From: Methanolobus profundi
Lineage (GTDB): Archaea > Halobacteriota > Methanosarcinia > Methanosarcinales > Methanosarcinaceae
Assembly: GCF_900114835.1 (NCBI RefSeq)
Contig: NZ_FOUJ01000001.1
Span: 186,001 to 250,000 of the forward strand
Length of the DNA: 64,000 nucleotides
Direction: 5' to 3'
The notes beneath the pieces are model-generated. The model saw only the letters and a program-made list of their open reading frames with translations. It ran no database searches and was not told where the DNA came from. The stretch's first letter is position 1, and each line of letters starts with the position of its first letter. The position numbers were made by a program, and so were the translations under genes. Shown in pieces: positions 1-64,000 of the stretch.

Positions 1-1
1 A

Positions 2-364
2 GCATTCGTCCATTCAGGTGTTCTCAAGAACACTCCTTTCTTGAACAGGCATGATCTTCTTGAAGCATTTGAAAAAGGTGACCCTCAGGCAATATTTGCA
101 CTGGACAGCATCGCTCTTTTTGCATCCATGGAGGTTGCAGGTATGCAGATCCTGATGCGAGATCATGGTTCAGATGGTGAGATCGTCATCGAGGGTTCAG
201 TTGGTGAGATACCTTATGTGGTCGAAAGGATCGAGCAACATCTTGGTGTAAAAGCTCATGTGCTTGACAGGTGGAGTGCAGCTATCGGTTGTGCTGAGAT
301 AGCACGTGATATTCATGAAGGTTCACAGGATATACTTGGTCTTCGTGTGAACTTATCTAATTAA
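2..364 (+). CDS. Methanogenesis marker protein 12-like, C-terminal part (5' end outside window)
   Basis: The frame is open from base 2 to a TAA stop, so this is the last 120 residues of a gene that begins before the window; an internal TTG at base 41 is not a start. The readable part includes IVIEGSVGE and a C-terminal LDRWSAAIGCAEIARDI segment that I recognise as methanogenesis marker protein 12, a family confined to methanogens and of unknown biochemical role. The mmp11 homologue lies just downstream on the other strand, so two marker genes are close together. The assignment is from memory of the family and from a fragment. Confidence 0.6.
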   Translation, partial: AFVHSGVLKNTPFLNRHDLLEAFEKGDPQAIFALDSIALFASMEVAGMQILMRDHGSDGEIVIEGSVGEIPYVVERIEQHLGVKAHVLDRWSAAIGCAEIARDIHEGSQDILGLRVNLSN

Positions 365-489
365 TTGTTTGATATTTCAAATTTGAAATTATAAATATGA
401 AACGATATATTTCAAACAACCAATTTGAAACTTCAAATAACTCCTATCACTGATCAGGCTAAAAATAAGTTTGCATCAATTAAAATAGA
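363..489. repeat. Cluster of TTTCAAA/TTTGAAA palindromes between converging genes
   Basis: This intergenic stretch separates the Mmp12-like gene from the IorA-like gene, whose 3' ends face each other. It contains a perfect 16-bp palindrome, ATTTCAAATTTGAAAT, at 374-389, and a second inverted pair, TTTCAAA (410-416) and TTTGAAA (424-430), followed by a partial half-site. It may act as a bidirectional terminator or a protein-binding site; no U-run clearly marks a terminator. Confidence 0.5.
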
Positions 490-2031
490 CTAGAATTTTA
501 TGCATTTTCCTTCCAGATAGAGAACAGAAACTCCTTTTGCTTTTCTTTGTTCATCTATCAGTTCCTTTAGCATATGCTGCGTGTTCAAGATCCCTTGTGA
601 ACTGATACTCCTGTCAACGTCAATGATCGTCATATCCGGGACCAGTGCTCTTACAAGTTCGCGCAGGTCTGGTGTTCCCTGTCCTCCTGTCATTGCAGCG
701 ACCTCATTCTGCAGTATTATTACAAGGAGGTCGAAACCGCCATCCACTGCATTTATGAGTCCAATGATGCCGGAGTGTGCAAGTCCGAAATCTCCTATTA
801 CAGCTATGCCCTTTCCGGGGAACCCGCATGCTGTGGAAATAGCACCTCCAAGTGCAAATCCTGTGTCAACAGCATTCAATGGGTCAGGTGCTGTGCGTAT
901 TGAACAGCCCATATCTCCTGCCACTGGTCTGATGTCATGCAATACATTGTATAGTGGCATGAATGGGCAGTCACTGCAGATCGGCCTTGAACCCCTGTTA
1001 GCTATCGTCTGGATCTCGGTGTATTTTGAGACCGTGTCCTTATCGATGTTCTCAAGTGCAAATTCCACATGTTCCTTCTCTATCATTCCGGTGGGCAGAT
1101 GTCCGCTCTTTTTCCCGAGAATGGTGTTACATGTGCTGATGTGTGATTCTATGAATGCCTCACTTTCTTCGATAACGATGATGCGTTCGTGTTGATCTAT
1201 GAACTTTCTGACAAGTTTATCCGGGAATGGTGAGACCACTCCAAGTGCCAGATGTGAATAACCTGAATAGACAAGTTGTGTGGACAGCAGACCATCTATG
1301 ATCGCTGTTGGATAGCCAGATGATATTATCCCTGTCCTATCTCCATTTATCGTCATACGGTTGAAATGTGAACCTTCAGCTTCATGTATCAGGATGGGTT
1401 CTGATCTGATGTGGAAACGCTGGTGCTTTCCATGCATGGTCAGTTTCCAGATGTTCCTGTCAAATTCTTGCCCAGAACCTTCAGTGAACTTTCCTGTATT
1501 CGATCTTACAAGATCCTGCATGTCCTTTTCCAGTCTGTCCGTAATTCTCATTATTACGGGGACCTTAGCTTCCTCTGAGAGCTCAAAGGCCCTGTTCAAT
1601 GAGTCATAGGCATCCTGTGGTGTTGCCGGGTCAAAGACCGCAGTCTCTGATATCGAACCATAGAACCTTGAATCCTGCTCGTTCTGTGATGCCTTTGCAG
1701 CGGGGTCATCGCCTGCAAGTATAACGATCCCTGCACCGGTGGTGTGCATCATTGCGGTCATGAGCGGGTCAGACAGCAGGTTCATTCCAACGTGCTTCAC
1801 CATTACCATGGATCTCCTTCCGGTAACGGATGCGCCCAGTGAAGCCTCCATGGCTGCCTTCTCATTGGTGAACCAGTGAATATCATACCCACTGGATCCC
1901 TTATTCTCAAAAAAGTGGTCTATGACAGCGGTCATTGGATATCCGGCAACGGCAGTAATGAACCTTACATTACTGTCGAGGGCTGCAAGGTATATTGCCT
2001 CAAGACCGGTTATATCCTTCTTGTCTGTCAT
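490..2031 (-). CDS. IorA-like thiamine-diphosphate 2-oxoacid:ferredoxin oxidoreductase subunit without ferredoxin domain
   Basis: The 513-residue protein follows the indolepyruvate:ferredoxin oxidoreductase alpha subunit layout. It has an N-terminal pyrimidine-binding domain with FTNEKAAMEASLGAS at about 55-70, a middle domain, and a C-terminal TPP/Mg-binding domain with GDMGCSIR and GDFGLAHSG. Classical IorA is about 600 residues with a C-terminal 8-iron ferredoxin domain; that tail is missing here and the protein stops at a TAG. No IorB gene is nearby. It starts 13 nt downstream of mmp11 on the same strand, so the two are probably cotranscribed. It could be a TPP-dependent decarboxylase or carboligase rather than a true IorA. 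Confidence 0.75.
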   Translation of the reverse strand: MTDKKDITGLEAIYLAALDSNVRFITAVAGYPMTAVIDHFFENKGSSGYDIHWFTNEKAAMEASLGASVTGRRSMVMVKHVGMNLLSDPLMTAMMHTTGAGIVILAGDDPAAKASQNEQDSRFYGSISETAVFDPATPQDAYDSLNRAFELSEEAKVPVIMRITDRLEKDMQDLVRSNTGKFTEGSGQEFDRNIWKLTMHGKHQRFHIRSEPILIHEAEGSHFNRMTINGDRTGIISSGYPTAIIDGLLSTQLVYSGYSHLALGVVSPFPDKLVRKFIDQHERIIVIEESEAFIESHISTCNTILGKKSGHLPTGMIEKEHVEFALENIDKDTVSKYTEIQTIANRGSRPICSDCPFMPLYNVLHDIRPVAGDMGCSIRTAPDPLNAVDTGFALGGAISTACGFPGKGIAVIGDFGLAHSGIIGLINAVDGGFDLLVIILQNEVAAMTGGQGTPDLRELVRALVPDMTIIDVDRSISSQGILNTQHMLKELIDEQRKAKGVSVLYLEGKCIKF

Positions 2032-2044
2032 TTCTCTTTAGTAA

Positions 2045-2956
2045 TTATTCTAATTGTGCCTTCAGCTTTACTGAATCATCGGGACGAGCGAACCATGCCA
2101 GTGCAGCAAGCGCTCCTATGACGCCATTTCCATCAAGCCAGACATCGACGCCGCTGTCCTTTGCATATTCCATGGCGTATTCTTTTGTGAGCTCTCCACT
2201 GCGGCACTGTTTGCTGTACTCATTTATTTTCTTAGCATCGAAATCTGAGAGTACGACCATTCCGGTCTCATCGGACACACTATATTTAAGGAGTGCTGCT
2301 TTGATGCTTTCGAGCAATTCCTGTTTAGCATTCTCATCCACGCATGCGAATTCCAGTACTGTTGATACACAGTTCTGTGTTCTTGCAGATACCGGGAAAA
2401 GCTGTACCAGTGAGTGTGAGAGGTAAACGGATTCGTTGCAGTCCAGTTCCTTTGCCATGTTGTGTGTAAGTGTCCAGGTAGCACCTTCTTCCTTGGTGTC
2501 GGTATCATCGATACCAATGAGCACTCTTTCTCTCTTAGGGACTGTGATCGTGCCTTTTGCTGCACGGCCGCCACCTGATTCGGTGTAGTCGCAGCACAGT
2601 ACTCCCTGCGCGAATGCTCTGCATTTGGTGGCACCTACTCCGCCTCCGCCAAGTCCTGCATATGTGATATGGACCTTATCGTCTTCCACAACAACGGACT
2701 CTATCCCTGCTGCTGCGGTTGATGGCTTAAGCTCAAGGGTTGATGTACCTGTCTTTACATTGTATCTGATCATGTTCCCGATGGAACGTGTGTTCAGGAT
2801 AAGCGGCGAGTGTGAATAATGGAACTTAGACCATGCAGCACCACCATAACAGTTAGTATGCTCGATGATCTCAGCATATTCGTTCTTGCTGTCGCATATT
2901 GCATATATGCCCCTGTATGGAGTGGTATAGGGGTCACTAAGTTCGATCTCTTTCAT
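2045..2956 (-). CDS. Methanogenesis marker protein 11
   Basis: The protein has 303 residues. The central segment GIDDTDTKEEGATW resembles the nucleotide-binding part of TiaS-like (tRNA-Ile2 agmatinylcytidine synthetase) proteins, and the flanking sequence, including GLGGGGVGATKCRAFAQGVL, matches the methanogen-specific marker 11 family. Its function is not established. It is the first gene of a likely two-gene unit with the IorA-like protein. The ATG has only a poor Shine-Dalgarno match upstream. Confidence 0.75.
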   Translation of the reverse strand: MKEIELSDPYTTPYRGIYAICDSKNEYAEIIEHTNCYGGAAWSKFHYSHSPLILNTRSIGNMIRYNVKTGTSTLELKPSTAAAGIESVVVEDDKVHITYAGLGGGGVGATKCRAFAQGVLCCDYTESGGGRAAKGTITVPKRERVLIGIDDTDTKEEGATWTLTHNMAKELDCNESVYLSHSLVQLFPVSARTQNCVSTVLEFACVDENAKQELLESIKAALLKYSVSDETGMVVLSDFDAKKINEYSKQCRSGELTKEYAMEYAKDSGVDVWLDGNGVIGALAALAWFARPDDSVKLKAQLE

Positions 2957-3019
2957 CTGGGTGTTAATTGCTGGTCAATACCTTAAATGTTTTGTTAGGT
3001 ATGAGCGATTATGAGAATA

Positions 3020-3709
3020 TCATCTGATATATCCTTCATCTTTCAGGCTGACATACCTGCCATCTCCTATCACAACATGGTCCAGTACATCAATTCCAAG
3101 CAGTTTTCCACCGTCTACTAACTTCTCGGTAACAGCAATATCCTCTCTGCTTGGTGTTGGGTCGCCTGATGGATGATTATGTGAAAGAATAACTGAAGCA
3201 CACGATTCCATGAGTGCTGCTTTGAATACCTCTCTGGGATGCACGATGTTCGCGTTCAGGCTGCCGATGGATATGATCTCTTCCCGCATAACATGGTTCT
3301 TTGTGTCAAGTAGAAGTGCCACAAGTCTCTCGCGCTTATGTTCGCGCATCCGGGGATAAAGGAGTGAGTAGACATCAGCAGGTGACCTTATCTTTCTTTT
3401 AGGCTCGTCGGTGTATCCTTCAAGCTTGCGGGCAAGTTCAAAGACCGCAGCTATCTGCGTTGCCTTTGCATTTCCAACTCCATGTATCTGGGTGAGCATG
3501 GAAATGTTCGCCTGGCTTAGCTGCTTGATATTGTACTCAGAGAATATGCGTCCGCACATATTGACAACATTTTCTTTTCTGGAGCCGGTTCTGAGGATTA
3601 TCGCCAGCAGTTCTGCATTAGATAATGACTCCGGTCCGTATTTCAGAAGTCTTTCACGCGGCCTGTCATCTTCCGGCATATCGTGGATACTTATTTTGTA
3701 CTCACTCAT
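3020..3709 (-). CDS. radC: RadC family JAB/MPN metalloprotein
   Basis: The 229-residue protein has an N-terminal helix-hairpin-helix region (HGVGNAKATQIAAVFELARK, about 75-95) and a C-terminal JAB/MPN domain with the zinc-binding HNHPSGDPTPSREDI motif near 175-190. RadC proteins have an unsettled role, and the older DNA-repair name is historical. The ATG has no Shine-Dalgarno sequence, but AATTTATATTC lies about 30 nt upstream (about 3733-3745), which fits a leaderless mRNA. The gene is divergent from the MobB-MoaE fusion. Confidence 0.85.
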   Translation of the reverse strand: MSEYKISIHDMPEDDRPRERLLKYGPESLSNAELLAIILRTGSRKENVVNMCGRIFSEYNIKQLSQANISMLTQIHGVGNAKATQIAAVFELARKLEGYTDEPKRKIRSPADVYSLLYPRMREHKRERLVALLLDTKNHVMREEIISIGSLNANIVHPREVFKAALMESCASVILSHNHPSGDPTPSREDIAVTEKLVDGGKLLGIDVLDHVVIGDGRYVSLKDEGYIR

Positions 3710-3836
3710 TGCAATTGCTACAGAACGGATGAATATAAATTATTCGTAATTGTCATATTATAATTTTTAACTAATCAAAAAGATAATGTCTATGACCTGC
3801 CAGGGTGCATTCTCGTTGTGTACTTATAGAATGACC

Positions 3837-3849
3837 TGGCATAATGCCA
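3837..3849. promoter_or_regulatory. 13-bp palindrome between TATA box and start of the MobB-MoaE gene
   Basis: TGGCATAATGCCA is a perfect palindrome around one central base, ending 4 nt before the ATG at 3854. TACTTATAGA lies 25-30 nt upstream, so transcription should start within or beside the palindrome. The string ATGACCTG occurs at 3831 and again near 3792. The position suits a repressor site; the regulator is unknown. Confidence 0.4.
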
Positions 3850-3853
3850 TCAC

Positions 3854-4684
3854 ATGAAAGTTATTTGCGTTGCAGGTTACAAGAATTCCGGCAAGACCAC
3901 GCTGGTAACACGTCTTGTTGATGCTCTCTCTAAAAAAGGGTCCACAGGAACTGTAAAACAGATGCTGCATCATCGTTTCAATCCGGAGAACACAGATACT
4001 GGCAAACACTTCGATGCAGGTGCTGACGTGGTTGCAGCTATTACTGATAGCGAGCTTGTAACGATAAAAAGGAATCCTACACTTGAAGATTCCCTCAATG
4101 CCCTTGCTGACAGTGGAGTTGAATTCGCCATAGTCGAAGGTGCAAAGAGCAGTGATCTCCCAAAGATATTCCTTGGGGACGTTGAAGGTTCTGATGATAT
4201 TTCTAACATCATTGTCCAGTTGCCTGTAAGGTCGGAGTGGGACATAGATGCTCTTGTGGAGCTGGTCCTTGACCAGCCGGAATGGGTGACACTCGATTCT
4301 CTTATCAGGAAAGTACGTTCCAATCCTGATATTCGTCTTTCAGGTGGTATTGCAACATTTACCGGGATCGTCAGAAGGATCAATGGGGATGTTGAGACCA
4401 CAGCAATCGATTTTGAAAAGTATGAAGGTGTTGCTGACAGGGCCATCGAGAAAATATGTTTTGATCTAAAACAAGAGGATAATATCATAGATGTGCTCAT
4501 TCACCACAGAACAGGCCTTATCAGGTCAGGTGAGGACATTGTCTACATCGTGGTAGCTGCTGCACACAGGCAGGAATTATTTGAAACCTTGACCGAGGCA
4601 CTTGAGCGTATAAAAGATGATGTGCCAATATGGAAAAAAGAATTCACCATCGAGGGTGATTTCTGGGTACACGATAAATTATAA
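3854..4684 (+). CDS. MobB-MoaE fusion: molybdopterin-guanine dinucleotide P-loop domain plus molybdopterin synthase large subunit
   Basis: The 276-residue protein has two parts. Residues 1 to about 150 form a MobB-like P-loop domain with GYKNSGKTTLVTRL at 8-21 and an IVEGAKSSDLPK segment. Residues about 155-276 form a MoaE domain with FTGIVRR, IHHRTGLIRSGE and the catalytic-lysine segment IWKKE near the end. MoaE with MoaD inserts sulfur into precursor Z to make molybdopterin; MobB assists guanylation. No MoaD is adjacent. The product fits the demand of the fmd operon. The promoter lies so close to the ATG that the mRNA is probably leaderless or nearly so. Confidence 0.88.
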   Translation: MKVICVAGYKNSGKTTLVTRLVDALSKKGSTGTVKQMLHHRFNPENTDTGKHFDAGADVVAAITDSELVTIKRNPTLEDSLNALADSGVEFAIVEGAKSSDLPKIFLGDVEGSDDISNIIVQLPVRSEWDIDALVELVLDQPEWVTLDSLIRKVRSNPDIRLSGGIATFTGIVRRINGDVETTAIDFEKYEGVADRAIEKICFDLKQEDNIIDVLIHHRTGLIRSGEDIVYIVVAAAHRQELFETLTEALERIKDDVPIWKKEFTIEGDFWVHDKL

Positions 4685-4708
4685 ATTAATTTTGTTTATG
4701 GAAATGGC

Positions 4709-5119
4709 TTACCTGTTCTTCAGGCCCATTTCCTCATCGATCTCTTCGGCTATCTTTTCCAGTTCCTGGAACATACGTTCGGAGTCTTTTCTCATTTCCT
4801 GAACTGCGGCCTTGAGGCTTCCTCCACGAAGGCAGAGTGCTCTCTTCTCTCTATATATAAGACCTGCATTGACAAGGTTCCTTATGTGATGGTTCACTCT
4901 TGAGAGGTTAACGTCAAGGTTCTCTGCAATAGCATCAGAAGATATTCTTTCCTCTCTTTCTGCGAGTTGCTGCAACAGGTCATGAACTATCTGTGTTGCA
5001 ATGTTCTCAGTATCCCTTCCCGAGGATAATCCAAAGCTATTACAGAACCAGCGGATATCTTCTTCCAGCTTTTTTTCCCTGGGTTTTTCCAGGTTGATCA
5101 GGATTATCTGTTGTGGCAT
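4709..5119 (-). CDS. Winged-helix transcriptional regulator, probable heat-shock regulator
   Basis: The 136-residue protein has a helix-turn-helix core at about 55-100 (ISSDAIAENLDVNLSRVNHHIRNLVNAGLIYREK), an N-terminal strand/helix region, and a charged C-terminal helix ending REMRKDSERMFQELEKIAEEIDEE that may dimerise. It lies divergent to hsp20, a context like that of the Archaeoglobus heat-shock regulator HSR1; control of hsp20/clpB is inference from this position. CTTATATATA (minus strand, about 5143-5152) lies 25-30 nt before the ATG and no Shine-Dalgarno is present, so the transcript looks leaderless. Confidence 0.75.
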   Translation of the reverse strand: MPQQIILINLEKPREKKLEEDIRWFCNSFGLSSGRDTENIATQIVHDLLQQLAEREERISSDAIAENLDVNLSRVNHHIRNLVNAGLIYREKRALCLRGGSLKAAVQEMRKDSERMFQELEKIAEEIDEEMGLKNR

Positions 5120-5368
5120 AGGATTACTCTATTGAACTATCAGTATATATAAGTTTCTTCTATTTTGTTGATATCATATCGATAAAACCGATAAAATAGC
5201 GATTTTTTGCAAAAGATTTATATAGGAGTTCTGCAATATAATTGCTCAGTTGACCGGAACTATTCTGGTCATATCGTAACAGGACAAGAACAATACATCG
5301 ATAAAAATATTGAACCGTCGGACGAACAAAGAACAACTGAATATCCATAAGCTAAAAGGAGTGATAAC
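5120..5368. promoter_or_regulatory. Divergent promoter region of the heat-shock regulator and hsp20 with CGATAAAA repeats
   Basis: On the minus strand a TATA box at about 5143-5152 serves the regulator. On the plus strand TTTATATA at 5217-5224 is the likely hsp20 TATA box, which gives a leader of about 120 nt. The octamer CGATAAAA occurs at 5180-5187, 5189-5196 and 5299-5306, and ATCGAT palindromes overlap the first and last copies. The two upstream copies sit where an activator or repressor could touch both promoters. Confidence 0.5.
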
Positions 5369-5830
5369 ATGAGATTTGGTTTAACAAAAGTAACACCTGC
5401 AAGTGGAGGATTATGGGATCCTATGGGAGATATCGTACAGATGCAGGATATGCTGAACAACATGTTCAAAGAGCGAAGCCTTGGGGAAAGATGGTCAGAG
5501 GCAGGAATACTTGCACCTCTTGTGGATGTAAAGGATGAAGGTTCTGGGATCCTTGTAACCACTGATCTTCCGGGTGTTGAGAAAGGTGATGTGGATCTTG
5601 ATGTCAGTGACAACATGTTAACGATATCTGCAATGCGCAGTGCAAGCAATGAGGACAAAGATGAAGGCTATCTTCGCAGGGAAAGGACCTATAGTTCATT
5701 CTCAAGGACCGTGACATTACCGGATGCTGTGACCAGTGACGGTGCGAAGGCAAAACTTGAGAATGGAGTGCTCACTGTCTCTCTTCCGAAGTTGCTGATC
5801 GAGGAAAAGAAGAAGATACTCATTGAGTAG
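5369..5830 (+). CDS. hsp20: Hsp20/alpha-crystallin small heat-shock protein
   Basis: The 153-residue protein has a central alpha-crystallin domain at about 45-145 (VDVKDEGSGILVTTDLPGVEKGDVDLDV, then RRERTYSSFSRTVTLP and LENGVLTVSLPK). Small heat-shock proteins hold unfolded clients in oligomers without ATP. A good Shine-Dalgarno (AAAGGAG) precedes the ATG. The stop is TAG; reading through it would add only about 24 codons across a terminator hairpin, so TAG is taken as stop. clpB follows, which fits disaggregation of Hsp20-bound clients. Confidence 0.93.
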   Translation: MRFGLTKVTPASGGLWDPMGDIVQMQDMLNNMFKERSLGERWSEAGILAPLVDVKDEGSGILVTTDLPGVEKGDVDLDVSDNMLTISAMRSASNEDKDEGYLRRERTYSSFSRTVTLPDAVTSDGAKAKLENGVLTVSLPKLLIEEKKKILIE

Positions 5831-5854
5831 ATGGTCTTGTACATGAGTGATCAT

Positions 5855-5896
5855 GCCTGCAACTTATCCCTGATCGGGAGTATTGCAGGCTTTCAA
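5855..5896 (+). terminator. Stem-loop terminator after hsp20
   Basis: GCCTGCAA (5855-5862) pairs with TTGCAGGC (5883-5890). An inner TCCC/GGGA stem is present, and a T-rich tail follows. A separate promoter for clpB (CTATAAAAAC near 5931) lies downstream. Confidence 0.6.
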
Positions 5897-6008
5897 CTTT
5901 AATTTTCGCCGGGTTGGGCATGGCCCTATAAAAACGTGTCAAAAGTGATTTAAGCTAATTATTCACAAATAAAATAATGGGGATGTTGATCCCGGGGAGT
6001 TTACAATA

Positions 6009-8624
6009 ATGGACATTGAACGTTTCACACAGAAAGCCCAGGAAGCTATTCAGGGCTCAAGCACTATCGCTGCAAGATACAGAAATCAACAGATAGATTG
6101 TGAACACATGTTCCTTGCATTACTCGAACAGAGCGGGGGACTTGTAACTACATTATTACAGAACATGGAAGTTCCGGTGGACCGCCTGAAGCAGAAGGTT
6201 GAGGCACAGCTTGCCAACCTTCCTCAGGTGTCAGGTCCCGGCGGTGAACAGGTCTATATGACACAGACCATGAGGCGTATCCTCGATACTGCTTCACAGG
6301 AAGCCGGAAAGATGAAGGACGAGTATGTCAGCGTCGAGCATCTTTTACTTGCAATGGTAGAGGAAAAAGATAGCCAGTGTGGCAAGATCCTCGCCAGTGA
6401 AGGTGTGACCCGTGACAGACTTCTTGATGCAATAAAACAGGTAAGGGGGAATAGAAGAATTACTTCAGAGAATCCGGAAGACACAATGGAACCGCTAAAG
6501 AAGTACGGTATTGACTTCACAGAACTTGCAGCTCAAGGTAAGCTTGACCCTGTTATCGGAAGGGATCATGAGATCAGGCATTCTGTAGAGATCCTTTCAC
6601 GCCGCAGAAAGAACAATCCTGTGCTTATAGGTGAGGCTGGAGTAGGTAAGACCGCAATTGTTGAGGGTCTTGCACAGCGCATTGCCAAGAAGGATGTTCC
6701 TGATGCCATGAAAGACAAGCGTATCATTGCCCTTGATATGGGTGCATTGATAGCTGGTGCCAAGTTCCGTGGTGAGTTCGAGGAAAGGCTCAAGGCAGTG
6801 CTTAAGGAAGTCGCTGATTCTGAGGGTCAGATCATTCTCTTCATTGATGAGATACACACCATTGTAGGTGCAGGTGCAACTGAGGGTGCCATGGATGCAG
6901 GAAACCTCCTCAAACCCATGCTTGCCCGTGGTGAACTACATTGTATCGGTGCTACAACAGTAGACGAGTACCGTAAGTACATTGAAAAGGATGCAGCACT
7001 TGAACGCAGGTTTCTGCCAGTATTTGTCGAGGAACCAACGGTAGAAGACACAATATCCATCCTTCGTGGACTGAAGGAGAAGTATGAAGTACACCACGGT
7101 GTACGTCTTAAGGACTCTTCACTTGTTGCTGCTGCAATCATGAGTAGCCGTTATATTGCAGACAGGTTCCTTCCTGACAAGGCTATTGACCTTGTAGATG
7201 AGGCTGCTGCAAAGAAGAGAACTGCCATTGACAGCAAGCCAGCAGAGCTTGATGAAGCAGACCGTAAGATCATGCAGCTTGAGATCGAGCGTGAGGCACT
7301 GAAGAAGGAGAAAGATGCGGCTTCAAAGGATCGTCTGGAAATCCTCGAGAAGGAACTTGCAGACATCAGGGCTGAATCTGATGCCATGAGAGCGAGATGG
7401 GATCGTGAAAAGGAAGCCATCTCAAAGCTAGGTGCTCTGAAGCAACGGATAGAAGATGCAAAGATCCAGTACGATCTTGCTGAGAACGATGGAAATCTAG
7501 AGCTTGCATCACGTCTGCTGTATGGTGAGATCACCCCACTGCAACATGAGTATGCTGAAGAAGAAAAGCAACTTCAGGAAATGCAGGGTGAGATGCTCCT
7601 GAACGAGGAGGTCGGTGAAGAGGATATTGCCGAGGTCGTCAGTCAGTGGACCCACATACCTGTTACAAGGCTCATGGAAGGTCAGCGTGAGAAGCTTGTT
7701 CACTTCGAGGATAACCTTCACAACCGTATCATCGGTCAGAGCGAAGCTGTAAGGGCAGTAGCTGATGCGGTCATACGTAATTATGCAGGTATCAAGGACC
7801 CGAGACGTCCAATTGGTAGTTTCATCTTCCTTGGTCCGACTGGTGTAGGTAAGACCGAACTTGTAAAGGCACTGGCAGCAGAGCTGTTCGATGATGAGAA
7901 CAACATGGTGCGTATCGACATGTCAGAGTACATGGAGAAGCACACTGTTGCAAGGATGATCGGTGCACCACCTGGGTATGTAGGACATGATGAAGGTGGT
8001 CAGCTAACAGAGGCTGTTCGCAGGCGACCATATTCAGTTGTGCTCTTCGATGAGATCGAGAAGGCACATCCTGATGTGTTCAATGTCATGCTTCAGATCC
8101 TTGATGATGGCCGTCTGACCGATTCAAAGGGAAGGACCGTTGATTTCAAGAACACTCTGATAATCATGACCTCGAACATCTTTGCAGGTGACCTTACTGA
8201 GGTCCTGAGGTCCGGTGAGGATGAACAGGATGTGGACTACGCTACATTGCAGATGCGTGCCATGACCGAGCTTGGAAAGTTCTTCAGGCCGGAGTTCCTA
8301 AACCGTGTCGATGAGATCGCTCTCTTCCATGCATTGAAGCCGGAAGAGCTTGTCAGGATCGTTGACATCAAGGTAGCTGACCTTGTTGACAGGCTCAAGG
8401 ACAAGCGTATCGGTCTTGAACTCACAGATGCTGCAAAGGCATACCTCTCAAAGACCGGTTACAGCGAGACATTTGGTGCAAGACCACTTAAGAGGGTAAT
8501 TCAGAACGAGGTCGAGACCATGATCGCCAAGCTCATCGTTGCAGGTGAGGTTCCGGAAGGTTCCACAGTTCACGTTGATAGCAATGGGGCTGAGCTGACT
8601 GTGGATATAAGGTCTGCGGAATGA
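6009..8624 (+). CDS. clpB: ATP-dependent disaggregase ClpB
   Basis: The 871-residue protein is full length for ClpB: Clp-N repeats (about 1-145), a first AAA+ domain with Walker A GEAGVGKT near 212 and [15 protein letters not shown], a coiled-coil M domain (about 410-525), a second AAA+ domain with GPTGVGKT and [25 protein letters not shown], and a C-terminal small domain. It works with Hsp70 and small heat-shock proteins to extract polypeptides from aggregates. GGGAG lies 9 nt before the ATG. ClpB occurs in few archaeal groups and is usually explained by transfer from bacteria; that history is inference. Confidence 0.96.
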
Positions 8625-8664
8625 AAGGACAAGTATCGTATCTGATATATCTAAAATAAGGTCT

Positions 8665-8700
8665 GGATGCTGTAAAAGCATCCAATTATCTATTTTTCTT
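8665..8700 (+). terminator. Terminator after clpB
   Basis: GGATGC (8665-8670) and GCATCC (8678-8683) form a stem with a 7-nt loop, followed by a run of T and C. The neighbouring gene converges on it from the other side. Confidence 0.65.
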
Positions 8701-8715
8701 TTTCTAATTACTTAA

Positions 8716-10416
8716 TTAGGATCCGAGTGCCATTCTGATAAGTACTATAGATCCAACAAAAAGGTCAAGGACTATCAATCCTCCAATGACCATGCCTCCC
8801 AGTTTCAGGTACTTTGTGTCAAAGTCCAGTATCGAGAGTGCATTCTTCACGGAATCCATGGTATCATTGGCTTTCTCAACGGTTCCCTGTGCTTCCACAA
8901 GGGTTGCATTGACATTATCAAGAAGAAGGTCGATACGAGGTTGTTCCTCTGTTCTGATATTTTCAAGAACACCGTGCAGTTCATCCAGTGTCTGTGGAAT
9001 TACTCCAGGAACCTCTTCCCATTTGTTAGAGAGGAGTTCATATTTCCTTTCCATCTTCAGGGATTGTCTGAAGTAGAATGCCTTCTGAGCCTTCATCAGG
9101 TCATAGTTGCGCTGGTATCCATCGAACTTTGTGCTCAGGGATGCTGATATCTTTGCACCGTATGGCTGCATCATTGACATCGAGTTGCCAGGTGCTTTGA
9201 TAGATGTTGCAAGTCTGGCTATGTTGGCTGCAGAGATATTTGTTCTCTCTTTATTGATGCTTGCTGCATTTGCTGAAATGCCAGTTGCTTCAATGTTCTT
9301 TGTGGATGTTGTTCTTAATGTGGGCTGGGGATCTGCAATGTTCCTGACCGTTCTGTCACCTGTGCTGGCATCAACTGATCCTACGGTATCCTTGGTATCT
9401 ATATTATCTCTGACACTTTCTACATCCTTGCTCACGTCAACAGTTCCGGCGCCAACATTGATGTTCTCTTTATCAATTATATCTGCAACATCGATATTGT
9501 CCTTGATCTGATCGCCTATGGTCTGATCGCCTATGGTCTGATCAGCGAACATGTCAGTTGCATTTATTACATCGTCAAGGACACTGCTGGCATAGATCCT
9601 GTCCTTTGGGACCTTGATAGCTCCGGCAGCTATCTCAAATTTGTTCTCAGGGTGTATCTTGATTATGTTTCCTAGTTGAGCGGTAACAGTATCCTTTCTT
9701 GAGATGAGTCCCTCATAGTAGAGCTTGTCAGTCTGGATCATGTCCAACTGATCTCTTATCGATGGACTCAGTTCAGTTATTGATACCGGTACTTTTCTTT
9801 TAGTGACAAAGAGCTTCTTTACTTCCTTGAGGACCTCTTCGGTAACATCCAGATTATCATCAAGTGATGCAAGTATGTCCTCTATCATTGGCTGCTCGAT
9901 CGTGTTCAATCGTTCAAGGACTTCCTTTGCATTGTAAATGCCCGTTGTGACAACACCTGGTTCCTGGTAGAATATGTCATGTATCTCCTGGTTCGCGGTT
10001 GCCAGTTTTGCCATGAGCTGGAACTTTTCTATCACATCACTAAAGTCTGAGATGATGTCCCAGAAATTAAAGTCAAAATTGCCGGTGTCAGTGACACCAT
10101 TTTCTTTAAGTTTGTTCTCAAGCCGTGTCTTTTCCTGCCTGAGTGAATCAAGTCTTTCTTTTTCTTCGTCCCAGAGATCTGCTTCACTTCTTGGTGTGAG
10201 TCTCTGGATCGTAAGGAGTTCCTCTGCCTCTTTTAATGTAGAGTTCAACTGTTCCCCAACAGCCTGTATGGTCGAACCGATCACTGCAATTGCCATACCT
10301 GCTTCTTCGGCTGCCTCACCTGCATCTTCAGCAGCATTTCCTGCCTGATAGATCGCTTTACCAACTGTGTATAATCCTCCAGTGGCAACACCTGCTACTA
10401 CATCAAACCATCCCAT
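8716..10416 (-). CDS. Uncharacterised 566-aa coiled-coil protein with membrane-active ends
   Basis: I do not recognise this protein. Residues 1-60 are glycine- and alanine-rich (VAGVATGGLYTVGKAIYQAG, then AAEDAGEAAEEAGMAIAVIG) and amphipathic. Residues about 60-110 (ERLDSLRQEKTRLENKLKE) and several later stretches, including about 480-530, predict coiled coil. A low-complexity D/N/T-rich middle (about 285-390) carries a duplicated TIGDQ unit. The end is a hydrophobic segment (LGGMVIGGLIVLDLFVGSIVLIRMAL). GGAGG lies before the ATG. It stands alone between clpB and a TrmB gene. It may be a membrane-tethered scaffold, but this is only topology. Confidence 0.8.
   Translation of the reverse strand: MGWFDVVAGVATGGLYTVGKAIYQAGNAAEDAGEAAEEAGMAIAVIGSTIQAVGEQLNSTLKEAEELLTIQRLTPRSEADLWDEEKERLDSLRQEKTRLENKLKENGVTDTGNFDFNFWDIISDFSDVIEKFQLMAKLATANQEIHDIFYQEPGVVTTGIYNAKEVLERLNTIEQPMIEDILASLDDNLDVTEEVLKEVKKLFVTKRKVPVSITELSPSIRDQLDMIQTDKLYYEGLISRKDTVTAQLGNIIKIHPENKFEIAAGAIKVPKDRIYASSVLDDVINATDMFADQTIGDQTIGDQIKDNIDVADIIDKENINVGAGTVDVSKDVESVRDNIDTKDTVGSVDASTGDRTVRNIADPQPTLRTTSTKNIEATGISANAASINKERTNISAANIARLATSIKAPGNSMSMMQPYGAKISASLSTKFDGYQRNYDLMKAQKAFYFRQSLKMERKYELLSNKWEEVPGVIPQTLDELHGVLENIRTEEQPRIDLLLDNVNATLVEAQGTVEKANDTMDSVKNALSILDFDTKYLKLGGMVIGGLIVLDLFVGSIVLIRMALGS
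9508..9543 (-). repeat. 15-bp tandem duplication inside the coiled-coil gene
   Basis: CTGATCGCCTATGGT occurs at 9508-9522 and 9523-9537, followed by a partial third copy. The unit is five codons, so the frame is kept (repeated TIGDQ). It looks like recent slippage in a low-complexity linker. Confidence 0.9.
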
Positions 10417-10629
10417 ATTTTTTCCTCCTGTCCTCTTATGATCTTATCCGAAGGTGACAGGCTCCGCTTATCCCGATTGCTATCTGGCGGTTCCACATCT
10501 CTGAATGTCCTGTTCACTCTACGGATGCTGCATTAGGACTTCAGCAATTTTATTGGCAACTTATAATATATACTTTGCCTATATTTTTATGGTTTCTGTT
10601 AGGTTTGCTGTTATATAATGTGATAATTT

Positions 10630-11490
10630 CTACAGGTTAATATTGACCTTCTCAGCCCTTAGCCACAGATCCTCAAATTTATCTCTAAGCTTCCCTGCAT
10701 ATTCCCGATCATAGACCTTAAGCTCTCCAAATAGCTTTTTTGGTTGGAGGGGTTCGGGTATAGGTATGTAAGTTATGTATTCATCAATTAGTATGAAATC
10801 ATATTCGCATTCAAGTACTCTTACTTCCATGTTCTTCTTTATCATTGTCCGGGTGTTCGGGTCGTGTATCTGCTCAAACTTTTCTTTCATGGCAATGGTG
10901 AACATATCTTCAGGAACTATCGTTTTGATCTTTATCCCTTTCTCTGCAGCTTTGACAAATTCATCGATCACTGTAGGAATAAGTGTTTTTGGATCGACGC
11001 ATTTCTGATCCTGCAGCATCTCTGCTATTCTTCCTGGTTTGACATGCACGATCTCCATTTCGGTTTCATCCAGCATGCTTTTGATGTTCTTGATGATGTC
11101 CTCTTCACCTATCAGGGTGGACCAGAACTGGATCTCTGTGTGGTCAGGCTGGCTAATGTCGGATAATTTCGTTTCCAGGTCAGCAACTCTTAACTTGAAG
11201 TTCTCCAGCTCGTTTCTGGATTCTTCCTCTTTTTTTGAATATAGGTTATTGAGAGCTATGGTTGGTTTGACTGCTCTGTATTGTCTGGGTCTTGATCTCT
11301 GGAACTCTACAAGTCCCATGTTGTTGAGATTAGAGAGTACTTCGTATATCTTTCCAACTGGGATCTCTGACTTGCGTGATAGTTCCTGGGCACCTGAGAC
11401 TCCTTCTTTAAGAAGGGTTGAATAGGCGGATGCTTCGTATTTTGTGAGTCCGAGGTCTCTTAGTTCTCTTTCAGTATCCATATTATTCAC
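10630..11490 (-). CDS. TrmB-family transcriptional regulator
   Basis: The 286-residue protein has an N-terminal winged helix (LRDLGLTKYEASAYSTLLKEG, then SRKSEIPVGKIYEVLSNL, about 7-65), a coiled-coil linker (KKEEESRNELENFKLRVADLETKLSD) and a C-terminal effector domain. Full TrmB sugar sensors are longer. The annotated start is GTG; an ATG three codons later (11481) is equally possible. It is divergent from the 59-aa gene and close to the envelope operon, which makes that region its plausible target. Confidence 0.85.
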   Translation of the reverse strand: MNNMDTERELRDLGLTKYEASAYSTLLKEGVSGAQELSRKSEIPVGKIYEVLSNLNNMGLVEFQRSRPRQYRAVKPTIALNNLYSKKEEESRNELENFKLRVADLETKLSDISQPDHTEIQFWSTLIGEEDIIKNIKSMLDETEMEIVHVKPGRIAEMLQDQKCVDPKTLIPTVIDEFVKAAEKGIKIKTIVPEDMFTIAMKEKFEQIHDPNTRTMIKKNMEVRVLECEYDFILIDEYITYIPIPEPLQPKKLFGELKVYDREYAGKLRDKFEDLWLRAEKVNINL

Positions 11491-11593
11491 TTCATGAACG
11501 TTTTTTTGCAGGTAAAAGGCTTATTAATATCTAAGTTAAAACAACTATAAAGAGGTTTTCTCTCTGTAATTATATTATTTGTTGAAAAAAGCA

Positions 11594-11638
11594 ACTTTAT
11601 ATACAATCAACACATCGTCTAACTTGACTATACATCGA
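11594..11638 (+). promoter_or_regulatory. Promoter and conserved 18-bp motif upstream of the 59-aa gene
   Basis: ACTTTATATAC at 11594-11604 is a good TATA box. AACTTGACTATACATCGA at 11621-11638 begins about where transcription should start. Nearly the same 18 bases (two differences) recur at 12060-12077. Confidence 0.5.
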
Positions 11639-11674
11639 CAAGAATTTGTATTGATCAGATCATGGAGGTCTTTA

Positions 11675-11854
11675 ATGCCAGTAAGAAATAACGTTTCATC
11701 ATCCTCGGTGGATATATTAAAAGAGCACATCGCTGATCTGCCGATAAGGAGTCTGGATGATGAATGGATTATGTGTAATAAGGTAGAGCTAGGTTCTGTA
11801 ATGGAAGACAGGTCCAGGGTATGTGCTCATATGAACAGCACTCGGAAAGAATGA
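11675..11854 (+). CDS. Uncharacterised 59-aa protein
   Basis: The ATG at 11675 follows GGAGG at 11664-11668, and the frame ends in TGA. A longer frame from TTG 11579 would run over the TATA box and is rejected. The protein (MPVRNNVSSSSVDILKEHIA at the start) is hydrophilic, with one central DDEWIMCNK segment and two cysteines, no signal peptide and no membrane segment. I do not recognise it. It shares a promoter region with the divergent TrmB gene and could be a small regulator. Confidence 0.55.
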   Translation: MPVRNNVSSSSVDILKEHIADLPIRSLDDEWIMCNKVELGSVMEDRSRVCAHMNSTRKE

Positions 11855-12059
11855 GTTTTCTAAACTGCCTTCTCATAACAACTTTATTTACGTTTTTTTA
11901 AGAGTGTAATGCTTATATTCTGGTTTGTATATACAAAGCCTGTTGGATTCGATCTTAACTGAAATATTGTTATTGATGAGCTTATTCTTTCAGAGTCATA
12001 CTATTCTTTCTATATTCTTGATGTCTATTTTTATGGGTGTATTGTTTCAAAATAAATCA

Positions 12060-12192
12060 AACTTGTCTATAAATCGAAAGACTTATCTACTAATACGTTC
12101 CTAGTAATCATGTGTACCATCAACACGCTAGTCGTGTAGTTTAGTACCACCCTATCCAACCCCCAAAACGAGACATCCTTTCAGGATGTCTC
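12060..12192 (+). ncRNA. Candidate structured small RNA
   Basis: Three stem-loops follow one another. TACTA/TAGTA lies at about 12088-12107. A compound hairpin has outer GTAC/GTAC and inner ACACG/CGTGT around a CTAGT loop, at about 12113-12150. A strong 10-bp stem GAGACATCCT/AGGATGTCTC with a 3-nt loop lies at 12170-12192. A TATA-like CTATTTTTATGG lies about 28 nt before 12060. No U-run follows the last hairpin. It could be an independent RNA or a long operon leader. Confidence 0.4.
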
Positions 12193-12287
12193 ATACCCAA
12201 TTCTACTGTGATCAATGATGAACTATTTTATATTCTGCTTTGGCACCTTTTTTTAACTATTTATCAGTTTATTACAGGGTAAAATCC

Positions 12288-12297
12288 TTTTATATAC
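12288..12297 (+). promoter_or_regulatory. TATA box of the envelope operon
   Basis: TTTTATATAC lies about 80-90 nt upstream of the RND coding start, giving a leader of roughly 50 nt that contains AGGAG at 12365-12369. Confidence 0.5.
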
Positions 12298-12368
12298 AAG
12301 AAAGTCATTAGAGGTCTAATAAAACAACTAAAAGAGAGTTTTTTTATTATCATAATTAATCATTAGGA

Positions 12369-14750
12369 GTGTTTATCATAAAAAATATCTTTGAAAAATT
12401 GGGTGTTTTCATCGAAGACAATACCGTACCCATTATATTGATAGCACTGCTTCTGATCATCATCTCATTCCAGGGCGCCCAGTTGATAGGGATGGCTTCA
12501 GGTACGGATACCTTTGTAGATAAGAACTCAAAGTTGTATCAGGACTATGACCATCTTTATTTGAACCTGTTCGGTACGGAATCCATTGTAATGATGGTTG
12601 AAGGTAGTGATGTGACCGATCCGGAGATATTGAAAGCCTTTGACAGGGCTTATACCTCAATTAGTAACATTCCCAGTGTTGTGGATGTGACATCTCCGTC
12701 GACCGTTATAAAACAAGCTAATTATCAAATGACCGGCAGAAGCAAAATTCCTGATGATGCCGCTACGATAGATGCGATAATTGACTCTTCTATGCCTTCT
12801 TCTCTTATTACTGACGATACTCATGCTACGATGTATGTGGTTGTTGAGGGAACTGCATCTGACTCGACCAAAGAGGAGATCCTTCGTGAGGTAGAGATAT
12901 CTGTCAGACAGGCAAATTTCCCTGCCGACTATAACGTCATTGTAACAGGTGACCCGGCGTTCAGCATAGCAATGAATGAGGAAATGAACACAAGTATGGG
13001 ATTATTGTTGCTACTATCTGTACTTCTGATGGTGGTTGTTCTGTATCTTGTCTTCAAACATGTAAGATGGAGACTTCTCCCTCTTCCAATAGTGTTGGTT
13101 GGTATTATCTTTACATTTGGTGCAATGGGTTTTCTTGACATTCCGATGTCGATGGTTTCCATGTCGGCGTTTCCGGTACTCATAGGCCTTGGTATAGATT
13201 ATGCGATCCAGTTCCACAACAGGATAGAAGAGGAGCTTGCACGTGGTGAATCAGAAGAAGAGGCTATTATAGATACCGTGAAACATACTGGTCCTGCAGT
13301 TCTTATAGCACTTATAATCACAGCTCTGGGTTTCTTCTCGCTGTTCACATCTACAGTTCCAATGATCCAGGACTTTGGAAAGCTTTTGATGATCGGTATC
13401 ATAATGTGTTTCATCTCATCCCTGTTCCTGGGGGTAACTATCCTTTATGGATTTGATAAACTATCCAGGTACAACATACTTGGGAAACTGGGATTGAAAA
13501 GAAAGAATGATGGATCCAATGCCCATTCTTCTGCAACTATCGATCCTGAGGACCATGACCCTGATTTCCTTGAGAAGGCCCTGAAAGGGATCGCTACATT
13601 CTCAATGAAGAACCCTGTCATTATTCTGGCAGTTGCCGGATCCCTTTGTCTTGGAGGTCTCTATGTGGATACAATGGTCCCTATACAGACAGATACCGAG
13701 ACATTCGTTCCCCAGGATATGCCAGCACTTCTGGAGCTTCAGCATATGGGTGAGATCCTTGGAGGCGATGACCAGCTCAATCTTATCATCAAGACAGATG
13801 ACAACACAGATCCTGATCTGCTTGAATGGATCGATGACTTCTCTGAACACGAGGTAGAAGGCCGTAGTCATATAGATGGCTCCTCAAGTATCGTTGACCT
13901 TGTAAAAGAAGCGAACTCAGGTACTATTCCTGATAGCTCGGCCGAGGTAGCAGCTATCTATGAACAGCTTTCTGATTCTCAAAAGGAGACCTATCTGGAA
14001 GGGAACAATATCATCCTTCTTAACCTTAATATAGGAAATGCCATGAGTGAACTCGGTCTTGAAGGGATAGAGGCTCTTGGAGATGTGGTGGAAGAGGATC
14101 TTGTATGGATGGCACCTCCTCCAGGGAACAGTGTGACCATCACCGGTCATTCAATGGTATTTGTCGCAGTTATATCTGCACTTACTTCAGGACGTTCACT
14201 TATGACGCTGCTGGGAATAGTGCTTGTATTTTGTGGTCTGCTGGTCATATACAGGGATTTCCTGAAAGCTTTCACTCCTGTCATAACAATGATCATAGTG
14301 GTCGGATGGTCTGGTGGCCTCATGTACTACACTGGCATGGAATATACACCCATGACAGCTACCCTTGGTGCACTTATCCTTGGTGTTGGTTCTGAATATG
14401 CCATTCTTATGATGGAGCGTTATTTCGAGGAAAGGGACAAAGGAGCAGACCCTGAGTTAGCAATGCAGGAAGCAAGTGTTAAGATCGGTAAGGCTATCGT
14501 TACATCAGGTCTTACGACAGTCTTTGGTTTCTCGGCATTGATAGCTTCACCATTCTCAATAACAAGTAATTTCGGTGTCATCACGGTTATGGATGTGGTG
14601 CTCGCCTTACTTGCAACATTTGTGATCTTCCCGCCTGTTATTGTTACACTTGACAAGTACAGGGAAAAGAGGAAGCACTATATTGCAACGCACAAAAAGA
14701 ACGGATCAAAAGGCGTTCTAAACAACATTCAGGAGGCAAGTACCCAATGA
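12369..14750 (+). CDS. RND/MMPL-family exporter with sterol-sensing-like transmembrane domains
   Basis: The protein of about 793 residues has the archaeal RND layout. TM1 (about 16-34) is followed by a large external loop, TM2-6 (about 205-370), a cytoplasmic linker, TM7 (about 417-437), a second external loop and TM8-12. FPVLIGLGIDYAIQFHNRIEEEL and LGALILGVGSEYAILMMERYFEER are the duplicated TM4 motifs of proton-driven RND proteins. The only canonical start, GTG at 12369, overlaps the Shine-Dalgarno AGGAG (12365-12369), and an in-frame TAA lies at 12357. Normal spacing points to ATA at 12378 (or ATC at 12375). The stop overlaps the next ATG (ATGA). Substrate unknown. Confidence 0.9.
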   Translation: MFIIKNIFEKLGVFIEDNTVPIILIALLLIIISFQGAQLIGMASGTDTFVDKNSKLYQDYDHLYLNLFGTESIVMMVEGSDVTDPEILKAFDRAYTSISNIPSVVDVTSPSTVIKQANYQMTGRSKIPDDAATIDAIIDSSMPSSLITDDTHATMYVVVEGTASDSTKEEILREVEISVRQANFPADYNVIVTGDPAFSIAMNEEMNTSMGLLLLLSVLLMVVVLYLVFKHVRWRLLPLPIVLVGIIFTFGAMGFLDIPMSMVSMSAFPVLIGLGIDYAIQFHNRIEEELARGESEEEAIIDTVKHTGPAVLIALIITALGFFSLFTSTVPMIQDFGKLLMIGIIMCFISSLFLGVTILYGFDKLSRYNILGKLGLKRKNDGSNAHSSATIDPEDHDPDFLEKALKGIATFSMKNPVIILAVAGSLCLGGLYVDTMVPIQTDTETFVPQDMPALLELQHMGEILGGDDQLNLIIKTDDNTDPDLLEWIDDFSEHEVEGRSHIDGSSSIVDLVKEANSGTIPDSSAEVAAIYEQLSDSQKETYLEGNNIILLNLNIGNAMSELGLEGIEALGDVVEEDLVWMAPPPGNSVTITGHSMVFVAVISALTSGRSLMTLLGIVLVFCGLLVIYRDFLKAFTPVITMIIVVGWSGGLMYYTGMEYTPMTATLGALILGVGSEYAILMMERYFEERDKGADPELAMQEASVKIGKAIVTSGLTTVFGFSALIASPFSITSNFGVITVMDVVLALLATFVIFPPVIVTLDKYREKRKHYIATHKKNGSKGVLNNIQEASTQ

Positions 14751-15844
14751 ATGTGAATTATGGAAAGATCATGACAAAGAAGTATACTCTTCCTTTGGTG
14801 GCATGTATTCTGCTTTCAGTTTGTTTTGTAGCGGCAGTCCCATCTGTATCTGCAAAGGAATACCTGCCTCCTACATATGAATACACGACCAATTATTACA
14901 ACTCGTACGGGGAGCCTGACATTTCGGCTTCCATTATCGGTGATGTAGAATTCGAACGTGGCGAGACCGCCCGTCTGGAAGTGGTGCTCGCGAACAGGGG
15001 TGTTATCTATGGTTTCAAGGCAGACCAGGGCGTAGGTACATCAGAAACAGAACATGAACTCTCACTTCAGGAGTTGGAATATGAGACTATGAGGACCACT
15101 GCGTATGGTATAAAGGCAAGTCTTGTGTCCACCACCGACCAGATCGAGGTCGATGCTGAAACGAATATCCATACACTTGAGGAGCTGTATCCCGGAGTTC
15201 TTCCAGAGGATCCCATGGTGTTTACAATAACGATATCTGAGAATATTCCTGCAGGTGTCTATATTCTGGAACTTCCTCTTAGTTATGAATACCAGAAAGA
15301 TGTCAGGATGACAGAAGGTGAGTCTGTGATACTTGGTGAACCTGATCTTGACCATGCAAGTTTCTATGAGAATGTAGAGACAACACTTCAGATACCTATA
15401 GTTGTTGAACCGGAGGCAATGTTCGAAGTCACAAATGTCACTGGGACACTTGAAGCTGGCAGTACCAATGTTGTGAACATCACCTATACCAACATCGGTG
15501 AACTTCCTGCAGAGGATGCGGTTGCAAGGATAGTTGTCATGAAGCCTCTGAGCACAGAGCGTTCAACAAGATCCCTTGGTTCTATGCAGCCTGGTGAGAG
15601 CAGAACAGTGTCTTTCAATATAGCTTCTGAACAGAGTGCTATTGCGAAGTCATATGGTATTGACAGTGAGATAAAGTATTATGATGAGGATGGAGAGGAT
15701 TCCTTCTCCAATAATATGAAAGTAAGTCTGGAACTGAACGAGCCACAAAGGCAGATCAATGTTATAGGACTTGCTATTGCTGGAATTGTAATAATATTGA
15801 TCGTATTGGTAGTTAAGAACAGAAGGAAAAACGGTTCAAAATAA
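14747..15844 (+). CDS. Secreted, C-terminally anchored COG1361-type protein (paralogue 1)
   Basis: The protein has 365 residues. AGGAGG precedes the ATG, which overlaps the RND stop. It has a signal peptide (about 9-35, cleavage near SVSA|KEY), an extracellular region with two immunoglobulin-like beta domains (about 50-200 and 225-320, the latter with LEAGSTNVVNITYTNIGE typical of CARDB/NEW3-like folds) and one C-terminal TM (INVIGLAIAGIVIILIVLVV) with a basic tail. It is clearly related to the next gene. In archaea such proteins often accompany MMPL exporters; a role as extracytoplasmic partner of the pump is inference. Confidence 0.8.
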   Translation: MNVNYGKIMTKKYTLPLVACILLSVCFVAAVPSVSAKEYLPPTYEYTTNYYNSYGEPDISASIIGDVEFERGETARLEVVLANRGVIYGFKADQGVGTSETEHELSLQELEYETMRTTAYGIKASLVSTTDQIEVDAETNIHTLEELYPGVLPEDPMVFTITISENIPAGVYILELPLSYEYQKDVRMTEGESVILGEPDLDHASFYENVETTLQIPIVVEPEAMFEVTNVTGTLEAGSTNVVNITYTNIGELPAEDAVARIVVMKPLSTERSTRSLGSMQPGESRTVSFNIASEQSAIAKSYGIDSEIKYYDEDGEDSFSNNMKVSLELNEPQRQINVIGLAIAGIVIILIVLVVKNRRKNGSK

Positions 15845-15853
15845 TCTGGATGG

Positions 15854-16960
15854 ATGTTAATGATGAAGAATATATATCTTAATAAGGTGGTTTTGGTATC
15901 ATTGGTCCTCAGTATGCTCTTTGTATTGCCTGTGAGTGCTGAGACGATGACTATAGATTCAGAGCTTCCTGACTTTTTCAACTTTGATGAGAACTATTAC
16001 ACAGTTTACGGTGGTCCTGATGTCAGTGCCACTCTTGTAGGAGATAATGAATACTCAAGGGGAGATGAAGTGACCCTTGATGTAAATCTGATGAACAAAG
16101 GTGTCATAACAGGTTTCAAGTCAGAAGAGGATGATGACCCGATATCTGATCTCGATCAGAAGATACAGAAGACAGAGATGGGTTATGAAGCTCAGAGAAC
16201 AACAGCTATTGGTATAGTTGCTATTCTCTCTTCAGATGACTCCAATGTGAGGGTAACCTCAGGTCCACAGGAAGCCGGTACACTCGCATCCGGTGAACAG
16301 ACCTCTGATCCGCTGGAATTCAATATAGAGATATCCAAGAATGCTCCTGCCGGAGAATATCCACTCAACCTGACACTCTATTATGGATATCAGGAGAATG
16401 TGCAGATAAACGGTGACAATGAGACCGATCTTGGTATCACCAATATGGAAGTTGGTCTGTGGTATGCAGTTGGTCAGCAGTTCGAAGAACTGAGTGTCAT
16501 TGTAGAAGATGAGGCTGATTTCGAGGTCGTAAATGTGACCGGTGAACTGGAAGCAGGACAGGAAGGTCTTATCTATGTGACCTACAAGAACACTGGTGAG
16601 GAAGCTGTAAAGGATGCAACCGTCAGGATAAGTTCTGATGATCCGTTCAGTACTACCGATGACCAGTCCTTCATTGGTTCACTTGGACCTGGAGAAACTG
16701 CTGAAGCTGTCTTCAAACTGAAGGTCGATGAGACCGGCGTTCCAAAGATGTATGCTATCAACAGTGAGATCAAGTACGAGGATATGGATGGACACAGTCA
16801 GATATCCGATACTATAAAGATAACAACAGAGGTACTTCCTGCAGGTTCATCCGGATCAGGTTCAGGAGCTTATGTTGGTATTGTTGTAGTGCTCATCATT
16901 GCAGTTGTTGCTGTAATAGGCGCTAAGAAATTCATGGCTAAGAAAGAAGGAGATAACTGA
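15854..16960 (+). CDS. Secreted, C-terminally anchored COG1361-type protein (paralogue 2)
   Basis: The 368-residue paralogue of the preceding gene has a signal peptide ending near VSAE, a matching opening (NYYTVYGGPDVSATLVGDNEYSRGDEV beside NYYNSYGEPDISASIIGDVEFERGET), a second beta domain (FEVVNVTGELEAGQEGLIYVTYKNTGEE) and a C-terminal TM (AYVGIVVVLIIAVVAVIGAKKF). ATG codons at 15854, 15860 and 15863 are all possible; GGATGG suits 15860 best. The tandem pair suggests a heteromeric or two-sided adaptor for the RND protein. Confidence 0.8.
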   Translation: MLMMKNIYLNKVVLVSLVLSMLFVLPVSAETMTIDSELPDFFNFDENYYTVYGGPDVSATLVGDNEYSRGDEVTLDVNLMNKGVITGFKSEEDDDPISDLDQKIQKTEMGYEAQRTTAIGIVAILSSDDSNVRVTSGPQEAGTLASGEQTSDPLEFNIEISKNAPAGEYPLNLTLYYGYQENVQINGDNETDLGITNMEVGLWYAVGQQFEELSVIVEDEADFEVVNVTGELEAGQEGLIYVTYKNTGEEAVKDATVRISSDDPFSTTDDQSFIGSLGPGETAEAVFKLKVDETGVPKMYAINSEIKYEDMDGHSQISDTIKITTEVLPAGSSGSGSGAYVGIVVVLIIAVVAVIGAKKFMAKKEGDN

Positions 16961-17002
16961 TCTCCTTCTTCTCTCCCTATTTATGGGGGTATTCTCATTA
17001 CT

Positions 17003-17806
17003 ATGCTTTTAACATCTCTTCAGAACCTTGGTTTCACATCTTATGAGGCTAAGGTATTCATTGCTCTTGCGAAGAATGAAAGTGCAACAGTATCTGCCTT
17101 GCATCTTGATTCTGATGTTCCTAATTCTGCTATCTATGGTGCGCTCAAAAAACTGGAAAAAAGGGGTATCATCGAATTCCAGAACACAAAACCCATGCGT
17201 TACAGATGCCTTCCTCCTGAAGATGCTATTTTAAAATTAAAGCGTGACTTCGAAGATGAATGTGACAAAGTTCTCTCTGAACTGAACGAGATATATGGTG
17301 TATCTTCCTGTGGCAGAACAGAAGAACTTATCTGGACCATCAAAGGTGCCAGGAATGTCACTGATAAGGTCATACAAATGCTCGAAGGTGCTGAAAAGGA
17401 CATACTCGTAATGAGCTCCTCAACCCCGTTCCGTACATTTGCGGAAAACTATCCATCTCTTAGAAAGGACTACATGACGATCATCGGTATCTTCAACAGG
17501 AAAACAACTGATGAGGGTGTAAGTGTGAGGGTCATTAGTTCAAGTGATGATGAGGCCAGAAAGATCTCTAATATGGTGCCGCTTGCATCTGTCAAGGTGA
17601 ATTCAGTGAAGGATGCTTCATTCGATCTCAAAAGCTTTGTTGTGGTGATAGATGACAATGAGATGCTTGTTGATATAATGAAAGAGGATGATGGGGAAGC
17701 TGACCTTACGGCTGTGTGGACCAATGGTGCAGAGTTCGCCTATACTATGTCTCATCTACTTAATGCTAAGTGGGAGACTTCAGAGGACTACGATACCGTT
17801 AAATAA
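17003..17806 (+). CDS. TrmB-family transcriptional regulator, second in region
   Basis: The 267-residue protein has an N-terminal winged helix (LQNLGFTSYEAKVFIALAKNESATVSAL, DVPNSAIYGALKKLEKRGIIEF, about 4-60), a linker and a C-terminal effector domain related to that of the 10.6 kb regulator. It sits inside the envelope locus after the two anchored proteins, so it may report on the state of the operon. Confidence 0.83.
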   Translation: MLLTSLQNLGFTSYEAKVFIALAKNESATVSALHLDSDVPNSAIYGALKKLEKRGIIEFQNTKPMRYRCLPPEDAILKLKRDFEDECDKVLSELNEIYGVSSCGRTEELIWTIKGARNVTDKVIQMLEGAEKDILVMSSSTPFRTFAENYPSLRKDYMTIIGIFNRKTTDEGVSVRVISSSDDEARKISNMVPLASVKVNSVKDASFDLKSFVVVIDDNEMLVDIMKEDDGEADLTAVWTNGAEFAYTMSHLLNAKWETSEDYDTVK

Positions 17807-17825
17807 GATAATTCAGGTGTTCCCT

Positions 17826-18875
17826 ATGAAGATCCATAGTATCATTTTGTTGACCATTTTACTGATAATACTGGTTGTACCAGTATCTGCGGAAGTGAGT
17901 CCTGGTTTTAATGTAACGTTCTCTCCGGATGAGGATGTTATAACTTCAAGAATTGACCGTGAACCTGAGTTCATAGTTAATGTAAGTGAGAGCTCAGATA
18001 TTTTTTGGTATCTGGACGATGAGCTTGTCAATACGTATAATGATGTTAACGATTCGGTCTATGTGCCAGACCTTTCCGAGACTGGTAATTATAGTATCAG
18101 AGTGAATGTCTCCAATCTCAATGGAACTGACTTCAATCAGTGGTACTGGGTAGCTACGGCAACCCCTTCACAGATTATGTCCAGTGGGGGTGGAAGCAGT
18201 GGTAGTTCTTCAGGCTCTGTGTCCTCAGGAGAGGACTATGAGAACATCATGTTAAAAGAGGTACAGATGCTGGTTGTAAATAAAGGAACAACCACTGTCT
18301 ATTCATTCCCTGATGGATCGGACCCAATAGATTCCGTGGCGTTCGTTTCCTCGGTCAATGCAGGTTATGTGAAGACGACCCTTGAGGTTCTGAAGAACAG
18401 GTCATCTGCAGTGTCAAAGGATCCGGATGATCTTGTCTATTGTTATTCTAATATAATACTCAGCAATACGGGTCTGGAAAACAAACTGAGTGATACCCGT
18501 ATCGTCTTCCATGTTGACAGGGAATGGATCGATGAGAATGACATTGTACTGGATTCCATAAGGTTGAAAGTGTTCGGCAGTTCGAATTGGAAGTCATTTC
18601 CTGTCAAGGTCATTGATGAGAATGAGAACACCATCACTTTTGTTTCAACAACTACTGAATTCGGTAATTTTGCCATTACAGGAAAAGTAAGCGAAGATCA
18701 GGATGAAGATGTTGTGGTTGTTGATCTTGGTGCTGATACAACTGGTAGTTCTTCATCTGATGCAGGTAACGGGTCAGATGGGAACGGTACTACATCAGAG
18801 AGTGAGGATGTATTAACATCTGTCCTGAGGTCCATGACAGAGTTATTTATAAAAAGAAATCCTGTAAGTAACTGA
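17826..18875 (+). CDS. Secreted PGF-pre-PGF domain protein
   Basis: The ATG at 17826 follows CAGGTG and gives a signal peptide (MKIHSIILLTILLIILVVPVSA); a longer upstream frame overlaps the TrmB gene and is rejected. After an Ig-like N-terminal part (about 25-115) and a Gly/Ser linker (about 120-140) comes a PGF-pre-PGF domain (about 145-295: VNAGYVKTTLEVLKNRSSAV, then WKSFPV and EFGNFAITG). The C-terminal 50 residues are Asp/Ser/Gly-rich. Such domains usually precede a PGF-CTERM sorting signal, but here there is neither that motif nor a TM, so the 349-residue protein is probably released or held by partners. Confidence 0.75.
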   Translation: MKIHSIILLTILLIILVVPVSAEVSPGFNVTFSPDEDVITSRIDREPEFIVNVSESSDIFWYLDDELVNTYNDVNDSVYVPDLSETGNYSIRVNVSNLNGTDFNQWYWVATATPSQIMSSGGGSSGSSSGSVSSGEDYENIMLKEVQMLVVNKGTTTVYSFPDGSDPIDSVAFVSSVNAGYVKTTLEVLKNRSSAVSKDPDDLVYCYSNIILSNTGLENKLSDTRIVFHVDREWIDENDIVLDSIRLKVFGSSNWKSFPVKVIDENENTITFVSTTTEFGNFAITGKVSEDQDEDVVVVDLGADTTGSSSSDAGNGSDGNGTTSESEDVLTSVLRSMTELFIKRNPVSN

Positions 18876-18895
18876 TCCAATAACAGGTTTAGAAT

Positions 18896-19996
18896 ATGGC
18901 ACTGACTACCAATTCCAAAGTATGGAGCATAATGCTCCTTGTTTTTTCGTTCCTGACCATGTTCTTTGTGGTCCTTTTCCATTTTGAGGATCTCTTCATC
19001 GTGCTTATAGTCGGAAGTATCCTTGTACTTGTGACTGACAGGATACTTACAGGTTTCAATAAGAGATTCGGCCACAGATCATTATGGGAAAGAAGGGTCT
19101 ATGGTCTTACATTGTTAGTGCTGTCCATTCTTTTTGTTTCTTTACTATTCGTGGGTCAGTTATCAGATATGAATTCCCTGGTTGACTCTCAGGAAGAGTA
19201 TGAATCAGGTATAACAACCCTATTTTCAACATATGGTAGTTTCTTTACGTTCTCAGGTGGGAATGCTGACATGACCGGCACTCCTGGTGCATCACCGGAA
19301 GGTGCTCCGAATGGAACTGCAGCACCGATAATCTCAGGAGAGGACATGAGGTCCGTGGGCGATTATATATTCAGCTTCTTTTCCTCATTGATATCCAAAC
19401 TGTCTTTCTTCCTGTTCACTGGTCTGCTTATCATACCAATGATGTTCCGTCTGTATTTCTCAAAGAAGAATGTGATCGTCAATGAGTTCATTGAGTATAT
19501 CCCATTAAAATACCAGGACTGTGTAAATTCATCGATCTCTGATATAGGAAAAAGACTTGGTGATTTTTTCTCTGCCAAGATCCTTGAAAGTGTTATAGTA
19601 GGGGCAATATGCTGCATAGGTTTCTATCTTGCAGGTATCAACGGATGGTTCTTCCTTGGTTTTGTTGCAGGACTGCTCAATATCGTTCCATATATCGGGC
19701 CGGTGGTTGGAGCCATTCCTGCCGTGATAGTTGGTTTTATAGTAAGTCCCACCACTGCATTGCTGGCAGTAGTGACAGTTGTCATTGCCCAGCTTGTTGA
19801 CAATCTCTACCTGATCCCCTATATGATCTCAGGAAAAGTTGCAGTAAGTCCTCTGGTCAGTATCCTTCTCACACTTATATTTGCGGATATGCTTGGTGCG
19901 CTGGGTATGATACTTGCCATCCCTATCTATATAGTCTACAAAGTGGTGTTAACAGAGTTCTACAATGAACTGTTGAAGATATATCCTGATGAGTAG
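18896..19996 (+). CDS. AI-2E family transporter (TqsA/PerM-like permease)
   Basis: The 366-residue membrane protein has the family's C-terminal half, with GFYLAGINGWFFLGFVAGLLNIVPYIGPVVGAIPAVIVG and LVDNLYLIPYMISGKVAVSPLVSILLTLIF. The N-terminal part has three hydrophobic segments, then a loop (about 95-145) rich in Gly/Pro/Thr that is probably external. The family includes exporters and Na+/H+ antiporters; the substrate cannot be told, and the autoinducer name should not be taken literally. It ends the envelope gene run (TAG stop). Confidence 0.87.
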   Translation: MALTTNSKVWSIMLLVFSFLTMFFVVLFHFEDLFIVLIVGSILVLVTDRILTGFNKRFGHRSLWERRVYGLTLLVLSILFVSLLFVGQLSDMNSLVDSQEEYESGITTLFSTYGSFFTFSGGNADMTGTPGASPEGAPNGTAAPIISGEDMRSVGDYIFSFFSSLISKLSFFLFTGLLIIPMMFRLYFSKKNVIVNEFIEYIPLKYQDCVNSSISDIGKRLGDFFSAKILESVIVGAICCIGFYLAGINGWFFLGFVAGLLNIVPYIGPVVGAIPAVIVGFIVSPTTALLAVVTVVIAQLVDNLYLIPYMISGKVAVSPLVSILLTLIFADMLGALGMILAIPIYIVYKVVLTEFYNELLKIYPDE

Positions 19997-20063
19997 TCCT
20001 CTCAATGTGGGTATTCTCTTCATTTTTTTCTTAATTTTATACCTGAATTCATTTTTAATAACT

Positions 20064-20080
20064 TGTTAACAACGTTAACA
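20064..20080. promoter_or_regulatory. 17-bp inverted repeat upstream of the first DUF169 gene
   Basis: TGTTAAC, AAC, GTTAACA forms a perfect 7-bp inverted repeat with a 3-nt spacer, about 115 nt before the DUF169 ATG and close to where a promoter should lie. It looks like a dimeric-regulator operator. Confidence 0.45.
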
Positions 20081-20192
20081 TTATGTGCCGCAGTATGCTG
20101 ATTTTTGAATGCCGGTATAGTAAGTTTGATATAGCAGTTGTGCGTAGTATATGCACATCCAATACACAATTTTTATGACAGGAGATCATGCG

Positions 20193-20888
20193 ATGAACAA
20201 CGAAGAAATTCAAAAATTAGGAAAAGAACTTAAAGACGTCCTTAATATCGGCACTTCCCCGGTTGCTGTACATCTGGTAAAGGTGGATGAGGATATTCCT
20301 GAAGATATCCCTCACATAGGTGAGACAACAAGACACTGCCAGATGGTAGATAATGTTAGAAGGCTGCACAACCAATTCTACGCTACACTGGATGATCAGA
20401 TGTGCAAGGGTGGAGCATCCGTAATGGGTCTGGCTGAGATGAGCCCAAAGCTCAAATCCGGTGAGGTCTACTATAATCTCAATCACTTTGCTTCCCTTGA
20501 AGCTGCAAAGGCAACCATGGAAAAGGTGCCCATGGTAGATGCAAATTCCATCAAAGCTGTGCTATATGCTCCACTTGAGAAAACAACTTTCCTTCCTGAT
20601 GTCATTCTCGTTATCGCAAAGCCTAAGATCGTGATGGAGCTCTCACAGGCCCTGCTCCAGAAGAACGGTGGTCGTGTGAACGCAGGATTTGCCGGTAAGC
20701 AGAGTGTCTGTGCAGATGGTGTCTCATACCCATACCTCACAGGTGAAGCAGGTGTTACTATCGGTTGCAGTGGCAGCAGAAAGTACACAGAGATCCAGGA
20801 TGAGGAAATGATAATGAGCGTACCTGTGGACATGTTGCCTGCTCTTGTAGAGTCTGCAAAAGCCATGTTCGGCACTTACGCCTGCTAA
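20193..20888 (+). CDS. DUF169 family protein (copy 1)
   Basis: The 231-residue protein starts at ATG 20193 with GGAG 8 nt upstream; an ATG further 5' lacks such a site. It matches DUF169/COG2043, with an opening of the type LGTSPVAVHLVK, then RHCQMVDNVRR, CKGGASVMGL and GVTIGCSGSRK. Four cysteines in these motifs are shared with the second copy at 22.3 kb, which suggests a metal or Fe-S site. The function of the family is unknown. Confidence 0.8.
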   Translation: MNNEEIQKLGKELKDVLNIGTSPVAVHLVKVDEDIPEDIPHIGETTRHCQMVDNVRRLHNQFYATLDDQMCKGGASVMGLAEMSPKLKSGEVYYNLNHFASLEAAKATMEKVPMVDANSIKAVLYAPLEKTTFLPDVILVIAKPKIVMELSQALLQKNGGRVNAGFAGKQSVCADGVSYPYLTGEAGVTIGCSGSRKYTEIQDEEMIMSVPVDMLPALVESAKAMFGTYAC

Positions 20889-20901
20889 TATCTATATTTT
20901 C

Positions 20902-20944
20902 GATCCGGCACTTTTGAAGCGCTGGATCTCTTTCTCTTTTTAGT
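20902..20944 (+). terminator. Terminator after DUF169 copy 1
   Basis: GATCCGGC (20902-20909) and GCTGGATC (20921-20928) pair with one G-U, followed by a T-rich tail. Confidence 0.6.
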
Positions 20945-20956
20945 TCAACTCGGATA

Positions 20957-21619
20957 TCATAGTTCAATAGTATATCCGGCAAATATCTTTACGAAATTAT
21001 CCGGGTACATTTTCCTGATAACATCCTTGTGTGATGTGCAGTGCCCTGCTCCTATCATTTGCATGTCTTTGAACACGCCATATTCCTGACTGTCGTGTAA
21101 CCCGCCGAATATGCCTGATATATTTCCAAAAGAAGATGCAGCTTCGGTTATCGCCAGCATTCCAGGGTGTGCACATCCGGTGACTATGTAATTGTCATTT
21201 TCCGATCTAAGGACAAGGGCTTGTTCTTTTGTTTGATCTCCGAGTTCCCCTGTTGTATACACATTCCTGCATATTTCTCCGGGGTCTTTCATTCCATAAA
21301 GTTTCCCATTGATCCGTGTTGCCATCTCTTTTTTCAGATTAGCTGAAAAACTTGAGGGAACATACAGGTCCACATCCGCATTCCTGTTCAAAAAAGTTGT
21401 CACGCCACCAATATGGTCCCAGTGCTGATGTGAAAGAACAAGTGTATCGATACTTTTAGGATCAATAGATAATTTCTCCATGTTATCAAGAAGTGCATGC
21501 CCATCCCATCCGGTGTCGAACAGGATGTTATTATATCCTGTTTCTATAAGGCAGGAGAATCCCCATCCTTTCTGGAGACCTTCTTTTGCTTCATTATCAT
21601 AAACAATGGTGAGTTTCAT
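20957..21619 (-). CDS. Metallo-beta-lactamase fold hydrolase (COG1237 type)
   Basis: The 220-residue protein starts at ATG 21619 with GGAGG 6 nt upstream. The metal-binding motif LSHQHWDHIGG lies near 67-77; further ligands are probably the histidine in ITGCAHPGML and a C-terminal HCTSH. Members of this group include proteins linked to tetrahydromethanopterin-type synthesis, but the substrate here is unknown. It follows the DUF1847 gene by about 14 nt on the same strand. Confidence 0.8.
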   Translation of the reverse strand: MKLTIVYDNEAKEGLQKGWGFSCLIETGYNNILFDTGWDGHALLDNMEKLSIDPKSIDTLVLSHQHWDHIGGVTTFLNRNADVDLYVPSSFSANLKKEMATRINGKLYGMKDPGEICRNVYTTGELGDQTKEQALVLRSENDNYIVTGCAHPGMLAITEAASSFGNISGIFGGLHDSQEYGVFKDMQMIGAGHCTSHKDVIRKMYPDNFVKIFAGYTIEL

Positions 21620-21633
21620 AATTATCCTCCGTT

Positions 21634-22206
21634 TCACTCATCAATTCCAAATGTCTTCTTGAGGTAATAGCCTGAATATATGGCTCCTGCCGGATTATGG
21701 GCAAGTACCCTGTCCTTTACTATGAATGTGGTAACAGGGGCTGCTGAATGTTGTGTGAACAGGATATCATGGCCGATGCACAATCCTATGATCAGGTTCA
21801 ATTGTGTATCCTTCTTCCCGAGAAGCATTGCCTGTCCTATGGGGTTGCATGTGGGGTCAAATGAGTCTGGATGGAGTTTCTCAAGTCCGTAGTCTTCTTT
21901 GCTGATGGCAGAGACCTTACAGCACACAGAGTATACATCAAAGTATTTTTCCAGTATCTTCTGAATGACCTCAGCTTCCTTTTCCATGCCTACACAGAAA
22001 GCAAGTCCAAGTCTTTTGTATCCCATTTCCTTTGCGTAGAGGATTATCTCTTCAAGTCTTGTCTTTTCCATGTAGTAGCGGGCTTCTATGGCAGCAGATG
22101 TTCTCATGGATCCGAGCTCGTCGCCTGAATAGTCTATATTATCAGTTATGCCTGCACAATCCTTGCCTTCCCGGCACAGTTTCTCGTCACAGCGTGCACA
22201 TTTCAT
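21634..22206 (-). CDS. DUF1847 cysteine-rich protein
   Basis: The 190-residue protein opens with MKCARCDEKLCREGKDCAG, a cysteine cluster likely to bind zinc or Fe-S, and continues with the DUF1847/COG4887 pattern (GYKRLGLAFCVGMEKEAEVI, CCKVSAISKEDYG, DPTCNPIGQAMLL, GLCIGHDILFTQHSAAPVTTFIVKDRVLAHNPAGAIYSGYY). The function is unknown; it recurs in anaerobes with redox or C1 genes. It precedes the MBL hydrolase in a two-gene unit. TCATATGA repeats overlap its promoter. Confidence 0.82.
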   Translation of the reverse strand: MKCARCDEKLCREGKDCAGITDNIDYSGDELGSMRTSAAIEARYYMEKTRLEEIILYAKEMGYKRLGLAFCVGMEKEAEVIQKILEKYFDVYSVCCKVSAISKEDYGLEKLHPDSFDPTCNPIGQAMLLGKKDTQLNLIIGLCIGHDILFTQHSAAPVTTFIVKDRVLAHNPAGAIYSGYYLKKTFGIDE

Positions 22207-22213
22207 TTAGAAC

Positions 22214-22261
22214 CACCATATGACCTGAAGTATGTCATATGAGTGCGTATATTCTCTCATA
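22214..22261 (-). promoter_or_regulatory. Three ATATGA palindromic elements in the DUF1847 promoter
   Basis: CATATGA at 22214-22220 and the perfect 8-bp palindrome TCATATGA at 22232-22239 and 22254-22261 lie within 60 bp of the start codon. A minus-strand TATA-like CATATTTATC lies beside the last copy. The arrangement suggests a multi-site operator. Confidence 0.5.
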
Positions 22262-22310
22262 TGAGATAAATATGTGGTAGCCGGGGATATGTGCTTAAAA
22301 AAGTTAAAGG

Positions 22311-23009
22311 TCACTTCTGTCTGGCTTTTTGCATTGGACCTTCATGTATCTTTTCAAGAGCCTCTATCATTATCTCCAGGTTCTTGTAAGGTATGCCTGC
22401 TATCATCTCTTCATTCTTGATATCTGTTGACCTGCGACATCCGTAACATCCAAGGCTCATGTTCATGTTACCGGTAAGCATCGGGATTATTGTGGAGTCC
22501 ACGCATGTTGCCTGGAAGGCTGCTGTACTGAAAGCCTGTCTTCCTCCTTCAAAGAAGGTTGCTGCGGGAATAAGCCAGTAAAGTGTTTCAGGAAGGTCTA
22601 CCAGTATTACCACGTCAGGGTCGATCTTGAAATTCTTCAATGGTCCGACAACAGTAGCTATTGTGCTTTCCTCTTCGATCTCAGAGCGTTGGCATATCAT
22701 GTTCGCAGCAGCATCGGAACAGTCGAACATGCCAAGATTGGAATGGAATTCTCCTTCTTTCACTTTATCTGGTATTGGTACCAGGCCAAGACTGGAAGCT
22801 CCGACCACACACGCATGTTTCTCAGCAGGGATCACAAAGGATTCTCCTTTCCTTGCTCTCATTATTGACTGACAGTGCCTGATGTTCTTATCAGGCTCGT
22901 TGAACCCTTCAGGGATCTTCTCTCCTTTCTTAATGACTTTTACTGCAACTGGTTCATATTTGAGGTCAAGGATCTTTTCGAGCTTCTCTGCTATCTCATA
23001 ATTGTCCAT
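22311..23009 (-). CDS. DUF169 family protein (copy 2)
   Basis: The 232-residue paralogue of the 20.2 kb protein keeps the same cysteine motifs: RHCQSIMRARKGE, KHACVVGASSLGL, and NMSLGCYGCRRSTD, which gains an extra Cys. GAGGAG precedes the ATG. Two copies flanking a DUF1847-MBL pair imply a common pathway. Function unknown. Confidence 0.8.
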   Translation of the reverse strand: MDNYEIAEKLEKILDLKYEPVAVKVIKKGEKIPEGFNEPDKNIRHCQSIMRARKGESFVIPAEKHACVVGASSLGLVPIPDKVKEGEFHSNLGMFDCSDAAANMICQRSEIEEESTIATVVGPLKNFKIDPDVVILVDLPETLYWLIPAATFFEGGRQAFSTAAFQATCVDSTIIPMLTGNMNMSLGCYGCRRSTDIKNEEMIAGIPYKNLEIMIEALEKIHEGPMQKARQK

Positions 23010-23401
23010 GTTTTCAACTCCTCAAAACCTTTATCAGTGTTATTTTGGTCTGGCAGATATTTACTGCTTTCGATGTATTCTCTGTTATTACTGGTGTTTC
23101 CTGACTACTAGATTATTGCATCATATGCAAAAATAGTTACTATCATATTTTATTTAGTAAATTAAGTACTGTCATTTGATATTGTTTTTAATGCATTATT
23201 TATGTAACTATATTGTTTAGTATCTGTTATTTTTACTAAAGCAGTCTATAATATATTATATTTCTATGAAATCGCCGTCAATCATGCATATTTTTCTCGT
23301 ATATATAATGTCTCTATATTTGGATACTATGCAACTTTATAAAAAGATTATATATTATGAAGTGATACTAATTTTTAGTTGCGTTTAAGGAGGTAGCTAA
23401 A
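23010..23401. other. 392-bp AT-rich divergent intergenic region
   Basis: No gene is visible. CTTTATAAAA near 23335 is the likely TATA box of the first CobW gene, which has an AAGGAGG Shine-Dalgarno. Several long A/T runs occur. Confidence 0.6.
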
Positions 23402-24676
23402 ATGGATGCAATAATAATAGGTGGATTTTTAGGAAGCGGAAAGACAACTACGGTGATAAATGTAGGAAAGGAACTGGCTCACAGGGGTCATACGGTTGCG
23501 ATCATAGTGAATGAGGTAGGGGAAGTAGGTATCGATGGTGACCTTATATCCAAATATGGACTTGATGCAAAGGAAATAACAAATGGATGTATTTGCTGCA
23601 CACTGAAGCTCAATATGAAAACAACACTTGCCGAACTTTACAACTCATACGATCCGGACTATGTCATAGTGGAGCCATCTGGTATTGCTTTTCCAAATGT
23701 TATCAAAAGAGAGTTCGAGCTTATGAATTTCGGTGATAATGTAAGGGTTGCACCTCTTGTTACGCTGATTGATGGAAGTCGTTTCAAGGACATCATGAGA
23801 TCTGTAAAAGTGTATGCACTAAGACAGATAGAGGATGCGGAGATCCTTGTAGTTAACAAGACAGACCTGATCGATCCTATCAGGATACCTATCCTTGAAG
23901 AATCTGTCCAGCAGTTAAATCCAAAAGCTAAGGTCCTTAAAATGTCTTCTGAACCTGAAGATGAAGGTTTCATCGAATTGATGGGTATTGTTGTTCCACA
24001 GAGCAGTGATGATGAGGCTATCGATAAGGAAACTTCCAGTGGGCAGGTCAATGAAACTGTAACAGTTCAGGAAACAGGGCATGATGATGGATCGGACCAT
24101 TCTCACCTTCATCACACCCATTATGATAGCGAAAGCTCGGGACTTGCTTCTTATGCTAATGATTACAGGATACTTGAGGAGGATATTGATGCTGAAACTG
24201 CAAGGGAGATCATAATGGAAATTGCAGAAAGGATCAGGTCTGATGTAATTGTGTCCAGCCCTGAATTTGTAGGTCACATCAAAATGTTCCTTGAAACCTC
24301 TGAGGAGACTGTGAAAATAAGCATAACTTCCTATTCTGAAAGACCTGCAGTAAATGTTATACCAACATCTGCTCATTCAGGTCTTCGTTTTAAGATACTG
24401 ACGGCGGTTTCAGGAATAGATGAGGATCGTCTTATCCATCTTGTTGATGAGGATGTGGAGTACATATTTGGCAGCAGGGATATGCTGATACAGCGGCTTC
24501 ACGGATTGCATGATCACGATCATCACCATGACCATCACCACGATCACGATGATGACCACCACGACCACGATCACCATAATCACAAGCATTTGCATGAGGA
24601 AAACGATGCTATGGATGATATCTACGACCATGACCTGACAGCTTGTAGTACAGGAGATAGTGACTGTTTGCTCTGA
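23402..24676 (+). CDS. CobW/G3E-family P-loop GTPase with histidine-rich metal-binding regions
   Basis: The 424-residue protein has the G3E GTPase domain: P-loop GFLGSGKTTT at 8-17, the CxCC metal motif GCICC at 62-66, an EPSG switch and VVNKTD. Two metal-rich segments follow: HDDGSDHSHLHHTHYD (about 225-245) and a long His/Asp tail (about 365-400). The family delivers metals (Zn, Ni, Co, Fe) to target enzymes with GTP hydrolysis. The metal here is not shown; next to chelatases and DUF169/DUF1847 genes, cobalt, nickel or iron are candidates. Confidence 0.88.
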   Translation: MDAIIIGGFLGSGKTTTVINVGKELAHRGHTVAIIVNEVGEVGIDGDLISKYGLDAKEITNGCICCTLKLNMKTTLAELYNSYDPDYVIVEPSGIAFPNVIKREFELMNFGDNVRVAPLVTLIDGSRFKDIMRSVKVYALRQIEDAEILVVNKTDLIDPIRIPILEESVQQLNPKAKVLKMSSEPEDEGFIELMGIVVPQSSDDEAIDKETSSGQVNETVTVQETGHDDGSDHSHLHHTHYDSESSGLASYANDYRILEEDIDAETAREIIMEIAERIRSDVIVSSPEFVGHIKMFLETSEETVKISITSYSERPAVNVIPTSAHSGLRFKILTAVSGIDEDRLIHLVDEDVEYIFGSRDMLIQRLHGLHDHDHHHDHHHDHDDDHHDHDHHNHKHLHEENDAMDDIYDHDLTACSTGDSDCLL

Positions 24677-24708
24677 TCTTTAAGTGATCTGGATCGGTGG
24701 AGATAGAC

Positions 24709-25776
24709 ATGAAAATAGTCATCATCAGTGGTTTTCTTGGTAGCGGAAAAACAACTTCTGTTATCAGAATAGGAAAATACCTGCAGAGCAAAGGACTGAG
24801 TGTTTCAGTGCTTGTTAATGACATTGGGGATGTGGGTGTTGACGGACATGTCATCAGTGAGAACGGACTGAGATCAAAGGAAATACCTAGAGGTTGCATC
24901 TGCTGCACCCTGAAGTATGCCCTGGAGGGAAATATAGCACTAGTACAGGCACAATATGATCCCGATATCCTCCTGATCGAACCAACAGGAGTTGCATTTC
25001 CCCTAAGGATCAAGGAGCAGATAGAGATGATCGATCTCGGACCTGAGGTCACTATGGGCCCGATCATAGGAATGATCGATGGAAGTAAATTTGAAGACCT
25101 GATGCAGCATTCCGGTGATGCAATTACAAAACAGATAGGGAATGCAGATATTATACTGCTTAACAAAAAAGACCTGTTAAGTACATCAAAGCTGTCTGAA
25201 TTTGAAACTGCTATAAAGGAAATAAATCCAGATGCTGAATTTCATTCTCTCTCACTTAAATGGGATGATGGTTCATTTGCAGTTTTTGCAGACTCATTTT
25301 TCAGAGATCTCAAGGAGGATGTGCATTCTTTTGGAATGGATCATGATGCTGCAGGATCTGCGGGAACAGACGGGTCAGTTCAGTGTGACCCCTGTACTTC
25401 TGAAACAGATGAGTTCAACCACTTCAATGTAAGCAGTTATGCTGATTCTTATTCTATAAACAGTTCCACTGAGCTGGGTCACTTAACTCATCTGGCTCTG
25501 GATCTGATCGGATCGATCAAGAAAAGAGTAATGGAATTGAACCCTCGGTTCCTGGGGCACCTTAAAATGTTTCTCCACACAGGGTCTGTATCTTTTAAGA
25601 TCAGTGTTACCTCCTACCAGGATCAACCAGAGATTGAATATCTCAGCATCGGAGCCAATGAGGGTGGCAAAATGACCGTATTTGCAGCAGTAACTGATAT
25701 TACACGCGATGATATTGCAGACATAATAGACGATGCTGTCAGTTCAAGGTCAGGCCAGTTCGGGATAATTGTCTAG
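24709..25776 (+). CDS. CobW/G3E-family P-loop GTPase (second, without His tail)
   Basis: The 355-residue paralogue of the preceding gene starts at ATG 24709 with GGTGGAG 6 nt upstream; a GTG at 24697 lies inside that Shine-Dalgarno. It keeps GFLGSGKTTS, GCICC, EPTG and LLNKKD. It lacks the histidine-rich tail but has a short cysteine-bearing insert (GSVQCDPCTSE, about 225-235). The two probably form a metallochaperone pair, one of which can store metal. Confidence 0.86.
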   Translation: MKIVIISGFLGSGKTTSVIRIGKYLQSKGLSVSVLVNDIGDVGVDGHVISENGLRSKEIPRGCICCTLKYALEGNIALVQAQYDPDILLIEPTGVAFPLRIKEQIEMIDLGPEVTMGPIIGMIDGSKFEDLMQHSGDAITKQIGNADIILLNKKDLLSTSKLSEFETAIKEINPDAEFHSLSLKWDDGSFAVFADSFFRDLKEDVHSFGMDHDAAGSAGTDGSVQCDPCTSETDEFNHFNVSSYADSYSINSSTELGHLTHLALDLIGSIKKRVMELNPRFLGHLKMFLHTGSVSFKISVTSYQDQPEIEYLSIGANEGGKMTVFAAVTDITRDDIADIIDDAVSSRSGQFGIIV

Positions 25777-25853
25777 AGTTGAATGTTCATGTGGAGCTTC
25801 CCATTAAAGAATGAAAACCCATTACTTCCATTCCAGTGTAACTCAATGGCTTT

Positions 25854-26285
25854 TCATTCTTTTTTCCAGGACATGAGATATTCCATGAAGCCTGAATCCT
25901 CATTAGGCTGTTCTTTCTTTACTCTGAAACCATTCTTCGTGTAAAACCTAATAGCCATCTTATTTTCTGAATATACTCCCAATTCCAGATCAGAACAGAG
26001 TGACTTGCAATGGTCCAGCAGTCTCCTTCCGACCCCTTTTCCCTGATATTCTTCCATGACGAACAATGCACCAATGAAATGGTCATCAATTACGCCTATA
26101 AAGCCCCTGATCACATCATCTTCTACATAGACAAATGTCTCAGACATCGGCAGATATTCCTCTTTGACAACATTATAGTTATCCAGCCAGTATTTTTCAG
26201 GTATGAAGCTGTGTGCTCTGATATTGGTCTTCAGCCAGATATCCATAATTGTATCCACTTCGAAGCTTTCAAGTTCCCTGATCAT
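25854..26285 (-). CDS. GNAT-family N-acetyltransferase
   Basis: The 143-residue protein has a single GNAT domain with acetyl-CoA motif A (VMEEYQGKGVGRRLLDHCKSL, about 80-100) and a C-terminal YTKNGF motif. The substrate is unknown. It stands alone between the CobW pair and the chelatases. Confidence 0.85.
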   Translation of the reverse strand: MIRELESFEVDTIMDIWLKTNIRAHSFIPEKYWLDNYNVVKEEYLPMSETFVYVEDDVIRGFIGVIDDHFIGALFVMEEYQGKGVGRRLLDHCKSLCSDLELGVYSENKMAIRFYTKNGFRVKKEQPNEDSGFMEYLMSWKKE

Positions 26286-26353
26286 GTATTCACATCAATG
26301 ACTAAAAACAGGATTCTTTGACCGACTAGAACAAAAAAAGAAAAGAATGGGTC

Positions 26354-26366
26354 GTGTCAGTGGCAC
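26354..26366 (-). terminator. Terminator of the first chelatase gene
   Basis: GTGTCAGTGGCAC forms a near-perfect hairpin immediately 3' of the stop, with a U-rich tail on the minus strand (an A-run at about 26333-26346 on the plus strand). The same arrangement follows the second chelatase gene. Confidence 0.5.
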
Positions 26367-26369
26367 AGC

Positions 26370-26765
26370 TTAAAGAGCTTCCTGAACTCTCTTGAAAATA
26401 AGGTCTGCAATGAGCTTATCGCTGCCAAGCGGTTTTGCATAGGTGATCTTTACTTTTTGTCCGTCGAACTCTATCTCCCCTTCGTTCGTCTCCTGATCAA
26501 GATCGAGGAACTCCGGTATGTCTTCTGTGAGGTGGACTCCCGATGCCATGAATACAGGTGTTGCAGCTATTTTAGTCACACCTGTCCCTTTAAAGGACAT
26601 AAGTGCCTCCCTGACCTTAGGCTCACTGTGCTCTACGAATCCTACTTTAATGATGTATCCCGGATGCTTCTCTGTTATCATATCAGCGATCGCAGTGACC
26701 ACCTGGTTGTTGTATGGTAATCTGCTGCCGTGCCCAATGATCAAAATGCCTATTTTTTCACTCAT
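26370..26765 (-). CDS. CfbA/CbiX-type sirohydrochlorin metal chelatase (copy 1)
   Basis: The 131-residue protein starts at ATG 26765 after AAGGT. It has the small single-domain CbiX form with metal-site histidines in [11 protein letters not shown] (His12) and [11 protein letters not shown] (His78). CfbA inserts Ni into sirohydrochlorin for coenzyme F430, or Co for cobamides. A close paralogue lies 580 bp away. This copy has [13 protein letters not shown], where the other has [13 protein letters not shown], so it carries an additional histidine near the active site. Confidence 0.88.
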
Positions 26766-27347
26766 GATATACCTTCTATGTCTTCTTTCCGGAAATATCA
26801 TTAGTAAGAAAGTATATATCTCTTTGCTAAACGAACATACTTGATCGAGATAAATTTGTGCTTTGTAGGGAATCTTAATTTTTGTGACCCTTACGATTGT
26901 GCGTACCTGGCATGAGCGTGGGATAAATTATGATCTATTATTACCGGGATGTAGAAAATGAATAAAGAACAGATTATCATATGCATCTTTCTCGGATTGT
27001 GCCGGCTTCGCCGGACCCTCCGTGATGATCTTAGTTATTCATGAGTTCCTATTTGCCAACCCTGATAGTCCTCGTGTTCTTGTGTTTCTGATAGCTCAAC
27101 AAGAATTATCGAAAACAAAAACGGTGCAACCATCCGCCGCAGGCGGCACGTTCCTTTACTGCCATCCTGAAGACTATTGAAATAATGTAGTTATTGAAAA
27201 TAGTGGCCATCAAAGTTGTGATCAACAAGATCTTCTACGGGGCCGTGATTCGTAAACAATTCCTGTTGTAAGATAGAACGAAAAGATTTCCAAAAGGATA
27301 TTCAGGTAAAAAAAGAATGAAAAAGAGTACTGTGTCAATGACACAGT
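26766..27347. other. 582-bp region between chelatase paralogues with two GC-rich hairpins
   Basis: No convincing gene is present. CCGGC-TTC-GCCGG at 27002-27014 and CCGCC-GCA-GGCGG at 27034-27046 plus 100 (27134-27146) are 5-bp G/C stems with 3-nt loops in otherwise AT-rich DNA. A 28-codon ATG frame runs 26958-27044 through the first hairpin but lacks a proper ribosome site. It may be an RNA or the remnant of the duplication that made the two chelatases. Confidence 0.45.
27329..27347 (-). terminator. Terminator of the second chelatase gene
   Basis: ACTGTGTCA and TGACACAGT form a perfect 9-bp inverted repeat around one base directly after the stop codon, followed on the minus strand by a U-rich tail. 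Confidence 0.65.
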
Positions 27348-27743
27348 TTACAGGACTTCCTGTGCTCTCTTAAAGATGAGGTCTGCAATGAGCTCGTCAC
27401 TGCCAAGAGGCTTTGCGTAGACGATCCTTACTTTGTTTCCGTCAAGTTCGAGCTCTCCTTCATTTGTCTCAGGGTCGAGCTTGAGGATCGCAGGGATATC
27501 CTTTGTGATGTGGATTCCTGATGCAAGGAATACTGGTGCTGCAGCGATGGTTGTTACTCCGGTTCCTTCAAAGGACATGAGTGCCTCTTCGACTGTAGGC
27601 TCGCTGTTCTCCATGAATCCTGCCTTTACAACATATTCAGGATGAGCTTCTTTGATCATGTTAGCGATCTCTGTTACTACCTGGTTGTTGTATGGTAATC
27701 TGCTGCCGTGTCCAATAGCTAAAATTCCGATTTTTTCACTCAT
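27348..27743 (-). CDS. cfbA: CfbA/CbiX-type sirohydrochlorin metal chelatase (copy 2)
   Basis: The 131-residue protein is closely similar to the 26.4 kb copy over its whole length. His12 ([11 protein letters not shown]) and His78 ([11 protein letters not shown]) are kept. The two genes are in the same orientation, each with its own terminator, consistent with tandem duplication. A split between nickel (F430) and cobalt (corrinoid) use is possible but not shown; the symbol is the better guess for a methanogen. Confidence 0.86.
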
Positions 27744-27866
27744 AATGTAACCTTCTTTGTAAAATATAGTAATAATCTCAATAGTATTTGTGTTACTAAC
27801 GGGGGTAGTAGGGTGTTTATGGGATATAATGTTTTTTGTTTTGCAATGGGTTCACAGTGAGAAGCT

Positions 27867-28700
27867 TTAATTCTCCTCTGTCAGGACTCGTTTTTCCCCT
27901 GCATATACATACAGATTTCTTCCCCTCACAAAAGCCACCAACGCGATTCCAGCTTCTTCTGCCAGTTCCACAGCCTCACGCACCGTAGCACCCTTACTTG
28001 CAATAAGGGGAATACCTGCATTCACAGCCTTTGAAACCATGGTGGATGCAAGTCTACCAGTGGTCACCAGTGCACATTCTGAAAGCTCGGTCCCATTCAT
28101 CAGAGCCTTGCCTACAACCTTGTCCACGGAGCATGCTCTTCCCACATCCTCGCAGAAGAAGAGTATCTCTCCATGTTTGTCGCAGATGATCGACGTGTGT
28201 GCGCCTCCGGTCCTGTGCCAGATCCTTCCGACCTCTTTAAGCTGGCCTACTGCACGGATGATGGCATCGGGTGTGAATTGAGTATTGGAATTGTTGTGTC
28301 TGACAACATCCTTGCGATATGATGTTGTTCCGCATCGTTCAAGATGTGTCAGTTCTTCAAGTTCAGGAGTATTGATTCCAATCTCACAGAAGACCGATCT
28401 GTCTTCGATCTTAATTGGATCAACTTTAGTATCAGGTTCAATGAATCCCTCGCAGACGAGAAATCCCAGTGCAAGCTCTTCCAGTTCCTGTGGGCTTGCA
28501 AAAAAAGTGGTTATGTGGATGTTATTCACGAAAAGGTCGAACCTTTCCTCGATGATAACATCCACCTCTATGTGTTGTTTACTGTTATCAGTGATCTCCA
28601 GGCACTTCATGGGGGTATAAAAGGGAGAGGATATATCGTCCTCCTCCTTTCGAAAGACTTGCGTCTTCCTGTTCCTTTCTGAGTACCAGTTCTCACTCAT
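27867..28700 (-). CDS. fdhD: FdhD-like sulfurtransferase for Mo/W-bis-pterin cofactor
   Basis: The 277-residue protein shows FdhD features: ERFDLFVNNIHITTF, LALGFLVCEGFI, GGAHTSIICDKHGEILFFCEDVGRACSVDKVVGKAL and TTGRLASTMVSKAVNAGIPLIASKGATVREAVELAEEAGIALVAFVRG. The usual CxxC loop is reduced to ERCGTTSYRKD, with one cysteine. FdhD passes sulfur from a cysteine desulfurase to the bis-MGD cofactor of formate dehydrogenase. Its start overlaps the fmdB stop (ATGA), so translation is coupled and the likely client here is FmdB. Confidence 0.88.
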   Translation of the reverse strand: MSENWYSERNRKTQVFRKEEDDISSPFYTPMKCLEITDNSKQHIEVDVIIEERFDLFVNNIHITTFFASPQELEELALGFLVCEGFIEPDTKVDPIKIEDRSVFCEIGINTPELEELTHLERCGTTSYRKDVVRHNNSNTQFTPDAIIRAVGQLKEVGRIWHRTGGAHTSIICDKHGEILFFCEDVGRACSVDKVVGKALMNGTELSECALVTTGRLASTMVSKAVNAGIPLIASKGATVREAVELAEEAGIALVAFVRGRNLYVYAGEKRVLTEEN

Positions 28701-30010
28701 GCTTCCTTTTTGGCCTTTACCTTTGCAAAGAGCTGCTTGAGGGTGTCCTCATTGCTCTTTGTTTCGGAGAATGGTGAGTCTGTGAATGGCTCGAAGTATA
28801 CAGGCACATTGTCAAGCCTGTAGAACGTACCATCACATTCCATAGCATCAATGACACCAGGCAGAACTACTTCTGCTGCTGTGGTTGATGGGCATGGTGC
28901 AATATCGAGGCAGATCATTGGTATGTCTGCAAGATACTGTGCACTCTCTGCAGGGATGTGGTCCATCAGGTCAGCTGACATAACAAATGCAGCATCTACA
29001 TCCTTCTCTCTGAGAAGGTCCACACAGGTTGTCTCTCCAGGGTTGTACCTTGGGTATCCCTTTGTAAAGTCAAGACCGAATGGATAGCCGTAGAGGTAGG
29101 ATGCAAGCTGGTTGAATCCTGCTACGTTACAGTGACCTCTGAGAGCACCGATGTTACACTTAGTGTAGTTGTTCATCTCTTTGACGAAGTTCAGTGCGAT
29201 CTCAATGTTCCTGTGCTTTCCGTATGAGGATGAAACACCAAGACCTACGTAGATAGCTACGAAGTTTGATTCCTTCATCATCTCAACTGTCTGCTTCATT
29301 ACTGAGATCGGAACTCCTGTGATCTCTTCTACAGATGGGTGTGGTTCCTTTCCGTTAAGGATAGTGAACATAGCACTGAGAAGCTCATAGTCAGAGTTAG
29401 GGTTAAGCTGAACGTGCAGGTCTGATGCAGCGGCCGTTGGTGTTACTCTTGGGTCCACTGTGACCATTGTCCTGTCGAATCTTCCTCTCTTTGTCCAGTA
29501 TCCTCTTGGGAAAACACCATACCTTGACATGTGTCTTGGCATGGATTCCAGTGCGTTGACACCCCAGTACACGATCATGTCGGCTCTGTTCTTTGCCTGA
29601 CCAGCTGTAGCTCCGACCATACCGGATTCCTGGATACCCATGACGGTTGGTCCGTGGCAGATAGTTGCGTTTGAATCTGCAAGGCCACCAAGGTATTCTG
29701 CGATGTGAAGTCCTACTTCCTGTGCTTCACAGGATGTCTCACTTCCAAGGAAGAAGAAAGGCTTCTTTGAATTTACAAGAATGTCTGCTGCCATTTCCAG
29801 TGCTTCATCCCAGCTTACATCCTTTACCTTACCATTCTCTCTGATGGTTGGTTTAAGGATCCTGTGGTGACTTACAACTTCCTGGAACTTGGCGTTACCC
29901 ATCTTACATGCGTTCTGGACATCTATTGTACCGTTCTTTTTATCCAGGTTCACCTGTACGTCGTCACATGAACCACCGCAAACAGGGCAGATAATGTTCT
30001 TATAGACCAT
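28697..30010 (-). CDS. fmdB: Formylmethanofuran dehydrogenase subunit B (catalytic Mo/W subunit)
   Basis: The 437-residue molybdopterin-oxidoreductase subunit contains an N-terminal 4Fe-4S site (CPVCGGSCDDVQV, Cys8-Cys15, with Cys35) and a metal-ligand cysteine in ATICHGPT at residue 118, the same number as in the structurally known FwdB. It has Cys, not selenocysteine. It reduces CO2 to formate inside the complex, using bis-MGD. Mo versus W cannot be read from sequence; the fmdFACDB order resembles the Mo-type operon of Methanosarcina. Confidence 0.92.
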   Translation of the reverse strand: MVYKNIICPVCGGSCDDVQVNLDKKNGTIDVQNACKMGNAKFQEVVSHHRILKPTIRENGKVKDVSWDEALEMAADILVNSKKPFFFLGSETSCEAQEVGLHIAEYLGGLADSNATICHGPTVMGIQESGMVGATAGQAKNRADMIVYWGVNALESMPRHMSRYGVFPRGYWTKRGRFDRTMVTVDPRVTPTAAASDLHVQLNPNSDYELLSAMFTILNGKEPHPSVEEITGVPISVMKQTVEMMKESNFVAIYVGLGVSSSYGKHRNIEIALNFVKEMNNYTKCNIGALRGHCNVAGFNQLASYLYGYPFGLDFTKGYPRYNPGETTCVDLLREKDVDAAFVMSADLMDHIPAESAQYLADIPMICLDIAPCPSTTAAEVVLPGVIDAMECDGTFYRLDNVPVYFEPFTDSPFSETKSNEDTLKQLFAKVKAKKEA

Positions 30011-30012
30011 TT

Positions 30013-30402
30013 TTATTCGCCTCCCATGTACATCTTCGTGACAAGTTCCTCGGCGCTGAGGATCTCATCGTCTGTAGGTTCAACAAAAACAGGGCTTCCC
30101 TTGTAACGTGGTGAACCGGTTGAGAATGTGTCAGGCTCAACAACTACATTTGCCCAGATGGACCTTGGTATGAATACCTGACCTGATCTCATTGCTTCAG
30201 TCACTTTTGTGGTAAGTGCAACTGAGTATTTTCTATCTCTTGATATGACTGCCACTTTCTCAGGGCAACCAAGGGATGTAAAGTCCTCTGCGCACATCCA
30301 GCAGACTGCACATTCCTTTGTGTAGTCGTCGGTATACTTGCTTCCACCTTTTGCAAGTCTTCCTTCATCGATCGTACTACCTGTATTGAGTAATGCTTCC
30401 AT
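30013..30402 (-). CDS. fmdD: Formylmethanofuran dehydrogenase subunit D
   Basis: The 129-residue protein starts at ATG 30402 after GAGGTG; a longer frame reaches back into fmdC and is rejected. It corresponds to the C-terminal molybdopterin-dinucleotide-binding domain that other oxidoreductases carry fused to the catalytic chain (LGCPEKVAVISRDRKYSVAL, then GQVFIPRSIWANVVVEPDTF). It completes the bis-MGD pocket of FmdB, which follows by 2 nt. Confidence 0.9.
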   Translation of the reverse strand: MEALLNTGSTIDEGRLAKGGSKYTDDYTKECAVCWMCAEDFTSLGCPEKVAVISRDRKYSVALTTKVTEAMRSGQVFIPRSIWANVVVEPDTFSTGSPRYKGSPVFVEPTDDEILSAEELVTKMYMGGE

Positions 30403-30412
30403 GAATATCACC

Positions 30413-31222
30413 TCACAGACACTCGTTGTTGTTACAGGAGACGTACAGTGTGCCTTTTCCTTTCTGTGGAATGGCATAGTCGCCTGTGAACTTTTTGTAT
30501 TCTCCAGGGCACTCGATGTCGTTGAACTTGAGATCAGATTCTACATCCACCATTTCAAATCCTGGTGTGAATCTCTCAATGCAACCTCCGACAACGATGG
30601 TACCACCGGTCATCTCTGCTCCAACGGTTCTGACAGCATTTCCTTTTACAACGATAAGACCACCGCTGATACGGATACCACAGAAGTGTTTAACGCTGCC
30701 GCCGATGATGATCTCTCCACCGACAAGACCGCCGCCTACCTGGCTTACTGCATTTCCATCGATGGTTATGCGTCCGCCAGACATGCCTTTCCAGCTACCA
30801 CGGTATGCACAGCCAACGTGATCCTTTGTATCACCTTTGATGTGGATGGAGCCGCCTTTCATTTCCATTCCTGCCCATGATTCAGCGTCACCTTCTACAA
30901 TGATCTCGCCGCCAAGCATTCCTGAGCCAACGTGCATTCCTGCACTGCCCTTGATGAGTACCTTACCACCGGTCATTTCCTGTCCGATGCGCTTGACCCT
31001 TGGGATCTCACCATCTATTATGATGGTTGTGTCCTCTGCTGAGCTTCCACCGTTCCCTTCAACTGAAAAGAAATCTGCAAGTGGTAACTCTTCTGGACCC
31101 TGCCAGACGAGTAATTTTCCTATATCGTCAGCACTTTTTCCGGCAAAGTTGTCAGGTGTGACAACCTCTGCTTCTACGGTAAGGTCGAAATTTCCTATTG
31201 GTTTAAGTATTACGTCTGCCAT
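30413..31222 (-). CDS. fmdC: Formylmethanofuran dehydrogenase subunit C
   Basis: The 269-residue protein is built from GxxMxGGxIxVxGD-type repeats (GMHVGSGMLGGEIIVEGDAE, GMEMKGGSIHIKGDTKD, VGGGLVGGEIIIGGSVK, VGAEMTGGTIVVGGCIE), which fold as a right-handed parallel beta helix like the GltB C-terminal domain. It is the scaffold that binds FmdA and FmdB. It lies 10 nt from fmdD and 5 nt from fmdA. Confidence 0.92.
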   Translation of the reverse strand: MADVILKPIGNFDLTVEAEVVTPDNFAGKSADDIGKLLVWQGPEELPLADFFSVEGNGGSSAEDTTIIIDGEIPRVKRIGQEMTGGKVLIKGSAGMHVGSGMLGGEIIVEGDAESWAGMEMKGGSIHIKGDTKDHVGCAYRGSWKGMSGGRITIDGNAVSQVGGGLVGGEIIIGGSVKHFCGIRISGGLIVVKGNAVRTVGAEMTGGTIVVGGCIERFTPGFEMVDVESDLKFNDIECPGEYKKFTGDYAIPQKGKGTLYVSCNNNECL

Positions 31223-31227
31223 TTAGA

Positions 31228-32982
31228 TCACTTCTCCGCATTGACCTGGATCGGTGTTGGGTTTGCCAGGTACTTGTCAGGTGTTGGGTATCTGTCGAAA
31301 CCAATTGTGTAGTACTTGAACCACTTCTTTACATCTGCAAGCATGCTCTTCTCGTCATCTGCATCTGTTGCAATGTCAGAGTAGAATGTGTTCTTCTCTG
31401 GGATCGCTACGATCTCACCCATCTGGGAAACGACCTCTCCAGCCTTGACAGTGTATGCAGTATTCTCGAATCCTCTTACGATACTCTCGTAGTCGTTGAC
31501 CTCGAGCTTCTTTGGATCGATATCATAAATTGCAACGTCACCATCTGCACCGACACCAAGGGTACCCTTCCTGTATGACATTCCGATAGTCCTTGCAGGA
31601 TTTGCACGTGTGATGGTTGCGATCTCAAAGAGATCCATTTCCCTTGTCTCTGCAGCCAGGTCAGTTCTGTCCTGTGCCCACTTGTGACATTCGTCAAATG
31701 TATCCTGTCTTGCCTTGTTGGACATGAGCCATGCAATGATCAATGGGTATTTTGTGAATGGTCCACCGTTTGGACTGTCTGTTGTCATGATGGTCTTCCA
31801 TGCGTCCTTGACGTAGAGAAGTGATTCAAGACCCATTGCCCACTGTACACTGTGTACAGGGTTGCCTTTCAGGTATTCGAATGGAAGTACACCTGATCCA
31901 CACTCACACTCTACATCGGTGTTGGACCATTTGTGGCCTGTAAGCATGTAGAGGTCATGGATAGCAGGACCGTCACCGGTCATTACTGTTGCGTCTCCGA
32001 AAGGTACACATCCACTGTCAAATACAACATGGTCATTGCTGTTGACATAATCGGTGATCCCCTTTATACCAGACTCGAAGTCTCTCCAGGATGTACCACC
32101 GAAAGCATTGAACTGGCAGTGTGTAAGGTACACAGATTCGTGTCTCTTAGCGTTCTTCTTTGTCTCTGCCCATTCAACGTCTGTGTTTGGCTTTGCCTTG
32201 ACGTTCTTTGGTATCTTGAGTGAGTCCCTTGTGATCTCCCAGCATCCTGGGTGTCCAAGGTTGTTTGCGTGAAGGTGCACTGGCATTGGAATACCAAGCT
32301 TCTCGTTAAGCTCGGTAAGGCTCTTTATCATATCTTCTGGTGTGACCTCGAAGTGAATGTTAGCCTGGTCAAGAGCACTTACGTTCTCTCCCCATCCCCA
32401 GTTCTCTACACCGGCAGGATTGACACATTTAATTCCATATGTCTTATGTGTCCTCATCATCCATGCGATGTATGCTGCTGCCTTATCGACATCTCCCTCT
32501 TTGAGATATCTCATGAGGAACCAGTTGTTACCCAGTACAAGGTATCCACCCATATCGAGCATAGGGGTTGAGCGCATTTCCTCGTGTGTGTGGCGTGCTT
32601 CCATTGGTGGGACAGCTGCCTCGAAAACAGTTGTATATCCCATCTTTGAATACTCGTATCCTCCAAGGTATACTGAAGGTACACTGTATCCACAGCCTGA
32701 GTGTGTAAGTGGTGTCTTCTTCTGGTAGTGTTTGTAGTGGTCTTCCGGCCTCATCATCCTACCAACGTTGACCTTTGCTCCTGCTACGTGGGAGTGTGAG
32801 TCAACACCACCGGGCATAACGGTCTTGCCCTTTGCATCTATCTCTTTGACATCCTTCATGTCTGCACCGGAAAGCTCTGTTACGACCTTTCCGTCTTTGA
32901 TGAAGATGTCCATCATCTCACCGTTTATGTCGTTGAGTGGATCATAAACGTAACCGTTCTTGATTGCAATAGTTCCTGCCAT
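31228..32982 (-). CDS. fmdA: Formylmethanofuran dehydrogenase subunit A (amidohydrolase subunit)
   Basis: The 584-residue amidohydrolase-superfamily protein has the metal motif GVDSHSHVAG (His-x-His near 60) and later HLHANNLGHPG, both expected to hold a dinuclear zinc site with a carboxylated lysine. In the complex, formate made at FmdB travels through a tunnel to FmdA and is condensed with methanofuran to formylmethanofuran. Full length for the family. It follows fmdF by 2 nt. Confidence 0.93.
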   Translation of the reverse strand: MAGTIAIKNGYVYDPLNDINGEMMDIFIKDGKVVTELSGADMKDVKEIDAKGKTVMPGGVDSHSHVAGAKVNVGRMMRPEDHYKHYQKKTPLTHSGCGYSVPSVYLGGYEYSKMGYTTVFEAAVPPMEARHTHEEMRSTPMLDMGGYLVLGNNWFLMRYLKEGDVDKAAAYIAWMMRTHKTYGIKCVNPAGVENWGWGENVSALDQANIHFEVTPEDMIKSLTELNEKLGIPMPVHLHANNLGHPGCWEITRDSLKIPKNVKAKPNTDVEWAETKKNAKRHESVYLTHCQFNAFGGTSWRDFESGIKGITDYVNSNDHVVFDSGCVPFGDATVMTGDGPAIHDLYMLTGHKWSNTDVECECGSGVLPFEYLKGNPVHSVQWAMGLESLLYVKDAWKTIMTTDSPNGGPFTKYPLIIAWLMSNKARQDTFDECHKWAQDRTDLAAETREMDLFEIATITRANPARTIGMSYRKGTLGVGADGDVAIYDIDPKKLEVNDYESIVRGFENTAYTVKAGEVVSQMGEIVAIPEKNTFYSDIATDADDEKSMLADVKKWFKYYTIGFDRYPTPDKYLANPTPIQVNAEK

Positions 32983-32984
32983 TT

Positions 32985-34004
32985 TTATTCCTCCCTGGTC
33001 TCAAGTGTGATGGCACCTACAGGGCAGATCATTGCGCATGCTCCGTCGGAACCACAGAGGTCCTGATCGACGACCTTTGCTACACCATTCCTTACTTCAA
33101 GGACCTTCTTGCCATCTACCTCATTAAGGTATCCTGCTCCGACCTCATCGTCGGTTGCATTGACCGGACATACAATAACACAGTTTCCACAGCCGAGGCA
33201 TGAATCCTCATCGATGATAAGCGTGGATGTGAGTGTAGGTCTCTTCATCTCTGCATTGAGCAGTTTCTTTTCAAGGAGTGTCTTCTTCTCAACTTCAGGA
33301 ATAATTGCTGTCTTTGTGACAGTGATAGCATCGACAGGACATGCCATGTCACATGCACCACAGTATATACATGCATCAGCACGCTGTGCCACTTTATCGA
33401 CTCTCTCTCCAGCGTCCCAGTCTGGGTTGAACAGGGCATTGCATGGGCATGTGTCAACACAGCTGCGACATGCGGTACAGATATTCTCATCCCTGAACCA
33501 TGTACCTTCGAATGGTTTTTCAACACTGATGGCTTCAGCAGGACAAACCTCTGCACACCATCCACAGTGTATACAACAGTCGGTGTCGATCTTTGTCTCA
33601 CCGTCAACACTTGCACTTCCGTCATTTGCAAGCCACTGTTTTACTTCAATGCATCCCTGCGGACATATCTGTTCGCAAAGTCCACAGTGAACACAGTTGT
33701 CGTTGACAGTTGTGTCTTTAAGTGCAACACTAATGTAACTATTGTCATTTACAGACTCTCCGGCCTGTTTCATTTCAAGTGCACCTGTAGGGCATGTCTT
33801 TGCACAGATACCACATACAATGCAGAGCTCTGTCTGGTTCTCAAGGAAATCTTTGTCGATGAGTCCTCTTGCTACGGCTCCAACTGAACCGATAACTAAT
33901 GAACCTTTAGGACATGCCATTACGCACGTTCCACAACCGATACACTTCTCTGGAGTGTATTCAAGTTGCTTGTCGTCTTTTACTCCAAACACTACTTCGT
34001 TCAT
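32985..34004 (-). CDS. fmdF: Formylmethanofuran dehydrogenase subunit F (polyferredoxin)
   Basis: The 339-residue protein starts at ATG 34004 after GGAGA; upstream codons in the same frame are rejected. Eight cysteine clusters are visible (CIGCGTCVMAC, CIVCGICAKTC, CVHCGLCEQIC, CIHCGWCAEVC, CTACRSCVDTC, CIYCGACDMAC, CLGCGNCVIVC and a variant CGSDGACAMIC), so it should carry eight 4Fe-4S centres that wire electrons to FmdB. It is the first gene of fmdF-A-C-D-B-fdhD. Genes for subunits E and G are not here. Confidence 0.92.
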   Translation of the reverse strand: MNEVVFGVKDDKQLEYTPEKCIGCGTCVMACPKGSLVIGSVGAVARGLIDKDFLENQTELCIVCGICAKTCPTGALEMKQAGESVNDNSYISVALKDTTVNDNCVHCGLCEQICPQGCIEVKQWLANDGSASVDGETKIDTDCCIHCGWCAEVCPAEAISVEKPFEGTWFRDENICTACRSCVDTCPCNALFNPDWDAGERVDKVAQRADACIYCGACDMACPVDAITVTKTAIIPEVEKKTLLEKKLLNAEMKRPTLTSTLIIDEDSCLGCGNCVIVCPVNATDDEVGAGYLNEVDGKKVLEVRNGVAKVVDQDLCGSDGACAMICPVGAITLETREE

Positions 34005-34555
34005 TTGATCTTCTCCGTAATCCTGCCTATGAATACAAATGCTTCCAGGTCGATGTCTTGTGAAAGATCGCAGCGGTTCTGCAAAGCATATTGCAGATAT
34101 CAGTTTTACTGAAGCCACTAAAGAACATTTACCGATCAAGCACCCAATGTGTTTGCGGGCATGAATACGCCTTTTTCAACAGATCCTTACATCAGGACAA
34201 AAAGTCCTCCTGAGAGGTCTGCTTACAATCTTGATCCTCAATGATCGCGTCACTGTATATTTAAACTATCTTCGGGTCCTGCGGACCAAAGAATTGTAAA
34301 TATAGTGACACGTATTTGTTATAAAAGTATCGTTTGTACACGTCGCTGGCTTTTGTATATTAGAACTTATTATATTTCGGAGAATCTTTACATACTAAAT
34401 AATATTACATGAGTTATAACATTCGGTGCATTTATATACTAATACCTTACCCATAATATATGGGGCATTATATTTGTGTCTTAGATGTTTTAGGGTCGCT
34501 TTATTGCAGGCTATCATCTTTTGACCATTCTACTAGTGATCGAGGAGATGGGAAT
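34005..34555. promoter_or_regulatory. 551-bp divergent region between the fmd operon and the DUF1638-like gene
   Basis: TTTAAATATA on the minus strand (about 34257-34267) is the likely fmd TATA box, giving an unusually long leader of about 230 nt. The leader has a TCAGGAC/GTCCT-C-CTGA hairpin at 34192-34213. A 61-bp inverted repeat, GTCACTGTATATTTA (34250-34264) against TAAATATAGTGAC (34298-34310), encloses GGTCC-TGC-GGACC (34276-34288). CATTTATATAC near 34430 may serve the plus-strand gene. Confidence 0.5.
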
Positions 34556-35104
34556 ATGTCTTTGATGAGTATTATCGGTTGTACCGAATTTGAAAAGGAG
34601 ATCGTGAGATTATTGGCCGAGGACGGAATGATCGAACATCTTCTTATAATGGGGGATTCCCGTTCGGAGGACCTTATATCGGACCTTGAACAGAAAGGTC
34701 TGAAACCCAAGGTGCTTTTTCCGGAAACTATCCCGGTGGGTTTGAAGAAAAGTAAGGATTTCAATGTGCTTGTGACAATTCAGGATGCCAATAGATACAG
34801 GTCGCCACAGCATATGAAGAAAGAGACGTATGAGAGGATCAAGTTCTATGGTCCTGTGTCCGATGGTATCCTCATGTTCTATGGATCATGTGAGGGTATA
34901 TTCGATGATGCACTTCTTGATTTCAGCAACAGTAATTTTTTCCTTGAACTATTGTCTTCTGAAAATGGAAAATATATGGAGAACCTCAACAAATGCCTTG
35001 AAGGTCCGCAGATGAGAAGCGGTGTATCCACAGAGCTGGAAGATAAGTACAGGAACTGTTACAATCGTCTGAAGGATCTTATATTATCTCCCGGAGCGAA
35101 CTAA
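34556..35104 (+). CDS. DUF1638-like protein
   Basis: The 182-residue protein starts at ATG 34556 with GAGGAG 8 nt upstream. MSIIGCTEFEKEIVRLLAED and DGILMFYGSCEGIFDDALLD resemble the start and middle of DUF1638 proteins, but it is shorter than the roughly 220 residues usual there. That family has no proven function and often lies near methylotrophic methyltransferase genes in methanogens. It is divergent from the fmd operon. Confidence 0.6.
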   Translation: MSLMSIIGCTEFEKEIVRLLAEDGMIEHLLIMGDSRSEDLISDLEQKGLKPKVLFPETIPVGLKKSKDFNVLVTIQDANRYRSPQHMKKETYERIKFYGPVSDGILMFYGSCEGIFDDALLDFSNSNFFLELLSSENGKYMENLNKCLEGPQMRSGVSTELEDKYRNCYNRLKDLILSPGAN

Positions 35105-35251
35105 GCAAAACATGTTGAATAATTTTTTTGGCCTGTTCACACTGAACATTATTCTTTAATAGTTTATGGTAATGGTATGGGTGAATGCAAAGGTCCACTA
35201 TAGGGCATTATCAAATACTTTGCAGATCCACGAACGTTAAGGAATGTCTGA

Positions 35252-36115
35252 ATGGTCTTAAAGGGAAGTGCCTACGCACTTGGTGCTGGCACAGTTATCA
35301 ACGCAATAGCTACATGGAAAGGTGCAGCTTTTGGTATCGATCTTAAAACTTTTGCAGATGTGGAACTGGTAGAAGACGGTTCTGCAATATCCGGGAATAT
35401 TGAAGGTATGCCGGATGCCGATACCACTCTTATTGAAAGATCAGTCTCTTATGTGCTCGAACACTTTGGTGTCGAGATGGGAGGAATAGTGGCCACAAGG
35501 TCAGAGGTACCTCTTGCGAGTGGTCTTAAAAGTAGTAGTGCTGCAGCCAATGCATCAGTACTTGCGACACTTGCAGCTATAGGTGAGGAACTCGATCCTT
35601 TTGAATGTGTGAAGATCGGTGTGAGAGCGGCCCTTGATTCCGGTGTTACGATCACCGGGGCTCTTGATGATGCATGTGCCTCTTTTTATGGAGGATTCGT
35701 TGTAACGGATAACCGGGAAATGGAACTCCTTAAAAGGACGGAACATGAATATGATGTGCTGATATTTGCACCAGACAGCAGATCTTTCAGTTCCGGGACC
35801 GATGTATCACGCTCAAGGCTGATAGCTCCGTGGGTCGATATCGCCTACGATCTTTCCATTAATGGCGAGTACGAAAAAGCAATGACGCAGAATGGTTTCT
35901 TATATTGTAGTGCTCTTGGGTTCGATACGGAGTTCCTGATGCGTGCACTTGACATCGGTGTTCATGGAGTAACACTTTCAGGTACAGGTCCATCCTATGT
36001 TGCACTTGTCAATGAACAACAGGCAGGTGAACTTGAGGATGCGTGGATGGATATTGGTATCAGCGGAAATGTGATAAGGACCAAGGTAGATAATAAAGGT
36101 GCTAGCAGGATCTGA
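35252..36115 (+). CDS. aroK: Shikimate kinase, archaeal GHMP type
   Basis: The 287-residue protein belongs to the GHMP kinases: MVLKGSAYALGAGTVINAIAT at the start, ATP-binding PLASGLKSSSAAANASVLAT near 86-105 and a C-terminal LSGTGPSYVAL. Archaea use this unrelated enzyme instead of bacterial AroK to make shikimate 3-phosphate. The chorismate mutase gene follows, so both are in aromatic amino-acid synthesis. Confidence 0.93.
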   Translation: MVLKGSAYALGAGTVINAIATWKGAAFGIDLKTFADVELVEDGSAISGNIEGMPDADTTLIERSVSYVLEHFGVEMGGIVATRSEVPLASGLKSSSAAANASVLATLAAIGEELDPFECVKIGVRAALDSGVTITGALDDACASFYGGFVVTDNREMELLKRTEHEYDVLIFAPDSRSFSSGTDVSRSRLIAPWVDIAYDLSINGEYEKAMTQNGFLYCSALGFDTEFLMRALDIGVHGVTLSGTGPSYVALVNEQQAGELEDAWMDIGISGNVIRTKVDNKGASRI

Positions 36116-36187
36116 CAAGATCCAATTTCCAATTATTCATTGATCATAGTATAGTATAGTATATGCATAGATATGCACGGGGTAAAC

Positions 36188-36475
36188 ATGTCCACTATCA
36201 ACGAAGTACGTCAGGAAATAAGACTTATAGATAGCGAGATCATGCAGTTGATCCATAAAAGGGTTGGTATGGCTGCAAAGGTACTTGAAGCCAAGAAAAA
36301 GGAAGCGATCAACATCAATGATCCTTCCCAGAACACGGTGGTACTCGATCGTGCAGCAGATGCTGCAGTTGAACTGAATCTTGATGTCTCTGCTGTAAAA
36401 GAGATATTCAAGATACTTATTACAATGAACATAGAACGTCAACAAGAGTTAAGTGGTGAAGGTAATCTTCCTTAG
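36188..36475 (+). CDS. Chorismate mutase (AroQ type)
   Basis: The 95-residue protein, starting at ATG 36188, is a single AroQ helical domain: [22 protein letters not shown] with the catalytic Arg/Lys pattern, then [18 protein letters not shown]. It converts chorismate to prephenate. It sits between aroK and purE; purE begins 11 nt later. Confidence 0.9.
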
Positions 36476-36486
36476 GAGAGAGGGAA

Positions 36487-36876
36487 ATGGTAGATATTGC
36501 AATAGTAATGGGTTCAGAGTCTGACCGCGCTGTGGCTAACAGGGTGACCGGTGTACTTGATAACACTGATTATACCTATGATGTCCAGGTCATATCTGCC
36601 CACAGGAATCCTGACAGGCTTGATGAATATGTTGGAGAGAGCGATGCAAAGGTGTATATTGCCATTGCAGGTCTTTCTGCTGCACTGCCTGGTGTTATAG
36701 CCTCAAAGACAAAAAAACCGGTGATAGGTGTACCGGTAAGTTCGAAGATGATGGGTCTGGATGCTCTTCTTTCAACAGCACAGATGCCTCCGGGTGTACC
36801 GGTAGCCAGTGTGGGTGTTGATAATGGTGCCAACGCTGCTCATCTTGCAATAAGGATACTTGATCTGATTCAATAA
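36487..36876 (+). CDS. purE: N5-carboxyaminoimidazole ribonucleotide mutase or AIR carboxylase (PurE)
   Basis: The 129-residue PurE has the substrate motif [12 protein letters not shown], the active-site [14 protein letters not shown], and [46 protein letters not shown]. It acts in purine synthesis at the AIR to CAIR step. AGGAGAGAG precedes the ATG. Its last 7 nt overlap, tail to tail, the response-regulator gene. Confidence 0.93.
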
Positions 36877-37730
36877 TCGATCTTGTTCAATTGGAATATG
36901 CACTGCTCGTCGCCATTTCCCATGGTCTCGAGCACGTCTACTTCCAGATCCTGATCGTATATGTCCAGTATCCTTGCAAAGATACCTCTTGATAACGTAC
37001 ATAGTATCGGGTTCATCTGGGCTTCTTCTTTTCCCCATGGACATACGCTTCCATGGATGGTGAATTCAGTGTTACCTTCTTTTTCATGATCTGCATGGAA
37101 ATCTGCTCCTAACTGGTTTATTATGTGGCAGCAGATGTCGCCTATATTCTTCTGACCTGTGATATCGGTTTCCGGGTCGATGTTATCCAGTATGGATTCA
37201 ACTACCATTTCTATCATCTGGTGAATAACAATGCTTTTTTGTTCAGGTGGCAGATTCTTGAACAATGCAGGGATTATCTGTGTGAGCACTGACCTGACCT
37301 TGTTCTGAAGGTTCAGTTTGTCTCTTTCTTCCAGAAGATCATAGTGCATTCTCTTTAATTTTAGCAACGAATTGATACGTGTGAGGAGCTCCATCTTGTT
37401 GACAGGTTTTGTGAGGAACTCGTCAGCTCCTGCCTCTATACCTGTGATCCAGTCGTCACGTCCTGACAGTGCTGTTACCATGATCACTGGTATGAACTGG
37501 GTCTCCGGATGAGCCTTAAGCCTTTCACATACCTGATATCCGTTGATGTCTGGCATCATGACGTCAAGAAGGATCACGTCAGGCCTTTCCTCAGGTATGA
37601 GGTCAAGTGCTTCCTGTCCGTTCATAGCACTAACTACATCATATTTCTCTTCCAGGTATGCCCTGAGCAATTCAATATTCATTATCTCATCATCAACGAC
37701 AAGGATCTTAGGCTGGGTGGTGGCTGTAAT
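36870..37730 (-). CDS. Response regulator with methanogen-type output domain; start codon appears to be ATT
   Basis: The receiver domain (about 7-125) has phospho-acceptor Asp56 ([10 protein letters not shown]), the VTA switch and the TKPVNK lysine. The C-terminal part, with [13 protein letters not shown] and [10 protein letters not shown], resembles the methanogen output domain (MetOD1). From the first ATG (37682) the protein would lack strand 1 and acidic KILVVDDE residues 13-15. These are encoded in frame upstream, where no ATG, GTG or TTG occurs before an in-frame TAA at 37812-37814; an ATT at 37728-37730 lies 8 nt after AGGAG. I take ATT as start, giving 286 residues. A sequencing error is the alternative. 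Confidence 0.85.
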
Positions 37731-37743
37731 AGTAAAAACTCCT
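37728..37743 (-). promoter_or_regulatory. Shine-Dalgarno site pointing to an ATT start codon
   Basis: On the minus strand AGGAG (37743-37739) is followed by 8 nt and then ATT (37730-37728). Nearby genes with clear sites (LSm, DUF169, DUF1638-like) use the same 8-nt spacing before ATG. Confidence 0.7.
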
Positions 37744-37936
37744 GGTGTCTGATCATAATACGTTTTTTCTTTTTTGTTGATCTGGATATGGTTGACTATA
37801 TTATATTTAAATTATATAATTATCTTGTTATTATAAATACATAATGACTCTGCTGTATTTCATAAGTATTCTTCCTGATCTGGAATTCTCTGGGCAGAGT
37901 AAAGAAAAACAATAAAAATAGTGGTATGTGTCCTGA

Positions 37937-38743
37937 TCAAAGTTCTACAAGCTTGGCCTTGGAACCTTTAAGACTTATGCCGGCAGAGGTTATATCGAAC
38001 ACATTGATATCAAGGGATATCTTTGTACTTCTCATCTTGGGTATACTAAGGAACCGTTCATTCTTTCCTGTGTATGGATTCTCTTTGACCATAAGCTTAA
38101 CAGCTCCGTATGTGGAATAGTCTGCTATCTTATGTGTCATCTCATAGGCAGCTTCATCCATAATGTAGAGTGTGCTGGTCTTCTGTTTTGCAAGTAAACG
38201 GTTCAGAGTATCGAACTTATCTCTGAATTCCTTTGCTTTCAGGCCGAATGCAAGTACTCCCATATTATCGATAACTGCCACTTCGGTTCCTTCCGGAATT
38301 AGCCTTGCAAGGTCAAGGAGGTCGATCTCCTCTATATTGAAACCTTCCTGATCAGGTCTTATAGACCTGTCAAGGTGTGTTTCCTCTATGATCTCGATCT
38401 CAGTATCACTGAAATCATCTATAATATGTGCTTCTCTGGCAATTGATCTTGTTCTGAACTCAATTACCTGTTTGATCTTCAATGTCCCATTCTCTAAAAA
38501 TGATTCCAGCCCAAGTCCCAACATTGATGCCTGTTCAAGCAGGTCTTCTGGTGTTTCCTCGGTTGCCACCATTATGCACTTCTTTCCATCCATGCATGAC
38601 TTATGCAAAAAGTGCAATCCAAATATGGTCTTCCCTGCACCAGGTACTCCGGTGATGAGGATACCTTTACCTTTAGGGTAACCGCCACTTATCTTCTTGT
38701 CCAGATTAGCTATTCCTGTGGGCATTCTTTCCATTTGTATCAC
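37937..38743 (-). CDS. KaiC/RadA-superfamily signalling ATPase
   Basis: The 268-residue protein has one RecA-like domain, with the KaiC-type opening PTGIANLDKKISGGYPKGKGILITGVPGAGKT (Walker A near 31-38), ATEETPEDLLEQA, and Walker B in VAVIDNMGVLAFG. Such single-domain archaeal KaiC relatives are thought to act in signal transduction. The frame starts at GTG 38743; ATG 38734 is equally possible and neither has a clear ribosome site. The response regulator follows on the same strand. Confidence 0.82.
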   Translation of the reverse strand: MIQMERMPTGIANLDKKISGGYPKGKGILITGVPGAGKTIFGLHFLHKSCMDGKKCIMVATEETPEDLLEQASMLGLGLESFLENGTLKIKQVIEFRTRSIAREAHIIDDFSDTEIEIIEETHLDRSIRPDQEGFNIEEIDLLDLARLIPEGTEVAVIDNMGVLAFGLKAKEFRDKFDTLNRLLAKQKTSTLYIMDEAAYEMTHKIADYSTYGAVKLMVKENPYTGKNERFLSIPKMRSTKISLDINVFDITSAGISLKGSKAKLVEL

Positions 38744-39114
38744 ATTATATTTGAGTAAATATCAGTTTCTACCAATTTATATATTATTAAGGATAATATA
38801 TTATATAAACATATTCTTAGGTTCATATTTATTTTCTAGTCAACTTTCAAATCATCTATTAAGGTCTTTTGATACTGGTTCTGATGCATAATTTTATTTC
38901 TCATCATGGAGTACCTGATAATTATTGCACGATCTGCGAATGATATTTATAGATTCAGTCCAAAAAAAGATAAAGGGATTGGATCGTCCGCTCTCATATA
39001 CGCGGGCGTGGTAATTTGAATATTAATTTGGGACAAATACGAGCAGGACCTTTCACGTTAATACAGGCCTGTTATCTATCTACTATTATACAATTGAAAT
39101 AAAAGGGGATAATC
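38744..39114. other. 371-bp divergent intergenic region
   Basis: No gene is seen. A hairpin with stem CGTCCGC (38985-38991) and GCGGGCG (39002-39008, one G-U pair) lies about 40 nt after a TATA-like TATTTATAG near 38944, so it may be in the leader of the oxidoreductase operon. AT-rich palindromes fill the rest. Confidence 0.5.
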
Positions 39115-40842
39115 GTGAATATAGATCTCAATCTAAAGATAGGGGGTGCGGCAGGCCAGGGTCTGCAGACCACCGGTATGGCTCTTGCAAAGACGCTTAA
39201 GGAAAGCGGTTTCCATGTCTTTGCCACACAGTATTATCTTTCAAGGGTACGTGGGGGACACAATACATTTCAGATACGTATCAGTGACTCTTCTGTATAT
39301 GCAATGACAGAGGATGTTGACCTGCTTCTGGCTCTTGATCCGGATTCAATAGAACAGCATCTTTCAGAGGTCAGGGATGGTGTTGTCATAGTTGATGCAG
39401 ATGTAATTGAAGTGAAAGATCCGTCCAACATGATCTTCCACGTTCCTATGTTAAAGATAGCTAAGGATGTGTGTGGGGATAAGATCTATTCCAACTCTGT
39501 ATCCATGGGTTCTATAATTGGACTTCTGTGCCTTGAGCTTTCTGATCTGGAAAAGGTCCTTACCTTATCTTTCAAGAAAAAGGGAGAGGACATAATACAG
39601 AAGAATATCGATGCTGCAAGGGCAGGGTACAATTATGTCAAAGATAACTATCCTGGTGGTTGTAAGTTCGCTGTAAGCGAGCCCAAAGAAAAAGAAGGTA
39701 TGATGCTGGTCAATGGTAATCAGGCAGTTGGTCTTGGTGCACTTGCAGCCGGTGTACAGTTCCTTGCAGCTTATCCAATGACACCTTCAACTGGTGTAAT
39801 GACCTATGTAGCTGCTAATGCTGACAAGTTCAATGTGGTGGTCGAGCAGGCAGAAGATGAGATCGCTGCGCTGAACATGGTCCTTGGTGCTTCCTTTGCA
39901 GGTGCACGTTCAATGACAACAACATCTGGTGGAGGATTTTCCCTGATGGCCGAGGCACTTGGACTTGCCAGTATCACAGAAACACCTTCAGTGATCTTCC
40001 TGTGCCAGCGTCCCGGACCTGCTACGGGTCTTCCTACAATGACCGAGCAGGGTGATCTTCAGTTCGTCCTCAATGCTGCTCAGGGAGAATTCCCTCGCTG
40101 CATACTTGCACCGGGAACGCCGGCGGACTGTTTCTACCTCACCGCTGAGGCATTCAATATTGCTGATAAATATCAGATACCTGTTTTCGTTCTGAGCGAT
40201 CAATATCTTGCAGATTCCCTGTTCACGCTTCCGAAGTTCGATACTTCAAAGGTGACCGTCGAGAGGCATCTTCTGTCGGATCAGGAACTCAGGACGAAAA
40301 AAGAGGAGTATAAACGCTACAAGCTTACTCCTATGGGTATCTCTCCCCGTGCCCTTCCGGGTCAGGAAGGTGTGCTTGTCGTTGCGGACAGTGACGAGCA
40401 TGATGAGTTCGGTCATATCAACGAGGATCCTGATAATCGCATAAAGATGAATGACAAACGTATGAATAAGCTGGAAGTTCTCAGGGAAGAGATGCCAGCT
40501 CCAAAGATATATGGCAAACAGGATGCATCAATTACATTGATCGGTTGGGGTTCCACTTATGGTCCTCTTGCTGAGGTAGTAGATCAGCTGAATGAGAAAG
40601 GCAAGTCTGTGAACCTTGTTCATTTCACACATATCCATCCGTTGCCTATTGAACATGTAAGGCGATCACTTTCAAAGGCGAAGAGAACCGTCTGTGTTGA
40701 GAACAATTCCACGGGTCAGTTCGCCCGTCTGCTTAAGGTGGATGCAGATATAGATGTAACAGAAAAAGTGCTTCGTTATGATGGGAAACCTTTCAGTCCC
40801 GAGTTCATACTAAATGCTCTGAAAGAAAAAGAGGTGATCTGA
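39115..40842 (+). CDS. 2-oxoacid:acceptor oxidoreductase, fused gamma-alpha subunit (KorA-like)
   Basis: The 575-residue protein begins at GTG after GGGG. The N-terminal gamma domain (about 1-185) opens with GGAAGQGLQTTGMALAKTL and includes RVRGGHNTFQIR. The alpha domain (about 195-575) has NGNQAVGLGALAAGVQFLAAYPMTPSTG, the EDEIAALNMVLGASFAGARSMTTTSGGGFSLM motif and a C-terminal transketolase-like part. It oxidises 2-oxoacids to acyl-CoA with ferredoxin or another acceptor. The substrate is uncertain (2-oxoglutarate or branched-chain 2-oxoacids). The beta subunit follows by 1 nt; no separate ferredoxin subunit is present. Confidence 0.88.
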   Translation: MNIDLNLKIGGAAGQGLQTTGMALAKTLKESGFHVFATQYYLSRVRGGHNTFQIRISDSSVYAMTEDVDLLLALDPDSIEQHLSEVRDGVVIVDADVIEVKDPSNMIFHVPMLKIAKDVCGDKIYSNSVSMGSIIGLLCLELSDLEKVLTLSFKKKGEDIIQKNIDAARAGYNYVKDNYPGGCKFAVSEPKEKEGMMLVNGNQAVGLGALAAGVQFLAAYPMTPSTGVMTYVAANADKFNVVVEQAEDEIAALNMVLGASFAGARSMTTTSGGGFSLMAEALGLASITETPSVIFLCQRPGPATGLPTMTEQGDLQFVLNAAQGEFPRCILAPGTPADCFYLTAEAFNIADKYQIPVFVLSDQYLADSLFTLPKFDTSKVTVERHLLSDQELRTKKEEYKRYKLTPMGISPRALPGQEGVLVVADSDEHDEFGHINEDPDNRIKMNDKRMNKLEVLREEMPAPKIYGKQDASITLIGWGSTYGPLAEVVDQLNEKGKSVNLVHFTHIHPLPIEHVRRSLSKAKRTVCVENNSTGQFARLLKVDADIDVTEKVLRYDGKPFSPEFILNALKEKEVI

Positions 40843-40843
40843 A

Positions 40844-41698
40844 ATGGTAAGCATAGAGGATTATGGTAAATTTGAAACCGCCTGGTGTCCCGGATGTGGT
40901 AACTTTGGTATTCTCAAGGCCATAAAACAGGCTCTTGTGAATCTGGGAAAAGAACCCTCAGAGGTGCTCATAGCTTCAGGTATAGGGCAGTCCAGTAAAC
41001 TCCCTCATTATCTCAAATGCAATGCTTTCAATGGATTGCATGGTCGTTCACTACCTCCTGCCACAGGTGCAAAGGTCGCCAACCACGAGCTGACCGTTCT
41101 TGCAGTTACGGGTGATGGAGATTGCTATGGAGAAGGTGGTAACCATTTCCTGCATACGGTCAGGAGGAACCCTGATATTACCATGATAGTGCATGACAAT
41201 CAGATATATGGTCTCACAAAAGGACAGGCATCACCTACCAGTGAAGTTGGAATGAAGACAAAGGTGCAAACGCATGGTGTCTTCAACATGCCCCTTAACC
41301 CTCTGTCACTTGCCATATCTCTGGATTGTTCATTCGTGAGCCGTGGTTATGCCGGAAATATTCCTCATCTTACCGGACTTATAGAAAAAGCAATACAACA
41401 CAAGGGACTTTCACTTGTGGATGTTCTCCAGCCCTGTGTCTCTTTCAACAAACTGAACACATTCAAGTGGTATTCCGAAAGGGTCTATGAGATGGAGGAT
41501 ACCGGTTATGAACTAGATGATCGTGTGAAGGCATTTGAGAGATCCCTTGAGTGGGGGGATGAGATTCCTCTTGGTGTTTTCTATGTAAATGAAAAGCCGA
41601 GTTTTGAAGATCATCAGGAAGTGCTTCGGTCAGGCCCACTTTACAGGAATGTTCCTCGAACAGAAATGGTCAATGAACTGATGGATGGTCTTATCTGA
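40844..41698 (+). CDS. 2-oxoacid:acceptor oxidoreductase beta subunit (KorB-like)
   Basis: The 284-residue TPP-binding subunit has the Fe-S/TPP opening AWCPGCGNFGILKAIKQAL, TPP/Mg motif GDGDCYGEGGNHFLHTVRRNPDITMIVHDNQIYGLTKGQ and the PCVSFNK segment. It completes the gamma-alpha/beta enzyme with the preceding gene. It ends 8 nt from a converging kinase gene. Confidence 0.88.
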   Translation: MVSIEDYGKFETAWCPGCGNFGILKAIKQALVNLGKEPSEVLIASGIGQSSKLPHYLKCNAFNGLHGRSLPPATGAKVANHELTVLAVTGDGDCYGEGGNHFLHTVRRNPDITMIVHDNQIYGLTKGQASPTSEVGMKTKVQTHGVFNMPLNPLSLAISLDCSFVSRGYAGNIPHLTGLIEKAIQHKGLSLVDVLQPCVSFNKLNTFKWYSERVYEMEDTGYELDDRVKAFERSLEWGDEIPLGVFYVNEKPSFEDHQEVLRSGPLYRNVPRTEMVNELMDGLI

Positions 41699-41706
41699 TC
41701 ATCTTT

Positions 41707-44382
41707 TCAGTTCGTATCTTTAACAGGTAATGTGAAAGTGAAGTTGCTACCTTTTCCATCCTCACTTTCCACTTCTATCTTACCGTTATGTAACTGGATC
41801 ATCTGCTTTACAATAGATAGTCCAAGTCCTGTTCCCTGGTATTTTCTTGCAATGGATGAGTCCGCCTGATAGAATGGGGTAAAGAGTTTCTCTTGCTCCT
41901 TTGCAGACATCCCGATCCCATTATCAATTACTGAGACCCTCAGATCATTCTCTTCTATAGTCGCTTCAATAGTGACATGTCCGTTATCGGGGGTAAATTT
42001 TACAGCATTGCTCATAAGGTTATAGAGGATCTGCTTGAATCTGACCTTATCTGCATATATCGTAATATCCTCTGATATCAGGAAATCTATTTCGATATCT
42101 TTTTTCTCTGCAAGAGGGATAATTATGTTGTAGACGTTCTTCATCACATCATTTACATTGAACTGTTCATAGTGCAGCTCCATTTTACCGGCTTCTATCT
42201 TTGAAAGGTCCAATATATCATTGATAAGGTCAAGCAGGTGTTTTCCACTTGTATGTATGTGTTTTGTAAATTTATTTTGTTTAGGGTTAAGTTCCCCAAA
42301 GGCTTCTTCCTGGAGCATTTGTGAATAACCTATAATTGCATTGAGTGGTGTTCTGAGCTCATGGCTCATTGTTGCAAGGAACTCACTCTTTGTACGATTT
42401 GCTTCTTCAGCCTGCATTTTTGATATGAGGTTCGCTTTCTCTGATTCCTTCCTGTCCGTAATGTCCTCTACGCTGAAGATGATCTTTGCTTCTTCATCGT
42501 AAAGGTCTATATATGCCGTTGATACCAACACGTTCAGGTCAAGGTCAGAGCCATCTGGTAAGCGGACCTTGGTGGAACCTTCTCTTTTGTAGATGCTCTT
42601 TTTTGTTCTGAAGGTCTCGTCCTGGATCTCATGGAATATGCAGCTTTTGCATTCTTTATTTCTACCGCATCCTTCTCCTTCGTATGCATTTACACAGGAA
42701 AAGACATTTCCTGTTCTAAGGCCAACTGCATTTTCCTTGCTGACATTTGTTATGTCTGTACACGCCTGATTTATGTTCTCTACCAATCCTTCTTTATTCA
42801 CAAGTACCATGGGTATGGGTGTGAGGTTGAAGATGGTGTCAAGCATCTTTGTCTGTTTTTCAAGTTCAATTGAATTCTTTTTACGTTCACTTATGTCTCT
42901 GCTGACACCAAGGAAGAATTTGAAATTACCATCGGGATGAAGAACTGGATTGATGTGCATCTCTGTCCATACTGTTGAACCATCTTTGCATGGCTGCTCC
43001 AGTTCCAGTATTCTTGTTATGTCTGGAACGACTCCTGGTTCAAATTGTTCAAAAAAGCTATTCCATGTCTTCCTTACTAATTTTGCAGATTCAAGAGTGA
43101 ACCGTTTTTCCATGGATAATCCGTTCAATTCTTCTGGTGTAAATCCTCTTAATTTTTCGAGTGATGGGCTGACATAAACTACCTCTCCCCTTGCATCAAG
43201 TACCCATATAACGTCATTAGCATTTTCGGCGATGAGGCGGAACATTTCATCCCGTTCCTTTAAGTCATTCTCAGCCTCTATCTTTTCAGTGATATCAGAA
43301 CATACACCAATTGTCCTTACCACTTCTTTTGTCATCTCATCGATGATAGGGATACCATGCTCTTTCCAATGTCGTATCTCTCCGTTCTTTGTGAACACAC
43401 GATATTCAGCTTCAAAAGAGTCTCCTGATTCTTTGTATCTCTCGATACTCTTCATAACTTCTGGCAGGTCATCAGGGTGTACTCTATCTGCCCATCCATC
43501 AAGGGTATGTGGGAGCTCTCCTTTCTCATATCCGAGTGCTTTTTCGATATCTCCGAACCATTTCAAATGGTCGCTTTTCATGTCCCATTCATATATCTGG
43601 TCATTTATGCATTCTGCAGCGACCCTGAAACGCTCTTCTATTCGTTTACGTTCAGTGACATCGTGCATTGTGCCGGTGAAATATCGGAAGTTCTTGTCGT
43701 TATCAAAAATAGGATTGATCGAAATTTCGACCCATAATGTAGATCCATTTTTGTGCGGTATCTCTACATCAAAGACGGGTGCTTTTACCGGCTCACCTTT
43801 CTTTAGTTTGCTGCAGAAGGTCCCTACGAGTCCTGATATGAAAGTGAATGACTCTTCAGTAACAAGTTCTTTTAAACCCTTGTCTAATGTTTCTTCCTGC
43901 GTAAAACCTGTTATATTCTCAACAGAAGGGCTGACATAAAGAATTTTTCCAGTAGCTCCCATGGAAAAGAGTATGTCGTTCACAGGGTCATTTATCAACT
44001 GGGAATTCCATTCGCATATTTTTGCTGAGCTTGTAGTCTCTTTGATCCTGGACTTCAGCTCATTCATAGTGTATGGTTCTTTAATGTACCATGCCATTTC
44101 TATACTGGCAAGTCTGTCGTATGAGCATTCATCAGGTTTGGATAATATGAATAATATTGGTGATCCATTCTCTGAGGCGATCTTCAGAGCATCGTCTACT
44201 ATGGTATCTGAATCTGTCTCAGTCCTGCAGATGAAAAGAGCTGGCTTTTCAATAGGGTCGGTCTCGATGTCCCTTCCATGCTCTATGTCATATAAGGTGA
44301 CTTTTTTATGGATGTCCTCAAGTTCGTTTTTAAGCTTAAGGAGATCGTTCTTGTTGTGGTTAAGGAGGACCAGTTCTTTCAT
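41707..44382 (-). CDS. Multi-PAS sensor histidine kinase with cysteine-rich PAS domain
   Basis: The 891-residue soluble kinase has a receiver-like N-terminal domain (about 1-125) without clear phosphorylation residues, four PAS/PAC units (about 130-250, 250-375, 380-505, 510-640), HisKA (EFLATMSHELRTPLNAIIGYSQML, about 670-690) and HATPase (NLMSNAVKFTPDNG, DNGIGM, GTGLGLSIVKQMI). The fourth PAS carries CVNAYEGEGCGRNKECKSC (about 560-580), five cysteines that could bind a metal or sense redox. No response regulator is adjacent. No TM is seen, so it senses a cytoplasmic signal. Confidence 0.9.
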   Translation of the reverse strand: MKELVLLNHNKNDLLKLKNELEDIHKKVTLYDIEHGRDIETDPIEKPALFICRTETDSDTIVDDALKIASENGSPILFILSKPDECSYDRLASIEMAWYIKEPYTMNELKSRIKETTSSAKICEWNSQLINDPVNDILFSMGATGKILYVSPSVENITGFTQEETLDKGLKELVTEESFTFISGLVGTFCSKLKKGEPVKAPVFDVEIPHKNGSTLWVEISINPIFDNDKNFRYFTGTMHDVTERKRIEERFRVAAECINDQIYEWDMKSDHLKWFGDIEKALGYEKGELPHTLDGWADRVHPDDLPEVMKSIERYKESGDSFEAEYRVFTKNGEIRHWKEHGIPIIDEMTKEVVRTIGVCSDITEKIEAENDLKERDEMFRLIAENANDVIWVLDARGEVVYVSPSLEKLRGFTPEELNGLSMEKRFTLESAKLVRKTWNSFFEQFEPGVVPDITRILELEQPCKDGSTVWTEMHINPVLHPDGNFKFFLGVSRDISERKKNSIELEKQTKMLDTIFNLTPIPMVLVNKEGLVENINQACTDITNVSKENAVGLRTGNVFSCVNAYEGEGCGRNKECKSCIFHEIQDETFRTKKSIYKREGSTKVRLPDGSDLDLNVLVSTAYIDLYDEEAKIIFSVEDITDRKESEKANLISKMQAEEANRTKSEFLATMSHELRTPLNAIIGYSQMLQEEAFGELNPKQNKFTKHIHTSGKHLLDLINDILDLSKIEAGKMELHYEQFNVNDVMKNVYNIIIPLAEKKDIEIDFLISEDITIYADKVRFKQILYNLMSNAVKFTPDNGHVTIEATIEENDLRVSVIDNGIGMSAKEQEKLFTPFYQADSSIARKYQGTGLGLSIVKQMIQLHNGKIEVESEDGKGSNFTFTLPVKDTN

Positions 44383-44531
44383 TTATGATCTCCAAATTAG
44401 TAATTGGGATTAGTATGTTCAACAAGTGAACATATGCGCATAATATATTATATCTCATATTTAAATCTATATAGGAATATTGTTGGGAGTCTATATATAT
44501 TATGTTACAATGTACTAATTCATGCTCATTT

Positions 44532-45122
44532 CTATTCTTTTATGCCTTTGATCACCACAAGTTCCTCAAAAGAGCATTTTTTAGAAGCTATGGTGTTTGA
44601 TGCAAAGCCATGGTGTCGCATCTCTTCCAGCACTTCATCTATGCCTGTGAGTGATGATATCAATAAAAGAATTATTCCATGTGGTTTGAGATAGTTATGG
44701 ACCTGCTCCATGAAGGGTTTGATATCTTTGCGTCCGTCCACTCCTCCATCGAACGCATAGTTCAGCCATCCTGGGACCTTCTCATCTTCTGATGTGGGGA
44801 GGTATGGCGGGTTGAATATGATCACATCAAAATGCTGCCCATTCTTAAGTCCGGCGAACATATCAGTTCTGATAACATCGATATTGTTGGATCTTGCACA
44901 TTCTGCAGCCAGGGGGCTGATCTCAGTTGCTATGAGTCGGACATCCCTGTTGGCTTTGATGACCGCGGATACAAAACCACTTCCTGTCCCGATCTCAAGG
45001 ATATTCATTCCATCCTTTACAAGTTCAAGGGCTGTGTCTGCAAGCAGGTACGAATCTTCAGCAGGGTCATACACCTGGTCTGCAAGGTTTACTCTTGCAT
45101 TCCTGTATTCGATCGTTACCAT
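44532..45122 (-). CDS. HemK/PrmC-type N5-glutamine methyltransferase
   Basis: The 196-residue protein starts at ATG 45122; a longer frame overlaps ksgA and is rejected. SAM-binding motif MNILEIGTGSGFVSAVI and the catalytic NPPYLP motif identify it as a HemK/Mtq2 homologue, which methylates the Gln of the GGQ motif in release factor aRF1. It belongs to the conserved archaeal cluster that follows upstream. Confidence 0.87.
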   Translation of the reverse strand: MVTIEYRNARVNLADQVYDPAEDSYLLADTALELVKDGMNILEIGTGSGFVSAVIKANRDVRLIATEISPLAAECARSNNIDVIRTDMFAGLKNGQHFDVIIFNPPYLPTSEDEKVPGWLNYAFDGGVDGRKDIKPFMEQVHNYLKPHGIILLLISSLTGIDEVLEEMRHHGFASNTIASKKCSFEELVVIKGIKE

Positions 45123-45132
45123 GTCAAAACGG

Positions 45133-45942
45133 TCATTTGTCCCTGTGCCTGATAAGCATGTTGGCAAGTTGTGCGAATTGCTCAGGCTCAAGGTTCTCAG
45201 GTCTTTTATCAAGCATTTCCTGAGGAAGTTCGTTTATGAACTCTTTCATATCATCGATCCCAAGAAGCTGTTTGTTCCTGATGAGCGAGTTCCTTACTTT
45301 CTTACGTCTCTGTCCAAAAGCAGCAGTTACAAGGTCCAGGAAATATTTTTCATCCAGTACTTCGAAGTCTGCAGGTCTGGGTCTTATCTCGACCACTGCT
45401 GAGAGGACCTCGGGTGGCGGTGAAAATGCTCCTCTTGGGATCTTCATTATCATGGATGTATCTGCAAAATAGTGTGCGTTCACTGAAAGGCGGCTGTAGT
45501 CCTTTGAATTGGCATGGGCCACGAGCCTTTGCGCGAACTCGTACTGGTACATGAGAATTCCCAGTTCGAACTTATATCTGAATAATTTGAATGTGATCTC
45601 GGAAGATATCGAGTATGGCAGGTTAGAGACTACCTTGTCAAAGGATGGAAAATCAACTTCAAGCACATCTCCGTGGATCAGGGTGAGATCATCCCGGTCA
45701 CCGAAACGGTCCTTTAGAACTTCTACAAGTTCTGGGTCCCTTTCAACGGCAACTACATGGGCTGCCTTTTCCATGAGTCTCTCTGTCAAATTACCGATAC
45801 CTGCTCCGATCTCAAGTATCGTTTCATCAGGTTTGATATCGGCAGCATCCACTATCCTGTCAAGAATGCGCTCGTCTATCAAAAAATGCTGATCATGGTA
45901 TCCACCACGGATACCATATTTCCTTAATATATCATATACCAA
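45133..45942 (-). CDS. ksgA: 16S rRNA dimethyladenosine transferase KsgA/RsmA
   Basis: The 269-residue protein has HDQHFLIDERIL, SAM motif ILEIGAGIGNLTERLMEKA and the catalytic NLPYSISSEI. It dimethylates two adjacent adenines in helix 45 of 16S rRNA late in small-subunit assembly. The neighbours (DUF655, rpoF, L21e, hemK) are the usual archaeal set. Confidence 0.94.
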   Translation of the reverse strand: MVYDILRKYGIRGGYHDQHFLIDERILDRIVDAADIKPDETILEIGAGIGNLTERLMEKAAHVVAVERDPELVEVLKDRFGDRDDLTLIHGDVLEVDFPSFDKVVSNLPYSISSEITFKLFRYKFELGILMYQYEFAQRLVAHANSKDYSRLSVNAHYFADTSMIMKIPRGAFSPPPEVLSAVVEIRPRPADFEVLDEKYFLDLVTAAFGQRRKKVRNSLIRNKQLLGIDDMKEFINELPQEMLDKRPENLEPEQFAQLANMLIRHRDK

Positions 45943-45957
45943 AAAATGAACACCTTT

Positions 45958-46554
45958 TTACTGGTTACGGGGACGGCGTGGGGGTGTAGTGAACAGCCTG
46001 TACTTGATATTGTCATCTTTCAGTTCATCTATGATCCTGTTGACAATGACCTTTTCAGGTGAATGGACGCCTCCGACCCTTTCATGCAGTTCCTCAAGTG
46101 TCTTGAACATTCCTTTCTTCCTTTCATCTATAATGGCCCACATGAGCTTCTTTCCAATGCCTGGTAGTAATTCCAGCATATGGAGCCTGTTAGTGATCGG
46201 ATGTGCATCATTGAAGAACTTAACGAACCTGTCCTCATGGTGTTTTACAGTTGACTCTAAAATGAATGGTAATTCGAGTTGTGCACCGTGGCTCAGATCT
46301 TTGTGGCCTATGCGGTGTTTGACATGATCTATAAGATCCCTGTCTCCGTCTCCAATATATACCCTGGATTGTATCTCCGGGACCTTGCCTTCCTTTGGTA
46401 CAAGTTCCATCAGCACAAAGTGATTCTCGCCGACTGCCTGTACAAGAGGTTTCTTTTGATAAGAAGGGCGTTTATCGTCAGTGCTTCCATATGGAAGATA
46501 ATCTAGGATCCATGCAAACTCTTCTTTTTCAGGTGGCTTTCCCCTCGTTGTCAT
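45958..46554 (-). CDS. DUF655 RNA-binding protein
   Basis: The 198-residue protein matches the archaeal DUF655/COG1491 family. An OB-like N-terminal part contains FAWILDYLPYG and QAVGENHFVLMELVPKEG, and a C-terminal helix-hairpin-helix includes LELLPGIGKKLMWAIIDERKKG. It is predicted to bind nucleic acid. It lies between rpoF and ksgA, the conserved order. Confidence 0.9.
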   Translation of the reverse strand: MTTRGKPPEKEEFAWILDYLPYGSTDDKRPSYQKKPLVQAVGENHFVLMELVPKEGKVPEIQSRVYIGDGDRDLIDHVKHRIGHKDLSHGAQLELPFILESTVKHHEDRFVKFFNDAHPITNRLHMLELLPGIGKKLMWAIIDERKKGMFKTLEELHERVGGVHSPEKVIVNRIIDELKDDNIKYRLFTTPPRRPRNQ

Positions 46555-46632
46555 ATGTTCCCTCCGGTGACATACCTGCTGCTACTTATGCAAGTTCTCT
46601 CGAATAAAAAAAGGGATGTATCGAATATAAAT

Positions 46633-46986
46633 CTAATCCATTGCTTCTTCAACAAGGTTTAGCATTTCATCGAGTTCTTCTTCTGTAAGGGTGAATCTTT
46701 CTTTTGCATAAAGTGATCTGAGCTCGTCCCTGCTCTGTGGCATGATGTCAGCCACTCTGATGGCGATCTCAGGTTTCATCTTTTCAAGCTCAAGGAGTTT
46801 GTTAACAAGTTCCCTTGCTCTCTCAGGGGTTGTCTTTGAGAACATTTCAGCGTGGTTGATAGCTTTGCGCAGTTCATATCCCAGCTCTTCCTCATCATTG
46901 AGACGTTCTTCCATTATCTCGTGCAACATACCCTTGACTTCAGGAAGGGTTAACAATTCCTCACTTAGAACTTCTTTTACTATCAT
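46633..46986 (-). CDS. rpoF: RNA polymerase subunit F (Rpb4 homologue)
   Basis: The 117-residue protein aligns with archaeal Rpo4/RpoF: SEELLTLPEVKGMLHEIMEER, then HAEMFSKTTPERARELVNKLLELEKMKPEIAIRVADIMPQSRDELRSLYAKERFTLTEEELDE. With Rpo7 it forms the stalk of RNA polymerase, which binds emerging RNA. Confidence 0.93.
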   Translation of the reverse strand: MIVKEVLSEELLTLPEVKGMLHEIMEERLNDEEELGYELRKAINHAEMFSKTTPERARELVNKLLELEKMKPEIAIRVADIMPQSRDELRSLYAKERFTLTEEELDEMLNLVEEAMD

Positions 46987-47132
46987 TGGTATACACTCTG
47001 TGCATTATTTGGTTTAAGCCATACTCTGATGGCATGGATAAATAGGATCGTATATTCCGTTAAATACACGCAATAAAGATATATCTAACGATAAATAAAG
47101 GTAATCCAGGTTATAGAACCTGAATTATGTAT

Positions 47133-47426
47133 CTAGTACTTCTGTGGCTTAAGGTGCTGTGGAAGTGAGATTATCTCTTTCATAGCGTTTCCGTCCCTTA
47201 CCTGAAGAAGGAAGGCACGTCCGCGCTGGCCAATGACCTTACCGGTCTTGCCCTGGAATCTTGCATTTGGCATTCCCTTCTGGATGCTTGGGTCGATGTC
47301 GATGTGGACCATCTGTCCATTGTCGAATTCCTGGATCGCCTTGCTTATTGGGGAGAGTCCTCTTTCTCTTGTTGTCTTCTTCAACTTGTACCTTGTACAG
47401 GATTTTTCACCGTGTGATGTTGCCAT
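47133..47426 (-). CDS. rpl21e: Ribosomal protein L21e
   Basis: The 97-residue basic protein has the L21e signature: [58 protein letters not shown] good GGAGG precedes the ATG. It begins the L21e-rpoF-DUF655-ksgA-hemK cluster. Confidence 0.95.
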
Positions 47427-47504
47427 GATTATTTTCCTCCATTGATCGAATGATTAGTTTGATGTGTAAATATTTGAATTTTAATTAATATGATGCTGCC
47501 TGTC

Positions 47505-48797
47505 TCATATGTCTACGTTCACGACATTGAGTTCAGCTACTGTAGCCTGTATTCCCAGATTACCTGTAATACTTGGCTCAGTTCTTCCATCGTCCCCTGA
47601 CGTAAGTTCCTTGACATACAGACCACCATCACAGTGTACTTCTATAATGGCATACTCATCTGTTTTCTCTTTGAGCTGTATGTTATGGACGTATCGTTTT
47701 CGGACAAGATCTGCACGCCTGTGCGCAACACGCTGTGGTGTCCTTTGATGTATCTGTACTCCGATAAGGGAGTTGATGGCACCTTCGAGCTTATCCGTGG
47801 AAACAGGCTCTTTGAATGTAACTTTAAGGTTATAAACTTTATCCGCCTTTGACGACTTCAGTGTCTCAATTACTGCCTTCTCGACTATCTTCAGTCCTTC
47901 TACCTCGACCTTTCCGCCAGCAAACTCGTTGATCTTCTTTTCCAGTTCCCATACATCCACGCTGCGGATGGTCGGGTCAAGGGCTTCTACAACGAACGGT
48001 CTTCCGGTTCCGAGCATAAGTGCATCTATGTCCTCACGTCCGGCACCGTGGAACTTGGTGTCTGTTCCATTAGCTGCCTTAACGACCTCTACACCTATCA
48101 GTTCGTCAACAGATTCAGGATATTGCTTTCCTGTGTTGTCGCACTGTTCACAGCCTCTGCCGCCGCAGCTCCTGCATGGCCATCTGGTCTGTGGGATACC
48201 TCTTACGAGCTTTCTGTATCTGCCCTGGATATAAAGTGACTTCACCTGTACACTTGTGGTCCCTTCAGCAATGTCCATTGTCACTAGAATGTCAGGTCTT
48301 TCGAAAGCTACTTCCTTTCCTGTGCGTGCTGCTATGAGCTTACCGACCTCACGGTTCATTTCCGTCTTGAACTGTTCGGCCTGTGTGATCCCGCACTCGC
48401 TCCAGAGTATCTCTTCATTCTCTCCAATGAGGCCGCTGACCTTTGTGCCTACAAGGAATGTGCTGTACTCTCTGTCACCAATGCTCTCGATAGCCCTGTC
48501 TGCCCAGACATCGAGGTCCTCGAATATTCCAAGGCATACCCAGCATTTCTCATCCTCGCCACTTATCTTCAGACTTTTTCTTGCATAAGCGCTGCTGTGT
48601 GCCAGTTCTTCAAGCAGGGACTCATCGCCGTTCTCTTTGTAAAGTGCGTCTCCCTCCATAACCATGCTCAGTTTGATGGCCTGTCCTCTTTCTACATTTG
48701 TAAGGCCGGTGGACAGTTTGGCGAACTGCCTGCCCATGCAATGGTCGCAGATGGGTCCTTCTTCAATTATCTTCTTAGCGGTTTCAAGTATGCTCAT
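47505..48797 (-). CDS. pus10: tRNA pseudouridine(54/55) synthase Pus10
   Basis: The 430-residue protein has an N-terminal THUMP-like, zinc-binding region (CDHCMGRQF near 17-25; CWVCLG; then CRSCGGRGCEQCDNTGKQYP) and a C-terminal pseudouridine-synthase domain with catalytic Asp probably in GAGREDIDALMLGTGRPFV. It makes pseudouridine 54 and 55 in archaeal tRNAs. TrmY, which methylates pseudouridine 54, is encoded just upstream on the same strand. Confidence 0.93.
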   Translation of the reverse strand: MSILETAKKIIEEGPICDHCMGRQFAKLSTGLTNVERGQAIKLSMVMEGDALYKENGDESLLEELAHSSAYARKSLKISGEDEKCWVCLGIFEDLDVWADRAIESIGDREYSTFLVGTKVSGLIGENEEILWSECGITQAEQFKTEMNREVGKLIAARTGKEVAFERPDILVTMDIAEGTTSVQVKSLYIQGRYRKLVRGIPQTRWPCRSCGGRGCEQCDNTGKQYPESVDELIGVEVVKAANGTDTKFHGAGREDIDALMLGTGRPFVVEALDPTIRSVDVWELEKKINEFAGGKVEVEGLKIVEKAVIETLKSSKADKVYNLKVTFKEPVSTDKLEGAINSLIGVQIHQRTPQRVAHRRADLVRKRYVHNIQLKEKTDEYAIIEVHCDGGLYVKELTSGDDGRTEPSITGNLGIQATVAELNVVNVDI

Positions 48798-48881
48798 AGG
48801 ATCACTTTATCTCTCTCTATATCTCGTGTCTCTCTGAATGGTCGGCAACAGATAGGTACTATATAATATAACCTTTATTGG

Positions 48882-49478
48882 TTATGCTTCCTTCCTGTCC
48901 AGTTCATTATGTATTATGATTATGCAGTGGTCGGAATGAAGTGATATGGGGCCTATGTTCAGTGTCTGTTTGGCTACCTTATCGATGATAGCCTCTTCTT
49001 CTTCCGTGACTCCCATGTGGTCGCCAAGGACGAACACCGCATCGTTTCCAAGTCCTTCGCATTCCCTGATATCCTCTCCGTCCTCTCTCAGGTAATAGAT
49101 ATCTCTGCCTGCTTCCTTGAACTCATTTAGCAGGTCCTCAAGACCGGCACGGCGTATGTAGACTCCGGGTGTTGACTGTGTCTCATACTCGATCGCATCT
49201 CTTTCAAGTGCTTTCTTTATGAGCGAGCCACTGCTTCTTTCGTCAGGGTTGAGGTACTTAAGTTTCTCTCCATTGAACCTTACGACCTTTCCAGGGTCAG
49301 GTTCGCCTAGTAATACAAGATGGACATTGATGTCACGCCTCATGCCGTGTGAAAGGAAAAGTGCAGAATTCACGCACCTGCACAGGATATCCATCCTTCC
49401 GGCAGAACCGGGCAGGTCGTTCAGTGAAAAATCACCTGTTGTCAATGCTTTATGTCCAATTATAACGAAATCTTTCAT
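48882..49478 (-). CDS. trmY: tRNA (pseudouridine(54)-N1)-methyltransferase TrmY
   Basis: The 198-residue SPOUT methyltransferase opens MKDFVIIGHKALTTGDFSLNDLPGSAGRMDILCRC and has the knot motif FVLGDHMGVTEEEEAII and the C-terminal LNIGPISLHSDHCIIIIHNELD. It makes N1-methylpseudouridine at position 54 of tRNA. The gap to pus10 is 84 nt on the same strand. Confidence 0.94.
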   Translation of the reverse strand: MKDFVIIGHKALTTGDFSLNDLPGSAGRMDILCRCVNSALFLSHGMRRDINVHLVLLGEPDPGKVVRFNGEKLKYLNPDERSSGSLIKKALERDAIEYETQSTPGVYIRRAGLEDLLNEFKEAGRDIYYLREDGEDIRECEGLGNDAVFVLGDHMGVTEEEEAIIDKVAKQTLNIGPISLHSDHCIIIIHNELDRKEA

Positions 49479-49543
49479 TTATTTTCCTCTGTAAGTGTAA
49501 TTATGATGTTTATGCGCAATTATTTGTAAGTAGCTTAAGGTGA

Positions 49544-50848
49544 TCACTTCTCATTTTTGAGTAGCATCTTTGCAAGTGCAGCAGCGATCTGCCGATAGTT
49601 CATATCGTCACCTGCGATGCCTGCCACGAATTCATCGTATTTGTCAAGGTGTCCGCGCCTGATCATCATCCTTATGTCATCAGCAACACGTTCCTCTTTG
49701 ATCCTCTCGATATCTCTGTTGCTGGGGAGCTCTCTCTTTATAATGTCAGTTCCGGTTATCCTTGTGATCTCGTCCAGCTTTCCTAATCCTTTGCCGGATG
49801 CGAAAGTGTATGCAAGTCCCGGTCTGCCTGCTCTGGCGGTCCTTCCTATCCTGTGGATGTAGGTCTCAGGGTCATGCGGCAGGTCATAATTGAATACTAC
49901 CTCGATATTATCTACATCTATTCCTCTTGCAGCGACATCGGTAGCTATGAGTATGCCTATATCCTCACTCTTGAACCTGTCCATTCTCTGCTCTCTTTTC
50001 TTCTGCTTTATGTCTCCATGTAGCGCATCAGCAGGGTATCCTTTTGACCGCAGCTTGATGACAAGCTTGTCCACATCTTTTTTAGTATTGCAGAAAACAA
50101 GTGCTGATCTTACATTCTCAGCTTCTATCAGTCTTTTGAGAGCTTCCGGTTTAGCGTTGTCCTTAACTTCAAAATAATATTGCTTTACCTGGGGAACTGT
50201 CAGCTCCTTCTGGTCTATCTTAATGTGGACAGGTTCTTTCTGGTATTGTTCTGTAAGCTGGAGTATGGGTTTTGGCATGGTGGCCGAAAAGAGCAAGGTC
50301 TGCCTGCCAGCCGGAATTGTGTCCAGTATTGTCTCTATGTCCTCTCTGAATCCCATGTTCAGCATCTCATCTGCCTCATCAAGTACGACGATACCTATGT
50401 CATCGGTCTGCATCGTCTCTCTTTCCAGATGATCGATGATCCTTCCTGGCGTTCCTACTATGATCTGCACTCCTGATCTGAGCTGGCTGATCTGGGAATC
50501 GACGGATAATCCTCCATATATCGATGCGACCTTTAGTTCAGGGATGTACTTTGCGAGCTTGCTCAACTCTTCGGATACCTGGTTTGCCAGTTCTCTGGTG
50601 GGGCATATGACAATGGCCTGGGTACTTTTCTTTTCGGGTTCCAGAAGTTCCATCAAAGGTATTCCAAAAGCTGCGGTCTTCCCGGTCCCTGTACGTGCCT
50701 GTCCGATGATATCCTTTCCTTCCATTATGATGGGAATACATCTCTCCTGGACCTCGGTGGGTTCCCTGAATCCCATCTCTTTAATGCTCTTTCTTATCTC
50801 TTTTGAAAGATAAAGCCCTTTGAATATCTCTGATCCGTTTGTTTCCAT
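49544..50848 (-). CDS. DEAD-box RNA helicase
   Basis: The 434-residue protein contains the Q motif (FREPTEVQERCIPIIMEG), Walker A ARTGTGKT, PTRELA, DEAD, SAT, and C-terminal ARGID and HRIGRTARAG motifs. It is like the ATP-dependent RNA helicases active in cold adaptation and ribosome assembly. There is no long C-terminal RNA-binding extension. Confidence 0.94.
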   Translation of the reverse strand: METNGSEIFKGLYLSKEIRKSIKEMGFREPTEVQERCIPIIMEGKDIIGQARTGTGKTAAFGIPLMELLEPEKKSTQAIVICPTRELANQVSEELSKLAKYIPELKVASIYGGLSVDSQISQLRSGVQIIVGTPGRIIDHLERETMQTDDIGIVVLDEADEMLNMGFREDIETILDTIPAGRQTLLFSATMPKPILQLTEQYQKEPVHIKIDQKELTVPQVKQYYFEVKDNAKPEALKRLIEAENVRSALVFCNTKKDVDKLVIKLRSKGYPADALHGDIKQKKREQRMDRFKSEDIGILIATDVAARGIDVDNIEVVFNYDLPHDPETYIHRIGRTARAGRPGLAYTFASGKGLGKLDEITRITGTDIIKRELPSNRDIERIKEERVADDIRMMIRRGHLDKYDEFVAGIAGDDMNYRQIAAALAKMLLKNEK

Positions 50849-50902
50849 GATGATCTTAACTCTTTATTGAACCTGATGTTTATGTACCATCCGAAGATAG
50901 CA

Positions 50903-52246
50903 TTATTGATCTTTCATTGCAGAATATCTCTCAGCTATCTTTATGGCTGAATTTGCAACTTCAGTGGCGTTGTGTCCCATTACTCTTATCATGGGTTCTT
51001 TTCCGACTCCACCCTTGTCGTAGATGATGTCAGGTACACTTCCGTGTCTTTGAATTGCATCTGTTGTTCCCCAGTCCATAGTATGTGTGTCCTCTGGCTC
51101 TTCTTCCCTGGAGAATGATGCTATGCTGAAGTTCAGTTCCCTGCATATGTCCACGAGCTCTTCTGAATATCTTATATTGACAGAGGCTCTGTATCCGGGT
51201 TCATGTTTCATTGCAGCAAGTATTATGCGGGCAACATGACTGCTTGCACCGAACTCTATGTCCCCTACGACCTGTGCCGTATCTCTCACTCTTACGATCC
51301 TGCCCGTGACCGCAGCAACCTCGCTTGTCTGGGTGGCATCCTGCACTGCCATTGCTATGTTGCACCCTACTTCAGGAATAAGGTATGACATCTCCTTACG
51401 TTCCCTGAGTATTTCCACAGCCTCTTTCATATTATGTAATACGTTGTACTTTTCTGAACTGTGCAGGACATGGGATAGCTGGTTCACCGGTCCAACTCCT
51501 TTTCCGATGGACAGACTGCCTTCAATGGCATCTACTACGAACCCTTTTGCCATCTTTGCAGCTTCATCTGTGCTATATCCCTGGGCAAGGTATGATGCCA
51601 ATGCAGATGAGTAGGTGCATCCAGATCCGTGCGTTCCACCTTTCACAAAGGTTCCCGGGATCATTGTGTATGTGTTGTTGGCAGAATCATATATTATATC
51701 AGTTGCATCCAGGTGTCCACCGGTGATGATCACGATCCGTACTCCTGTTCTGGCGATGACCTTTGCAGCCTGTTTAGCTTCCTCTGTATTGGTGATCTGC
51801 ATTCCTGAAAGGATGTTGGCCTCGTTGATGTTCGGCGTGACAACCTGACTTATGGGAAGTAGTTCTTCCTTCAGGGTGGATATTGCATCTTTTCGAAGCA
51901 GATCTCCTCCTGCTTCTGCTGCCATCACGGGGTCAACGACCAGTTTCAGGTCATATTCCTTCACGATATCTGCAACAGTTGATATTATGGCTGATGATGA
52001 GAGCATTCCTGACTTTGCCCACTGGATGTTCATGTCCTTGCAAACTGCATCTGCCTGGTTCTTTATGACCTCACATGGGATGTCATAGGCACTTAACACT
52101 CCTGTTGTGTTCTGTGATGTGACCGATGTGATGGCACATGCGGGGTGAAGTCCGAGGGTCGATATTGTTTTGATATCTGCCTCTATTCCGGCTCCTCCTC
52201 CTGAGTCCGAACCTGCTATCGTCAGTATGACCGGTACTTTGCTCAT
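50903..52246 (-). CDS. thiDN: Bifunctional HMP-phosphate kinase / thiamine-phosphate synthase (ThiD-ThiN)
   Basis: The 447-residue fusion has an N-terminal ThiD kinase (IAGSDSGGGAGIEADIKTI; GTHGSGCTYSSALASYLAQG near 205-225) and a C-terminal ThiN domain (about 265-447: IPEVGCNIAMAVQDA, DIEFGASSHVARIILAAM, GVGKEPMIRVMGHN). It phosphorylates hydroxymethylpyrimidine phosphate and joins it to thiazole phosphate. thi4 lies 2.7 kb downstream, so both halves of the pathway are close. No TPP riboswitch was recognised. Confidence 0.93.
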   Translation of the reverse strand: MSKVPVILTIAGSDSGGGAGIEADIKTISTLGLHPACAITSVTSQNTTGVLSAYDIPCEVIKNQADAVCKDMNIQWAKSGMLSSSAIISTVADIVKEYDLKLVVDPVMAAEAGGDLLRKDAISTLKEELLPISQVVTPNINEANILSGMQITNTEEAKQAAKVIARTGVRIVIITGGHLDATDIIYDSANNTYTMIPGTFVKGGTHGSGCTYSSALASYLAQGYSTDEAAKMAKGFVVDAIEGSLSIGKGVGPVNQLSHVLHSSEKYNVLHNMKEAVEILRERKEMSYLIPEVGCNIAMAVQDATQTSEVAAVTGRIVRVRDTAQVVGDIEFGASSHVARIILAAMKHEPGYRASVNIRYSEELVDICRELNFSIASFSREEEPEDTHTMDWGTTDAIQRHGSVPDIIYDKGGVGKEPMIRVMGHNATEVANSAIKIAERYSAMKDQ

Positions 52247-52489
52247 ATCATGTTCTCCTTATCTCTGCTGTTAGTTTCGTAACGGAGCCCTTAAATGTCT
52301 TGTAACTTATATACTAGTTGGTTAACAGGGCCTATATATCTTTGTGATCAGGCCTCTGGCTTGTCGATAAATTGTTGTCTACGATAGTTTTATATATTGA
52401 ATCTGCAACATTGGTGCATCGCAATATGTATAAGTAAATAAACAGATTTACAAGCTAATATTCGCGTATAATTATTTGAATTTATTTAA

Positions 52490-52723
<234 letters not shown>

Positions 52724-52837
52724 AACGAACGTAACCTATAAGAACTAATAGCCATATGAAGGGTAAACTCCAAGCTATAATATTGGCTATAACTTATATA
52801 CTGATCAATTAAATTTCAAACTTAAAGGTGATTATAA

Positions 52838-53008
52838 ATGTCAAAAGGTACTCCCTCAATGGGTAAAAGACAGAAGCGCACGCACGTAAAATGCAGGCGC
52901 TGTGGTAGTGTTTCACTCAACATTCACACAAAACAGTGCACATCATGTGGCTTTGGAAAAAGCACACGCATGAGAAGCTACAAGTGGCAGGCAAAGTGCA
53001 AGTATTAG
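52838..53008 (+). CDS. rpl37e: Ribosomal protein L37e
   Basis: The 56-residue protein starts at ATG 52838 after AAAGGTGAT and ends with [23 protein letters not shown] opens the chain; CRRCG and CTSCGFG form a zinc finger (four cysteines). It is a small basic component of the large ribosomal subunit, lying between lsm and purF. It is easily missed because of its length. Confidence 0.96.
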
Positions 53009-53031
53009 GTCTCTTCAGACCAGTGATATAA

Positions 53032-54447
53032 ATGCGCGAAGAATGCGGTGTTGCAGGGGTTGTACAGTTCAAAGAAGAAACACATCCAGTACCTTCCGCG
53101 CTTCGCCTCTATTATGCTCTTTATGCTTTACAGCATCGTGGTCAGGAATCTGCAGGGATAACTGTTCATGATGGCAGGCAACCCCAGACCCTCAAGGGTA
53201 TGGGTCTTGTTCCTGAGATATTTGATAAGGATGATCTTGTGTCCCTGAAAGGGGATGTTGGTATAGGTCATGTCCGTTATTCTACATGTGGCGATTCCAG
53301 AATAGAGAACTGTCAACCTTTCATTGTTAAATATAAGAGTGGCAGTGTGGCTCTGGCCCACAACGGAAATCTTGTCAATGGTCTGGACCTCAGAGCTCAG
53401 CTTGAGGCAGAAGGTCATGTTTTTGTTGCTAATTCCGATACAGAGGTAATTGCACATCTACTGGTCAAGGAACTTCTGAAATATGAACCTGTAGAGGCTC
53501 TTCGCAATGTGATGAAGCAGCTCAACGGCTCCTATTCACTTGTCATAATGATCGATGACCTGCTTATGGCTGTAAGGGATCCACTGGGATTCAAGCCATT
53601 ATGCTTTGGTACCATTGATTCCGGTTATGCTGTAGCATCTGAGAGTGTGGCGATCGATACACTTAATGGTAAACTTCTCAGGGATGTAGAGCCAGGAGAA
53701 CTTATTATCTTCAGGGATGGTGAGGTTGAATCACACCAGCTCTTTGATGAGAAATATTCTGCTCATTGTGTTTTTGAATATGTATATTTTGCCCGTCCTG
53801 ATTCTATAATTGACGGACAGCTTGTTTACAGGGTCCGTGAGAGGATCGGTGAGAAACTGGCAGAAGAACATCCAGTTGATGCTGACATGGTATCTCCGGT
53901 TCCGGATTCAGGTATCACTTCTGCTATCGGGTATTCCAAGGGATCGAAGATCGACTACGAAGAGAGTCTGATGAAGAATCGTTATATTGGTCGTACTTTC
54001 ATTCTTCCGGGGCAGGCCATGCGTGAGACTGCCGTGCGTCTAAAGATGAACACTATCAATGAGAATATCAAAGGTAAGAAGGTCGTCCTCATCGATGACA
54101 GTATCGTGAGAGGTACTACTTCCCGTCGTATAATCGATATGGTGCGTAATGCCGGTGCAGAAGAGGTCCATGCACGTATAGGAAGTCCTCCTATAGTGGC
54201 ACCATGCTATCTTGGCATAGACATGGCTTCAAGGGATGAGCTTATAGCTGCCCACAAGACAATAAAAGGTGTCGAGGCTGTGATCAATGCGGATTCATTG
54301 GGCTATCTAAGTGTTGATGGTCTCGTAGCAGCAATTGGCATTGGTAGAGATGATCTCTGTGTGGGTTGTCTTACGGGTGCATATCCTGTAGAGATACCTG
54401 GAGAGAGTATCTGTCAGAGAAGGCAGTTGAAACTGCACGAGTTCTGA
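53032..54447 (+). CDS. purF: Amidophosphoribosyltransferase PurF
   Basis: The 471-residue protein begins MREECGVAGVVQF, in which Cys5 becomes the glutaminase nucleophile after removal of a short leader. A glutaminase domain (about 5-240) contains RGQESAGI and GIGHVRYSTCG; a phosphoribosyltransferase domain contains VVLIDDSIVRGTTSRRI. The C-terminal CVGCLTGAYPVEIP is typical. It commits PRPP to purine synthesis. It follows L37e by 23 nt. Confidence 0.95.
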   Translation: MREECGVAGVVQFKEETHPVPSALRLYYALYALQHRGQESAGITVHDGRQPQTLKGMGLVPEIFDKDDLVSLKGDVGIGHVRYSTCGDSRIENCQPFIVKYKSGSVALAHNGNLVNGLDLRAQLEAEGHVFVANSDTEVIAHLLVKELLKYEPVEALRNVMKQLNGSYSLVIMIDDLLMAVRDPLGFKPLCFGTIDSGYAVASESVAIDTLNGKLLRDVEPGELIIFRDGEVESHQLFDEKYSAHCVFEYVYFARPDSIIDGQLVYRVRERIGEKLAEEHPVDADMVSPVPDSGITSAIGYSKGSKIDYEESLMKNRYIGRTFILPGQAMRETAVRLKMNTINENIKGKKVVLIDDSIVRGTTSRRIIDMVRNAGAEEVHARIGSPPIVAPCYLGIDMASRDELIAAHKTIKGVEAVINADSLGYLSVDGLVAAIGIGRDDLCVGCLTGAYPVEIPGESICQRRQLKLHEF

Positions 54448-54768
54448 CCTGTCTCATTCTATTTTTTGAATTTTATTATATTTTCGATGACGATATAACT
54501 TACTCATATTATGTATAGAGTTATATAAGAGAAGGTTATTATTCTTTTATTGTATTGCAAAAATGCAATTCATGCAAGGATGTACCACCCCTTGCTAAAA
54601 AAAGTGGGATGGGGTTGATCTTAATTCTTTTTTTAAAATATCTGAAGCTTTAGCTCTGGCTTTAGTATCGTTAAAGATCACTGTTGCTAATAGGAATATA
54701 TTTCAGTATTTGAAAAACAGGAGTATACCTGGCAACTAATGTATTATCAGGTCACAATAATTAGAAAA
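54448..54768. other. 321-bp gap after purF
   Basis: No gene is seen. A T-rich stretch after the purF stop probably terminates transcription. A weak hairpin ACCACCCC/GTGG-GAT-GGGG occurs near 54582-54620. Confidence 0.5.
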
Positions 54769-54843
54769 TGGGGCCGGGATCGAGAATCGAACTCGAATCG
54801 TAGCCTCCACAGGGCTACAGGATAACCGCTACCCTACCCCGGC
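54769..54843 (-). tRNA. tRNA-His (anticodon GTG)
   Basis: On the minus strand GCCGGGG and TCCCGGC form the acceptor stem. The anticodon arm is TAGCC-CTGTGGA-GGCTA, with anticodon GTG. The T arm contains GTTCGATTC. The discriminator is C, as expected for tRNA-His, and CCA is encoded (54771-54769). The base before position 1 is A, so the G-1 identity base is not in the gene and would have to be added after transcription. No intron. Confidence 0.95.
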
Positions 54844-54957
54844 TCGAAGTAGGTGCTTTCCATGAAAGCACCCTATAGATGTCCGTTTGTTACATAAACC
54901 TTTTCCTTCGAAAGGACTTCAAACGGCATCATTTTACTTCTTTCTTTGTATGTAATT

Positions 54958-55734
54958 TTACTTTCTTAGCTTCTCGATAGCAAGTTCGGCAGCTTTCTTA
55001 CCGGAAAGCATCATCCCGCCGAAAACAGGTCCCATTCTCGGTGCACCTGCCACGGCGTTAGCGGCCATGCCTGTTACTATCAGTCCTGGGTAGACTTCCT
55101 TGGTCGTGTCCATAAGTATTTTCTCACCTACGTCTGCCCACATTGGTTTCTCTCCGACCACATCTAGCTTGATATCTGTTCCTGGTATCTTACGCTGGAC
55201 TGTGCTGCAGATGCCTGCATCGTGACCTGTTCCATCAATAACTACCTTTGCACGTATTGCCAGAGGGTCTACATGGAGGCGGTTCATTGAGACAGGTCCC
55301 CAGTTGATGACAAGTCCACAAACTGTGTCATTTTCTCTGATCATTACATCTTCCACATCAATAAGGTTGAATATCTCAGCTCCTGCGTCAGTGGCACCAC
55401 AGATGAGCTTTCCCACAGATTCTATGGAGCTGGCTACATAGTATCCTTTTTCATACTCGTGGTAGTTGATGTTGAAGTCATCCAGTATGTGTTTTGCATC
55501 TTCCTGGACCACTATACGTGGGAACATCATTCCTCCGCCCCACATGCCCCCTCCTATGGAGAGTTTCTTCTCAAATAGCACTGTCTTAAGTCCGGCCTCA
55601 CCCAGATATTTAGCAGCCACAAGGTTCGCAGGTCCCCCTCCAACGAGTGCTACATCCACTTCTATATAGTCAAGAAATACCTTTGAATATTCTTCCACTA
55701 TAGCCCTTGTAATGATTGTCTCATCAAGTTCCAT
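54958..55734 (-). CDS. thi4: Thiamine thiazole synthase Thi4, histidine-type
   Basis: The 258-residue FAD/NAD-type protein has VDVALVGGGPANLVAAKYLGEAGLKTVLFEKK (about 27-58), GGGMWGGGMMFPRIVV, and C-terminal GMAANAVAGAPRMGPVFGGMMLSGKKAAELA. At the position of the sulfur-donating cysteine of yeast Thi4, this protein has His (MNRLHVDPLAIR). The archaeal enzymes of this kind take sulfide from solution and act catalytically, rather than giving up their own cysteine. Older annotations call it ribose-1,5-bisphosphate isomerase. It works with ThiDN. Confidence 0.92.
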   Translation of the reverse strand: MELDETIITRAIVEEYSKVFLDYIEVDVALVGGGPANLVAAKYLGEAGLKTVLFEKKLSIGGGMWGGGMMFPRIVVQEDAKHILDDFNINYHEYEKGYYVASSIESVGKLICGATDAGAEIFNLIDVEDVMIRENDTVCGLVINWGPVSMNRLHVDPLAIRAKVVIDGTGHDAGICSTVQRKIPGTDIKLDVVGEKPMWADVGEKILMDTTKEVYPGLIVTGMAANAVAGAPRMGPVFGGMMLSGKKAAELAIEKLRK

Positions 55735-55811
55735 TTTATTTCCTCATAAAATTGATATCAAATGGTCTGATAAGGGCTATATTCCTTAAAGTTAATGGGA
55801 CAGAACAAGTA

Positions 55812-58133
55812 TTAGCAGTTAATTTTGAGCGGGATGTTATTTTCAACAGCTGTGTCTTCGAAGCTTATGCTTTCCATCTCGGTATCAATTTCAGTTTCAC
55901 TGTCGTTGATAATGTTCATATGGTCCTTTTTCAGTCTGACCCAGAAAATACTTCCCTTGCCTTCAGGATTATCCTCGACACCAACTGTTCCTCCTAAAAG
56001 TTCGGCTATCTTCTTCACAATAGCAAGTCCAAGGCCTGTGCCCTTTACTCCCTTTTTGTCAACTCTCTTGAAACGGTCGAAGACAAATGGCTTTGACCTA
56101 TCAGGAATTCCATCTCCCTGATCAGTCACATTCACTCTCCATTCATAATTGAGATCCTGTACATCTATCGTGATCATCGTGCCTTCAGGACTGTACTTGA
56201 TAGCATTAGATATGAAATTGGCAAATACCTCTTCAACAATAGGATTGAGCATTGCAGGGTAACTGCCTTCTGTCCTGAGCTCAAGGCTCATTTCCTTTTC
56301 CTTTAATTGCTGGTGGAACTGCTCGATCACATTGTGCAGAATTATCATTATGTCCATTCTGGATATTTCCAGTTCTTCTTCTGATTCCAGTTTGGCGAAC
56401 TTGGCAGCTGTATCTATCATTTCGATAAGCTTGTTAGAGCTCTTTTGTAGTATTGTTAGAATATGGGTCTTTTCCGGATCCTCTTCCATTTCCAAAAGGA
56501 TCTCTGTGAACCCTCTCACATTTCCTGCCGGATTGAGGAGGTCATGGCGCATAATATCTGTAAAAAGGTCTTTTAGTTCATTGGAATGGCGAAGTTCTTC
56601 CTCAACTCTCTTTCTTTCATCCAGGTCCATGGTCGTCCCGGTGAATCTAAATGGTTCATTGTTCTTGTCCCATTCAGTGAGCTTACCCCTTGCGAGTATC
56701 CATTGCCACTTATCTTTGTGATTCTTCATCCTGAACTCTGATTCGAACAGCGGTGTCTCGCCAGTAAGATGCTTGTTAATTGTGTCATTGACAACTTTTA
56801 GATCATCGGGATGGACAAGTCTCTTCCATTCTTCGATGTTCTGCTCAATATCCTCTGGGTCGTATCCCATCATACTTCCCCATCTGTCATTGTACATTAC
56901 TTCGTTCGTTCGCAGGTTCCAGTCCCACATTCCAAGATCCGCACCTTCAAGTGCCAGTTCCATGACCTCTTTTGTCTTTGCAAGTATGCTTTCGATATCC
57001 TTGCGCTTGGTTATGTCTCTGACAATGGCCAGAGCATAGTTATGTTGGTCAAGAGTGGAGAATGTGACGTTCATCTCAACAGGAAGTATAGTTCCGTCCT
57101 TTCTCTCCAGTGTTTTGTTAGGTTCAAGGTATCTGTCCCCGAACATATTCCGCAGATCATTTTCCCAGAATTTATCATCAAAGAGTTCACTGATCCCATC
57201 TTTCTCCATGGCAAGGAATTCTTCTCTGGTATAGCCCAGTTCCTGGCAGGCAGTCTGGTTAACATCTATGATACTATCTTTTTCCATGTCGATTATGAAA
57301 ATAAAGTCATTGGACCTGTTTATCAGATCTCTGAAAATGCTCAGGTCCTTGAGGAACGATCTGTGGCTCAGTGCCATGCCTATTAGTTCTGAGACTACTT
57401 TTAGTGTTGGCAGGTAGTTCTGACAGGTATCAGTAGTGCTTGTATAGTTCTCGATACTTATGAAACCTGCAAGCTCTTCATTCGATTCCACTGGTATCGC
57501 GATAAGTGATTCCAGTCCGTGGTTGGTGATAAGTCTCCTCTCACTTTGTATGCTCCCGATGTCACTACTTTCCTTGGATACCACTGTTGTCTGCCGGTCA
57601 TTGATCCTCTCGCTTATTTTCGGGAAGTTCGATAGGTTCCGTGTTTCAAATATGCTCTCTTTATTCCTGAAGTTCTCATTCTTCCAATTATGGAATAAGT
57701 ATGGGGTCCCGTCTGCTTTGAACAGGAACAGGTAACTGTTACCTGCATTACATAGGGCTGTGGTTTTTTCTAGCGTTCTTAGAATAATATTGTCAGTATC
57801 TTTTGGCTGAATGAACATCGAGACAAGCGATGATATCATCTCTTCTATCTTTGAATTGCGTTCTACGAGCCTTTCAAGCTCAAGTCTTTTGTTCTCCAGC
57901 TCAGTGACCTTTTCTTCCAGCCCATGATTTTTCTTTTCTATGTAGTTGCTGGCATAGATGATCACTATAAAAGTACATCCTATCAGGGCGGAGCTGATCA
58001 TTATGGAACTTGTGTCCTTTGCGATGACAAACGGTGCAAGAAGGACGAATCCGAAGATACAGACAACTAGAAGAAAGACTATATTCACTATGCCTGGTAT
58101 CTTCATATTCCTGATATTCGAGCCACGTGCCAT
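55812..58133 (-). CDS. Membrane-bound GAF/PAS sensor histidine kinase
   Basis: The 773-residue protein has two N-terminal TMs (about 12-33 and 40-60), a short coiled coil, a GAF domain (about 95-260: LITNHGLESLIAIPVESNEELAGFISIEN), two PAS domains (about 270-385 and 390-515), HisKA with phospho-His in MRHDLLNPAGNVRGF (near 530) and a HATPase domain (NFISNAIKYSPEGTMI, DQGDGIPD, GTGLGLAIVKKIAELL). A negatively charged tail follows. The TMs have almost no external loop, so sensing is probably cytoplasmic through GAF/PAS. No receiver gene is adjacent. Confidence 0.9.
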   Translation of the reverse strand: MARGSNIRNMKIPGIVNIVFLLVVCIFGFVLLAPFVIAKDTSSIMISSALIGCTFIVIIYASNYIEKKNHGLEEKVTELENKRLELERLVERNSKIEEMISSLVSMFIQPKDTDNIILRTLEKTTALCNAGNSYLFLFKADGTPYLFHNWKNENFRNKESIFETRNLSNFPKISERINDRQTTVVSKESSDIGSIQSERRLITNHGLESLIAIPVESNEELAGFISIENYTSTTDTCQNYLPTLKVVSELIGMALSHRSFLKDLSIFRDLINRSNDFIFIIDMEKDSIIDVNQTACQELGYTREEFLAMEKDGISELFDDKFWENDLRNMFGDRYLEPNKTLERKDGTILPVEMNVTFSTLDQHNYALAIVRDITKRKDIESILAKTKEVMELALEGADLGMWDWNLRTNEVMYNDRWGSMMGYDPEDIEQNIEEWKRLVHPDDLKVVNDTINKHLTGETPLFESEFRMKNHKDKWQWILARGKLTEWDKNNEPFRFTGTTMDLDERKRVEEELRHSNELKDLFTDIMRHDLLNPAGNVRGFTEILLEMEEDPEKTHILTILQKSSNKLIEMIDTAAKFAKLESEEELEISRMDIMIILHNVIEQFHQQLKEKEMSLELRTEGSYPAMLNPIVEEVFANFISNAIKYSPEGTMITIDVQDLNYEWRVNVTDQGDGIPDRSKPFVFDRFKRVDKKGVKGTGLGLAIVKKIAELLGGTVGVEDNPEGKGSIFWVRLKKDHMNIINDSETEIDTEMESISFEDTAVENNIPLKINC

Positions 58134-58271
58134 ATATTATAATATATAGTAATAGATAGTATATTTATGATTCGTCCAATATATTTGATAATTAGTCTTG
58201 TGGCTCGAAAGCTTTAAGGGTTAGATTTAACAATTTGCTTAATTCATTTAGGATTGTAGAATAAAAAAGAG

Positions 58272-59399
58272 ATGATAGATATAGTAAGGACTGCCCAGAA
58301 AACCAGCACTAGATCGAACAGGGATACACATTCAGAACCTGCAGAATGTACAGCGGAGTTCCTCGTACTGGAACCGGCAGGTTATCCTATGGCCAGTATA
58401 CTTGATGAGTATCCTGAGATCGAGGACCCGGGTGTTTTTGAACATTATGCGCGGGAGCAATGGAAAGGTTATACTGCCCATAAAGGGGAATATCTCTTTG
58501 ACCGTCGTATGTATCCTGATTTTGCTTATAAGGTAACCGACGTTGAACCTCCTGCCTCTGTCATAGGTAAGAACACTCATATCATTGTCAGGGATGCGGT
58601 CATAAGCAGTGTTCCTGCGGTAGAGTTCAGAAGTGATGTCACCTTTGATGATGTTGTAGGACAGCAGAGCGCACGCAAGAAGTGCAAACTGATCGAACGT
58701 TTCCTGGAATCTCCTGAGAAGTTCGGTAAGTGGGCACCACGAAATGTGCTTTTCTTCGGTCCATCAGGCACTGGTAAGACCATGCTTGCAAAGGCACTTG
58801 CCAATAAGGCACATGTGCCGATACTTCCTGTTAAGGCTACTGAACTTATAGGTGAGTTCGTTGGCGAGGGTGCCAGACAGATCCACCAGTTGTATGAACG
58901 TGCACAGGAGATGGCTCCATGTATCATCTTCATCGATGAGCTGGATGCGATCGCGCTTGACCGCAGGCACCAGGAACTTCGTGGGGACGTTGCAGAGATA
59001 GTAAATGCCCTGCTCACAGAGATGGATGGCATAGTCGAACGTCCGGGAGTATGTACTATAGGGGCAACCAATCGTACTGATACTATCGATCCTGCTGTAA
59101 GGAGCAGGTTCGAGGAAGAGATCGAGTTCACCCTGCCGGATGAGGCTGAGCGTTTTGCGATACTTGATTCCAATGCCAGTACATTCCCTGTGCCAACAAA
59201 GGATGTTGATCTACATGCAATTGCCAGGATGACAGAAGGACTTTCCGGAAGAGATCTTGTAGGAAAGGTGCTCAAGACGGCTCTACATAATGTTATAATC
59301 GAGGACAGAGATGCTGTAACTCAGGATGATCTGCAGGCTGCGGTCAAGAAACTGAAGAACCTCCCGGCACCTTCTACTGCTGATCGGATGTATATCTAA
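58272..59399 (+). CDS. AAA-family ATPase (MJ1494-like, proteasome-regulatory-type AAA domain)
   Basis: The 375-residue protein has a unique N-terminal domain (about 1-120) and one AAA module: FDDVVGQQSARKKCKLI, Walker A GPSGTGKT at 163-170, Walker B IIFIDELDAIALDR, second region of homology GATNRTDTIDPAVRSRFEEEIEF. The module resembles PAN/26S ATPases, but no N-terminal coiled coil is evident and the C-terminal residues MYI do not exactly match the usual HbYX motif, so proteasome docking is doubtful. The following 88-aa gene has a separate promoter. Confidence 0.82.
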   Translation: MIDIVRTAQKTSTRSNRDTHSEPAECTAEFLVLEPAGYPMASILDEYPEIEDPGVFEHYAREQWKGYTAHKGEYLFDRRMYPDFAYKVTDVEPPASVIGKNTHIIVRDAVISSVPAVEFRSDVTFDDVVGQQSARKKCKLIERFLESPEKFGKWAPRNVLFFGPSGTGKTMLAKALANKAHVPILPVKATELIGEFVGEGARQIHQLYERAQEMAPCIIFIDELDAIALDRRHQELRGDVAEIVNALLTEMDGIVERPGVCTIGATNRTDTIDPAVRSRFEEEIEFTLPDEAERFAILDSNASTFPVPTKDVDLHAIARMTEGLSGRDLVGKVLKTALHNVIIEDRDAVTQDDLQAAVKKLKNLPAPSTADRMYI

Positions 59400-59437
59400 G
59401 GATCACCTTTTTAAACCTGACAATTATATCGAGTGGC

Positions 59438-59704
59438 ATGACTGAAGTAAATGAATCTGACCGGTTTGAGTGTGTTATTATCAATGTGATAGACACTCTC
59501 ATGTGGAAGGGAGTTGTAGTTGAAGAGATCGAGTCCGGTGGCCGTGTCTACTTTGGAAAGGTCAAGGCAGAAGGCTTCAATTATGGCCCCGGTGATGTCC
59601 TGTATGTAGGAATGAAGCGTCTTCCACAGGAACTTGAGGACCTGTCAATGGAAGTCTCCCTTTACGATGCCGATAATAAAAGGCTCGACTGGACCTTCCT
59701 CTGA
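59438..59704 (+). CDS. Conserved hypothetical 88-aa protein
   Basis: The protein (MTEVNESDRFECVIINVIDT at the start) is acidic, mostly beta strand, with VYFGKVKAEGFNYGPGDVLYVGM suggesting a small barrel. No known domain is recognised. TTTTTAAACC at about 59408 lies 30 nt before the ATG and no Shine-Dalgarno is present, so the mRNA is probably leaderless. It follows the AAA ATPase by 38 nt. Confidence 0.75.
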   Translation: MTEVNESDRFECVIINVIDTLMWKGVVVEEIESGGRVYFGKVKAEGFNYGPGDVLYVGMKRLPQELEDLSMEVSLYDADNKRLDWTFL

Positions 59705-59747
59705 TCCTATTATCTTTTTTTGTTTTGTCTTTGACCTTTAGTTACTA

Positions 59748-60668
59748 TCATGTCCTGTCCCTGTATGGGATATCAAGTTCCATCAGGTCATCTGCAACTA
59801 TCACTTTATCGAAGACTTCTTTTGCTTCTTTGAGCAACTGTGACGGGTCATCCGAATATCTTGAACTTATATGTGTAAGGACAAGTTTCAGAACATTTGC
59901 TTCTTTTGCCAGAACTGCGGCTTCTTTTGCTGTGGAATGCATTGATTCGATAGCCCAGTCCTGCTGATCATTTGCCAGGGTGGAGTCATGTATCAACAGG
60001 TCGGCATCCTTGCTTGCTTCGAGTATGGCCTTGCATGGACGTGTGTCTCCTGTATAGACTATCTTCCTGCCCGGGCGCCCTGCTCCAACCACGTCCTTTG
60101 AATGTATCACTTTTCCATTCACTTCTACGGATTCTCCGCGGTGGAGCTTTGAGAAAAGAGGTCCTGGTGGGACTCCAAGTTCGATGGCCTTCTGGCGGTT
60201 GAACTTTCCGCTCCTTTCATTCTCTACCAGTGCATAGCCAAGACTTGGAATGCTGTGTTCTGTTTTTAGTACCATGATGGAATAGTCATCTCTTTTGATC
60301 ACATCTCCGGGACTCAGGTCGATCGCATCGATCTCAAAACGAAGTTTGTAGTAACCGAGTGCACTAAGTATCCTGGCAAATTCATGGACCCAGTGAGGTC
60401 CGTATATCTTGAGTGGTTCGGTACGTCCGTGAAAGGACATGGTCTGAATAAGTCCCGGGATCCCCAGCATGTGGTCGGCATGGAAGTGACTGATGAATAT
60501 TGATGATAATGCTTTCATCCCTGTCTTTGCCCGCATCATCTGTTGTTGCGTACCCTCTCCGCAATCAAAGAGCATAAGCTCGCCCTCACGGTTGACCATT
60601 ACAGCCGAGGGATTGCGTTCCGGGGTTGGAAGGGACCCCCCTGTTCCAAGAAATGTTACGCGAAGCAT
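59748..60668 (-). CDS. rnz: Ribonuclease Z
   Basis: The 306-residue MBL-fold nuclease has the opening LRVTFLGTGGSLPTPERNPSA, the zinc motif SHFHADHMLG near 63-72, YTGDTRPC and HDSTLANDQ, and a C-terminal LTHISSRY. It trims the 3' end of tRNA precursors. The local tRNA-His encodes CCA, which normally limits cleavage by this enzyme. Confidence 0.93.
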   Translation of the reverse strand: MLRVTFLGTGGSLPTPERNPSAVMVNREGELMLFDCGEGTQQQMMRAKTGMKALSSIFISHFHADHMLGIPGLIQTMSFHGRTEPLKIYGPHWVHEFARILSALGYYKLRFEIDAIDLSPGDVIKRDDYSIMVLKTEHSIPSLGYALVENERSGKFNRQKAIELGVPPGPLFSKLHRGESVEVNGKVIHSKDVVGAGRPGRKIVYTGDTRPCKAILEASKDADLLIHDSTLANDQQDWAIESMHSTAKEAAVLAKEANVLKLVLTHISSRYSDDPSQLLKEAKEVFDKVIVADDLMELDIPYRDRT

Positions 60669-60897
60669 ACATCTATATAAGTGTTGGAATTATTTATGAA
60701 TTGTCTATGAAATAACTACTTATGGCGTATCCTCTTTGCTTTTGTTCTATTCAAAGGTGCTCTTATCCTGTCACTCGAAAAGTTCATATAGCATCTTATT
60801 ATTAATGGAACGTCCATAAATCATACCAGATTTAAATCTGAATTACCAATAGTAATTCGTTCATACTTATAAATTAACGATCATAAGAGGATATATC
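60669..60897. promoter_or_regulatory. Divergent promoter region of rnz and rps8e
   Basis: Within 229 bp, CTTATAAATTAACG near 60869-60882 and TTTAAATC near 60831 are candidate TATA elements for rps8e, and AATTATTTATG near 60687 suits rnz. AAGAGGATATATC precedes the S8e ATG. Nothing else is seen. Confidence 0.4.
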
Positions 60898-61272
60898 ATG
60901 AAATGTCAAGGTAGATCTAGAAGAACCTACACAGGTGCTAAAGTAAAGGCAGCTCGCAGCAAGAGGAAATTTGAGCTTGGCCGCGAATCAGCTGACACTC
61001 ACATTCACGACACTAAGAGGAAGAACGTTTCAACAAGAGGCGGAAACAGAAAAGTAAGGCTCCTTCAGTGTAATGTTGCAAACGTAACCGATGCACAGGG
61101 CAAGTGCCAGACAACAAGCATCGAGACCGTTGTTGGAAACACCGCAAACTCACACTACGTCAGGCGTAACATACTTACAAAGGGATCCGTTATCAAGACA
61201 CCTCTTGGTAATGCAAAGATCACAAGCCGTCCTGGTCAGGATGGTGTTGTGAACGCGGTACTGCTCGAGTGA
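60898..61272 (+). CDS. rps8e: Ribosomal protein S8e
   Basis: The 124-residue protein opens [20 protein letters not shown] and has [35 protein letters not shown] and [21 protein letters not shown], typical of archaeal S8e. It is a component of the small ribosomal subunit. Confidence 0.95.
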
Positions 61273-61294
61273 TCGAGCAACTCTTTTTTCTTTT
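61263..61294 (+). terminator. Terminator overlapping the S8e stop codon
   Basis: GCTCGA-GTGA-TCGAGC (61263-61278) forms a perfect 6-bp stem whose loop contains the TGA stop (61270-61272); a T-run follows. Confidence 0.65.
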
Positions 61295-61329
61295 TAATTT
61301 AACTATCTGGTTTTATGGGGTTGCTATAT

Positions 61330-61821
61330 ATGAATGATAAAACACGTCATATTCTGGAATGTCTTGGAGAGGATGCAAGAATAAGTCATGAAGAGATCGC
61401 AACCCTCACCGGACTTACCGTTGATGAGGTCAGCAAGACTGTAAAGGACCTTGAAGAGAGCGGAGTTATCCGTAAATATAAGACCGTTATTGACTGGGAT
61501 CTTGCAGGTGACGAAAATGTCTATGCAATAATTGAGCTCAAGGTGAGCCTTGAGAGAACAATTGGATACCAGCCCCTTGTTGAGCGTCTGTACAAATTCC
61601 CGGAAGTAAGATCAGTAAGACTTCTTTCCGGACAATATGATCTTTCACTTACTGTTTCTGGTAAGACTATGAAGGAAGTTGCTTTCTTCGTTGCTGAGAA
61701 GATCTCCACCCTTGAACAGGTACAGCACACAACGACCCACTTTGTCTTGAAGACCTACAAAGAGGATGGTGTTATCCTCCACGAACAGGACCATGTTACA
61801 CGTTTACCGGTGACCCCCTGA
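61330..61821 (+). CDS. Lrp/AsnC-family transcriptional regulator
   Basis: The 163-residue protein has an N-terminal winged helix (TRHILECLGEDARISHEEIATLTGLTVDEVSKTVKDLEESGVIRKY) and a C-terminal RAM domain (about 70-145) that binds small effectors, probably amino acids. GGGG lies upstream of ATG 61330. The aminotransferase gene follows by 30 nt, so it is the likely target or partner. Confidence 0.92.
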   Translation: MNDKTRHILECLGEDARISHEEIATLTGLTVDEVSKTVKDLEESGVIRKYKTVIDWDLAGDENVYAIIELKVSLERTIGYQPLVERLYKFPEVRSVRLLSGQYDLSLTVSGKTMKEVAFFVAEKISTLEQVQHTTTHFVLKTYKEDGVILHEQDHVTRLPVTP

Positions 61822-61851
61822 TAGGGGTCACATTACAGGATGTATTAATGT

Positions 61852-63027
61852 ATGAGAAAAGCATGCACCCCTTCAAAGTTTGTAGCGGATGTAATGAACA
61901 AAGTGCCTCCATCAGGCATACGCCGCTATTTTGATCTTGCATCAGGGCTGGAAGATGTTATTTCCCTTGGTGTAGGTGAGCCGGATTATGTTACTCCCTG
62001 GCACATAAGGGAAGCGTGCATTCACTCACTTGAATGTGGTGAAACCTCATATACTTCGAATTATGGCCTTATTGAGCTTAGGGAAGAGCTGGCCGATCAT
62101 TTTTCCACAAAGTACAGGGCCAATTACGATCCTGATACAGAGATACTTGTTACTTCAGGAGTTAGTGAAGCACTTGATGTAGCCATCAGGGCCATAACCA
62201 ACCCGGGTGATGAGATAATTGTTGTCCAGCCATCATATGTGGCATATGTGCCTTCTGTGATGTTTGCAGGTGGAGTTCCTGTTATTATTTCCACAAAGCT
62301 TGAGAACAACTTTAAGCTGACCGCTGAGGAGCTGGAAGCTGCCATTACACCAAGAACAAAGGCAGTGATCATCAACTTCCCGAACAACCCTACTGGTGCT
62401 ACCATGGGTAAGGAAGACCTTGAAGCTATTGCAGATGTGGTCTGCGAGCATGATATCATGGTCATTTCCGATGAGGTATACGACTGTCTGACCTACAATG
62501 GCGGACACACATGCTTTGCCTCCCTTGATGGAATGCGCGACAGGACCATTCTACTGAACGGTTTTTCAAAAGCATATGCAATGACCGGTTTCAGAATGGC
62601 ATATGCAATGGCATCTCCTAAGATCATCAGCGCAATGATGCTGATACATCAGTATTCAATGCTCTGTGCTCCCATCACTGCTCAGATCGGCGCTATCGAA
62701 GCCCTGAAGAATGGCCAGCACGAAATGGAACGTATGGTCCGTGACTATGACCGTCGCCGCCACTTGATAATCAGCGGCCTTAACAAGATCGGACTTGACT
62801 GCTTCGAGCCAAAGGGCGCATTCTACGCATTCCCATCTGTGGAGAACACAGGCTTAAGCTCCGAGGAATTCGCAGAGCGCCTCATGAACGAGCAGAGGGT
62901 TGTCACGATCCCTGGTAATGTATTCGGTGAGGCCGGCACAGGTTTCCTCAGATGCTCCTATGCAACTTCCAGAGAAGAGATCGAGGTCGCTCTGGAAAGG
63001 ATCGGGGCGTTCGTTGATGGATTATAA
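61852..63027 (+). CDS. Class I/II PLP-dependent aminotransferase
   Basis: The 391-residue protein has the fold-type I signature: SLGVGEPDYVTP, TSNYGLIELREELADHF, NFPNNPTGATM, VISDEVYDCLTYNG and the PLP-lysine in NGFSKAYAMTGFRMAY (near 240). Related methanogen enzymes act on aspartate or aromatic amino acids; substrate not determined. AGGATG precedes the ATG. Confidence 0.92.
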   Translation: MRKACTPSKFVADVMNKVPPSGIRRYFDLASGLEDVISLGVGEPDYVTPWHIREACIHSLECGETSYTSNYGLIELREELADHFSTKYRANYDPDTEILVTSGVSEALDVAIRAITNPGDEIIVVQPSYVAYVPSVMFAGGVPVIISTKLENNFKLTAEELEAAITPRTKAVIINFPNNPTGATMGKEDLEAIADVVCEHDIMVISDEVYDCLTYNGGHTCFASLDGMRDRTILLNGFSKAYAMTGFRMAYAMASPKIISAMMLIHQYSMLCAPITAQIGAIEALKNGQHEMERMVRDYDRRRHLIISGLNKIGLDCFEPKGAFYAFPSVENTGLSSEEFAERLMNEQRVVTIPGNVFGEAGTGFLRCSYATSREEIEVALERIGAFVDGL

Positions 63028-63043
63028 TTAAAAATATCTGCAT

Positions 63044-63078
63044 AGGTCCAGTTCTATGGACCTCAATACTATTTTTTT
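63044..63078 (+). terminator. Terminator after the aminotransferase gene
   Basis: AGGTCC (63044-63049) pairs with GGACCT (63058-63063), followed by seven Ts at 63072-63078. Confidence 0.65.
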
Positions 63079-63166
63079 GAAATGGGTCCTTTATCTGGGT
63101 CCAAAAAAAGATGATTCAATATTGTGTTGAAAGGTTATCAGGAAGAGTTACCTCTCCCTGTGATCT

Positions 63167-63373
63167 TCAGTTCGTGTAAGCATCGTATATCTGCCATAGC
63201 CATATAATAGGTCCCGTTACAAGTCCTATCACTATAAACGTTAACATACTGCTAATGATAAGTCCTGCCCATATTCCTATGGCTTTGAACAACTGTCCTT
63301 TTATTATCTGTCCTAATCCCGGGATAAAAAATGATAATAATGCCGGAACTCCATATGTTTTGTTCTCACTCAT
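63167..63373 (-). CDS. Small TM2-like two-span membrane protein
   Basis: The 68-residue protein has two hydrophobic spans. ALLSFFIPGLGQIIKGQLFKAIGIWAGLIIS fits the TM2-domain pattern (PGLGQ turn), and TGPIIWLWQIYDAY ends the second span. Function unknown; proteins of this type are widespread in Methanosarcinales. It is alone on the minus strand. Confidence 0.78.
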   Translation of the reverse strand: MSENKTYGVPALLSFFIPGLGQIIKGQLFKAIGIWAGLIISSMLTFIVIGLVTGPIIWLWQIYDAYTN

Positions 63374-64000
63374 ATTCTACACCTAGCCTAGATCAAACAA
63401 TATTATAATATTTTAGTAGTATATAATACTTCTCGTTTTATTTTTAATGTATGCTTTGCTAGATCAGTTGAGTTTTCTATGTTCTCATTTTCCCATCTCT
63501 TCAAATGTAATATCTCATAATGATGAGTCTCATTATATATTTAACTATACATATATTTATATAGTAGTATGTGTTAGTAGAGTCTGCAGTCACAAAACCT
63601 AATGACCGGTTTTGGAGACTGATTGGTGGTACGATGTGTTCATCGGAAAAAAACTGAAGTAAAATGGTACGATTAAAAGGAACGCGGGCAGATTCCCTCT
63701 GCACTACATCATCTCTCCCAAAAAACATATTTTTGTCCGCGTTCCGATCTTCAGTATACTTGTTCTTTTCTATAATTATCATTCAAAAGCATAGCATAGG
63801 CTATGCATCCGTCTTGATGAGTTGTGTTCTTTAGAAAAGCCTATGGCTGATCATCATAGCTTCTTGAATTGATATCTATGATCTCGTCTTGTGGTCAGTT
63901 CGATATCATTAAAAAGAGATGTCAGAAAGGTTGCCATGAACTTTTGACAGTTATTGGGGAGCAACCTTTCCTGTATCCTCATGGAAAAACGTCAATTTTT
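63374..64000. other. 627-bp terminal intergenic region with several inverted repeats
   Basis: No convincing gene is seen. GGAACGCGG (63679-63687) pairs with CCGCGTTCC (63737-63745) around an inner GCAGA/TCTGC stem. GCATAG-G-CTATGC lies at 63794-63806. GAAAGGTTGC (63925-63934) pairs with GCAACCTTTC (63961-63970). These may be structured RNAs, or leader elements of a gene beyond the window. Confidence 0.45.

Follow-up and report, generated by a model that had tools for sequence, protein, structure and literature searches.

Genes and transcription units at the locus

The region analysed here (positions 20193-25776) lies within a 64-kb stretch of Methanolobus profundi DNA, referred to below as the window. 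It begins with a DUF169 gene, DUF169-1 (20193-20888, plus strand; Pfam DUF169 226 bits, curated cut-off 27). Three minus-strand genes follow: an MBL-fold hydrolase (20957-21619 or 20957-21637; Lactamase_B 50 bits, cut-off 22.7), DUF1847 (21634-22206; 172 bits, cut-off 25) and DUF169-2 (22311-23009; DUF169 219 bits), which is the first gene of its unit. On the plus strand lie two COG0523-type GTPase genes, cobW1 (23402-24676; Pfam cobW 142 bits, cut-off 20.7) and cobW2 (24697-25776; 135 bits). These are separated by 20 bp, with an alternative ATG for cobW2 at 24709, and are probably co-transcribed. Two minus-strand CfbA genes (26370-26801 and 27348-27743), both above the F430_CfbA model cut-off, lie beyond them. 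An Rfam search returned nothing but a tRNA.

This gene set agrees with the original prediction, since every member has an open frame and exceeds all curated Pfam cut-offs, and the two neighbouring CfbA genes that it named are confirmed. It had also placed the genes in several transcription units, and at least three can be distinguished: DUF169-1, DUF169-2/DUF1847/MBL and cobW1-cobW2. DUF169-1 is a paralogue of DUF169-2 that lies tail to tail with the minus-strand unit and is assigned its own transcription unit from synteny. The description of three families of unknown function with conserved cysteines holds for DUF169 and DUF1847, which have invariant cysteines, but not for the MBL protein, which belongs to a known hydrolase superfamily.

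CobW1 contains 30 histidines, 20 of them within its final 80 residues, in keeping with the predicted tail of about 20. Both GTPases carry the CxCC motif of COG0523 as GCICC (NGCICCTLK and RGCICCTLK) and a GxxGxGKT P-loop (GGFLGSGKTT and SGFLGSGKTT). In the tree, CobW1 is placed among Methanosarcinaceae CobWs that bear His tails (support 97/96), and CobW2 forms a separate long-branch clade. The cobalamin-biosynthesis CobW model TIGR02475 was rejected for both, with scores of 83 and 72.6 bits far below its cut-off of 332.

DUF169 has four invariant cysteines and DUF1847 has nine (42 sequences). PDB sequence searches gave no credible match for either family. The DUF1847 model (pLDDT 90) has a predicted alpha/beta fold. 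For DUF169, the best Foldseek E-value was 0.5 and the VIA-align Z-score 4.6, a result that does not show a new fold. The MBL gene lies 14 bp downstream of DUF1847, and its product has the HxHxDH metal motif, read as SHQHWDH. In the literature searched, no paper uses the name DUF1847, and those found for DUF169 mention it only in passing.

A predicted zinc operator upstream of cobW1

Operator 1, TTTGGATACTATGCAAC (23319-23335), is a predicted DtxR/ZntR-type repressor site 83 bp upstream of cobW1, and at 12.9 bits has the top position weight matrix (PWM) score in the window. The operator pattern spans 17 bp, TTTGG-N7-SCAAA, and operator 1 is an imperfect copy in which the final base deviates. 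A 19-base form was discarded for its wrong spacing (2 matches, 4.9 expected) and the 17-base form used instead. A putative TATA-like element, TTATATATTA (23348-23357, plus strand), follows directly downstream. A possible second operator between the divergent genes, ATTGCATCATATGCAAA (23115-23131), is weak at 9.4 bits; in most relatives the second-best sites are at -284 to -316 of cobW1.

A site is present at -79 to -93 of all 15 cobW1-type genes from 13 Methanolobus genomes, and 12 of the 15 score at least 12 bits. None of 196 regions upstream of the other twelve neighbouring gene sets, CobW2 included, reaches that score, in a control with some duplicated genomes and with overlap between the two CfbA queries. 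For CobW2, none of 12 upstream regions holds a site of at least 9 bits. The constancy of this position, and the lack of such a site at the other genes examined, are hard to reconcile with the view that the grouping reflects slow rearrangement in Methanolobus and that the operator is a coincidence, as is the repeated occurrence, with differing gene orders, of DUF1847-MBL groupings in archaea and bacteria. The motif is nevertheless short and AT-rich, and gene order here is largely inherited; chance neighbourhood is considered very improbable. Across 430 kb scanned, there are 29 real matches compared with a mean of 9.5 (range 3 to 21) for column-shuffled matrices. Genome-wide enrichment in the host is only modest, with 14 exact matches to the pattern, spread over 11 places, compared with 7 for the reversed control, and within the window 7 sites of at least 8 bits are observed against 6.6 expected.

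In loci of the Methanolobus type and of Methanococcoides, similar sites precede dtxR, znuA or both. In the host, operator-like sites lie 38 bp upstream of znuA and 64 bp upstream of dtxR at C16, where the dtxR-type repressor gene (L225 3286-3708) is located beside znuACB. The PWM seed came from the cobW1 upstream alignments, so this search of dtxR and znuA promoters was not blind. Sites near cobW also occur in other genera (L211 8483, L213 14375 and L218 8505). An operator shared with dtxR-znu, which characterizes zinc-regulated COG0523 genes of the MA4381 kind, is thus present here as a sequence site. Because cobW1 and dtxR-znuA have this operator in common, zinc is the metal suggested for the CobW pair, and CobW1 is a probable zinc metallochaperone. 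The metal delivery proposed originally is therefore well supported for the CobW pair, with the shared operator pointing to zinc and not to cobalt or nickel.

Iron and manganese can also be handled by DtxR regulators and ZnuA-type transporters, and the ZnuA family spans other metals. One possibility is a regulator responsive to iron or manganese, with CobWs devoted to the same metal, as is also suggested by a relative of the regulator, in L128, that matches iron-dependent repressor families. Set against this are the His-rich tail of CobW1 and the His/acid-rich loop of the host ZnuA, a loop of the kind found in zinc binders. Haas et al. (PMC2770081) also predicted, in the passages drawn on here, control of zinc uptake by the archaeal regulator, and a metal other than zinc appears unlikely.

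With zinc as the metal, a DtxR-family repressor (an archaeal 'ZntR') with its gene next to znuACB would occupy the 17-bp operator when zinc is plentiful and, bound just upstream of the TATA-like element, would keep the cobW1-cobW2 operon off. A drop in zinc would release the repressor and allow both GTPases to be produced. The His-rich tail of CobW1 may then gather zinc, which the CxCC site could pass on to chosen client enzymes in a GTP-dependent step. Under this scheme cobW1-cobW2 would be a zinc-starvation metallochaperone unit.

Two abutting modules and the probable origin of the DUF1847 unit

The original prediction combined all of these genes under a common metal/C1 theme, in which the CobWs would supply metal to DUF169, DUF1847 and MBL or to a corrinoid protein. 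Some of the gene contexts agree with such a single locus. DUF169 lies about 2 kb or less from cobW1 in all 13 cobW1-bearing Methanolobus genomes and likewise near it in G068, from another genus. A host CobW paralogue at C11 has a RACo-type activase on one side and mtaC-mtaB on the other, the neighbourhood typical of COG0523 subfamily 13, and CobW1 clusters with CobWs of the genus g13 (Methanosarcina-like) located near activase and mtaCB-like genes. However, none of the ten genes scanned with Pfam at 20193-28700 is a corrinoid-protein gene or belongs to the corrinoid methyltransferase/activase neighbourhood of subfamily 13. Co-occurrence of CobW1 and DUF1847, the lack of which the original prediction had itself named as counting against it, is not seen among 27 genomes, with DUF1847 present in 9 of 13 that have CobW1 and 11 of 14 that do not (Fisher p=0.68). 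DUF169 is uninformative in this respect because it is found in 110 of 111 family genomes.

Gene order and regulation give the same answer. Loci without cobW have the identical DUF169/DUF1847/cfbA order, and the cfbA-fdhD-fwd block flanks these genes whether or not cobW is present, so the CfbA neighbours are attributed to inherited gene order and CfbA/F430 was rejected as a functional partner. Membership of DUF169-2 in the zinc regulon was also rejected, as cobW-less Methanolobus loci have no operator upstream of DUF169-2 (at most 5.4 bits) and only 2 of 19 DUF169-2 upstream regions reach 12 bits, both with cobW-type genes divergent to DUF169-2. A single metal/C1 locus was consequently set aside as improbable, and the unifying theme is upheld only in part. 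The best explanation, held as a whole with moderate confidence, is that the region consists of two abutting, divergent modules, cobW1-cobW2 on the plus strand and DUF169-2/DUF1847/MBL on the minus strand.

For the second module, relatives suggest a probable history. In them, DUF1847-MBL closes a nifX-nifX-minD-minD operon, which the host retains at C16 without DUF1847-MBL. The gene tree places the window DUF1847 with that of M. halotolerans L128, whose full operon is kept. DUF1847-MBL appears to have departed from this operon and, within the Methanolobus lineage, to have come to lie with DUF169-2, a relocation with which the gene tree is consistent.

The DUF1847-MBL neighbourhood was surveyed at 73 of 80 loci, the other seven being dropped when ORF picking kept no DUF1847 frame. 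On the same strand and within 3 kb of DUF1847 are found MBL (26 loci), MinD-type ferredoxin ATPases (23) and radical SAM proteins (11), counts that are uncorrected for kinship and include several genomes twice (e.g. L055/L121, L043/L125 and L041/L123). The last of these, M. bombayensis, is culturable and carries the cobW1-cobW2 pair. At 37 of the 73 loci there is no MBL, MinD, NifX or radical SAM gene within 7 kb, and for 19 of these the flanks on both sides measure 3 kb or more. One BLAST-labelled MinD (L208 5436-7358) was rejected, as Pfam gives F420-hydrogenase-beta and sulfite-reductase domains. A radical-SAM partner is absent from the host.

DUF169 and DUF1847 are likely metal or Fe-S proteins; the invariant cysteines, and the ferredoxin-ATPase and NifX genes with which DUF1847 is linked in relatives, make such a role plausible. 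The DUF169-2/DUF1847/MBL unit would be an accessory cassette whose most likely target in anaerobes is a metal-sulfur centre, Fe-S or otherwise. A broader and rather doubtful proposal is that an unrecognised pathway, specific to anaerobes, builds or repairs a metal-sulfur centre; its members would be DUF1847, MBL, NifX, paired MinD-type ferredoxin ATPases, a radical-SAM protein and, in certain lineages, also DUF169. On this view DUF169 would be a cluster protein with four cysteines, of a fold so far missing from the PDB. The Methanolobus locus would have been moved, have lost some of its parts and now diverge from a zinc-starvation operon. A single intergenic control region with two operators would be shared by both, so that zinc status might be linked to metal-sulfur work.

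Comparison with known systems

Searched with Foldseek, the DUF1847 model comes closest to Dph2, a [4Fe-4S] enzyme (6bxm, E 3e-3), in a weak and partial match. Its VIA-align Z-score, 8.4 across 89 residues, differs by no more than 1 from those of unrelated Rossmann-like rows, so membership of the Dph2 family is not claimed. For neither DUF1847 nor DUF169 does a structural match point to a function. Among solved MBL-fold proteins, the window MBL has sequence relatives in 7dck (E 5e-38) and Tm1679 (3h3e, E 8e-11).

The operons of relatives resemble the orange-protein (ORP) operons of Desulfovibrio as set out in passages of PMC6345978: their two ferredoxin-bearing MinD-type ATPases correspond to Orp3/Orp4 and their two NifX-domain proteins to Orp8. 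The NifX-domain protein with paired MinD-type ferredoxin ATPases that marks an ORP-type operon is found in the relatives' operons and in the host C16 operon, the latter without DUF1847-MBL, and is absent from the window unit. Unlike the Desulfovibrio operons, the window DUF1847-MBL stands alone with DUF169, and those same passages do not name DUF1847, DUF169 or MBL among ORP components. A defined set of cysteines is hereby assigned to each of two widespread families of unknown function, and an ORP-like gene neighbourhood to DUF1847; anaerobic metal-cluster assays are therefore favoured over generic screens for both.

For the CobW pair, the closest comparison is with Methanosarcina MA4381 and MA4382, which the passages drawn on from Haas et al. 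(2009; PMC2770081) likewise present as COG0523 GTPases of Methanosarcinaceae. MA4381 is linked there, as an independent prediction, to znuABC through the DtxR-like 'ZntR'. In the literature searched, that paper alone discusses COG0523 regulation in this archaeal group or mentions MA4381. CobW1 falls in a supported clade with tandem CobWs of genus g13 that bear His tails, and we infer the genes of these tandem CobWs to be MA4381/MA4382. The window pair adjoins DUF169 and cfbA/fwd, whereas MA4381/MA4382 adjoin mtaABC or an activase gene. As far as the same passages extend, predicted zinc-type co-regulation with znu genes is common to MA4381 and the window pair, for which the present analysis makes a concrete prediction of a zinc regulon in this archaeal group and specifies the operator sequence.

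Gene arrangement in the window and its relatives

The six genes that the original prediction joined into one metal/C1 cofactor locus, beside two CfbA chelatases, are all present as judged from open frames and Pfam. On the minus strand, DUF169-2 (22311-23009), DUF1847 (21634-22206) and the MBL gene (20957-21619) form a unit in that order with gaps of 104 bp and 14 bp, and DUF169-1 (20193-20888, plus strand) lies tail to tail with the MBL gene. The plus-strand unit consists of the COG0523/CobW GTPase genes cobW1 (23402-24676) and cobW2 (24697-25776). Past cobW2, the minus strand carries a GNAT gene, two CfbA genes and FdhD, followed by frames which we take to be fwd genes. The CfbA nickelochelatase genes stand in tandem (26370-26801 and 27348-27743) and are single in some Methanolobus loci (L042 and L044; L-numbers denote fetched loci of relatives or host).

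The surroundings of DUF1847 in the family were compared in 40 stretches from 37 genomes, 15 of them from the host's genus (L041-L055). In this genus, DUF1847-MBL adjoins DUF169-1 in 12 of the 15 loci, of which 10 also hold DUF169-2 and nine have cfbA at the opposite end. Six of these loci (L041, L046, L048, L049, L050 and L052) carry the cobW pair, and five have an otherwise identical block without it (L042, L044, L045, L047 and L055); cobW1 also occurs with DUF1847 missing or located elsewhere (L204-L208 and L210). Genome counts tallied by hand place DUF1847 in 9/13 genomes with CobW1 versus 11/14 without it (p=0.68), which gives no co-occurrence; with the same block found with or without the cobW pair, the proposed metal theme uniting the whole locus fails. 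A DUF169 gene lies at most about 2 kb from the cobW1 orthologue in all 13 of the 13 Methanolobus genomes having cobW1, which reflects conserved position rather than independent co-occurrence, because genomes without cobW have these DUF169 genes at that position too. Among the 111 family genomes, 110 carry DUF169, 94 MBL relatives and 84 DUF1847. A NifX-domain gene (L208 11549-11971) lies between cobW1 and DUF169-2 in genome G044, and another lies upstream of DUF169-2 in L121.

A predicted zinc-type operator upstream of cobW1

The palindrome TTTGGTATAATACCAAA was seen in aligned cobW1 upstream regions. Near-matches were found before dtxR-type and znuA genes of Methanococcoides and of Methanolobus-type loci, with several other loci showing none there. 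The operator copies of the host's znuA and dtxR are TTTGGTATGGCACCAAA and TTTGGTGTATATGCAAA, respectively. A scoring matrix built from nine dtxR/znuA sites alone gives 23319-23335 the top score in the window, 12.9 bits. The site recurs at -79 to -93 in 15 cobW1-type genes of 13 Methanolobus genomes (scores 6.8 to 19.6), most of which have a second, mostly weaker site at -284 to -316. The proportion of upstream regions scoring at least 12 bits is 12/15 for CobW1 and 0/196 for twelve other neighbouring gene sets, in a test that is not blind because its seed came from cobW1 regions; for DUF169-2 it is 2/19, both with divergent cobW-type genes. Control matrices with shuffled columns give 9.5 matches on average versus 29 with the real matrix, and the exact pattern has 14 matches genome-wide in the host versus 7 for the reversed control. 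In the window TTTATAAAAAGATTATATATTA directly follows the operator, so that, judged from sequence, a repressor bound there would abut the archaeal promoter.

The link to zinc is drawn from the host's znuA (Pfam ZnuA, 249 bits), its position adjoining a dtxR-type gene, the His-rich tail of CobW1 and a 2009 prediction that in Methanosarcina both znuABC and MA4381, a COG0523 gene, are under the DtxR-like regulator ZntR (PMC2770081); on this basis, therefore, we infer the metal specificity. For the CobW pair the proposed role in metal delivery is supported, with the operator common to znuA/dtxR and the His-rich tail pointing to zinc rather than cobalt or nickel. In the CobW tree, CobW1 groups with the His-tailed CobWs of a Methanosarcina-like genus (support 97/96), and CobW2 forms a separate long-branch clade. 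The zinc regulon, predicted at the sequence level, is still of interest.

Extra cobW1-like genes, partly shortened, adjoin cobW1 in three Methanolobus genomes (L052 9679-10275, L205 7258-7668 and L210 1039-1752), with the operator present at those of L052 and L210. Elsewhere in the host, on contig C11 (L202 10442-10458), a perfect copy, TTTGGACGAGATCCAAA, has a cobW paralogue and a RACo-type activase gene upstream and mtaC-mtaB downstream, with mtaC about 640 bp away. Zinc control of the methanol methyltransferase through this copy is a possibility.

Cysteines and folds of the DUF169 and DUF1847 proteins

Seven DUF169 proteins, the rest 16-36 percent identical to the first, have only seven invariant columns in common, and four of these are cysteines. 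Nine cysteines are invariant among 42 DUF1847 proteins, four of which lie in an N-terminal CxxC-x4-C-x5-C segment. The structure models are of high confidence, with pLDDT 90 (DUF1847) and 89 (DUF169). For the DUF1847 model, Dph2 entries rank best in Foldseek (E 3e-3) and are level with many Rossmann-like folds in VIA-align; neither tool gives a useful match for the DUF169 model. The host's third, divergent DUF169 gene (L203 8915-9541, contig C15) lies beside the O-phosphoseryl-tRNA synthetase gene, and one paper (PMC8762117) reports other archaea with a DUF169 gene close to SepRS.

Neighbours of the DUF1847-MBL cassette

Scanning named genomes yielded 80 DUF1847 loci, 73 of them scorable, with neighbours identified by Pfam on representatives. 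Same-strand genes within 3 kb encode MBL (26 loci), MinD-type ferredoxin ATPases (23), NifX-domain proteins (13), radical SAM (11), NifU (6), DtxR (6) and DUF169 (4), and 37/73 loci have no MBL, MinD, NifX or radical SAM gene within 7 kb. With small variations, the order nifX-nifX-minD-minD-DUF1847-MBL is found in Methanococcoides, Methanohalophilus and M. halotolerans, with dtxR-znuACB after it in M. halotolerans; Methanocellales and ANME relatives have MBL-radical SAM-DUF1847, and minD or nifX adjoins DUF1847 in Thermoplasmata and bacterial MAGs. The host's nifX-nifX-minD-minD, on contig C16 about 10 kb from znuA, ends without DUF1847-MBL. In the DUF1847 tree, the window gene is nested among Methanolobus, near that of M. 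halotolerans L128, which has the old arrangement. Relocation of DUF1847-MBL inside the genus is the simplest account. Loci L121-L125 retain a radical SAM gene between MBL and DUF169-1, and the host lacks this gene (best match 25 percent).

Methanosarcina-like genera have a second, diverged DUF1847 type, adjacent to a DUF169-2 relative (L061, L065, L067 and L072-L075); in L072 it lacks the C-terminal KDR/HN motif. In other archaeal families, MBL, radical SAM and DUF1847 occur together with MinD-type genes and a DUF364/DUF4213 'putative heavy-metal chelation' gene (L117 4353-5060, Pfam-scanned in L117 alone; similar frames in L113 and L120).

This anaerobe gene neighbourhood around DUF1847, not found in the literature under that name, is also still of interest. 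According to one paper (PMC6345978), ferredoxin proteins are paired in Desulfovibrio orange-protein operons, which also encode a NifX-type protein, and the DUF1847-MBL operons of relatives resemble them in both respects. The likeness gives a functional lead for DUF1847-MBL rather than a sign of membership.
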